Source: Candidatus Omnitrophota bacterium | GTDB lineage: Bacteria > Omnitrophota > Gorgyraeia > VGKH01 | Direction of reading: 5' to 3' | Assembly (NCBI GenBank): GCA_016867135.1 | Contig: VGKH01000010.1 | Coordinates: 1-36,364 of the forward strand | DNA length: 36,364 nucleotides | Shown here: piece by piece, positions 1 to 36,364 of the stretch | Position numbering within the stretch: position 1 is the stretch's first letter | Layout of the letters: every line of letters begins with the position of its first letter | Made by a program: the position numbers and the translations under genes | Notes under the pieces: generated by a model | Database searches by the model: none | Told to the model about the DNA's origin: nothing | The model's input: the letters and a program-made list of their open reading frames with translations, nothing else

Positions 1-1
1 A

Positions 2-202
2 GAAACCGGCGAGCTTGGTAATATGCTTAAAAGGATAGCAGCTTTTTATCAAAGTATTATTGAGACTTTTTTAAAGCGCTTTGGAATTATATTTGAGCCG
101 GTTATGCTTATTTTTATGGGTGTTGTTATAGGAACGATTGTAATTGCAATGTTTTTGCCTATCTTTGATTTAGTTACTTTGAGAGGAGGCAGTGTAAATT
201 AA
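2..202 (+). CDS. Type II secretion / type IV pilus inner-membrane platform protein, C-terminal end (GspF/PilC family)
   Basis: Only the last 66 codons are inside the window and the frame is open at the left edge. The visible part begins ETGELGNMLKRIAAFYQ, the cytoplasmic segment that precedes the last membrane helix in GspF/PilC proteins. It then has the typical EPVMLIFMGVVIGTIVIA helix and ends in a short hydrophobic LPIFDL segment. GspF/PilC anchors the assembly ATPase and pseudopilus at the inner membrane. Its place immediately upstream of four prepilin genes fits this. It could belong to a type II secretion or a type IV pilus system; the fragment cannot separate them. Confidence 0.88.
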   Translation, partial: ETGELGNMLKRIAAFYQSIIETFLKRFGIIFEPVMLIFMGVVIGTIVIAMFLPIFDLVTLRGGSVN

Positions 203-216
203 CACTTGCTCAGCAG

Positions 217-276
217 TTAGCTAGGATAGTTCAAAAGCGTGGCTAGTTTGTCGAAGGGGGTGATAGCTCTAGCTAA
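217..276 (+). promoter_or_regulatory. Possible structured leader upstream of the first pilin gene
   Basis: An 8-bp perfect inverted repeat (TTAGCTAG at 217-224, CTAGCTAA at 269-276) closes a roughly 60-nt segment between the platform protein gene and the first pilin. A third copy of the GCTAG core lies inside it (242-246), so alternative pairings are possible. No known riboswitch consensus could be recognised; in particular the conserved GEMM (cyclic-di-GMP-I) core is not visible. A regulatory role is inference. Confidence 0.28.
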
Positions 277-331
277 GCAACAAAAAAGAAGGTATTCTAA
301 ATTTAATTTTATTAATACAGGAGGTTGACTT

Positions 332-739
332 ATGAAAAGGGGTTTTACATTACTGGAACTAATCATTGTAGTAATAATCTTGGGCATACTTGTATCGGTT
401 GCTACCCCCAGATTCACTGGTGGGACTGAAAAGAGCAGACTTACGGAAGCGTTTAGTTTATTAGGCGCATTAAGGCCTGCCAATGAAAGATATGCTGCAG
501 GAAGTGGCGGCAGCTATTTGGTAAATGGTACCTGCACAGGCTTGGATACTACATGGACTACCCTTAAGAATTTTGGAATACCGGCTTGCAGCGATCCGGC
601 AGCAGGCATAATCAGAATGACAAGAACTGATGGCTCGTATTCTGTACAGATTAATGCAGCCGGATGCTTATGCTGTAATAATATTGTTGGAACGCCTTGC
701 GCTGGTTACGGAATGGCAGTTTGTCCTGCTTGCATGTAA
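332..739 (+). CDS. Type IV prepilin-like protein, cysteine-rich (copy 1)
   Basis: 135 aa. The leader is MKRG followed by FTLLELIIVVIILGILVSVA, a textbook prepilin peptidase (PilD/GspO) site with Gly at -1, Phe at +1 and Glu at +5, then a 20-residue hydrophobic helix. A good ribosome binding site (AGGAGG at 319-324) lies 7 nt before the ATG. The globular part is short. It has eight cysteines: one in GTCTGLD, one in IPACS, a CLCC cluster, one in GTPC and a final CPAC. This spacing is unlike ordinary pilins and suggests a disulfide-locked C-terminal loop or metal binding. The product is probably the major pilin or pseudopilin of the operon. It is a close paralogue of the next gene. Confidence 0.92.
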   Translation: MKRGFTLLELIIVVIILGILVSVATPRFTGGTEKSRLTEAFSLLGALRPANERYAAGSGGSYLVNGTCTGLDTTWTTLKNFGIPACSDPAAGIIRMTRTDGSYSVQINAAGCLCCNNIVGTPCAGYGMAVCPACM

Positions 740-859
740 TATAGTGGGGTACGAATATATTTTAACTTAGCTGCCCGGACGAAGCTAGATTGACATATTT
801 ATGGATTTGTATGCTCGCTAAAAAGATTCAAAAGTGTTTAACCGGGAAGGGGGGGCGCT
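740..859 (+). other. Intergenic region between the two pilin genes
   Basis: 120 bp without a gene. It holds TTGACA at 790-795 and a TATGCT at 811-816, a weak promoter candidate because the 15-nt spacer is short. The TTCAAAAG at 827-834 followed by a purine run resembles the segment at 230-260 ahead of the first pilin, consistent with a tandem duplication that included the 5' flank. The G-run at 849-855 is the ribosome binding site for the second pilin. Confidence 0.35.
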
Positions 860-1270
860 ATTAAAAACAAAGCCTTTACATTACTGGAATTAATCATTGT
901 GGTAATTATTTTGGGTATAATCGTATCGATCGCTATTCCTAGATTTACTGGCGGTACTGAAAAGGGGCGCGCCACCGAAGCAATGGGTTTGTTGGGCGAC
1001 TTAAGAACAGCTAATGAAAGATATGCTGCGGCAAATAATGGCAACTATTTGGTAGAAGGAGCTTGCACCGGTCTGGACACTACGTGGACAACTATCAAGA
1101 ATTTTGGAGCTCCGGCCTGCAGTGGAGCAGGAACTGGCACAATAACCATGACAAGAACAGGTGGTGCATATTCACTGCAAATTGATGCAACCGGTTGCTT
1201 GTGTTGCAATAATTTAGTAGGAACGCCTTGTACTTCATATGGGTTTGCCGTTTGTCCTGCTTGCCAGTAA
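860..1270 (+). CDS. Type IV prepilin-like protein, cysteine-rich (copy 2), apparent ATT start
   Basis: 136 aa if translation starts at the ATT at 860. A GTG start at 899 would remove the whole prepilin signal. The frame upstream of 860 is closed by TAA at 839-841 and contains no ATG, GTG or TTG. ATT at 860 aligns with the ATG of copy 1 to within one residue and sits 5 nt after a strong purine-rich ribosome binding site. The leader reads IKNKA followed by FTLLELIIVVIILGIIVS, so the residue before the peptidase site is Ala, not the usual Gly. All eight cysteines of copy 1 are conserved (GACTG, PACS, CLCC, GTPC, CPAC). ATT initiation is known in bacteria (infC) but rare. Either this is a weakly expressed pilin or a copy that is decaying. 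Confidence 0.82.
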   Translation: MKNKAFTLLELIIVVIILGIIVSIAIPRFTGGTEKGRATEAMGLLGDLRTANERYAAANNGNYLVEGACTGLDTTWTTIKNFGAPACSGAGTGTITMTRTGGAYSLQIDATGCLCCNNLVGTPCTSYGFAVCPACQ

Positions 1271-1364
1271 ATTATAGGGGCACTGAATTGCTTAAATAAT
1301 TTTGATTTTAACCAAATAATACAAGACTAGTGTTTATTTGATTAAGAGGCGTAAATAATAAAGA

Positions 1365-1832
1365 ATGCTTCGTTATAAAATAATTAAAGGAAGGGGTTTC
1401 TCTTTAGCTGAGATATTAATCTCAGCCGTAATTTTGGTTATAGTCTCTGCGGGTTTCATGGCGAGCTTTATTGCTGCCAACCGTTTTATCAGCCGCTCCA
1501 AACGCCACATGGCGGCGGTAAATTTAGCTCGTCAAATTTCAGAAGGGCTTTATGATAAAGTGCGGGCAGATACCTGGACCAACGGAGTTAGCAATTTGCT
1601 TACTTGTCCCCCCGGAACAAGCAATAACAATTATATTCCACCCTGCATAAAAACATACGCACTTCCTGATGCAGCTATTGGCGTTCCCTCGATAGAGCCG
1701 GATAATCCTCTTAAAAATTTTTCTCCTTCCGCCACTTTAACAATTGATTTGGATGGCAACAAAGTTACAAATCCGAATTGCTGGCAGACTTGTCCTAGAG
1801 CAGTTAGTGTTGCAATAAACTGGAATGAATAA
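1365..1832 (+). CDS. Minor prepilin / pseudopilin, PilV- or GspI-like
   Basis: 155 aa. The prepilin motif is GRG followed by FSLAEILISAVILVIVSAGF near residues 10-30, with Gly at -1, Phe at +1 and Glu at +5. The leader is short and basic (MLRYKIIKGRG). The rest is a small globular domain with six cysteines (LTCPPG, PPCIK, NCWQTCP and neighbours). Position, size and the AEILIS signature fit a minor pilin of the PilV/GspI type that primes pilus assembly. The upstream ribosome binding site is weak. The 3' end overlaps the next prepilin gene by 8 nt, so the two are translationally coupled. Confidence 0.8.
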   Translation: MLRYKIIKGRGFSLAEILISAVILVIVSAGFMASFIAANRFISRSKRHMAAVNLARQISEGLYDKVRADTWTNGVSNLLTCPPGTSNNNYIPPCIKTYALPDAAIGVPSIEPDNPLKNFSPSATLTIDLDGNKVTNPNCWQTCPRAVSVAINWNE

Positions 1833-2406
1833 TTCTTGTTTTAGTTTTAGGAAAATTCATTTTAAACTTGACGGCTTAAGCTTGGCTGAATTGTTGATAT
1901 CTGTGACCCTGATCGGTTTAATTCTACTTGTCGCCGGTTCGGTTGATATTGCTTCGAGAAGATTCTTTTCACGGGCAGAGAAGGGCATAGTCGCTTTAAA
2001 TGACATTACCTTGGCGTTGGAATATATTGGAAAAAGCGCCCAGCGGGCAATCGGCGATGTGGGGAATCCCGCTGTATATTATAATCCTGCTGCATGTGGA
2101 GCTGTGGCCGGTTTTAAATTAAGAATTGATACGGATTCGAATGGAATCGCTGATGCCACTGATGGTTTTCACACATTTTGTTTTGGCCTACCAGCCTCTG
2201 AAAATATTACTTTTACTGATCAAATTGGAACCGATAACATTATTTGCCGCCACCTTGCATCTTCCCCCACGATTAATGGGGCTACTCCGGGCCAGATTCG
2301 GATAGGCCTTACAGGCAGAGATAACCCTGCTGCGATAGAAAGCATAGATAATCCTAACGTGCACATTGAGACTACAGTATTCTTTCGTTCCGCCTCCCTT
2401 CAATAA
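1825..2406 (+). CDS. Minor prepilin / pseudopilin, PilW- or GspJ-like
   Basis: 193 aa. The class III signal is longer than in the preceding genes (about 17 residues, FKLDG then LSLAELLISVTLIGLILLVAG). Gly is at -1, Leu at +1 and Glu at +5. The helix is followed by RRFFSRAEKGIVALNDITLALEYIGKSAQRAI, an arrangement seen in PilW/GspJ-type minor pilins. The gene starts inside the stop region of the upstream minor prepilin (8-nt overlap). It is the last gene of the pilus block on this strand. Family level is confident, the exact subunit is not. Confidence 0.78.
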   Translation: MNNSCFSFRKIHFKLDGLSLAELLISVTLIGLILLVAGSVDIASRRFFSRAEKGIVALNDITLALEYIGKSAQRAIGDVGNPAVYYNPAACGAVAGFKLRIDTDSNGIADATDGFHTFCFGLPASENITFTDQIGTDNIICRHLASSPTINGATPGQIRIGLTGRDNPAAIESIDNPNVHIETTVFFRSASLQ

Positions 2407-2704
2407 ATACATACCTTTTTCGTTTTTATTTGCAAAACTTTTGTTTTTATGTTAGATTTATATAGCTACTTGTTCAATATTTTCGGTAAAGGCTATGGTC
2501 ACGAAGCCCGTATCGGTTAAGGTAATGGTAACGTAAATTTTGTTGTGAGAATGCGTTGTGAGTATTGGGTCGGCTCGACACACAACTCATAACGCACCCT
2601 CACAACAGTAGAAACATTCACGTAACCTTAGCCGAAAAACGAAACGGGCATCGTAACCTTAACCCAAAGTCGTTACCGAAATTGTGAACTATTATACATT
2701 ATCG
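2407..2704 (+). other. Gene-free stretch ahead of tRNA-Ala
   Basis: About 300 bp with no plausible coding region. Its main content is the long imperfect palindrome described separately (2472-2689). TATACA at 2693-2698 lies 7 nt before the mature tRNA 5' end, the right distance for a -10 box. No convincing -35 box was found 17 nt upstream, so the tRNA promoter is only tentative. Confidence 0.4.
2472..2689. repeat. Long imperfect palindrome (about 218 bp)
   Basis: Four nested arms pair in order. 2472-2489 pairs with 2673-2689 (GTTCA and TTTCGGTAA blocks). 2497-2515 pairs with 2640-2658 (about 16 of 19). 2514-2523 pairs with 2625-2634 (9 of 10). 2541-2563 pairs with 2585-2607 (20 of 23) around a 21-nt loop. 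Substitutions in the arms leave the fold largely intact. It contains no open frame. It could be a MITE-like non-autonomous element, a large structured RNA, or a strong terminator for the pilin operon. Confidence 0.75.
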
Positions 2705-2777
2705 GGGGCAGTAGCTCAGTTGGGAGAGCACCTCGTTCGCAACGAGGGGGTCGTGAGTTCAAATCTCATCTGCTCCA
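2705..2777 (+). tRNA. tRNA-Ala, anticodon CGC
   Basis: A 73-nt cloverleaf. The acceptor stem is 2705-2711 with 2770-2776, discriminator A at 2777. The D arm is GCTC...GAGC. The anticodon stem is CCTCG/CGAGG with loop TTCGCAA, so the anticodon is CGC reading GCG. The T arm is GTGAG TTCAAAT CTCAT. The third acceptor pair is G3:U70, the classic alanine identity element, which supports the anticodon reading. The 3' CCA is not encoded and must be added post-transcriptionally. Confidence 0.95.
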
Positions 2778-2819
2778 TTCTGCTTCGCTGAGCAGTTTTC
2801 ACGCTCAGCTTCGCAGAAT
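2777..2819. repeat. 43-nt hairpin unit A
   Basis: Arms of 17 nt (2777-2793 and 2803-2819) around a 9-nt loop. The stem is 7 bp (ATTCTGC/GCAGAAT), a 3x3 internal mismatch (TTC/TTC), then 7 bp (GCTGAGC/GCTCAGC). Its first base is the discriminator base of tRNA-Ala. No T-run follows, so it is not a standard terminator. Confidence 0.8.
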
Positions 2820-2862
2820 GTTCTACGAAGCCGTGCACGAAAGTAGCACGGCGTAGTAGAAC
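2820..2862. repeat. 43-nt hairpin unit B
   Basis: Directly abuts unit A and has the same geometry with a different sequence. Arms of 17 nt (2820-2836 and 2846-2862) surround a 9-nt loop. The stem is 7 bp (GTTCTAC/GTAGAAC), a 3x3 mismatch (GAA/GTA) and 7 bp (GCCGTGC/GCACGGC). It ends 21 nt before the GIY-YIG gene. Confidence 0.8.
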
Positions 2863-2883
2863 ACCTTTAAATATAATTAGACT

Positions 2884-3126
2884 ATGCACATTGTATATGT
2901 TATCAAAAGCCTAAAAAACTCTTCTAAGCATTATGTTGGCATAACACAAAATCTTAAAAAGAGAATAGATGGTCATAATAGTAGTAAAACAGGATATGCT
3001 GCAAAGTATGCGCCTTGGCAAGAAGAAACCTATATAACATTTAGAAACAGGACTCTCGCGCAAGAATTCGAGAAATATCTGAAATCAGGCTCCGGCCACG
3101 CCTTTCTAAAAAAGAGATTAATTTAG
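2884..3126 (+). CDS. GIY-YIG (URI) nuclease superfamily protein, single domain
   Basis: 80 aa, the usual length for stand-alone URI-type proteins. The N-terminus has YVIKSLKNSSKHYVGIT, in which YVI and YVG stand for the GIY and YIG strands. The catalytic Arg is likely the R in LKKRIDGHN, and a Glu in the AQEFEKYLKSG helix is the likely metal ligand. Family members are small UvrC-like endonucleases of mostly unknown role, often mobile and patchily distributed. There is no clear ribosome binding site before the ATG. The gene lies just after the two 43-nt hairpins and 5 nt before the radical SAM gene. Confidence 0.85.
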   Translation: MHIVYVIKSLKNSSKHYVGITQNLKKRIDGHNSSKTGYAAKYAPWQEETYITFRNRTLAQEFEKYLKSGSGHAFLKKRLI

Positions 3127-3131
3127 ATATC

Positions 3132-4229
3132 ATGAAAAAACTCATACTAGGTATATTAATTTTGTTTATTTTGCTAGGGTTAGCTGTTTATTCATCTTTG
3201 CACAGCGCCACTAATCAGGATTTAAAAGAAGCGATGTATTACGAGAAGCTTAAGGACAAGGTAGTCAACTGTCATCTTTGTCCCCGGCGCTGCGTTATCC
3301 AGGATAAAAAACGCGGCTTCTGTGGAGTACGGGAAAATCGCAGCGGAGTTCTTTATACCTTGGTTTACGCCAAGCCTTGCGCAGTGCATATTGACCCGAT
3401 TGAGAAAAAACCGTTATTCCATGTTTTGCCCGGAAGTTCGGCTTATTCTATCGCTACCGCCGGATGCAACTTGCGGTGTAAATTCTGCCAAAACTGGCAG
3501 ATTTCCCAGGCTCTTCCCGAAGACGTAAAGTCTTATAATCTTAGCCCTCAAGAAGTAGTGGACAAGGCAAAGAAGGCGGGTGCGAAGACCGTAGCATACA
3601 CTTATACCGAACCCACCATATTTTATGAATATATGCTGGATACTGCCAAGATTGCCAAAAAAGAAGGCATATTGAATGTGATGCATTCCGCAGGCCATAT
3701 CAATGAAACTCCGCTAAAAGAGTTGTGTAAGTATTTAGATGCTGCCAATATTGATTTAAAGGGTTTCAGCCAGGATTTTTATGGCTCGATGAGCATGGGG
3801 GATTTAGGCTCGGTTTTGCAGACCTTAAAAATTTTAAAAGAAGAAGGTGTATGGATAGAGATAACTAATCTGGTTTTGCCAGGCCTTAATGACGACCCGG
3901 AATTGTTAAAGGATATGTGTGTCTGGATAAAAGATAATTTGGGAGCCGATACGCCAATACACTTCTCAAGGTTTTTTCCGATGTATAAATTGACTAATAT
4001 TTCGCCTACGCCCGTAGAGACTTTAGAAAAAGCTCACGAAATTGCCAAAGATGCAGGATTAAAATATGTCTATATCGGAAACATGCCGGGAAGCAGCGCA
4101 GAGTCGACGTTCTGTCCGGTATGCCGGAAACTTATCATCGGGCGCGTGGGCTATGCGATTACGGAGAATAATATTGAAAATGGAAAATGTAAATTTTGCA
4201 ATGCCGAAATTCCGGGTATCTGGAAATAG
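3132..4229 (+). CDS. amrS: AmmeMemoRadiSam system radical SAM enzyme
   Basis: 365 aa. The radical SAM [4Fe-4S] motif CNLRCKFC is at residues 112-119, inside GCNLRCKFCQNWQIS, which is diagnostic for this family. A Cys-rich segment precedes it (C47, C50, C54, C64 in CHLCPRRC...GFCG). Two CxxC pairs close the protein (CPVC near 330, CKFC at 353-356). The partner proteins MEMO and AMMECR1 follow directly. The reaction of the system is not established. Unusually, residues 4-22 form one hydrophobic segment after MKK, which predicts a signal anchor with the enzyme domain outside the cytoplasm, or a membrane-tethered form. The 3' end overlaps the next gene by 29 nt. Confidence 0.92.
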   Translation: MKKLILGILILFILLGLAVYSSLHSATNQDLKEAMYYEKLKDKVVNCHLCPRRCVIQDKKRGFCGVRENRSGVLYTLVYAKPCAVHIDPIEKKPLFHVLPGSSAYSIATAGCNLRCKFCQNWQISQALPEDVKSYNLSPQEVVDKAKKAGAKTVAYTYTEPTIFYEYMLDTAKIAKKEGILNVMHSAGHINETPLKELCKYLDAANIDLKGFSQDFYGSMSMGDLGSVLQTLKILKEEGVWIEITNLVLPGLNDDPELLKDMCVWIKDNLGADTPIHFSRFFPMYKLTNISPTPVETLEKAHEIAKDAGLKYVYIGNMPGSSAESTFCPVCRKLIIGRVGYAITENNIENGKCKFCNAEIPGIWK

Positions 4230-5679
4230 GATTTTCACTCTGTTAGTTTTTTGCTTCGTCTTCTTAAACGCCTGTTCTTCGGGAGCCCAAGAGACAAAAC
4301 ATCCTAATGTAAGCGGCTCTTTTTACCCATCCAGTCCAAAAGTCCTCTCGGAAAAGATCGATTCCTATTTAAAAGATGCAATTGTTCCGGAAATTAATGG
4401 TAAGATTATTGCTTTAATTTCTCCTCATGCTGGTTATGCATATTCAGCCGCCATAGCTAGCCACGGATATAAATTAATTCAAGGGACAGATTATAATACC
4501 GTTATCGTATTGGCGCCGAGCCACTACCATAATTTTATAGGGATTTCTGTCTGGCCCAAGGGCAAGTTTAACACTCCTTTAGGCGATATAGAAGTGGATT
4601 CTGATTTTGCCGGCCAGTTAATGAAAGAGTTAGATTGGGCAAGGTTTGTTCCTGAGGCTTTCGCTAAAGAGCATTCTTTGGAGGTCCAGCTGCCATTTGT
4701 GCAGAAGGTTTTGCCCGGAGCTAAGATTGTCCCGATTGTTATGGGTAGCCCGAGCCTGTCTTACGCCGAAGATTTAGCAGCTAAGCTAAAAGAAATTATT
4801 AAAAGTAGGAAGGACGTTTTAGTTATTGCTTCTACCGATTTGTCGCATTTCCATCCTTATCACGATGCCAAAGTAATCGATAAAAAGACTATGGGATATT
4901 TTGAGGGCATAGATTGCAAGGGGCTTTGGCAGGCAGAAATGGGAGGCGATGCCGAATTATGCGGCATCGCTCCTGTAATGACGGTTCTTTCTTTCGCCAA
5001 AGATAATGATGCCAAGATAAAAATTCTAAAATATGCCAACTCTGGCGATGTTGCTGGTGATTTTTCTCGGGTGGTTGGATACGTAAGCGCCGTCTTTTAC
5101 CGGGGGGATAATCCGAAGGGAGATGCTATGTTGACTATAGAACAGAGGAAAACATTATTAAAAATTGCCAGAGAATCTATGGAGAATTATGTTACTACGG
5201 GAAAACGCAAGGAGTTTAGCGTCGATGACCCGCAGCTTACTAGGCATCAAGGCGCCTTTGTGACATTGAATAAATCAGGGCTGCTTCGCGGATGTATCGG
5301 GAGGATTGTATCCAATTCTCCTTTATATGAAGTTGTTGCGGACATGGCAATTGAGGCGGCCATTGACGATCCGCGTTTTCCTCCGGTAAAGGCTAAAGAA
5401 TTAAAAGATATCGAAATTGATATTTCCGTGCTTTCGCCGATAGAGGAAATTAAAGGCACGAATCAAATAGAAGTAGGGAAACACGGTATCATTATCCGCA
5501 GGGGTTTTTTTCAAGGATTGCTTCTGCCTCAGGTTGCAACTGAATATGGATGGGACAGAGAAACCTTCCTAAAGCATACCTGTCTTAAGGCGGGGCTTCC
5601 TGAAGATGCGTGGAAGGATAAAACCACTCAAATTTCAATCTTTAGCGCCGAAGTCTTCTCGGAGAAATCAATCGAATAG
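4201..5679 (+). CDS. AmmeMemoRadiSam fusion: MEMO (AmrB) plus AMMECR1 (AmrA), predicted lipoprotein
   Basis: 492 aa from the ATG at 4201. The frame is open upstream inside amrS, but only this start places a signal peptide at the N-terminus. The lipobox LNAC has its Cys at residue 25. Residues 35-300 are MEMO-like: SPHAGYAYS (H76), APSHYH, EHSLEVQLPF, STDLSHF and a Cys-Gly at 254, matching the metal-site residues of the family. Residues 310-492 are AMMECR1, with the hallmark LRGCIGR at 362-368. Fusions of the two domains are known; a lipid-anchored version beside a membrane-anchored AmrS is notable. An ATG at 4180 is an alternative that adds seven residues. Confidence 0.92.
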   Translation: MPKFRVSGNRIFTLLVFCFVFLNACSSGAQETKHPNVSGSFYPSSPKVLSEKIDSYLKDAIVPEINGKIIALISPHAGYAYSAAIASHGYKLIQGTDYNTVIVLAPSHYHNFIGISVWPKGKFNTPLGDIEVDSDFAGQLMKELDWARFVPEAFAKEHSLEVQLPFVQKVLPGAKIVPIVMGSPSLSYAEDLAAKLKEIIKSRKDVLVIASTDLSHFHPYHDAKVIDKKTMGYFEGIDCKGLWQAEMGGDAELCGIAPVMTVLSFAKDNDAKIKILKYANSGDVAGDFSRVVGYVSAVFYRGDNPKGDAMLTIEQRKTLLKIARESMENYVTTGKRKEFSVDDPQLTRHQGAFVTLNKSGLLRGCIGRIVSNSPLYEVVADMAIEAAIDDPRFPPVKAKELKDIEIDISVLSPIEEIKGTNQIEVGKHGIIIRRGFFQGLLLPQVATEYGWDRETFLKHTCLKAGLPEDAWKDKTTQISIFSAEVFSEKSIE

Positions 5680-6354
5680 ATGCCAAATCTAATCGTTAGC
5701 CTGTTTTTAAGCGGCTTAGCTCTCGGTATGGGGCCTTGCATGGCAAGTTGCGGCCCGCTATTGATAAGTTATTCCGCGGCTACGAAAAGCGGCTTTAAAG
5801 ATAGCCTTCGGTTGTATCTGGTTTTTTCGCTTAGCAGGGTTGTTGTCTACATGTTCTTTGGGATTCTCGTCGGATTATTTAGCCAAGTCTTTGTTAATCA
5901 AGATTATCAACTGCATGCGGCTCGGTATTTATATTTAGCCGGCGGGATTTTTATATTTATCATTGGCGTTCTTATCGTTTTAGGCAAAGAACCGAAGCTT
6001 AGGCTCTGCAGGCTGCTAAGAAAAAACTTGGTTGAAAACGATACCAAAAGCATATTTATCTTTGGATTGATTGTCGGGATTTCCCCATGCGCGCCCTTGG
6101 TGGGGGTGCTTTCCTATATCGGCATGGTTTCATTCTCTTGGTTAAAGGGCTTAATTTTAAGCCTTGCTTTTGGAATAGGGACGGTTATATCGCCTTTGAT
6201 TTTTTTGGTAATTTTTGCAGGGTTTATTAATAAAATATTTAAAGACAAAGAAAGATTTTTTATAATTTTTCAGAGGATTTGCGGGTTTATCCTTTGCTTT
6301 TTGGGGATTCACCTTTTCATATTGGCATTGAATTATCAAACTCCGAGGTTCTGA
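5680..6354 (+). CDS. DsbD/UreH-like (sulfite exporter TauE/SafE-annotated) six-helix membrane protein
   Basis: 224 aa, about six membrane helices. The first helix ends with GPCMASCGPLL (C20, C24). A second half-repeat carries GISPCAPLVGVLSYIG (C137). This two-fold PC motif arrangement is that of the CcdA/DsbD transmembrane family, which passes thiol reducing power across the membrane, and of related proteins usually named sulfite exporter TauE/SafE. The ATG follows the amrAB stop codon with no gap, so the two are cotranslated. The context suggests it could supply reducing equivalents to envelope cysteines, for example those of the Amr proteins. That link is inference. Confidence 0.75.
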   Translation: MPNLIVSLFLSGLALGMGPCMASCGPLLISYSAATKSGFKDSLRLYLVFSLSRVVVYMFFGILVGLFSQVFVNQDYQLHAARYLYLAGGIFIFIIGVLIVLGKEPKLRLCRLLRKNLVENDTKSIFIFGLIVGISPCAPLVGVLSYIGMVSFSWLKGLILSLAFGIGTVISPLIFLVIFAGFINKIFKDKERFFIIFQRICGFILCFLGIHLFILALNYQTPRF

Positions 6355-6357
6355 AAT

Positions 6358-7086
6358 ATGCATAACCGATTTTATTGTCCTCCGGAAAATATAAGCGATA
6401 AAATTATTACAATCAACGATAAAAAAGAAGCCCATCACATTGCCAATGTTTTAAGATTGGGCATTGAAAGCGAGATTGTTATTTTTAACGGAGAAGGCCA
6501 TGAGTTTGATGGAAAAATTAAAGAAATTTCAAAGAATTTAATCAGAATTATGATTACGAAGAAATATCAATCGAAGAAAAGACCTTTCGAAATAACTTTA
6601 GCTTGCGCAATCCCTAAGAAAGCAAAATTCGATTTCATCGTCGAGAAACTTACAGAATTAGGAGTGGATAAGATAATTCCGCTAGAGACTGAAAGATCAG
6701 AAGTCAGGTATAATAAAGAAAGAATGCCGGATAAAGTCAGCCACTGGAGACAGGTTGCTATCAATGCTTCCAAGCAAAGCCAAAGAAGTTTTATCCCCCA
6801 GATAGATGATGTAAAGGGCTTTAAAAATGTTATATCAGAAGTTGGAAACTATGATTTAGCGATTTTTCCTACCCTAGAAGGCCAAAGGATTAATATGCCT
6901 GAGGTCTTAAGCGGATTTAAAGGAAAAAATATAATTGTTTTTATCGGGCCGGAAGGAGATTTTTCAGAAGAAGAAGTCAAATTAGCCAAGAAATCCGGCT
7001 GCAAGATCGTGACTTTGGGTGAAAATGTGCTTAAGGTTGACACTGCCGCCATTACGGTTGTTGCCGTCTTGAACGCCTTTTTATAG
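6358..7086 (+). CDS. rsmE: 16S rRNA (uracil-1498-N3)-methyltransferase RsmE
   Basis: 242 aa, normal for the family. The N-terminal PUA-like part begins MHNRFYCPP and contains HHIANVLRLG. The SPOUT domain has ACAIPKKAKFDFIVEKLTELG, then GPEGDFSEEE at 197-206, and the knot region LGENVLKVDTA at 220-230. The usual family form of the last motif ends in Arg-Thr-Glu-Thr-Ala; here Lys-Val-Asp replaces it, a conservative change. The gene starts 3 nt after the preceding membrane protein. Confidence 0.93.
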   Translation: MHNRFYCPPENISDKIITINDKKEAHHIANVLRLGIESEIVIFNGEGHEFDGKIKEISKNLIRIMITKKYQSKKRPFEITLACAIPKKAKFDFIVEKLTELGVDKIIPLETERSEVRYNKERMPDKVSHWRQVAINASKQSQRSFIPQIDDVKGFKNVISEVGNYDLAIFPTLEGQRINMPEVLSGFKGKNIIVFIGPEGDFSEEEVKLAKKSGCKIVTLGENVLKVDTAAITVVAVLNAFL

Positions 7087-7131
7087 CCCGAGAGATGAAT
7101 ACTTTATTTTATCCTTCCAATAAATAAGATA

Positions 7132-8412
7132 ATGCCAACGATAAAATTCCATACCTTAGGTTGCAAAGTCAATCAATATGAAACTCAGGCAATTAGAGAG
7201 TCTTGTTTAAGAAAGGGTTTCAAAGAAACAAAAAATGGCAAAGCCGATTGCTATGTCATCAATACCTGCACTGTTACCAATACCGCGGACAGAAAATCAA
7301 GAGAATATATATATCGGTGTATCAGGGAAAACCCCAAGGCCAAAGTAGTCGTCGCTGGTTGCTATGTTCAAAAAGATAAAGACAAAATCACCAATATCCC
7401 TGGAATAGAATTGATAGTCCCTAACGAGCAAAAAAATTTGATTCCTGACTTCTTGTTCGCAAAGAAGATTAATTCTTGCGGCATTAAAAATCAATATTCT
7501 GATTTAGAAATCAGTAGTTTTTCTGATCATGACAAGGCTTTTGTAAAAATCCAGGATGGTTGCAATAACCGATGCTCTTATTGCAAGATTCCTATAGTGA
7601 GGGGAAAATCAAGAAGCAGGGACTTGGCTAGTATTGTCAGAGAAGCCGAGCGTTTAATAAGAAATGGTTTTCAAGAGCTTGTCTTAACCGGAATTTGCCT
7701 GGGGGCGTATGGAAAAGATTTAAAAGGAGAATTTGATTTAGTAAATGTTATAGAAGTAGTTGAAAAGCTCGACGGTAATTTTCGTATACGCTTAAGCTCA
7801 ATTGAAGCAAAAGACGTAACAGACAAGTTAATTGAAAAAATAGCCAGTTCTAAGAAGATGTGCCGTCATCTCCATATCCCTTTTCAAAGCGGAGATAACG
7901 CAATACTGAAGAAAATGAATAGAAACTATACCGCAGAATCTTATATAAAATTAATTGATAAGATTCGAAATAAGATTCCGCAAATCGCTATAACCACAGA
8001 CATAATGATAGGTTTTCCAACAGAAACAGAGAAAAGGTTTAATAATACGTTTAGATTCTTAAAAGGAATCGCGCCTTCAAGAATGCATATTTTCCCGTTT
8101 AGCCCTAGGGAAAATACGCCTGCCTTTGCCTTTGCTGGTAAAGTTGATAGCCCATCCATGAAAAAAAGAATGCGTAAGGTACAAGATTTAGCAAGAGAGA
8201 TATCTTATGAATACAGAAAACAGTTTTTGCATAAGGAGCTGGTAGTTTTAGTTGAGCGCAAAAAGGATAAAAAATCCGGGATGCTCCAGGGTTATTCCGA
8301 TAACTATATAAAAATCTTTATAAACTCTAAAAAACTCGCCCCAGGGAATAACTTGCAGAAGGTAAGGATAACTCAAGTAACTCCAGATACTACGCTTTCT
8401 GTCCCCGTATAA
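7132..8412 (+). CDS. mtaB: tRNA N6-threonylcarbamoyladenosine (t6A37) methylthiotransferase
   Basis: 426 aa. The N-terminal MTTase domain has three cluster cysteines: C11 (LGCKVNQYE), C46 (NTCTVTN), C77 (AGCYVQ). The radical SAM motif is C144-N-N-R-C148-S-Y-C151 within QDGCNNRCSYCKIP. A C-terminal TRAM-like segment follows (VLVERKKDKKSGMLQGYSDNY). The CKVNQYET signature and length fit MtaB rather than MiaB or RimO. It converts t6A to ms2t6A at position 37 of tRNAs reading ANN codons. It is separated from rsmE by 45 bp with no obvious promoter. Confidence 0.93.
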   Translation: MPTIKFHTLGCKVNQYETQAIRESCLRKGFKETKNGKADCYVINTCTVTNTADRKSREYIYRCIRENPKAKVVVAGCYVQKDKDKITNIPGIELIVPNEQKNLIPDFLFAKKINSCGIKNQYSDLEISSFSDHDKAFVKIQDGCNNRCSYCKIPIVRGKSRSRDLASIVREAERLIRNGFQELVLTGICLGAYGKDLKGEFDLVNVIEVVEKLDGNFRIRLSSIEAKDVTDKLIEKIASSKKMCRHLHIPFQSGDNAILKKMNRNYTAESYIKLIDKIRNKIPQIAITTDIMIGFPTETEKRFNNTFRFLKGIAPSRMHIFPFSPRENTPAFAFAGKVDSPSMKKRMRKVQDLAREISYEYRKQFLHKELVVLVERKKDKKSGMLQGYSDNYIKIFINSKKLAPGNNLQKVRITQVTPDTTLSVPV

Positions 8413-8443
8413 TAATACTTAACTTATTTAATTCCTAAGCCTT

Positions 8444-8526
8444 AAGAATTGTTGATACATTCGGTTCCGCCTTTTGCGGAGCCATCAGTATCAGCACTGA
8501 GTGGCTACGAATGTGTTGACATTCTT
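8444..8526. repeat. Inverted repeat / branched hairpin overlapping the recA promoter
   Basis: Outer arms AAGAAT...ACATTCG (8444-8463) and CGAATGT...ATTCTT (8508-8526) pair, enclosing a short GC hairpin (GGTTCCGC/GCGGAGCC, 8463-8482) and a second one (GCCATCAGT/ACTGAGTGGC, 8481-8505). The right arm covers the -35 box of the recA promoter. Just upstream, 8430-8450 is a 21-bp near-palindrome (AATTCCTAAG/CTTAAGAATT). It may be the mtaB terminator, an operator region, or both. Confidence 0.5.
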
Positions 8527-8544
8527 TTTCTTTTAATGTATAAT
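8516..8544 (+). promoter_or_regulatory. Consensus sigma70-type promoter for recA
   Basis: TTGACA at 8516-8521 and TATAAT at 8539-8544, separated by 17 nt: both hexamers and the spacer are perfect consensus. Transcription would start near 8551, leaving about 75 nt of leader that includes a small CCTCTTCAGAGG palindrome. No LexA-type operator could be identified with confidence. Confidence 0.85.
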
Positions 8545-8626
8545 TTTTCTACCTCTTCAGAGGAAAGATTGCTTTGGGGTCCACCTTAACCAAAAAACTA
8601 AACCATAAAATACGGAGGTAATATCT

Positions 8627-9634
8627 ATGTCACAGGATAAAAAAGCCGATATTTCTAATAGGCAGAAGGCATTGGAATTGGCTTTGACTCAGATTGAAAA
8701 GCAGTTCGGTAAGGGTTCGATAATGAAGTTAGGACAGGAAGCAAAAGCTGATGTCGAGGCTCTTCCAACAGGAGCAATTTCGCTTGATATTGCCTTGGGA
8801 ATCGGCGGTCTTCCCCGAGGAAGGGTAGTTGAAATTTTCGGTCCAGAGGCTTCAGGCAAAACGACGCTTACTTTAAGCGTTATCGCTCAGGCCCAGAAAA
8901 ATGGCGGGGTAGCAGCCTTTATCGATGCCGAGCATGCCTTTGATTCCACTTACGCCAAAAAAGTAGGAGTTAATCTTGATGATTTATTGATTTCACAGCC
9001 TGATACCGGGGAACAAGCCTTAGAGATCGTCGAGACTTTGGTTAGGTCAAATGCGGTGGACATGGTCGTCATTGACTCGGTGGCTGCGCTTACCCCCCGG
9101 GCCGAAATCGAGGGTGAAATGGGCGATGCTCAGATGGGCCTTCAGGCCAGGTTGATGTCTCAAGCCTTAAGGAAATTGACAGCGGCTATAAGCAAATCCA
9201 AGACCTGTGTTGTATTTATCAACCAGATCAGGGAGAAGATTGGGGTAATGTTTGGTTCTCCCGAAACTACGCCAGGAGGAAGGGCGCTTAAATTTTACTG
9301 CTCAGTCAGAATTGACTTGAGAAGAATCGGCGCAATTAAAGTTGGAGATATGGTTATCGGAAGCCATGTAAGGGCAAAGGTTGTAAAAAATAAGGTTGCT
9401 TCTCCATTTAGAGAAGCGCTTTTTGATATCCTGCATGAGGAAGGGATTTCAAGAACCGGCACTGTTCTGACAGTAGCTGTTGAAAAAGAGATTGTCAAGA
9501 AGTCGGGCGCTTGGTTAATCTTTGAGGATGAAAAGATCGGACAAGGTTTTGAAAATGCGCGCCAGTATTTAAAAGAACACGATAAGGTTCTAAATAAAAT
9601 TGAAAAACTGATAAGAGACAGCATAAAAGTCTAG
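8627..9634 (+). CDS. recA: Recombinase A
   Basis: 335 aa. Walker A is GPEASGKT at 72-79. The Walker B region is [11 protein letters not shown]. The conserved loops are [23 protein letters not shown] and [26 protein letters not shown] strong ribosome binding site (GGAGG) lies about 8 nt upstream. The protein is slightly short and lacks the long acidic C-terminal tail of the E. coli protein. It catalyses homologous strand exchange and triggers LexA cleavage where present. It heads a long tightly packed operon. Confidence 0.98.
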
Positions 9635-9657
9635 TTATAAAATCAGAATAAATTAAG

Positions 9658-10125
9658 ATGGCTTCCGAATTAAGTAGCGATGTTACAAAGGCCAAGCGCA
9701 TAGTTTTTCAGCTGTTGAAATTCAGGGCAAGAAGCCGCAAAGAGATAGAAGATAGGCTCAAGAAAAAGAAATTCACCCGCGAGACAATAAATTCAGTTAT
9801 TGATTATTTTGACAAATTAGATTTGATAAATGATCAGGAATTTGCTTCTTGCTGGATGAAGAGCCGCCTGACTAAGCCTTTAGGCTTAAGGAGAATTTCT
9901 TTTGAGCTAAAACAAAAAGGCATTACCGAAGAAATAATTGAACAGCTTAAAGATAATATTAAAGACAGCTACAACGAATACGAAGTAGTTTCTGATTTAG
10001 CCAAGTCAAAATTGAATAAACTAAAAAATATTGAATTAGACAAAGCAAAGTCAAGAATTTACAGGTATCTATTAAGCCGGGGTTTCTCTATCGATGTGAT
10101 AAACGAGGTAGTAAGCGAGTTATGA
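9658..10125 (+). CDS. recX: Regulatory protein RecX
   Basis: 155 aa, the usual size. It shows the helical RecX repeats: LLKFRARSRKEIEDRLKKKKF, then DYFDKLDLINDQEFASCWMKSR, then KPLGLRRISFELKQKGI. RecX binds RecA filaments and limits their activity. It lies 23 bp after recA and overlaps alaS by the 4-nt ATGA, the recA-recX-alaS order found in many bacteria. Confidence 0.92.
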   Translation: MASELSSDVTKAKRIVFQLLKFRARSRKEIEDRLKKKKFTRETINSVIDYFDKLDLINDQEFASCWMKSRLTKPLGLRRISFELKQKGITEEIIEQLKDNIKDSYNEYEVVSDLAKSKLNKLKNIELDKAKSRIYRYLLSRGFSIDVINEVVSEL

Positions 10126-12764
10126 AGGCAGATAATTTAAGAAAAAAATTCCTGGAGTTTTTTGCCGGGAAAAAACATAAAATTATTGAGAGCGATTCTT
10201 TAGTTCCCGCCGGAGATCCCACTGTTTTATTTACCTCTGCAGGAATGAATCAATTTAAAAAACAATTTCTTGGCCAGATCACAGATTTTCGCCGGGCAGC
10301 GAGTTCCCAAAAGTGTTTGAGGACCGACGATCTTGAGAAGGTAGGCATCACCCCATTTCATCATACTTTCTTTGAGATGCTGGGAAACTTTTCTTTTGGA
10401 GATTATTTCAAAAAAGAAGCTATAGAGTGGGCATGGGAATTCTTAACCGAATGGCTCAAAATCCCTAAAGATAAGCTTTGGGTTTCGGTTTATAAAGAAG
10501 ACAATGAGGCTTACGAGGTCTGGTCCAAAGAAATAAAAGTCTCAAAAGACAGGATTATTAAATTAGGCGATAAGGAGAATTTTTGGCCTTCTGAAGCCAA
10601 GCAAAAGGGCCCCAATGGCCCCTGCGGGCCCTGCTCAGAGATCTTTTATGATTACGGCAAAGATGTCGGTTGCGGCAAGAAGGATTGCGATCCAAGCTGC
10701 AGTTGTGGAAGATTTGCCGAAGTATGGAATTTAGTTTTTACGCAATTTAACCGCAAAGAAGGCGGCTCTTTAGAGCCGCTCCCCAATAAAAATATTGATA
10801 CCGGAATGGGCCTTGAGCGTTTGGCTGCGGTCATGCAAGGTGTTAAAAGTAATTTTGAGACTGATTTATTCCAACCGATAGTTAAAGAAATAATTAAAGA
10901 AGCAGGACGCAGCCCAAATATTAAGACAGTTTATGTTATCTCTGATCATATAAGGGCAATTGCCTTTGCGATTTTAGACGGTGTGTTGCCTTCAAATGAT
11001 AGCCGGGGATATGTCGTCAGAAAACTTATCAGGCGCGGTGTCAATAATTGCAGGCAAATTGGTCTTAAGAAGCCATTTTTGTATAAATTGGTCGCAGTAG
11101 TAGCAGAAGTGATGCAAGAGCCTTATCCGGGATTGCTCCAGAGACGAGAAAATATAGCAGCGATTATTAAAAAGGAAGAAGAGTCATTCTGGAAGGTTCT
11201 TAAAGAGATCGAGCCTAGGTCCGTCTCTTCTTTAGACGAATTTAAAAAAGAATATAAATCACAGAGCGAATTAGCAAAAAAAGTGGCTCAATTCGCTTTT
11301 GAATTACACGATACTTATGGTTATCCCAAGGAAATGACAGAGGAATTTGCTAAATCTAAAAATGTGCCTTTTGACGGAAAGCATTTTGATTCGCTTATGC
11401 AGGAGCAGAAGCAGCGCTCAAAAAGCGCCAGTTCCATGGCTGGCGATGTCTTTGTAGACTCCGAAATAAAAGTGGATTTAAAACCCACGGAATTTGTCGG
11501 ATATGAAACAGTGGAAGAAGAATCAAAGATACTTAAGATCTTTGATAACGAAAATAAAGAAATACACAGCACCAAAGGATTAAAAAGCGCTAAGGTTATT
11601 TTAGATAAGACCCCGTTTTATGCTGAATCCGGAGGCCAAGTTTCTGATAAGGGTCTAATTTCGAAAGATACAGATGCCATGCTTGAGGTAACCGAGGCAA
11701 GGAAAATCCATGAGTCTATTGTACATATTTGCGGTTCTATAAAAGGAGAATTTAAAGTGCAAGATAAAGTTTCTGCGAAAGTGGATGTTGAGCGAAGATT
11801 GGCGATCGCAAGAAATCATACTGCAACTCATCTGCTCCAGGCAGCCTTAAGAAAAGTTTTAGGCGAGCATGTGCAGCAGCAGGGGTCGCTTGTTGCCGAA
11901 GATAGATTACGATTTGATTTTACTCACTTTAAACAATTAACTAAAGAGGAGTTATTTCGCGTAGAAGAGCTGGTTAACGAATATATATTGAATAACGAAA
12001 CGCTTAAAGTGGAAGAAAAAACTACTGCCCAGGCAAAAAAAGAAGGCGCTTTAGCCTTTTTCGCTGAGAAATACGCCGATAAATCCCGTGTGGTGAAAAT
12101 CGGAGGGTATTCCAAGGAACTTTGCGGCGGAACGCATCTTAAATCTACGGGGCAGATCGGTATATTCAAGATTTTAAGCGAAGGTTCGGTTGCTCAAGGA
12201 ATAAGAAGGATTGAAGCCGCAACCGGAAAATTCGCCTACAAAAATATCAAACAGCAACAAGAATTAATCCAGGAATTATCAAATATGCTAAAAACTGATG
12301 AAATGAATCTTATTGCAAATTTAACCAAAATGATAGAATCCTATAAGGAAATGGACAGGAGATTGAGCAGCACGAAACTCGAATCATTAAAGAAGTCACT
12401 TAACGATATAATTGCTTCTGGCAAAGTCGTCAATGCAGTAAAAATCATTGCTTATAAAATTGAAGACGCTGATTTTTCGGTTTTGCGTTCAGTTATGGAT
12501 ATGTTAAAAAAGGATTTAAAAAGCGCCATTATAACCTTAGGTTCGGTTAGGGATGGCGCGGTTATGATTGTCATGGGTATTACTGAGAATTTGAAGACCA
12601 AAGGCGTAGATGCCTCTCTTATGATAAAGTCTGTTGCTGAAGTTGTGGGCGGTAAAGGCGGCGGTAGGCCAGACTTAGCTCAGGCAGGAGGCAATATGGC
12701 AAATAAACTTAACGACGCATTGTCAAAAGCTGTAGAAGTTTCTGAGGAGAAAGTTAGGCAATGA
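10122..12764 (+). CDS. alaS: Alanyl-tRNA synthetase
   Basis: 880 aa, full length. The class II catalytic domain begins with LRKKFLEFFAGKKH and TSAGMNQFKKQFLG and includes GPNGPCGPCSEIFYD. The editing domain has NHTATHLLQ (about residue 565) and CGGTH (about 668), which are the zinc/editing residues. The C-terminal glycine-rich GGKGGGRPDLAQAGG closes the DHHA1-like C-Ala domain. It charges tRNA-Ala, including the tRNA-Ala(CGC) in this window. It overlaps recX and hisD by 4 nt each. Confidence 0.98.
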   Translation: MKADNLRKKFLEFFAGKKHKIIESDSLVPAGDPTVLFTSAGMNQFKKQFLGQITDFRRAASSQKCLRTDDLEKVGITPFHHTFFEMLGNFSFGDYFKKEAIEWAWEFLTEWLKIPKDKLWVSVYKEDNEAYEVWSKEIKVSKDRIIKLGDKENFWPSEAKQKGPNGPCGPCSEIFYDYGKDVGCGKKDCDPSCSCGRFAEVWNLVFTQFNRKEGGSLEPLPNKNIDTGMGLERLAAVMQGVKSNFETDLFQPIVKEIIKEAGRSPNIKTVYVISDHIRAIAFAILDGVLPSNDSRGYVVRKLIRRGVNNCRQIGLKKPFLYKLVAVVAEVMQEPYPGLLQRRENIAAIIKKEEESFWKVLKEIEPRSVSSLDEFKKEYKSQSELAKKVAQFAFELHDTYGYPKEMTEEFAKSKNVPFDGKHFDSLMQEQKQRSKSASSMAGDVFVDSEIKVDLKPTEFVGYETVEEESKILKIFDNENKEIHSTKGLKSAKVILDKTPFYAESGGQVSDKGLISKDTDAMLEVTEARKIHESIVHICGSIKGEFKVQDKVSAKVDVERRLAIARNHTATHLLQAALRKVLGEHVQQQGSLVAEDRLRFDFTHFKQLTKEELFRVEELVNEYILNNETLKVEEKTTAQAKKEGALAFFAEKYADKSRVVKIGGYSKELCGGTHLKSTGQIGIFKILSEGSVAQGIRRIEAATGKFAYKNIKQQQELIQELSNMLKTDEMNLIANLTKMIESYKEMDRRLSSTKLESLKKSLNDIIASGKVVNAVKIIAYKIEDADFSVLRSVMDMLKKDLKSAIITLGSVRDGAVMIVMGITENLKTKGVDASLMIKSVAEVVGGKGGGRPDLAQAGGNMANKLNDALSKAVEVSEEKVRQ

Positions 12765-13981
12765 AACTGATAAAATTTTCCAGTAAAGAATTTGATAAGA
12801 TCTACAATCGTAATCTTGTTAGAAAAAAAAGAATCCAGGATAAAGTCGCTGAAATCATTGATGATGTCCGGCTCAATGGCGATGAAGCGCTGCTTAGATA
12901 CACCAGGAAATTTGATAAAGTAAAATTATCGGCAAAACAATTAAGCGTGAGCGAAAGCGAAATAAGCGGTGCATATCAGGATATTACGCCTGATTTCGTT
13001 TCAAGCTTAAAAGTCGTCATCGATAATGTAACCAGGTTTTATAAAAAGCAGCTAAAGAAGTCATGGAGGACCAGAGACGAAGACGGTGTCATCTTAGGGG
13101 AAAATATCCAGCCCTTAGATAGCGTAGGAATATATATCCCCTCTGGCACCGCGCCGTTAGTTTCTACGGTTTATATGACTGCGCTCCCTGCAAAGATGGC
13201 AGGAGTAAAAAGGATTGTTTTAGCTACTCCTCCGGATCCGCGCGGAAGAATTAACCCGCACATTCTGGTTGTTGCCAACTTATTGAAGGTAAATGAAATT
13301 TACAGGATCGGGGGCGCGCAGGCTATCGCTGCTATGGCGTTAGGAACCAAGACCGTCCCTAAGGTAGATAAGATCGTCGGGCCAGGGAATTGTTATGTCA
13401 CGGAAGCAAAAAGGCAGCTATTCGGTTATGTGGATATAGATATGTTAGCCGGGCCGACGGAACTGGTAGTTATTGCCAATCGCTACAGCAATCCCAATTT
13501 TGTTATCGCAGATTTAAAGTCCCAGTCTGAACATTTAGGCGGCCTGTCCATATTGATAACGAATTCTAAGTCTTTGATTAAGCAGGTTAAGGGGCAGGGT
13601 GGCGCAGGATATATAATCCTAGCTAAGAATTTAGAGCAGGCAGTTGAAATCTCAAACAAGATTGCTCCCGAGCACTTGGAGATATTGACCAATAATCCTT
13701 TGAATATTGTTAATAAGATCAAAAATGCAGGCGCGGTTTTCTTGGGTCCTTATAGCCCTACAGCCGTCGGTGATTATGTTGCTGGCCCGAGCCACGTATT
13801 GCCTACTGCAGGTACGGCCAGATTCTTCTCAGGGTTGGGAATAGAGGATTTTATCAAATCCAGCCACATAATTTCTTATTCTAAAAAGGCATTAGAAAAA
13901 GTGAGGCAACCCTTGGAGAAAATCGCTGGCATTGAAGGCCTAAAAGAACATTTGGAATCAGTGAGGGTAAGGTTTAAGTAA
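12761..13981 (+). CDS. hisD: Histidinol dehydrogenase
   Basis: 406 aa, a little shorter than typical (about 430). Family motifs are present: IYIPSGTAPLVSTVYM, IYRIGGAQAIAAMALGT, VDKIVGPGNCYVTEAKR, AGPTELVV, the zinc-site SQSEHLGG, the catalytic Glu-His in APEHLEI, GDYVAGPSHVLPT, and a C-terminal His in LKEHLESVRVR. It oxidises L-histidinol to histidine using two NAD+. It is fused to the alaS reading by an ATGA overlap and begins the histidine block. Confidence 0.97.
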   Translation: MKLIKFSSKEFDKIYNRNLVRKKRIQDKVAEIIDDVRLNGDEALLRYTRKFDKVKLSAKQLSVSESEISGAYQDITPDFVSSLKVVIDNVTRFYKKQLKKSWRTRDEDGVILGENIQPLDSVGIYIPSGTAPLVSTVYMTALPAKMAGVKRIVLATPPDPRGRINPHILVVANLLKVNEIYRIGGAQAIAAMALGTKTVPKVDKIVGPGNCYVTEAKRQLFGYVDIDMLAGPTELVVIANRYSNPNFVIADLKSQSEHLGGLSILITNSKSLIKQVKGQGGAGYIILAKNLEQAVEISNKIAPEHLEILTNNPLNIVNKIKNAGAVFLGPYSPTAVGDYVAGPSHVLPTAGTARFFSGLGIEDFIKSSHIISYSKKALEKVRQPLEKIAGIEGLKEHLESVRVRFK

Positions 13982-13995
13982 GAAGGAGTTCATTT

Positions 13996-14616
13996 ATGTC
14001 GAATAAAGCGCGAGAATCTACCATCAAAAGAAAGACCAATGAAGTAGATATTCAGGTGAAGTTCGCGATAGACGGCAAGTCAAAATCAAAAATAAATTCC
14101 GGTTTTGATTCGCTGAATCATATGCTTGAGCTTTTTTGCTTTCATGGTCTTTTTGATCTGGAAATAGAATTAAAACACGGCGACCTTAAGCACCACATCG
14201 TAGAAGACATAGGTATTGCTTTAGGCGATGCCTTCAAAAAAGCCTTGGGTGATGCAAAGGGTATCAAAAGATATGGTTATGCCTCAATCCCCATGGATAG
14301 TGTAGTTGCTAATGTCAGCGCGGATATCAGCGGCAGGCCATATTTGACTTTCAATATTGGTGAAGGCGCAGGCTTGTTGCGACCTATAATTGAGAAATTT
14401 TCTGATCTTAAGACAGATGATTTCAAGATATTCTTGGAAGGCTTTGTTTCTCACGCCAGGATTTCTTTGAATATAAGAGTGCCTTTGGTGGCAGAGATGG
14501 ATTCACATCATGTCCTTGAAGCTATTTTTAAGGCAATGGGCGTAGCTCTAGATCAGGCAACCCAAATTGAGCCCCGAAGAAAAGGAGTACCTTCGACCAA
14601 AGGCAAGATAGATTAA
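13996..14616 (+). CDS. hisB: Imidazoleglycerol-phosphate dehydratase
   Basis: 206 aa, the stand-alone dehydratase without a phosphatase domain. Its metal-binding motifs are HMLELFCFHG, HHIVEDIGIALGDAFKKALG and DSHHVLEAIFKAMG. AAGGAG precedes the ATG. It dehydrates imidazole glycerol phosphate to imidazole acetol phosphate. Its stop codon overlaps the hisH start (TAATG). The histidinol-phosphate phosphatase step must be supplied from elsewhere. Confidence 0.96.
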   Translation: MSNKARESTIKRKTNEVDIQVKFAIDGKSKSKINSGFDSLNHMLELFCFHGLFDLEIELKHGDLKHHIVEDIGIALGDAFKKALGDAKGIKRYGYASIPMDSVVANVSADISGRPYLTFNIGEGAGLLRPIIEKFSDLKTDDFKIFLEGFVSHARISLNIRVPLVAEMDSHHVLEAIFKAMGVALDQATQIEPRRKGVPSTKGKID

Positions 14617-15224
14617 TGTCTAAAATCGCGATTATTGATTACGGCATGGGCAATCTGCGCAGTGTTCAGAAAGCCCTGGAATTTGTAGGAGCAAAAGCTA
14701 AGATTACTCAGTCGTCTGATGATATTTTGAAAGCGGACAAGGTAGTCCTGCCAGGTGTTGGTGCATTTGCCGTGGCGATAGAAAAATTAAAGTCTCTTAG
14801 CTTGATCGATCCTATCGTCAAAGTTATCAAGTCTGATAAACCATTTCTGGGCATTTGTTTAGGCTTGCAGTTGTTGTTTAGCCAAAGCCAGGAAGCAAAA
14901 GGCTTAAAAGGGCTGGACATATTTAAAGGCAGTGTTGATAAATTTCAAGGAGTAAAAGTCCCGCATATAGGCTGGAATCAGCTAAAGAAGAACCAGCAGA
15001 ATAATTGCGGGTTGTTTGAAGGGGTAGATGAAGGGTCAAATATGTATTTTTGTCATTCCTACTTTGTTAATCCCGACGACAAAAATATCATTGCTGCTAA
15101 AACAGATTACGGAAAAGATTTTGTCTCCGCTGTATCTAGGGGCAATATCTTTGGAGTGCAGTTTCATCCCGAGAAAAGTCAGCGGCAAGGCCTAAAAATC
15201 CTGGAGAATTTTCTAAAGGTTTAA
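14616..15224 (+). CDS. hisH: Imidazole glycerol phosphate synthase, glutaminase subunit
   Basis: 202 aa class I glutamine amidotransferase. It opens with IDYGMGNLRSVQKALEFVGA. The nucleophile Cys is in GICLGLQLLF and the His-Glu pair in QFHPEKSQ. It supplies ammonia to HisF. It starts on the last base of hisB and ends 2 nt before hisA. Confidence 0.97.
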   Translation: MSKIAIIDYGMGNLRSVQKALEFVGAKAKITQSSDDILKADKVVLPGVGAFAVAIEKLKSLSLIDPIVKVIKSDKPFLGICLGLQLLFSQSQEAKGLKGLDIFKGSVDKFQGVKVPHIGWNQLKKNQQNNCGLFEGVDEGSNMYFCHSYFVNPDDKNIIAAKTDYGKDFVSAVSRGNIFGVQFHPEKSQRQGLKILENFLKV

Positions 15225-15226
15225 AA

Positions 15227-15958
15227 ATGATTGTTATCCCGGCAATAGACATAATGGACGGCAAAGTTGTAAGATTGAAACAGGGAAAGTTCCAAGAAGT
15301 CACTGTTTATTCCGAGCACCCCTTTGATATCGCCCAACAGTGGATTGCTCAGGGAGCACAGTTTATGCATATAGTCGATTTGGACGGCGCAGCTACCGGA
15401 CAAATAAAAAATTTGGCGGTTATTAACAGCATCATACGATATACCAAGGCACAAGTTCAGGTCGGTGGCGGGATAAGAGATATTGATACAATTCAGAGAC
15501 TGTTTAGCGTAGGTGCCGCAAGCGTGGTTTTGGGGACAAAGGTAATAGAAGATAAAGATTTTCTTAAAAAGGCATTGGAGACCTGGCCAGATAAGATTAT
15601 CGTCAGTATTGATGCTTCTCACGGCAAGCTCGCCAAGGAAGGCTGGACATCCATATCCACGATTAACGCTACTGACTTTGCCAAAGAATTGCAGGATATG
15701 GGCGTAAAAGGGCTAATATATACAGACATCTCGAGAGATGGAATGCTAAAAGGTCCCAATATTGATGGTATAAAAAGTATTTTAGACTCTGTGGATGTTC
15801 CTTTGGTGGCTTCAGGAGGAATTTCGAGTCTGGCAGATTTGAAGAAGCTAAAGGAATTAGAAAAAGAAGGTCTTCGCGGAGCGATCTTAGGAAAAGCGAT
15901 ATACGAACGTTCACTGTCATTGAGAGGGGCGATAGAGTTTTGCTCACCAAGAGGATAA
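15227..15958 (+). CDS. hisA: Phosphoribosylformimino-AICAR-phosphate isomerase
   Basis: 243 aa TIM barrel. The first strand is [16 protein letters not shown] with the catalytic Asp. VGGGIRD is the phosphate-binding half, and a second Asp lies in [14 protein letters not shown]. It performs the Amadori rearrangement of ProFAR. The 3' end overlaps hisF by 19 nt. Confidence 0.97.
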
Positions 15959-16695
15959 TTCCCTGCTTAGATGTTAAAGAAGGAAGAGTTGTAAAAGGCA
16001 TAAAGTTTCTTGGACTGCGCGATGCGGGTGACCCGGCAGAGATTGCTCGCTTTTACGATAAAGAAGGCGCTGATGAAATCGTATTTTTAGATATTACCGC
16101 AAGCCACGAGAAACGGCCGATACTGCTTGATGTGGTCAAGAAAACCGCCGAATCGGTATTCATGCCTTTAACCGTAGGCGGCGGAATAAGAGACCTGGAT
16201 GATATCAGGATACTTTTGAATTCCGGGGCCGATAAGGTTTCGATTAATACCTCAGCTGTTAAAAGTCCGAATTTGATCAAAGAATCCTCAGATAAATTTG
16301 GTAGCCAATGTATCGTTGTGGCGATAGATGCCAAGCGCGCAAAGGAAAACTGGCAGGTTTATATAAACGGCGGAAGAACGCCGGTTGAAAAAGACGCTAT
16401 AGAATGGGCAAAAGAAGTTGAGAAGCTAGGCGCAGGCGAGATTTTATTGACAAGCATGGATTATGATGGGACCAAGGATGGTTACGATTTAGAATTGACA
16501 AAAAAGATATCCCAGGCCGTGAATATTCCAATCATCGCTTCCGGGGGCGCGGGAAAATTTGAGCATTTTGCGCAAGTCCTCACGGAATCAGGAGCCGACG
16601 CAGCTTTAGCCGCCTCAGTATTCCATTATAAAGAATTATCCATAAAACAGGTAAAAGAATATCTGGCAGAAAAAGGTATAAAGGTAAGATTATGA
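15940..16695 (+). CDS. hisF: Imidazole glycerol phosphate synthase, cyclase subunit
   Basis: 251 aa TIM barrel. The start is a TTG at 15940, giving [23 protein letters not shown], which is the canonical HisF N-terminus. GAGAGGGG lies about 10 nt upstream. TVGGGIRD and [15 protein letters not shown] carry the phosphate site and the second catalytic Asp. It closes the imidazole ring using ammonia from HisH. The 19-nt overlap with hisA and 4-nt overlap with hisI indicate coupled translation. Confidence 0.97.
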
Positions 16696-17036
16696 CAAAA
16701 ATTAACTTAAAAATGATTAACAAGTTGAAATTTGATAAGGCAGGTTTGATCCCGGCAATAATCCAGGATTACAAGAAAAACGATGTTTTGATGGTCGCCT
16801 ACATGAATAAAGAATCCATAAAAAGGACGATAAAACTAAGGAGGACTTGTTTTTGGTCGCGTTCCAGGAAAGAATATTGGGTGAAGGGCGAGACTTCCGG
16901 TAATATCCAAGAAGTAAAAGCGATTTATTTTGATTGCGATGCTGATGCCCTTTTGATAAAGGTCAAGCAGGCGGGTGTTGCTTGCCATACAGGAAAAAGA
17001 AGCTGTTTTTTTAGAAAGCTATGTGCTATCCGATAA
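16692..17036 (+). CDS. hisI: Phosphoribosyl-AMP cyclohydrolase (single domain)
   Basis: 114 aa, only the cyclohydrolase domain. Diagnostic features are [34 protein letters not shown], the metal-site FDCDADALL and [10 protein letters not shown]. There is no phosphoribosyl-ATP pyrophosphatase (HisE) domain fused or adjacent, so that step must be encoded elsewhere. The 3' end overlaps trpE by 16 nt. Confidence 0.96.
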
Positions 17037-18541
17037 AGAAAGATTTTATAAAATTAAGCAAAAAAGGTAATTTAATCCCGATCTACAAAGAGATCTTGGC
17101 AGATACCGAGACTCCAGTGTCGGCTTTTTTAAAGATTAGAAGTTCAGATTATGCCTTTTTGCTCGAGTCCGTAGAGGGCCAGGAAAAATACGCCAGGTTT
17201 TCTTTCCTTGGCGATAGCCCGTCGCTTGTCTTTGAGAGCCGGGCAAGAACAGTCAAGATCACGGAATTTAAAGGTACCAGGTCTTGCACAAAAACTATTA
17301 TCGCCAAGAAAGATCCTTTAGAAGAGATAAAGCAGCTTATGAAAAAATACAGGTTTGTTGCAGTAAAAGGCCTGCCGCGGTTTTGTGGCGGATTTGTCGG
17401 CTATATGGGTTACGATATGGTAAGGTTCTTTGAGCCGAAACTCAATCAGGCTGCCAACAAAAACATCGATGATTTAAAACTTCCTGATTCTATTTTTGTT
17501 TTGGCTGACACCATGGTTATATTTGACCATCTAAACCATAAAATAAAAATCGTTGCCTGCGCCTTTATAGAAGATAAGCATAAGAATGATAAGAAAGAAA
17601 TCAATAAAATCTATGACCGTTCAGTAAAGAATATTGACGGAATAATAAAAAGATTAAAATCAAATTTGAATTTAAAGATAAATGAAATAGGCTCGTATAA
17701 TCAAGAATATAAATTAGTTTCAAATTTTTCCAAAAAAGGATTTGAATCGATAGTTAAGAAGGCAAAGGTTTATATTAAGAAGGGAGATATAATCCAGACA
17801 GTTTTATCCCAGAGATTTCATTTGGATTTTAAAACACCGCCTTTTAATATCTACCGGGCATTGAGGAATATCAATCCTTCCGCATACATGTATTATTTGC
17901 AATTCGGCAGCTTGGAGGTAATCGGGTCTTCTCCGGAATTATTAATTCGTTGTGAGGATGGTATTGTCCAGACCCGTCCAATCGCAGGGACTAGGCCGCG
18001 CGGTAAAGACGAAGCTGATGACAAGCGCCTTGAAAATGATTTGCTAAACGATGCCAAGGAAAAGGCAGAACATATTATGCTGGTTGATTTGGGCAGGAAC
18101 GATCTTGGAAGAGTATGTAAAAAGACAACCGTTAAGGTTACAGAATTTATGAATATAGAAAGATATTCGCATGTGATGCATATCGTAAGTAATGTCATGG
18201 GGATTTTAGCGAAGAATAAAGATATATACGAACTGCTTCGCGCTACCTTTCCTGCAGGGACGGTAACCGGTGCCCCTAAGGTAAGGGCAATGGAAATCAT
18301 CGACGAACTTGAAAATGTCAAACGCGGGCCTTATGCCGGCTGCGTCGGTTATGTTAGTTTCTCAGGCAACCTCGATACATGTATTACGATTCGCACCATT
18401 ATTGTGAAAAATAAACGGGCCTATATTCAGGCGGGAGCTGGAATAGTTGCTGATTCAAATCCTCAGAAAGAATATTTTGAGACAGTCAACAAGGCGAAAG
18501 CGCAAATTTACGCCATAAAATTAGCTGAGAAAATTTATTAA
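17021..18541 (+). CDS. trpE: Anthranilate synthase component I
   Basis: 506 aa. The N-terminal part has [19 protein letters not shown], matching the LLES tryptophan-feedback site. The chorismate-binding domain has [59 protein letters not shown] and [12 protein letters not shown]. The feedback motif favours TrpE over PabB. No glutaminase gene (trpG) follows, unlike in most trp operons; the partner must be elsewhere. Last gene of the recA-initiated block. Confidence 0.94.
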
Positions 18542-18553
18542 GACTACAAGGGA

Positions 18554-18628
18554 GGTCAAATGAGGACACGATTTACGGAACAAGAGTGAACGTAAATCGT
18601 CTGTCCGAATTTGACCCAGCACCTTTTT
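18554..18628 (+). terminator. Candidate terminator after trpE
   Basis: A hairpin with arms 18554-18577 and 18591-18616 includes a perfect 10-bp inner stem (ACGATTTACG/CGTAAATCGT) and an outer GGTCAAAT/ATTTGACC stem. It is followed within 12 nt by a T-run at 18624-18628. The gap between stem and T-run is longer than in a standard intrinsic terminator, so the call is tentative. Confidence 0.4.
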
Positions 18629-18695
18629 AGTATTCACTAGTTTTAAACGAACTCTTCAAACATTAGAATGTAAAAAAGGTGCTGGATTTAATTCG
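18606..18695 (+). promoter_or_regulatory. Second hairpin, competing with the trpE-distal terminator
   Basis: Left arm 18606-18628 and right arm 18673-18695 are complementary at about 20 of 23 positions, with a perfect 13-bp core (CCAGCACCTTTTT/AAAAAGGTGCTGG), extended inward by TATTC/GAATG. The left arm shares bases 18606-18616 with hairpin 18554-18616 and contains its T-run, so both cannot form at once. This is attenuator-like geometry ahead of rpsP, or a composite inverted-repeat element. Confidence 0.5.
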
Positions 18696-18723
18696 CACAA
18701 ACAAAGAAGTATCGCAAAGAAGA

Positions 18724-18771
18724 TTGATTTATGTCGTCCGATTTGAAGATTTGACAGACTCCATAAATCAA
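18724..18771 (+). promoter_or_regulatory. Third hairpin, just upstream of the rpsP ribosome binding site
   Basis: TTGATTTATG (18724-18733) and CATAAATCAA (18762-18771) form a perfect 10-bp stem around a 28-nt loop with further partial pairing. It ends about 10 nt before AAAGGAGG at 18780-18787. It could be a leader element of the rpsP operon. Otherwise nothing more is visible in 18542-18796. Confidence 0.35.
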
Positions 18772-18796
18772 GTGCTCATTAAAGGAGGTGTAGTAA

Positions 18797-19039
18797 ATGG
18801 CAGTTGTAATCAGGTTGAGAAAGATAAGCGCAAAAGCGAAGAAAAGATTTAATTTTCGTGTAATCGTTTGCGACAAGACTTCTGCAAGAGACAGCAGATT
18901 CTTAGACGAAATCGGTTATTACGATCCGTCGAAGAAACCGGCGGCGCTTAAAATCGATAAAGAAAAACTTAATTTTTGGTTGAAGCGAGGCGCAACACCC
19001 TCCGATACCGTGAGAAGTTTGATAAAAAAGGAGAAATAG
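18797..19039 (+). CDS. rpsP: 30S ribosomal protein S16
   Basis: 80 aa, normal length. It begins MAVVIRLRKISAKAKKRFNFRVIVCDKTSARDSRFLDEIGYYDP, the conserved S16 fold, and ends with the KLNFWLKRGATPSDTVRSLIKK segment. A near-perfect ribosome binding site (AAAGGAGGTG) precedes it, as expected for high expression. It opens the rpsP-yajC-secDF block; the more usual rimM-trmD neighbours are absent. Confidence 0.97.
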   Translation: MAVVIRLRKISAKAKKRFNFRVIVCDKTSARDSRFLDEIGYYDPSKKPAALKIDKEKLNFWLKRGATPSDTVRSLIKKEK

Positions 19040-19351
19040 ATGGGACAGGGTCCAACACCAAATCCAATTGTAAGCTTCGTTCCTTTAATTCTGATTTTCG
19101 TTGTTTTTTATTTTCTGATTTTTCGTCCTCAGAAGCAAAAACAATCAGATCATCAGAAAATGGTAACGAATCTTAAGAAGAATGATGAAATTGTTACAGT
19201 AGGCGGGATTCACGGAACGATAGTAAACGTCAAAGACTCAACCTTCGTTGTAAGGATTGATGAGAACGTAAAAATAGAGGTTGAAAAGAGTTCTGTGAGC
19301 GTATTAAAAAAGGCTTCTCCAACACAGCCAGAAACAGGGTTAAGAATATGA
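19040..19351 (+). CDS. yajC: Preprotein translocase auxiliary subunit YajC
   Basis: 103 aa. One membrane helix (LILIFVVFYFLIFRPQKQKQ) is followed by the cytoplasmic YajC domain (NLKKNDEIVTVGGIHGTIVNVKDSTFVVRIDENVKIEVEKSSV). It associates with SecDF. It starts immediately after the rpsP stop and overlaps secDF by ATGA. Confidence 0.96.
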   Translation: MGQGPTPNPIVSFVPLILIFVVFYFLIFRPQKQKQSDHQKMVTNLKKNDEIVTVGGIHGTIVNVKDSTFVVRIDENVKIEVEKSSVSVLKKASPTQPETGLRI

Positions 19352-21549
19352 TAAAGAATCTAAAATTCAGGCTTTTATTTATCATTGGGATTGTAATATT
19401 TTTCGCCTACTTTGCTTTCCCGCTCAATAAAAGGATTAATCTTGGCCTTGATTTAAAAGGCGGTATGCATCTGGTGCTGCGCGTTGATACATCCAAGCTT
19501 TCTGCCGAAGCCAAAAAAGATGCGGTTGAAAGGGCGCTGGAGGTAGTAAGAAATAGAATCGATGAATTCGGCGTAGGAGAACCTTCAATTACGCGGCAAG
19601 GCACCGAAGAGATAGTAATCCAGCTTCCCGGCATAACCGACAGAAACAGGGCTCTTGAATTAATCGGTAGGACTGCGCATTTGGAATTCAAGATCGTTAG
19701 CGCAGACATGGAAAAGCTTCAGGCGGCATTATCCGGGCAGGTTCCCGAGGGCTTCGAGCTGAAAACCATTGAGAAGAACGAAGATAGACAGCAGGTTCTT
19801 CTTGAGCAAAATGCAGTTTTGACCGGAGAATATATTGTTGATGCGCAAGTAAATTTTGATAATACGGCATTCGGCGAACCGTATGTCAGCCTGAAATTTA
19901 ATTCTGAAGGTGCTAAGAAATTTGCCCAGATTACCCAGGATAATGTAGGGAAACAATTGGCCATTGTTTTGGATAATAAGGTTCATTCCGCGCCGGTCAT
20001 CCGCGAGCCTATTCCTTCGGGAGAAGCGCAGATTACCGGCCGGTTTAATTTTCAGGAGGCAAGCGACTTGGCAATAGTTTTACGCGTCGGAGCATTGCCT
20101 GCGCCAATTTATATTGAAGAAGAGCGGACTATCGGCCCCTTATTAGGACAGGATTCAATTAGAAGCGGTATCAAGGCCAGTATTGTCGGATGCTCTCTAG
20201 TTTTTATTTTTATGGCCATGCATTATCTTTTGGCAGGCTGCATAGCGGACTTCGCCTTGATGCTTAATTTATTGATAATACTGGGGTCTTTGGGATTCTT
20301 AAAGGCCATGATGCCGGAGCAACAGGTGACTTTAACTCTTCCGGGCATTGCGGGTATTGTTTTGACTTTAGGTATGGCGGTAGATGCCAATGTTTTGATT
20401 AACGAAAGGATAAGGGAAGAATTGGCTTCCGGCAGGCCCCTATTAACGGGTATATCTAACGGTTATCATAAGGCCTTTAGCGCGATATTTGATTCTAATA
20501 TCACCACGCTGATCGCAGCCTTTTTACTTTTTCAATTCGGCACAGGCCCTATCAGGGGCTTTGCCGTCACTTTGACCATTGGTCTTTTGGCAAGTTTATT
20601 TACCGCTATATTTGTCACCAGGGCAATTCTTGAGTTTCTTGTTTCTTCGAAAATGATCAAGAAACTTCCGATGCTAAGATTAATGAGGGAAACTAAGATC
20701 GATTTTATCGGAAAAAGAAAAATCTGGTATGCAGTTTCTACTATTATAATTATCATAGGTTTATTTGCATTCTTTGGAAAAGGCAAGCAGGCATATGGGC
20801 TTGATTTTGCCGGTGGCCAACTGCAAGAGTACAGTTTTCACCACCCTATCGCTATTGAATCTTTACGTGGCAGCTTAAAAGAAGCGGGTTTGTCTGATGT
20901 CTCCATCCAGCAATTTAAAGAAAATCCCAAGGTGGTAATGATTCGTTCCACGTCTGATACTTCTTCTACTGTAGAACAGGTTCTACGCGATAAGTTTTCC
21001 GATAACAAATTTGATATTTTAAGGATCGAAAAGGTAGGTCCGGCTGTAGGTAAAGAATTAAGAAACAAAGCTATTAAAGCAATCGTTTTTTCTTTGCTAG
21101 GGATTCTTGTCTATGTGGCATTCAGATTTAAGCATTTTAATTTCGCCGTTGCCGGTGTAATCGCGCTTTTTCATGATATCCTGATAGCCATAGGATTTTT
21201 AGCGCTTACCGGCAGGCAGATGGATCTTTTGATTGTTACCGCGCTTTTGACTATAGCTGGTTATTCCATCAACGATACCATCGTTATCTATGATAGGGTA
21301 AGAGAGAATTTACGCTTTGGCCATAAAATGAATTTAGCCGAGATTATAAACTTAAGCGTGAACCAGACATTCAGCCGCACAATTCTTACTTCGGCGTCTA
21401 CGCTTTTGGTAGTTATCTCGCTTTTATTCTTCGGAGGCGACGTTTTAAACGGCCTGGCCTTTGCTCTATTCGTAGGTTTTATTTCCGGAGTTTACTCCAC
21501 TGTTTATATCGCTTCGCCTTTAGTCCTTGCTTGGCAGAAGAAACATTGA
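19348..21549 (+). CDS. secDF: Protein translocase subunits SecD and SecF, fused
   Basis: 733 aa, a natural SecD-SecF fusion. SecD occupies about residues 1-435: LGLDLKGGMHLVL near the N-terminus, a large P1 periplasmic domain, then ALPAPIYIEEERTIGPLLGQDSI and helices with LGMAVDANVLINERI. SecF follows with FIGKRKIWYAVS, YGLDFAGGQL and GYSINDTIVIYDRVREN. It uses the proton motive force to pull proteins out of SecYEG. The stop is 1 nt before the mfd start. Confidence 0.97.
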   Translation: MIKNLKFRLLFIIGIVIFFAYFAFPLNKRINLGLDLKGGMHLVLRVDTSKLSAEAKKDAVERALEVVRNRIDEFGVGEPSITRQGTEEIVIQLPGITDRNRALELIGRTAHLEFKIVSADMEKLQAALSGQVPEGFELKTIEKNEDRQQVLLEQNAVLTGEYIVDAQVNFDNTAFGEPYVSLKFNSEGAKKFAQITQDNVGKQLAIVLDNKVHSAPVIREPIPSGEAQITGRFNFQEASDLAIVLRVGALPAPIYIEEERTIGPLLGQDSIRSGIKASIVGCSLVFIFMAMHYLLAGCIADFALMLNLLIILGSLGFLKAMMPEQQVTLTLPGIAGIVLTLGMAVDANVLINERIREELASGRPLLTGISNGYHKAFSAIFDSNITTLIAAFLLFQFGTGPIRGFAVTLTIGLLASLFTAIFVTRAILEFLVSSKMIKKLPMLRLMRETKIDFIGKRKIWYAVSTIIIIIGLFAFFGKGKQAYGLDFAGGQLQEYSFHHPIAIESLRGSLKEAGLSDVSIQQFKENPKVVMIRSTSDTSSTVEQVLRDKFSDNKFDILRIEKVGPAVGKELRNKAIKAIVFSLLGILVYVAFRFKHFNFAVAGVIALFHDILIAIGFLALTGRQMDLLIVTALLTIAGYSINDTIVIYDRVRENLRFGHKMNLAEIINLSVNQTFSRTILTSASTLLVVISLLFFGGDVLNGLAFALFVGFISGVYSTVYIASPLVLAWQKKH

Positions 21550-21550
21550 T

Positions 21551-23431
21551 ATGTTTAAATCCTTAAAGCTATACGTTTCCCAGGAGATAAAAATTAAGGA
21601 TTTGGCAAAAGAGCTAGTTGATTTAGGTTATAAAAGATTGCAAAGCGTATTTGAAGAAGGCGATTTCTCAATCAGGGGAGGAATCGCCGATATTTTTCCC
21701 ATAAGCTTTGAATGCCCCCTGCGCATTGAATTTGATATGGACAGGGTTAATAGCATTTTCAGTTTCAATATTATTAATGGAAAACGTATCTGGGAGCATC
21801 GTTCTGTTATTATCCTGCCGAAGAAGATATCCCGTGCTTCTAAATCTCTTGGTTTTTCTGAAGAGATCCCGCTGAACAATTTTGTAGATCTGGAAGTCGG
21901 CGATTACGCCGTGCATAGCCAGCACGGCATCGGTAGGTTCATGGGGATAAATAAACTCTTGATTAAAGACAGGATGCAGGATCATTTTATTCTTGAGTAT
22001 GACGGCGGCGACAAGCTTTACGTTCCCGCCGACCAGCTGCATCTTATCCAGAAATATATCGGCTTTGAGCATAGGTCGCCAAGGCTGTACAAGCTGGGTT
22101 CTCCGGAATGGCAAAGAGTAAAGGACAGGACCGCAAAAGGCATTAAACGCATGGCTTTGGATTTGTTGCAGATTCAGGCCATCCGCGATAGCCTTCCCGG
22201 GATTAAGTTTTCTTCCGATACCGATTGGCAAAAGCAGTTTGAAAAGACTTTTCCCTTTAAGGAGACGCCAGATCAGGAGATTGCCGTGTCGGCTGTCAAG
22301 CAGGATATGGAGCAGGAAAAACCCATGGATAGATTAATCTGCGGCGATGTGGGCTACGGCAAGACCGAAGTAGCTATGCGCGCGGCTTTCAAGGCAGTAA
22401 TGGATAACAAACAGGTTGCGTTTTTAGTGCCAACAACAATTTTGGCAGAACAGCATTTTTATAATTTCTCCATGAGGCTTAAGGATTTCCCGGTTAATGT
22501 CCAGATGCTATCCCGCTTTAAAACCGAGGCAGAGCAAAAAGAAATAATCGAGAATCTTAATAACGGTTCTGTTGATATCGTTATCGGCACTCACAGGCTT
22601 TTATCAGATGATATTAAGTTTAGGGAACTAGGGCTTGTAATTATAGATGAAGAACAGCGTTTCGGCGTTGAGGCGAAAGAAAAATTAAAACGCTTAAGGC
22701 TTCTTGTAGATGTTTTGACGCTTACCGCAACGCCCATCCCGCGCACTCTCTATATGGCGCTTATGGACGCCAAAGATATGTCTACGATAAATACGCCGCC
22801 ACAAAACAGGATTCCCATCAAGACCTTTGTCGCTGAATACGATGACGACCTGATTAAGCAGGCGGTTACAAGAGAGCTTTCAAGGAATGGCCAAGTTTAT
22901 TTAGTCAACAACCATATCCAGGGAATTGAAAAACTTAAAGAAAAGGTCTCGCGCTTGATAAATAAAGGCAATATCGCCATAGCCCACGGCCAGATGGCCT
23001 CCAACGAACTTGAAAGTATTATGCTTGATTTCTTGAAGGGCAAAATAGATGTTTTGGTCTGCACGATGATAATTGAGGCTGGAATTGATGTCCCCAATGC
23101 CAATACCTTAATCGTAAACCACGCAGAAAGCTTTGGCTTGGCGGATTTGCACCAGCTGCGCGGCAGGGTAGGAAGGTTCAATCGCCAGGCGTACGCGTAT
23201 TTTTTATTTCCAAAAAAAACTAATTTGAGTCCCGAAGCCCATAGAAGATTAAAAGCCATTGAAGAATATAATGATTTGGGTTCGGGTTTTAAGATTGCCT
23301 TTGAAGATTTACAGATACGGGGAGCAGGGAATCTTTTGGGGACCGAGCAGCATGGTTATATCAGCGCCGTAGGTTTTGATTTGTACTGCAGGCTTCTTAA
23401 AGAAGCCGTCTCAGACATCAAGAAAGGATAG
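21551..23431 (+). CDS. mfd: Mini transcription-repair coupling factor (Mfd-like helicase lacking terminal domains)
   Basis: 626 aa against about 1,100-1,150 for typical Mfd. It starts with a UvrB-like piece matching Mfd domain 1b (LGYKRLQSVFEEGDFSIRGGIADIFP, residues 25-50). It then goes almost directly to the CarD-like RNA polymerase interaction domain (GDYAVHSQHGIGRF to LHLIQKYIG, about 117-172). The RecG-like translocase follows: GDVGYGKTE at 265-273, DEEQRFGV, TATPIPRT, HGQM, and the QLRGRVGR/IRGAGNLLGTEQHG region. It stops at the end of the translocase. The UvrA-binding part, domain 3 and the C-terminal D7 domain are missing. Reading the frame from 21527 would only add residues inside secDF. 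Confidence 0.9.
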   Translation: MFKSLKLYVSQEIKIKDLAKELVDLGYKRLQSVFEEGDFSIRGGIADIFPISFECPLRIEFDMDRVNSIFSFNIINGKRIWEHRSVIILPKKISRASKSLGFSEEIPLNNFVDLEVGDYAVHSQHGIGRFMGINKLLIKDRMQDHFILEYDGGDKLYVPADQLHLIQKYIGFEHRSPRLYKLGSPEWQRVKDRTAKGIKRMALDLLQIQAIRDSLPGIKFSSDTDWQKQFEKTFPFKETPDQEIAVSAVKQDMEQEKPMDRLICGDVGYGKTEVAMRAAFKAVMDNKQVAFLVPTTILAEQHFYNFSMRLKDFPVNVQMLSRFKTEAEQKEIIENLNNGSVDIVIGTHRLLSDDIKFRELGLVIIDEEQRFGVEAKEKLKRLRLLVDVLTLTATPIPRTLYMALMDAKDMSTINTPPQNRIPIKTFVAEYDDDLIKQAVTRELSRNGQVYLVNNHIQGIEKLKEKVSRLINKGNIAIAHGQMASNELESIMLDFLKGKIDVLVCTMIIEAGIDVPNANTLIVNHAESFGLADLHQLRGRVGRFNRQAYAYFLFPKKTNLSPEAHRRLKAIEEYNDLGSGFKIAFEDLQIRGAGNLLGTEQHGYISAVGFDLYCRLLKEAVSDIKKG

Positions 23432-23433
23432 TT

Positions 23434-24363
23434 ATGAAAATATTGCGCTTGGTAACATTGTCTTTTTTATTGCTACTATTTATTAATTTTAGCTTAGTCT
23501 CGGCGTTAGGGGATAAGTTAATTGCTATCGTTAATAATGAAATTATAACCGAGAACGATAAAAAGGAATTTATGGATGTTTTATTCCTGCAGCTTTCATC
23601 CCAGCTTGAGGGCGAGCAATTAAAAGCAGAGATGAAAAATGCCGAAGACGAAGCGGTGCAGCGCCTTGTGGAAGACAAACTTATAATTCAGGAGGCAAAG
23701 AAAAAAGGTGTAATTATAGAGGACCGCGAGATAGGCCAAAGAATAAAGGCGATAAAAGACAATTTCCCGTCCGAGACAGAATTCGATATGTATTTAAATA
23801 TGCATAAACTTACGCTGGCCGATGTAAGAAATAAAACACAGGACCAGTTGTTGATGCGCAGGATGATTGAGGCTGAGGTAAGGGATAAGGTTTTTGTCCA
23901 CCCCCAGGAAGTCACCGATTATTACAACAGCCACAAGGAAGAGTTAAAGGAGCCGGAGAGAATTGAGCTTGATTCTATATTGATCAAAAACGAAGTCCAT
24001 CCTTTTGAAGCCGAGAATAAAATTAAGGATATACAAAAGAGACTAAAGGAAGGCCAGGATTTTTCCCAGCTTAGAGAGGAATTTTCCAATAGCGAGCCAA
24101 TCGGGGTAGTAAAAAAAGGCATGCTCAATGAAGAAATAGAAAAGGTCGTATTCAACTTGAAGGAAGGCGAGGTATCCGTTCCGGTCAAGACCAATAATGG
24201 AGTTTATTTGTTTAAGCTAATCAAGAAAATCCCTGAATCAGAAGTTGGATTCGAAGAAGTCCGGGATCAGATATATCAGGCATTGTTTGAGCAAAAATTC
24301 ACCGAGAGGCTTGCTGCTTGGCTAGATGAGCTCAAAGAAAAATCATACATACTCATAAAGTAA
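23434..24363 (+). CDS. SurA-like periplasmic peptidyl-prolyl isomerase/chaperone
   Basis: 309 aa. A signal peptide (MKILRLVTLSFLLLLFINFSLVSA) is followed by the SurA N-terminal signature GDKLIAIVNNEIITENDKKEF. A single parvulin (PpiC) domain occupies about residues 165-265 (RIELDSILIKNEVH, LREEFSNSEPIGVVKKGMLNEEIEKVVFNLKEGEVS). SurA-type proteins help outer-membrane protein assembly. The gene starts 2 nt after mfd, and the order surA-pdxA-rsmA is the same as in E. coli. Confidence 0.88.
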   Translation: MKILRLVTLSFLLLLFINFSLVSALGDKLIAIVNNEIITENDKKEFMDVLFLQLSSQLEGEQLKAEMKNAEDEAVQRLVEDKLIIQEAKKKGVIIEDREIGQRIKAIKDNFPSETEFDMYLNMHKLTLADVRNKTQDQLLMRRMIEAEVRDKVFVHPQEVTDYYNSHKEELKEPERIELDSILIKNEVHPFEAENKIKDIQKRLKEGQDFSQLREEFSNSEPIGVVKKGMLNEEIEKVVFNLKEGEVSVPVKTNNGVYLFKLIKKIPESEVGFEEVRDQIYQALFEQKFTERLAAWLDELKEKSYILIK

Positions 24364-24364
24364 G

Positions 24365-25309
24365 ATGATAACTATCGGTATAACAATTGGAGACCCTTCC
24401 GGTATCGGCCCGGAAGTAGTCATCAAGGCGCTTAATAGCCCGGCTATTAATCGCTTGGCAAATTATTTGGTTATAGGAGATAAGTTCGTTATTTCTAAAG
24501 CCAGTAAGAAAAACTTGCCGCGAAACGTTAAGTTCATTGACATGGCTAATGTGAATCGCAAGGGATTTTCCTACGGTAAAGTAAAAGCCGAGTACGGCGC
24601 CGCTTCAATGGACTATATCAATTTCGCTTTAGGTTTATTAAAAAAAGGAATGATTGATTGTTTGGTCACCGCTCCGATTAGCAAGGAATCGGCCAATCTT
24701 GGCGGATACAAGATTACCGGCCATACCGAATACCTGGCTAAAAAAACTAATAGCAAGAATTTTGAAATGATGTTATTGGCCAAGAATCTAAGGACTTTAA
24801 CCGTTACCCGCCATCTGCCCCTAAAAGATATTTCTAGAAAACTAAAAACAAAAGATATCTATCAAGCGATAGCTTTAATTTACGATGCCTTAAAAAAATA
24901 CTTTCTAATTAAGAAACCAAAAGTGGCTGTCTGCGCGCTTAATCCTCATTTAGGAGAACATGGCCTCCTGGGCCAAGAGGAAAGAATCAAGATTGCCCCG
25001 GCAGTTAACAAAGCCAAGAAAAGATTTGGTTCTGTCTTCGGACCCGTTGCTTCGGATGCGGTTTTTCGCGATTGCCTAAGAGGCAAATATGACGCAATAG
25101 TGACGATGTATCACGACCAGTCACTCATCACTTTAAAAACCTTATTCCCGAACAGCGCGGTTAATTTGACCATTGGCTTGCCTTTTGTGCGCACCTCGCC
25201 TTGCCATGGCACCGCCTTTGATATCGCAGGAAAGAACTTGGCCGATCCGACTTCTATGATCGAAGCCATAAAATTAGCCGATAGGCTGGCGCGCAATATC
25301 AAAAAATGA
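24365..25309 (+). CDS. pdxA: 4-hydroxythreonine-4-phosphate dehydrogenase
   Basis: 314 aa. It begins with ITIGDPSGIGPEVVIKAL. The three metal-binding histidines are H150 (RHLPL), H195 (LNPHLGEHG) and H250 (MYHDQS); GHTEYLA carries the substrate-binding His120. It oxidises 4-phosphohydroxy-L-threonine in the DXP-dependent vitamin B6 pathway. It sits 1 nt after the surA-like gene and overlaps rsmA by ATGA. No pdxJ is in the window. Confidence 0.96.
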   Translation: MITIGITIGDPSGIGPEVVIKALNSPAINRLANYLVIGDKFVISKASKKNLPRNVKFIDMANVNRKGFSYGKVKAEYGAASMDYINFALGLLKKGMIDCLVTAPISKESANLGGYKITGHTEYLAKKTNSKNFEMMLLAKNLRTLTVTRHLPLKDISRKLKTKDIYQAIALIYDALKKYFLIKKPKVAVCALNPHLGEHGLLGQEERIKIAPAVNKAKKRFGSVFGPVASDAVFRDCLRGKYDAIVTMYHDQSLITLKTLFPNSAVNLTIGLPFVRTSPCHGTAFDIAGKNLADPTSMIEAIKLADRLARNIKK

Positions 25310-26076
25310 ATATTGCTGGATTCTATCCCAAAAAATTCTTAGGGCAGAATTTCCTCTTTGACGATAATATCAAATCTAAAATTATCCAGGCCTGTAATCT
25401 ATCCGGAGAAGATTTTGTCTTAGAGATAGGGCCGGGCACAGGGGCTCTCACCAAGGAACTGGTTAAAATTGCTAAAGGCGTCGTCGCTGTCGAAAAGGAT
25501 ATAAGGCTTTTTCAAATACTTTGCTCAACGCTGGGGGAGTATTTAAATCTTTCCATCGTTAATCAGGACATACTTAAATATCGCATAAGCCAGTCAAACA
25601 CCAAAGTCATCGGCAATATTCCTTATAACATATCATCGCCCATCATTGAACATCTCATAAATCAGAAAGAAAAAATAAGCGTAATTTATATCAGCCTCCA
25701 GAAAGAACTCGCCCAAAGGATAATCGCCAAGCCCGGGGGCAAAGACTACGGCTCGCTTAGCCTTTTTGTGCAGTATCACACTAGCCCCTCTATAAAGTTC
25801 ATTATAAAAAGCGGAAGTTTTAAGCCCCGGCCAAAAGTAGATTCTGCCTTTGTCGAGCTTCTAATAAGGAAAACTCCCGCGGTTAGCGTTAAAGACGAGG
25901 AGACATTATTTAAGATAATCCGCGCCGCATTCGGCCAACGCAGGAAAATGATATCCAATACTTTGAAGGCATTCTTAAGCGCCGAGAAAATTTGCCAGAC
26001 CGGCATTAGCCCAAGCATTCGGCCTGAAGATCTAAGCCTGCAGGATTTCGCCAAGTTGGCAGATTTGGCTGGTTGA
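25306..26076 (+). CDS. rsmA: 16S rRNA dimethyladenosine (A1518/A1519) transferase
   Basis: 256 aa. It has the RsmA/KsgA start PKKFLGQNFLFD, SAM motif I EIGPGTGALTKEL, and the catalytic motif GNIPYNISSPI. The C-terminal region has FKPRPKVDSAFV and FGQRRKMISNTL. It dimethylates two adjacent adenines near the 3' end of 16S rRNA. The gene overlaps pdxA by 4 nt and ends the conserved block. Confidence 0.96.
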   Translation: MNIAGFYPKKFLGQNFLFDDNIKSKIIQACNLSGEDFVLEIGPGTGALTKELVKIAKGVVAVEKDIRLFQILCSTLGEYLNLSIVNQDILKYRISQSNTKVIGNIPYNISSPIIEHLINQKEKISVIYISLQKELAQRIIAKPGGKDYGSLSLFVQYHTSPSIKFIIKSGSFKPRPKVDSAFVELLIRKTPAVSVKDEETLFKIIRAAFGQRRKMISNTLKAFLSAEKICQTGISPSIRPEDLSLQDFAKLADLAG

Positions 26077-26091
26077 TAAAAGAAAGGAATT

Positions 26092-26421
26092 ATGGACTTA
26101 AAACAAATCATCGAACGTTTCAGCGCATTAAATATTCAAGAGAAAAGGACCATTGAGGAAGAATACGTTGAAATTGTGGTCTTAACTAAAGAGGTTGCTG
26201 AGTGGAGCCAAGTAGCAAGCGAGTTTTTTGGCCCGGCGATAAAACCCACCGGCGCAAAACCCGATCAGGAATCGCTTCAGCTGACGCAGTCATTCGGCGG
26301 GATCCGCGATAACCAAACTCTTTTTAAAAAAGAACTTGATGGCAAAACCGCGATAGCGATGTTTTGGCCCTGGCAGGACGGAGTTCATACTACGTTAAAA
26401 ATGTTCGTTTTGCCTGCATAG
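26092..26421 (+). CDS. Uncharacterised 109-aa protein
   Basis: Not recognised. It is soluble in character, with no signal peptide or membrane segment and no cysteines. The first 50 residues are charged and helical (LKQIIERFSALNIQEKRTIEEEYVE), the rest mixed, ending in MFWPWQDGVHTTLKMFVLPA. AAAGGA precedes the ATG by about 7 nt, and codon use looks like its neighbours. It lies 15 nt after rsmA and 24 nt before a radical SAM gene, so cotranscription with either is likely. Confidence 0.65.
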   Translation: MDLKQIIERFSALNIQEKRTIEEEYVEIVVLTKEVAEWSQVASEFFGPAIKPTGAKPDQESLQLTQSFGGIRDNQTLFKKELDGKTAIAMFWPWQDGVHTTLKMFVLPA

Positions 26422-26445
26422 CCAATCTTCAGAACAATTTAGCCA

Positions 26446-27765
26446 ATGCAGATGAAGAAAGATATAGCCTTAAACCAAGAATATATCACTGGATGGGGGA
26501 GATTTTTCTTAGAAATCCGCATGGGGCTAGCTATAGCATTCAAGTATCTTGCCCGGATCATAAGCGGGGAGATAACCTTAAGGCAATACGTAATTTTTTT
26601 AAAGCGGATTAAGCTTTTATCAGAAGTCTTAAGATATAATAAGGCAGTCCGTATCAATGGAGCATACAAGATCCATCTTTACCTTCCGGCATTTCCTTCC
26701 CAGGCATTCTATAAAGCCATAGACAAATTCCTGATTTTGGACGAGGGCACCATTCCCATGAGTGTGGTGTTTTCTATGACCAAGGCCTGCGGGTATCATT
26801 GCCAGCATTGCTATCAAAAAAACGATGGCGGAGAGGATCTGGATATTGATAAGCTCATTAAGGTCGCCAGGGATATCCAGGATATCGGTGTGGGCCTATT
26901 TGATATTGAGGGCGGGGAGCCGCTCTTAAGATTTGACAGGCTCCTTACCCTTATCCAAAGCATTGATGAAAGAAGCGAAATTTGGATAAATACCACGGGG
27001 CATACTTTGACTCCGGAAAAGGCGCTGCAATTAAGACAGGCAGGACTTTTCGGGGCTATGATTTCCATTCATCACTGGTTGCCCGAAAAGCACAATGAAT
27101 ACGTCGCCTATAAAGGGGCGTTTGAAATTTCCGTAAACGCAGTACGGATGTTCCAGAGCGTGGGCGTTAATACGGTGATTAACTGCGTTCCTTCGCTGGA
27201 AATGCTTAACGATAATGGCTTGGATAAGATTATGGGGCTTGCAAGAGGGCTTAATTGCAGTTTTGTCCAGATTATCCACGAAAAACCATCGGGGGGATGG
27301 ATTGCAAGAGGCAATACCTTGATGGAAAAGGATATTTTAGCCAGTCTTTGCAAAGCGCATATAGAATTCAATACAAAAAAATTCTTTAGGGATTTCCCAT
27401 CGTTATCTATGCAGGTATTCGAAGCATCGGATTCTGCCTTCGGCTGCACTGCCGGAGGCATTGAAAGATTTTATATCAATGCAAATGGCGAAGTCCAGCC
27501 TTGCGAGTTCCTGAATGTTTCTTTCGGTAATGTCCAAGAAGAAGACTTTATGGATATTTATAAAAGGATGAGGCAAAGGTTCAAAAGGCCGGGTCTGAAT
27601 TGGCTTTGCAATACTGAAAATGCCTCGGTGTTTAATTGCGTCAGGCAATACAACATCGGTTCTCTGCCTATAAAACATGATAAGGCATATCAAATAATAA
27701 ATGATTTGAACCCTGGAGGGGAAGTCCCTCTTTATAAAAAAATGCGGCTCTGCGAGAAGCTCTGA
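26446..27765 (+). CDS. Radical SAM/SPASM domain protein
   Basis: 439 aa. A 100-residue N-terminal extension with a possible amphipathic membrane segment (GLAIAFKYLARIISG) precedes the radical SAM motif C115-G-Y-H-C119-Q-H-C122. GGEPLL follows about 30 residues later. The C-terminal part has C-TAGG-IERFYINANGEVQPCEFLN, LNWLC and FNC, a SPASM-type set of cysteines for auxiliary iron-sulfur clusters. Such enzymes modify peptides, lipids or other substrates; the substrate cannot be told here. No obvious precursor peptide gene is adjacent, unless the 109-aa neighbour is a partner. Confidence 0.87.
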   Translation: MQMKKDIALNQEYITGWGRFFLEIRMGLAIAFKYLARIISGEITLRQYVIFLKRIKLLSEVLRYNKAVRINGAYKIHLYLPAFPSQAFYKAIDKFLILDEGTIPMSVVFSMTKACGYHCQHCYQKNDGGEDLDIDKLIKVARDIQDIGVGLFDIEGGEPLLRFDRLLTLIQSIDERSEIWINTTGHTLTPEKALQLRQAGLFGAMISIHHWLPEKHNEYVAYKGAFEISVNAVRMFQSVGVNTVINCVPSLEMLNDNGLDKIMGLARGLNCSFVQIIHEKPSGGWIARGNTLMEKDILASLCKAHIEFNTKKFFRDFPSLSMQVFEASDSAFGCTAGGIERFYINANGEVQPCEFLNVSFGNVQEEDFMDIYKRMRQRFKRPGLNWLCNTENASVFNCVRQYNIGSLPIKHDKAYQIINDLNPGGEVPLYKKMRLCEKL

Positions 27766-27779
27766 TAAGGCTCTTGCGC

Positions 27780-27808
27780 TTGATTTTTAAGCCCGCTTAA
27801 GATAGAAT
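27780..27808 (+). promoter_or_regulatory. Predicted promoter for the membrane-protein cluster
   Basis: TTGATT at 27780-27785 and TAGAAT at 27803-27808 with a 17-nt spacer, each one or two bases from consensus. It lies 22 nt before ATG 27831 and its AAGGAGG ribosome binding site (27820-27826), leaving a very short leader. Confidence 0.55.
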
Positions 27809-27830
27809 AGACAACAAAAAGGAGGTAGGT

Positions 27831-28208
27831 ATGGTTCCAAAATGGATAAAGCCATTTTATATCTTCGCCGGTTTGGTTGACGCGATATTCGGTATTTTGT
27901 TTGTTTCCATCCCGCTTGAGATCTTTAAGGCGGTAAATATCCCGCCGCCAAATCATCTTGGGTATATTCAGTTTTCAGGATGCCTGTTAATCGTCTTCGG
28001 CATAATGTTTTTTAATATCGCCGCCAACCCCGTTGCCAACAGAAATCTGATTATTTACGGAGTATTGCTGAAGATATCTTACTGTAGCGTGGTATTTTCC
28101 TATTGGTTGACCAAAGGTTTGCCTTCAATGTGGGTTTATTTTGCGTTTATGGATTTAGGATTCCTGCTGATGTTCTTGTTGTCGGCAAAGGCGTTGAAAA
28201 AAACCTAG
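27831..28208 (+). CDS. Small four-helix membrane protein, uncharacterised
   Basis: 125 aa. Four hydrophobic segments are visible (about 10-28, 45-64, 73-92, 100-118) in a compact protein starting MVPKWIKPFYIFAGLVDAIFGILF. A strong AAGGAGG precedes it. There are no catalytic motifs. It opens a run of membrane and envelope genes up to 30669. The family is not recognised with certainty. Confidence 0.75.
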   Translation: MVPKWIKPFYIFAGLVDAIFGILFVSIPLEIFKAVNIPPPNHLGYIQFSGCLLIVFGIMFFNIAANPVANRNLIIYGVLLKISYCSVVFSYWLTKGLPSMWVYFAFMDLGFLLMFLLSAKALKKT

Positions 28209-28229
28209 AAATCAATTTAATTAAAATAT

Positions 28230-29147
28230 ATGTTATGTAAAAAACATAGTGAGACAGATACGCTCTATTATTGCATGGGCTGCGGCGGATATTTCTGCCA
28301 GGAGTGCGTTGATGTACACGAAGGCAGTGTTAGCCTGCCCTATACTTGCCGGGCTTGCGGAGGAAAATGTGAGAGGATGGTTCGCGAGGAATCTAGCTTG
28401 GAGGCAGCTCAGTCAGAAGCCTCTGGAGCGCGAGAAATAGAACCTCCGACCACGGCAACTTCATTTTGGCAAGAATTCATACCTTCTTTTGCTTATCCTT
28501 TCAGAAATAAGGGGGCATTGTTGCTTTTGGTCGGTTCGGTTTTCTTTGCTGTTTTCTTTTTCATCGCCAGAACAGCCTCTCTTTTTGGGCTGCCCTTGTT
28601 ATTGATTTTAATCAGCTATTTGCTTGAGTACATGCTCACTGTCCTGGAGGCTTCGGCATATGGAAGCGACCAGCCTCCGGAGTTTCCGGCAATCAGCGAT
28701 TGGACGGAGATGGTATTCGGCCCGCTTTTTCTTATTATCCTTGCGGCGGCATTTTGCTATGCCCCAGCCATCGTATATCTTCTTAAAATGCAAAGCATTG
28801 ATTCGATTTTCTGGTTATTGCTATTTCTGGGCCAGTTTTTTTATCCGATGATGTTCTTGATTATAGCTATGACCGGGAAATTCGTTGCCCTTAACCCTTT
28901 TGTCATTATCAGCTCCATATTAAAGGCTCCTACCCAGTACATTGTTATAGTCGCCATGTTTTTCGCCATTTCTTATCTGCGAAATATTTCACAAGTATTC
29001 TTGAACAAAATTCCGTTTTTGGGATTTTTTATCGGAGAGTTCATCGCTTTTTATTTTCTTATTGTCCAGATGCGTTTAATGGGTGTTTATTATAGATGTA
29101 ACGAAGAAAGTTTTTCAGGTATTCCAAATGCAAGGAGAGCACAATGA
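28230..29147 (+). CDS. Polytopic membrane protein with N-terminal B-box-like zinc ribbon
   Basis: 305 aa. Residues 1-50 hold a dense metal-binding array: C3, H6, C15, C18, C23, C26, H30, C40, C43, C47, similar to B-box/zinc-ribbon modules. A charged linker (about 50-75) follows, then about six hydrophobic segments from 90 to 290. The membrane part, with GSDQPPEFPAISDW in a loop, resembles DUF4013-like polytopic proteins, a loose similarity. The substrate is unknown; the cytosolic zinc domain may recruit a partner. It starts 21 nt after the preceding gene and overlaps the next by 4 nt. Confidence 0.75.
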   Translation: MLCKKHSETDTLYYCMGCGGYFCQECVDVHEGSVSLPYTCRACGGKCERMVREESSLEAAQSEASGAREIEPPTTATSFWQEFIPSFAYPFRNKGALLLLVGSVFFAVFFFIARTASLFGLPLLLILISYLLEYMLTVLEASAYGSDQPPEFPAISDWTEMVFGPLFLIILAAAFCYAPAIVYLLKMQSIDSIFWLLLFLGQFFYPMMFLIIAMTGKFVALNPFVIISSILKAPTQYIVIVAMFFAISYLRNISQVFLNKIPFLGFFIGEFIAFYFLIVQMRLMGVYYRCNEESFSGIPNARRAQ

Positions 29148-29965
29148 AGAAGATATCATTTCTTTTTATAGCCGCAAGCTTGCTACTTTTATTAAATCCC
29201 ATTAGCTCTATCGCAGAAGATATAATCAGAAAAACCGTGCTTGTGTCTTTTACCGACTGCGCAGATTTTGAGGGAAGCGTAGGGTCGCCCATAACAAGCG
29301 TTGAACAGCTGATATATTATGTGGGAGATGAAGAGGTGGCCAGGTTTTGCATAGACCTCCATTTTAATATTACAAAAAAAAGAGGCGCTGTTCCCGATGG
29401 GACTGCCACCGAATATTTTGAGAATGGCCAGGTAAAATTCAGGGAAGATTTTAAAGACAATATGCGCCAGGGAGAGGCAATTGAATATTTTGAAGACGGC
29501 AAGACCAAGCAGTCGCTTAATTTCCTGGATGATAAGCTTGAAGGCGTGCGCACTACTTTCTATCCCACCGGTAGATTATCCGCAGAGATTATGTATAAAT
29601 CAGGGCAACAAAACGGCATAGCCAAGAGGTATTTTCCGGAAGGCGGCCTCGCCCAGGAAAGCACTTATAAAGACGGAAAGATGGAAGGGCCGTTAAAAAC
29701 CTACTATCAAAACGGACAATTGCAGCGCCAGGCAACTGTTAAAGACCTGCACGATGTCGGCATAAGCAAACATTATTATGAAAACGGGCAATTGCAGGCA
29801 GAATTTGATAATGACCAGAAATCCATAAGCAAGGTCTACTACGAAGACGGCTCGATCCACGGGATTATTAATTACAATGAGAACGGCAAAGTTGTCGGCC
29901 GGGAATACGACCGCCATGGCAATCTGGTCAATGAAGAGGTAATGGATAGGCCGCCATCAGAGTAA
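29144..29965 (+). CDS. Secreted YwqK/MORN-like repeat protein
   Basis: 273 aa. A clear signal peptide (MKKISFLFIAASLLLLLNPISSIA) is followed by a short unique region with two cysteines and then about eight repeats of roughly 22-24 residues. The repeat core is Y-F/Y-x-N/D-G-Q/x-L/V...G, as in ATEYFENGQVKF, KTYYQNGQLQRQ and KHYYENGQLQAE. These are MORN-like repeats of the family often annotated YwqK antitoxin. No toxin gene is adjacent, so the antitoxin name should not be taken as function here. It overlaps its neighbours at both ends (ATGA, TAATG). Confidence 0.82.
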   Translation: MKKISFLFIAASLLLLLNPISSIAEDIIRKTVLVSFTDCADFEGSVGSPITSVEQLIYYVGDEEVARFCIDLHFNITKKRGAVPDGTATEYFENGQVKFREDFKDNMRQGEAIEYFEDGKTKQSLNFLDDKLEGVRTTFYPTGRLSAEIMYKSGQQNGIAKRYFPEGGLAQESTYKDGKMEGPLKTYYQNGQLQRQATVKDLHDVGISKHYYENGQLQAEFDNDQKSISKVYYEDGSIHGIINYNENGKVVGREYDRHGNLVNEEVMDRPPSE

Positions 29966-30669
29966 TGGAAGATTCAAGATTCCAGATCAAAAAACAACCA
30001 ATCAATCTTTTTAGCCCATCGGTTGTATTTCTTATCGCGGTGAATCTTTTCCCGTTTTTTGGCATTTTCTTCCTTGGGTGGACAGTTTTTTCAATTATCT
30101 TTCTTTATTGGTTTGAGAATATAATCGTCGGCGTTTTTAATGTCGGCAGGATGATTTTTTGCGCCGTCAAAGACCCTAAGGAAAATATCGGCAAACTTTT
30201 TCTTATCCCGTTTTTCTGCGCCCACTATGGGATGTTTACTGCGGTGCATGGGGTATTTGTAATTTTTCTTTTCGGCATGCCTGAGTTTAAGGGGACGGCT
30301 CCAAACTTTGAGCTGGTCATGTCTTTAATACAAAAACAGCGAATCAGCGAAGCAGCGCTTTTTATTTTCTTAAGCCACGCGTTTTCATTTTTCTGGAATT
30401 ATCTAAAGAAAGGGGAATTCCGCAGGGCAAATCTGGGCCTGCTGTTATTTTCGCCTTACCAGAGGATTGTTCTTTTGCATGTAAGCATTCTTTTCGGCGG
30501 ATTCCTTTTGATGGCGCTGGGCTCGCCGATAGTCGGGCTTTGTTTTTTCATTATTTTAAAGATTTTTATGGATTTAAGAGCCCATATTAAGGAACATAGA
30601 AAAATTGCCACTCAAGAGGAAAAGCGGGATAATGTTTCCATGGATGAGCCTTGGAAAGTAAAAAGTTAA
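29965..30669 (+). CDS. DUF6498-like integral membrane protein
   Basis: 234 aa with about six hydrophobic segments. Recognisable features are FYWFENIIVGVFNVGRMIF-type sequence near residue 45 (here LYWFENIIVGVFNVGRM), PFFCAHYGMFTAVHGVF, LFLSHAFSFFWNYL and a late LHVSILFGGF, the pattern of DUF6498 proteins. Function unknown. It starts on the stop codon of the YwqK-repeat gene. Its last codons (after EPW) lie inside an A/T-rich inverted repeat, so the extreme C-terminus may derive from a repeat insertion. Confidence 0.75.
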   Translation: MEDSRFQIKKQPINLFSPSVVFLIAVNLFPFFGIFFLGWTVFSIIFLYWFENIIVGVFNVGRMIFCAVKDPKENIGKLFLIPFFCAHYGMFTAVHGVFVIFLFGMPEFKGTAPNFELVMSLIQKQRISEAALFIFLSHAFSFFWNYLKKGEFRRANLGLLLFSPYQRIVLLHVSILFGGFLLMALGSPIVGLCFFIILKIFMDLRAHIKEHRKIATQEEKRDNVSMDEPWKVKS

Positions 30670-30757
30670 AAGTAAAAAGGTAAAAATACAAGGTAAAATT
30701 AAAAACTTTTGACTTTTTCCTTGTGGTTTTTACTTTTTCCTTTTTAGTTTTTACTTT
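30655..30757. repeat. A/T-rich inverted repeat, copy 1
   Basis: Left arm 30655-30693 and right arm 30718-30757 are complementary over most of 39 nt (AAAGTAAAAAG... / ...TTTTTACTTT, with CAAGG/CCTTG at the inner end). The purine/pyrimidine asymmetry between arms is extreme. Shares the AGTAAAAAGGTAAAA core with the copy at 31915-32026. Confidence 0.75.
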
Positions 30758-30785
30758 AAAGTAATTGTTTAAAAAGAGGAGCAAT

Positions 30786-30866
30786 ATGGATGAAAAGAAG
30801 AAATGGCTCGTGGTTGGTTCTATATGGGTAGTAGCGATAATCGTTTTTATTGCGAGAATGAGATAG
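30786..30866 (+). CDS. 26-aa single-helix membrane peptide
   Basis: MDEKKKW followed by LVVGSIWVVAIIVFIA and RMR: a charged N-terminus, one helix of about 16 residues and a basic tail. AGAGGAG precedes the ATG by about 6 nt. Its TAG stop is separated by a single base from the GTG start of the msrBA gene, so it may couple that gene's translation. Not recognised in any family; too short for homology to be judged by eye. Alternatively it is only a translated leader. Confidence 0.6.
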   Translation: MDEKKKWLVVGSIWVVAIIVFIARMR

Positions 30867-30867
30867 C

Positions 30868-31890
30868 GTGAAGGCAGCAGTAAATACAATTCTGATTCTT
30901 GCTTTCCTTTTAGTAGGAGGTATTTCAATGGCCGCAGAAAAAATCAAGATTTTTGACGTGAAATCCAATTCAATAATTGAGGTAGAGAAAGTCTATAAGA
31001 CCGATGCCCAGTGGCAAAAGATCCTTACCCCTGAGCAATTCAAGGTCACCCGGCAAAAAGGCACTGAAGTCGCGTTTAGTAAAACCTGTCCCATTCCTCC
31101 TAAGGGTGGCGCAGGGATTTATCAATGTGTTTGCTGTGGCACGGATTTATTCAAGTATGAAAATAAATTTGAATCAGGCACCGGCTGGCCGAGTTTCTGG
31201 GAGCCGGTGTCAAAATTGAATGTAAGATTGGAAGCTGATGAAAGTTTTGGTATGATGCGTACCGAGGTCAACTGCGCTCGCTGCGGCGCGCATCTGGGCC
31301 ATGTCTTTGATGATGGCCCGCCGCCAACGGGAAAACGCTATTGCATCAATACCGTGGCGTTGAAGCTGGCAATGATGGATAATATTGCCAGGACTGAAAA
31401 TAAGACCGAACGCGCCATCTTTGCCGCAGGTTGTTTCTGGGGAGTTGAGGCAGCTTTTAGAGAGCTGCTTAATAAAGGTGTGATTTCCACCCGCGTCGGA
31501 TATAGCGGCGGGCATACCAGTAATCCTACTTACGAAACGGTATCGTCCCACACAACCGGACACGCCGAATCGGTAGAAGTTGCTTATGTTCCCAAGAAAA
31601 TATCTTACGATGATTTACTAAGAGTTTTCTGGAGTATTCATGATCCCACAACTCTAGACCGCCAGGGGCCGGATGTGGGTTCGCAATACCGCTCGGTGAT
31701 TTTTTACACGTCAGAAGAACAGAAAAAGCTTGCGACTGAATCCAAGGAGAAATTGAATAAATCAAAAAAATATAATGGTAAGATTGTCACTGAGATTGTC
31801 CCGCTATCGGAATTTTATCAGGCAGAAGGATATCATCAGCAGTATTTCCAGAAGAAAGGGATAAAGCCAACCTGTCATATCCCGAAGTAG
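30868..31890 (+). CDS. msrBA: Peptide methionine sulfoxide reductase MsrB-MsrA fusion, signal-peptide form
   Basis: 340 aa from GTG 30868, with an N-terminal signal sequence (VKAAVNTILILAFLLVGGISMA). MsrB comes first: zinc-binding pairs in CVCCG and CARCG, SGTGWPSFWEP, and the catalytic Cys in RYCINTVAL. MsrA follows with the catalytic GCFWGVE, GYSGGHTSNPTYE, HDPTTLDRQGPDVGSQYRS and YHQQYFQKKG. Together they reduce both sulfoxide epimers of methionine. A second start at ATG 30928 (residue 21) has a much better ribosome binding site and would give a 320-aa cytosolic enzyme. Fused secreted forms are known in envelope oxidant repair. Confidence 0.93.
   Translation: MKAAVNTILILAFLLVGGISMAAEKIKIFDVKSNSIIEVEKVYKTDAQWQKILTPEQFKVTRQKGTEVAFSKTCPIPPKGGAGIYQCVCCGTDLFKYENKFESGTGWPSFWEPVSKLNVRLEADESFGMMRTEVNCARCGAHLGHVFDDGPPPTGKRYCINTVALKLAMMDNIARTENKTERAIFAAGCFWGVEAAFRELLNKGVISTRVGYSGGHTSNPTYETVSSHTTGHAESVEVAYVPKKISYDDLLRVFWSIHDPTTLDRQGPDVGSQYRSVIFYTSEEQKKLATESKEKLNKSKKYNGKIVTEIVPLSEFYQAEGYHQQYFQKKGIKPTCHIPK
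30915..30920 (+). promoter_or_regulatory. Internal ribosome binding site for the short MsrBA form
   Basis: AGGAGG lies 7 nt before ATG 30928, inside the signal-peptide codons. The GTG at 30868 has no comparable site. This sequence may drive an alternative cytosolic MsrBA starting MAAEK. Confidence 0.55.
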
Positions 31891-31914
31891 GTAGGAGTTG
31901 ATAGGTAGACGTAG

Positions 31915-32026
31915 AAAGTAAAAAGTAAGAAGAAAAAAGTAAAAAGTGAAAGTAAAAAGGTAAAAGTTCATAAACTTTTTACTTTTAACTTTTGGTTTTT
32001 CCTTTTTTCTTTTTCGTTTTTACTTA
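31915..32026. repeat. A/T-rich inverted repeat, copy 2
   Basis: A purine-rich left arm (31915-31968) of AAAGTAAAAAGT-type repeats faces a pyrimidine-rich right arm (31973-32026) of ACTTTTTACTTTT type. The inner core (AAAAGTT/AACTTTT around TCATA) is perfect. Same family as 30655-30757; the two copies bracket the small peptide and msrBA genes. Confidence 0.75.
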
Positions 32027-32054
32027 TTTTCTAATAGTAGGTAGGGAGAAAATA

Positions 32055-32468
32055 ATGAATAAGCAGTGCAGGGATTGTTCAGCATATAAAAGATGCCAGG
32101 ATAGCTACGCCTCTTGGATATTTTTCGCCATCGGCCTGGTTGCCACCATCGCGGTGCGCGTGGTGACGGTGCTGGCGCATTTAGATCCGGTTTACGGCAA
32201 GATTGCCTGGTATGTGGGCGTAGGCGGATTTTTTGTCTTTTTTGCCTACAAATATGCCATAAACCAGTCGCTGACAAAATTGGTGGCAAAAAATAATTTG
32301 ATCGATAAGGTATCCGGTAAGAAAGAATTAAGCCATGATGAGGCGCGGCTTATCGGCAAGATCCTCTGCGAATTAAGCTCAAATAAGGAAAGGATGAATT
32401 ATTTTTTCATCTTTGCCGTCTCAGCGATAGCTCTTGTCATAGCGATATATTTCGATTTTATAAAGTAG
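32055..32468 (+). CDS. Small membrane protein with N-terminal Cys motif, uncharacterised
   Basis: 137 aa from ATG 32055, which has AGGGAGA 6-10 nt upstream. The frame is open back to 31992, but that stretch translates the A/T-rich repeat. The N-terminus has C5, C8 and C14 (CRDCSAYKRC), a possible metal or redox site. About three membrane helices follow (roughly 20-40, 50-68, 112-134), with a soluble middle. Not recognised. Confidence 0.72.
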   Translation: MNKQCRDCSAYKRCQDSYASWIFFAIGLVATIAVRVVTVLAHLDPVYGKIAWYVGVGGFFVFFAYKYAINQSLTKLVAKNNLIDKVSGKKELSHDEARLIGKILCELSSNKERMNYFFIFAVSAIALVIAIYFDFIK

Positions 32469-32514
32469 CCCAATTTAAATTTAGACGGGTTCTGTAACCA
32501 ATAGTTATTAGAAA

Positions 32515-33840
32515 ATGATTTATACTATGAATAAGAAATTTATTGTATTAGTTATCACGATAGTCATCGTTTTATTTTCCCTAAGCGCGGCTTCAGCTTG
32601 CTATTTTTTGCTTACATCCAAAGGTTCGGGCTTTATCACAAAATTTGCGCTTTCTAAATTTGCCGGCTCAAATGATATTCAATTCGCTCAGGCAGAAGGT
32701 ATGCTGGCGCGGAAATTATCAATATATGATATTGAAATAAAAAATATAAAGGGGCTCTCAGGGGAGAATGTCTTAAAGATTCAAAGGCTTGATATCTATT
32801 TTGCCTCTTTTGGGATCCGGGGCCTGAACATAGAAGTGGATAACGGCAGGTTAAGATTGGCGGATTCAGATGCGATACTTTTCTACGGAAAATACATAAA
32901 AAAAGATTTGGATTTTAACGTGTATTCCCGGCGAGTAGATATCGGGGGATTGCGTGATTTGTTTTCGGCCAATAACACATTAGAAAATTTATCGGGTTCG
33001 GTAAGCGATTTAGACGTTTCTATCAAAGGCGCGTTGAATGAGTCAAAATTGATAGGAAACATGCAGATTGATAAGCTTGCCAAAAACGGCTTTTCCATGA
33101 TTGGTTGTCCGGTATCATTTAAAATAGATCTTAAAGATATCAGCGATAAGCTCGAGCTGCACGGAGAGGTGGTCTTAAAAAGCGGGACAGTCCAGGGACC
33201 AAAGACAAAAGCAAAACTAAGCCCAAGCAAGATTATATTTTCCGGGGATCCCATGAAGCCGCGATTAGATGTCAGGGCGATCTCAACCATAGAACGAGTC
33301 AAAATTGATATTGAATTAAAAGGGACGATAGAGGAGCCCGATTTAAAACTTACGTCAGAACCTGCCAGGTCACAGGAGAGATTATTAATCATGCTGGCGA
33401 CCGGAAAGAGCTGGACAGCCACTGAGACGTCTTTATTCCAGCAAAAACCTTCCCTGGGAGTGGCTAAGGATTTTATTGATTATTTTATTTTAGGAGGGCA
33501 AGGCAGTAATCTTGCCAGTAAGCTTGGCATAAGCGATGTTTCGCTAAAATATGAAAAGCAGACAAAGGGCATTGAGGCCAAAAAAATGGTGACTGACAAG
33601 ACTTCGGTAATCTACGGCATTGAACAAGAGATAAAAGAAAATGATAGCCAAGGAAAAAAAGAAACACAATCAACCATAACCCAGAAAATCGGCGGCGAAT
33701 ATAATATCACCGATAATATTAGCGTAGGCGGCGAAAAAGAGTTAAAATCACAACAACAAAATAAGAATATTCAACAGCCGCAACAAGAGGCTGATCCGGC
33801 CAACGATAAGATTTACTTAAAATATAAAACAGAGTTTTAA
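32515..33840 (+). CDS. TamB-like translocation/assembly module protein (short form)
   Basis: 441 aa with an N-terminal membrane anchor (KFIVLVITIVIVLFSLSAASACYFLL). The body is repetitive beta-strand sequence. Residues 250-310 hold the TamB C-terminal signature: LKGTIEEPDLKLTSEPARSQERLLIMLATG, followed by KDFIDYFILGGQGSNLASKLGISDVSLKYE. It ends in a beta-signal-like KIYLKYKTEF. Classical TamB is about 1,250 aa; short versions occur in several phyla. TamB-type proteins bridge the envelope and take part in outer-membrane biogenesis or lipid transport. An in-frame ATG at 32527 is an alternative start. No TamA/BamA gene is adjacent. Confidence 0.82.
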   Translation: MIYTMNKKFIVLVITIVIVLFSLSAASACYFLLTSKGSGFITKFALSKFAGSNDIQFAQAEGMLARKLSIYDIEIKNIKGLSGENVLKIQRLDIYFASFGIRGLNIEVDNGRLRLADSDAILFYGKYIKKDLDFNVYSRRVDIGGLRDLFSANNTLENLSGSVSDLDVSIKGALNESKLIGNMQIDKLAKNGFSMIGCPVSFKIDLKDISDKLELHGEVVLKSGTVQGPKTKAKLSPSKIIFSGDPMKPRLDVRAISTIERVKIDIELKGTIEEPDLKLTSEPARSQERLLIMLATGKSWTATETSLFQQKPSLGVAKDFIDYFILGGQGSNLASKLGISDVSLKYEKQTKGIEAKKMVTDKTSVIYGIEQEIKENDSQGKKETQSTITQKIGGEYNITDNISVGGEKELKSQQQNKNIQQPQQEADPANDKIYLKYKTEF

Positions 33841-33874
33841 TATCCAATAAATAAAATTGATAAGGGTTTTGTTA

Positions 33875-34321
33875 ATGGCTTGCAGATTCCGATATTTTAT
33901 CCTTATAGTTTTCATAAGCCTTGGTTTAATCTGCGGCTGTTCGCCCGCGCCAGATTCAAATCTTAAAGCAGATAAAGAAACCTATAATGGCCTCGGAGTT
34001 ATTGAACAGGCATTCAGGAAGCATCAGTCTGGTTTCTTTGTGGCATCAAGCGGGACTATTGAAAATATTTTATCTGATGATTTAAAGCCGCCACCCCATC
34101 AGCGTATTATCCTGAGGCTGGAAAATGGCCAGACATTGCTATTGCTTTTTAACATTGATGTTTGCCCCAGGATAGCTGATTTAGCTATCGGTGATAAGAT
34201 AGATTTTCGTGGCAGGTACCTCTGGAACGAGAAAGGCGGGGCAATAGATTATATTCATCGCGATCCGGCAGGCCGTTTAGCCGGCGGATGGATTAAGCAC
34301 AAGGGAAAGACATATCGGTAA
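33875..34321 (+). CDS. DUF3465-type lipoprotein
   Basis: 148 aa from ATG 33875, with AAGGG 8 nt before it. A TTG at 33857 would add six residues. The signal peptide ends in a lipobox (LICGC). The conserved part reads GTIENILSDD, HQRIILRLENGQTLLLLFNIDVCPRI, LAIGDKIDFRGRYLWNEKGGAIDYIHRDPAGR and GWIKHKGKTYR, the DUF3465 pattern. The usual HN in the middle motif is FN here. Function unknown; probably an anchored envelope protein of OB-like fold. Confidence 0.82.
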   Translation: MACRFRYFILIVFISLGLICGCSPAPDSNLKADKETYNGLGVIEQAFRKHQSGFFVASSGTIENILSDDLKPPPHQRIILRLENGQTLLLLFNIDVCPRIADLAIGDKIDFRGRYLWNEKGGAIDYIHRDPAGRLAGGWIKHKGKTYR

Positions 34322-34420
34322 TGATTAGGAAATAAACAGTGACAGTTCAAGCATAATTGATTAGTAGCAATAGATATATCTGGACACGGTCCATGGATCT
34401 TTACGGTGTAAATTAGGATA

Positions 34421-35401
34421 ATGATGAATAGATATATTTTTATGCGCACATTAAAGAAGGCTTTTTTGGTGGGTGCAAGGACCGTGGGGAGGTATTTTAC
34501 AAGATCCAGTTTTCTCCCCAGCCCAGTCCCGATTTTATCTATTGAATGCACAAATTTCTGTAATTCAAAATGCGTTTATTGCGCAAATAGCAATATGCAG
34601 ACTCCCCGGCAGCATTTAGATATGGAAAAATACAAGAAGGCCATAGATGAATTCGTAGCCATGGGAGGAGTTGACATCAACTTCAACAGCTGTATCGGAG
34701 AGCCGCTTCTGGACCCCACGCTAGTAGAAAAAATAAAATACTTGCGAAAATACCCCCAGCTTAAATTTGAAGGGTTTTTTACTACTTTGCAGTGGCTGCA
34801 TAAATTTAATCTTGGCGAGTTTTTTGAAATGGGAAACGCCGCTATCACCATTTCCACTTCCTTGTCGGGGAAAGAAAAATATTGCGAGTTTTTCGGCGAG
34901 GATTTATACGAACAGGCCTTAAAAAATATCTTAACGCTCATCGAAGAAAATAAAAAGAGAGCAAATCCCCTTAAAATATTATTTATGATTGTGCCCACCA
35001 ATGAGCCCATTGATGCGGTCGTAAAACATCCTGATTTTTACTTGGTTGATTCCTTAACCGATAAGGCGGCAACCAGAGGGCTTAAGGCCTTCGTTGACGA
35101 TTGGTTCGGCAAGGTTAATCTGCCTTCCTATATGAGGAAACGGCCGATATATTTCAGGGCCTTTGCTCCCTGTGCGATTATGCTGAAGAGGCTGGTGGTT
35201 TTTTCTAACGGCAAGATTGGTATCTGCCCCAGCCGTGATTATGAGCAAAAATTGGTCTTAGGCGATATCAGCCGTGATTCATTAAAGGATGCCTGGAATT
35301 CAGAGCCGCTGAATAAATTACGTAACGATTGGCGCAAGAAAAATATCATCCCTGATATCTGCCTTCACTGCGGCCGTTATGAAGTGGCGCAGAGAAAATA
35401 A
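34421..35401 (+). CDS. Radical SAM/SPASM domain protein
   Basis: 326 aa. A short basic N-terminus of about 40 residues leads to IECTNFCNSKCVYC; the cluster motif is C47-x3-C51-x2-C54. A CIGEPLLDP motif corresponds to the usual GGEP segment. Auxiliary-cluster cysteines sit in the C-terminal part: FAPCAIM, GICPSRDYEQ and ICLHCGRYE. This half-SPASM architecture is common in peptide- or cofactor-modifying enzymes and in glycan/lipid-associated radical SAM proteins. The substrate is unknown. The ribosome binding site is weak; ATG at 34442 is an alternative start. A 99-bp spacer upstream shows no clear promoter. Confidence 0.87.
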   Translation: MMNRYIFMRTLKKAFLVGARTVGRYFTRSSFLPSPVPILSIECTNFCNSKCVYCANSNMQTPRQHLDMEKYKKAIDEFVAMGGVDINFNSCIGEPLLDPTLVEKIKYLRKYPQLKFEGFFTTLQWLHKFNLGEFFEMGNAAITISTSLSGKEKYCEFFGEDLYEQALKNILTLIEENKKRANPLKILFMIVPTNEPIDAVVKHPDFYLVDSLTDKAATRGLKAFVDDWFGKVNLPSYMRKRPIYFRAFAPCAIMLKRLVVFSNGKIGICPSRDYEQKLVLGDISRDSLKDAWNSEPLNKLRNDWRKKNIIPDICLHCGRYEVAQRK

Positions 35402-35416
35402 TATGGATAGGATCAG

Positions 35417-35507
35417 GGTGTCCCCAGAATAGAACAAAAGGGACACCATTAGGAATCCCTCGGCTACGCTCGGGATTAATTCGCCCGCCAATGAAGCAGT
35501 GGCGGGC
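35417..35507. repeat. REP-like hairpins upstream of the XRE gene
   Basis: Three hairpins in 91 bp. GGTGTCCC (35417-35424) pairs with GGGACACC (35440-35447). AATCCC...GGGATT forms a second, 35453-35478. GCCCGCCA (35483-35490) pairs with TGGCGGGC (35500-35507). The 24-nt block 35424-35447 recurs downstream of the gene. Confidence 0.7.
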
Positions 35508-35526
35508 TCATTGAGGAACGCAGATA

Positions 35527-36225
35527 ATGGATAAAGGACAAATCTTAATCGGAAATACAATCCGCAGATTCAGGGAAAATCAGGGCATAAGCCTTCAGGT
35601 GGTCTCGGAAAGAAGCGGTGTTGACCTGGAAACATTAACCAGGATTGAGGATAATAAGGCGACCGGCTCACTTGAGGCGCTTCGCGGTATTGCCGCGGCT
35701 TTAGGCTTTAAGCTCTCGGATTTAATTGAAGCGGGCAAAAGGATAAATGAGGCGATTAAAGAAGAATATAAAAAGAACATTAAAGATGCCAATTACGCCA
35801 AGATTTTGGTAGATTTTGTGCGCAAAGAGAGGGATGTGCGCTATCTGTTTAACGAGTTAAATATTGAGTTTAAATATAAACCTGCGCTCTTTCGCTGTTC
35901 GGATGAAGATAAGGATAAATATACTCTAACTTTTCCCCTTTTCTGCGATTACGTTAATCATTCCACTCTGCCTGTCGGTGAGCATAATTATTGTATTGAA
36001 TATGAATCTGAGAATCTTTTAGGCTTTACCACAAAAAAGATGCGGTTTTATTTTAAATTAAAAGATTTGATAGGCTGTGTATATAACGATAAATTCTTTG
36101 AATTGCGTTTTAAAAACAACGTTGCCGTAAGATTGACCTATAAATCCGATTCGCCGCTTGTCATTGATTTAAATGCAGTGCCGCAAGAGCATTTGGATGC
36201 ATTAGATTTCGGGCGCGCGCCATAA
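35527..36225 (+). CDS. XRE/Cro-type helix-turn-helix regulator with unrecognised C-terminal domain
   Basis: 232 aa. The N-terminal HTH_3 domain spans about residues 5-65 (LIGNTIRRFRENQGISLQVVSERSGVDLETLTRIEDNKA, then LEALRGIAAALGFKLSDLIEAG). The rest, about 165 residues, is not recognised. It is a mixed alpha/beta region with strands from about 105 to 210 (LTFPLFCDYVNHSTLP, NYCIEYESENLLGFTTKKMRFYFKLKDLIG) that could bind a ligand or protein. The gene is bracketed by repeats and GC palindromes. Its last codons (FGRAP) form the left arm of a GC hairpin. Confidence 0.8.
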   Translation: MDKGQILIGNTIRRFRENQGISLQVVSERSGVDLETLTRIEDNKATGSLEALRGIAAALGFKLSDLIEAGKRINEAIKEEYKKNIKDANYAKILVDFVRKERDVRYLFNELNIEFKYKPALFRCSDEDKDKYTLTFPLFCDYVNHSTLPVGEHNYCIEYESENLLGFTTKKMRFYFKLKDLIGCVYNDKFFELRFKNNVAVRLTYKSDSPLVIDLNAVPQEHLDALDFGRAP

Positions 36226-36249
36226 ATCTAAAAATTCAGGCGCGCGCCC
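36211..36249. repeat. GC hairpin at the 3' end of the XRE gene
   Basis: GGGCGCGCGCC (36211-36221) and GGCGCGCGCCC (36239-36249) form a perfect 11-bp stem with a 17-nt loop, including the stop codon. There is no T-run after it, so terminator function is uncertain. It is striking in an A/T-rich region. Confidence 0.75.
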
Positions 36250-36256
36250 ACAATTC

Positions 36257-36280
36257 AATTCCCGCCCGCGGGCGGGAATT
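36257..36280. repeat. 24-bp perfect palindrome
   Basis: AATTCCCGCCCG and its exact complement form a loop-less perfect palindrome. It follows the previous GC hairpin by 7 nt. It echoes the GCCCGCC hairpin upstream of the regulator gene. Operator, REP element or recombination site are all possible. Confidence 0.75.
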
Positions 36281-36288
36281 ATAAAAGC

Positions 36289-36364
36289 GGGGAACGTCCC
36301 TGAAGAACCAGAATAGAACAAAAGGGACACCCTTACGAATAATTCGGGGAACGTCCCTGATGAA
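36289..36364 (+). repeat. Start of a 57-bp-period repeat array and downstream copy of the 24-nt direct repeat
   Basis: GGGGAACGTCCCTGA occurs at 36289-36303 and again at 36346-36360, a period of 57 bp. Between them lies CCAGAATAGAACAAAAGGGA plus CACC (36308-36331), identical to 35424-35447. The window ends inside the second unit, so the array length is unknown. Confidence 0.65.

Follow-up and report, generated by a model that had tools for sequence, protein, structure and literature searches.

The AmmeMemoRadiSam system of a Candidatus Omnitrophota bacterium probably belongs to an exported branch of this system, in which the radical SAM enzyme AmrS would sit at the outer face of the membrane beside an exported AmrB-AmrA protein (AmrAB), with membrane proteins supplying the reducing power. 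Radical SAM enzymes require SAM and a low-potential reductant, both normally cytosolic, and it is for this reason that they are regarded as cytoplasmic. We consider the exported variant of the system to be new; a literature search, thin on subscription journals, returned no report of an exported, periplasmic or Tat-dependent radical SAM enzyme, and we are aware of no earlier case in which SAM and a [4Fe-4S] cluster operate beyond the cytoplasm, let alone in a protein exported by Sec. Sequence comparison establishes export-type signals on AmrS and swapping between them, retention of the cluster motif, AmrAB proteins predicted to be exported, fusions and gene co-occurrences; from there we infer the actual location of AmrS, electron flow, SAM supply and cluster assembly after Sec export. 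If the reading is correct, an exported branch across many phyla shifts radical SAM chemistry to the cell envelope, and it must then be asked by what route SAM and electrons are delivered outside and how a [4Fe-4S] enzyme survives passage through Sec. The Memo/AMMECR1 system, to which human MEMO1 and AMMECR1 are related, would likewise gain an extracytoplasmic setting and a set of testable partner genes (SpeE-like, FMN_bind/Fer4_5, DsbD_2 and DUF362).

The AmrS operon in the window

The window, that is, the whole stretch of DNA analysed, comprises 36,364 nt of contig VGKH01000010.1 (GCA_016867135.1; genome G000 in locus labels). Its relevant features are as follows.

3132..4229, forward strand: AmrS, putative AmmeMemoRadiSam radical SAM enzyme, 365 aa (TIGR04337, E 4.6e-115; PF04055)
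3132..3197, forward strand: AmrS N-terminal signal or anchor, residues 1-22, MKKLILGILILFILLGLAVYSS (charge +2 on the n-side, -1 on the c-side)
3465..3488, forward strand: CX3CX2C radical SAM cluster motif, CNLRCKFC (from sequence; invariant in 16 exported AmrS)
4180..5679, forward strand: AmrB-AmrA (Memo-AMMECR1) fusion, alternative start 4201 (TIGR04336, TIGR04335, PF01875, PF01871)
4180..4275, forward strand: predicted lipoprotein-type signal of AmrAB ending in the lipobox LNAC, Cys codon 4273-4275 (from sequence)
5680..6354, forward strand: DsbD_2 (CcdA/DsbD-like) membrane protein, 224 aa (PF13386, E 3.9e-22)
5737-5739, 5749-5751 and 6088-6090, forward strand: conserved Cys codons of DsbD_2 (invariant in 21 relatives)

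The three genes form one tight operon, followed by rsmE, mtaB and recA. AmrS scores 384 bits against a TIGR04337 cut-off of 220, and the AmrB and AmrA domains of the adjoining gene score 269.7 and 194.4 bits (TIGR04336 and TIGR04335 respectively), so that all three parts of the known AmmeMemoRadiSam system match over curated cut-offs. The window system differs from the known one in the export signals on AmrS and AmrB-AmrA, and this branch differs in its partners, namely DsbD_2, FMN_bind/Fer4_5 and SpeE-like proteins. The preliminary description, made from the DNA letters alone, was accurate as to the positions, the hydrophobic segment at the AmrS N-terminus, the LNAC lipobox and the DsbD-like gene that follows without a gap, DsbD_2 beginning directly 3' of the AmrAB stop. 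The mechanical open reading frame start of AmrAB at 4066 was rejected; the true start is 4180 or 4201, giving an overlap with AmrS of 29-50 bases depending on the choice, and 4180 is favoured because a relative from the same genus (G145) also reads MENVNF... In G145 the operon is identical in layout (L268) and the N-terminal segments of both AmrS and AmrAB are kept. Its lipobox, LSAC, lies where LNAC lies in the window. By the pattern that we used ([LVI][ASTVIN][GAS]C), AmrAB of the window is a predicted lipoprotein.

Pilin or pseudopilin genes lie upstream of AmrS at 332-2406, and similar genes for type II secretion or pili also precede AmrS in G145 and at about 13 Sec-type loci of the phylum. 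Between the pilin genes and AmrS are a tRNA-Ala (CGC) at 2705-2777 and a short frame, GIY-YIG-like by eye, at 2884-3126; the latter was not seen there in G145.

Motif and fold suggest that the window AmrS is a radical SAM enzyme. The model of its core has a pLDDT of 95, and the nearest solved fold is the PFL-activating enzyme (PDB 3cb8, 3c8f; TM-score 0.80 by target length), in which the cluster motif is equally placed. The PFL-activating enzyme, however, is soluble and cytoplasmic and has no equivalent of the two Cys segments of AmrS, the N-terminal one with four Cys and the C-terminal one, and no glycyl radical enzyme adjoins AmrS. In the phylum survey CX3CX2C is kept in every AmrS signal class except in one truncated frame, and exported AmrS show no variation in this motif, in the N-terminal motif of four Cys or at the other core positions.

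Export signals on AmrS

The window AmrS has a positive n-region and a hydrophobic core, both kept in relatives, as expected of an exported protein. Over its best 15 residues the mean hydropathy reaches 3.25. No other radical SAM protein that could be read in the genome exceeds 1.59 within its first 60 residues, and such an N-terminal segment is unique to AmrS among them. Of 145 genomes of the phylum, 111 have a TIGR04337 match over the cut-off in a profile search, and about 185 AmrS loci, from the phylum and outside it, were read with their surroundings. Within the phylum 107 AmrS were inspected, and the maximum-likelihood tree has 105 rows; the 80 organism-labelled loci from elsewhere are the best matches of the scan, and their proportions are not a census. 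Signals were classed at all loci by hydropathy, motifs and eye, with no SignalP behind the classes; reading of the locus set the class to Sec for L053, L066, L095, L115 and L121 and to Tat for L172, L183 and L184, and L190 is borderline.

Across all loci read, the outside ones being best matches, 54 AmrS are Tat-type, 66 have a Sec-like signal or anchor and 64 are signal-less, counts that, like all our locus statistics, ignore kinship and are not independent. RR followed by one residue and a hydrophobic one is the form of 46 of the 54 Tat-type signals. In the phylum tree, 47 rows are of the Sec-like or anchor class, 10 are Tat-type and 48 are signal-less; among the 80 best-matching loci outside the phylum the corresponding numbers are 19 Sec-type, 45 Tat-type and 16 signal-less. 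Hosts of Tat-type AmrS include Acidobacteria, Aminicenantes, Bacteroidetes, KSB1, Latescibacterota, Zixibacteria, Planctomycetes, Verrucomicrobia, Deltaproteobacteria, Poribacteria and Eremiobacterota, among others; archaea-labelled metagenome-assembled contigs with Tat-type AmrS may be misbinned. The Sec-like or anchor type is mostly found in Omnitrophota, the majority of them without TatC.

The signal-less state changes only three times on the phylum tree under maximum likelihood, and the starred branches force at least four changes of the Tat label, that is, swaps between Tat and Sec-like signals. By tree path the window AmrS is nearest to L054, which has a Tat-type signal and begins MITRKEFLKKACVATGIGLVG. 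The window AmrS itself is no Tat substrate: it starts MKKLIL... without RR, and TatC was not found in its genome (92% complete), while relatives have Tat features. TatC is present in 9/9 phylum genomes with Tat-type AmrS versus 8/46 with the Sec type (Fisher 4e-6, ignoring kinship), and lies near AmrS in L048, L058, L127, L132 and L159. That homologous AmrS bear signals for two export routes, matched to the machinery present, is expected of an export signal and not of a cytoplasmic anchor. At most of 13 Tat-type loci (L163:6654-7706 and 12 others) AmrS has a DUF362 protein as its neighbour, and several of these proteins bear a Tat-type signal of their own.

AmrB-AmrA, gene fusions and signal-less AmrS

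An N-terminal signal is present on 54 of 55 AmrB-AmrA fusions versus 4 of 31 lone AmrB, and 21 of the 54 signal-bearing fusions have a Cys at a lipobox-like place. Since most genomes of the phylum carry two AmrB, the phylum seems to keep one cytoplasmic and one exported copy; in the window genome the lone AmrB (G000:C72:612-1409) begins MSRRAAVSGQFYPS and is signal-less. The human homologue of AmrB, MEMO1 (PDB 7kq8, 7l5c), has a metal site that includes H49 and H81 (PMC11081632). The conserved counterparts of these two residues in AmrB lie in SPHAGY and PSH; Cys244 of MEMO1 is seemingly not kept (NSGD region, by eye). AmrB differs further from MEMO1 in being, as predicted here, exported and fused to AMMECR1, a domain that MEMO1 lacks.

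Two fusions involve AmrS itself. In L084, AmrS, AmrB and AmrA form a single exported-type chain of 849 residues behind one N-terminal helix, which puts AmrS and AmrAB in one compartment. In L034 (3243-5561), FMN_bind, two Fer4_5 segments and AmrS form one chain of 773 residues, for which a topology of seven counted transmembrane helices with the N-terminus inside would place the Fer4_5 cysteines on the inner side and both FMN_bind and AmrS on the outer.

Export of AmrAB is not always accompanied by export of AmrS. The notion that it is was rejected on account of one clade (L043, L045, L078, L051, L137, L143 and others) in which AmrS is signal-less and the adjoining AmrAB signal-bearing; here the system can apparently be served by AmrS from inside, and the two can cooperate across the membrane, for example on a lipid or a transported product. 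Many members of this clade have a NosR-like protein with C-terminal ferredoxin clusters directly upstream of AmrS, which suggests that the electron carrier may follow the compartment of the enzyme. The gene directly upstream of AmrS in L043, L045 and L078 looks by eye like a prolipoprotein diacylglyceryl transferase (Lgt-like), and AmrAB of lipoprotein type lies downstream.

Membrane partners and competing readings

DsbD_2 lies on the AmrS strand within about 3.5 kb at 42 of 66 loci with Sec-type or transmembrane-type AmrS, at 1 of 54 with the Tat type and at 0 of 64 with signal-less AmrS; as a universal partner of AmrS it was rejected. A constant trio of lipoprotein AmrAB, anchored AmrS and a CcdA-like gene, which the preliminary description proposed to survey, is not supported: the CcdA-like gene accompanies Sec-type AmrS and not the Tat type, and one clade combines exported AmrAB with signal-less AmrS. 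It is adjacency to AmrS that is informative rather than presence, since DsbD_2 occurs elsewhere in most genomes; that of the window has three DsbD_2 genes in all. The window protein is over the cut-offs for both PF13386 and PF02683, and is of the six-helix CcdA/DsbD type, with multiple transmembrane helices and invariant cysteines (two in helix 1, one in helix 4; 21 relatives); its profile gave no significant match among PDB sequences. Unlike CcdA/DsbD, it has no fused or adjoining thioredoxin-like or Ccm gene and is paired with AmrS, and its neighbours (AmrAB, rsmE, mtaB and recA) are not those of a cytochrome c maturation or Dsb locus.

In relatives, FMN_bind and Fer4_5 domains of the NosR/NapH type are fused or adjacent to AmrS, and in L130 and L134 DsbD_2, FMN_bind and Fer4_5 form one protein adjoining it. 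These fusions suggest that AmrS uses membrane electron carriers. None lies next to the window AmrS, and no nitrous oxide or nitrate reductase genes were seen beside such proteins at the loci read, in contrast to the NosR/NapH setting.

A further candidate partner is a membrane protein of about 750 residues with a spermidine-synthase domain (PF01564; fold of 1uir) between two transmembrane blocks. This SpeE-like protein is found in 84 of 186 AmrS loci, directly beside AmrS in many phyla. Within the phylum all 55 genomes with exported AmrS have it, as do 18/18 with the signal-less clade paired with AmrAB or NosR-like proteins; it is missing from all 7 of the genomes read whose AmrS belong solely to other clades and from all 20 that lack AmrS. 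The window genome carries it at G000:C14:424-2679 (L269). Of the SAM/decarboxy-SAM fold it retains the GGGxGG and ELDP segments; it may supply SAM or carry out a second step on the same substrate. The fold search matched the soluble domain alone, the membrane parts matching no solved fold, and kinship to transporters is not supported.

In the mechanism that we propose, AmrS would cross the inner membrane and be held there by its N-terminal anchor or released by cleavage. In the majority of lineages Tat would move it folded, presumably with its cluster built; in Tat-lacking Omnitrophota it would pass unfolded by way of a Sec-type signal, and there alone is DsbD_2 in the operon. AmrS would then act at the outer face beside exported AmrB-AmrA (in the window probably lipidated), on a substrate that may belong to the membrane or the periplasm; either a membrane lipid or some envelope protein would suit this setting. 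On the simplest reading DsbD_2 would deliver reducing power to AmrS, either by keeping or restoring its cluster cysteines as thiols outside or by feeding electrons; in other lineages reducing power would come through FMN_bind/Fer4_5 proteins. We put forward only tentatively the broader proposal that many phyla carry out radical SAM chemistry beyond the cytoplasm, in a module that brings its own electrons across the membrane and whose SpeE-like protein provides or handles SAM, and that Omnitrophota lacking Tat build the [4Fe-4S] cluster of AmrS once Sec has exported the protein, aided by DsbD_2.

Of the two placements of AmrS considered in the preliminary description, the outer face is the better supported, and strongly so in silico. 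In the other, a reverse anchor would keep the domain in the cytoplasm and the product would be handed to AmrAB outside; this would fit the cytoplasmic location of SAM and ferredoxin as well as the signal-less clade with its exported AmrAB and ferredoxin-cluster proteins. We nonetheless judge it quite unlikely, as it needs that reversed orientation although positive charges precede the helix (charge before the segment exceeds that after it in 59 of 66 Sec or transmembrane types, the positive-inside pattern), and it leaves unexplained the Tat signals on orthologues, with TatC tracking them. The signals on AmrB-AmrA, the single chain of L084 and the topology count of L034 likewise argue for AmrS outside. 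It might also be that exported AmrS has kept its fold as a scaffold or metal-binding protein without radical SAM action; a SAM supply outside the cytoplasm is not known, and no activity has been reported. The invariance of CX3CX2C, the four-Cys motif and the core positions, together with co-occurring electron carriers and the SAM-type SpeE-like protein, makes this very improbable.

As to the role of DsbD_2 beside an outward-facing AmrS, the gene could be a general envelope thiol reductant that adjoins AmrS by chance. The window contains another possible client at 30868-31890, by eye a methionine sulfoxide reductase A/B-type fusion whose N-terminus is signal-like, and the presence of three DsbD_2 genes in the genome also fits such a role. 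Chance adjacency is nevertheless rather unlikely, as the pairing is specific to Sec-type AmrS and absent from the signal-less type, and at two loci the protein next to AmrS joins DsbD_2 to FMN_bind-Fer4_5.
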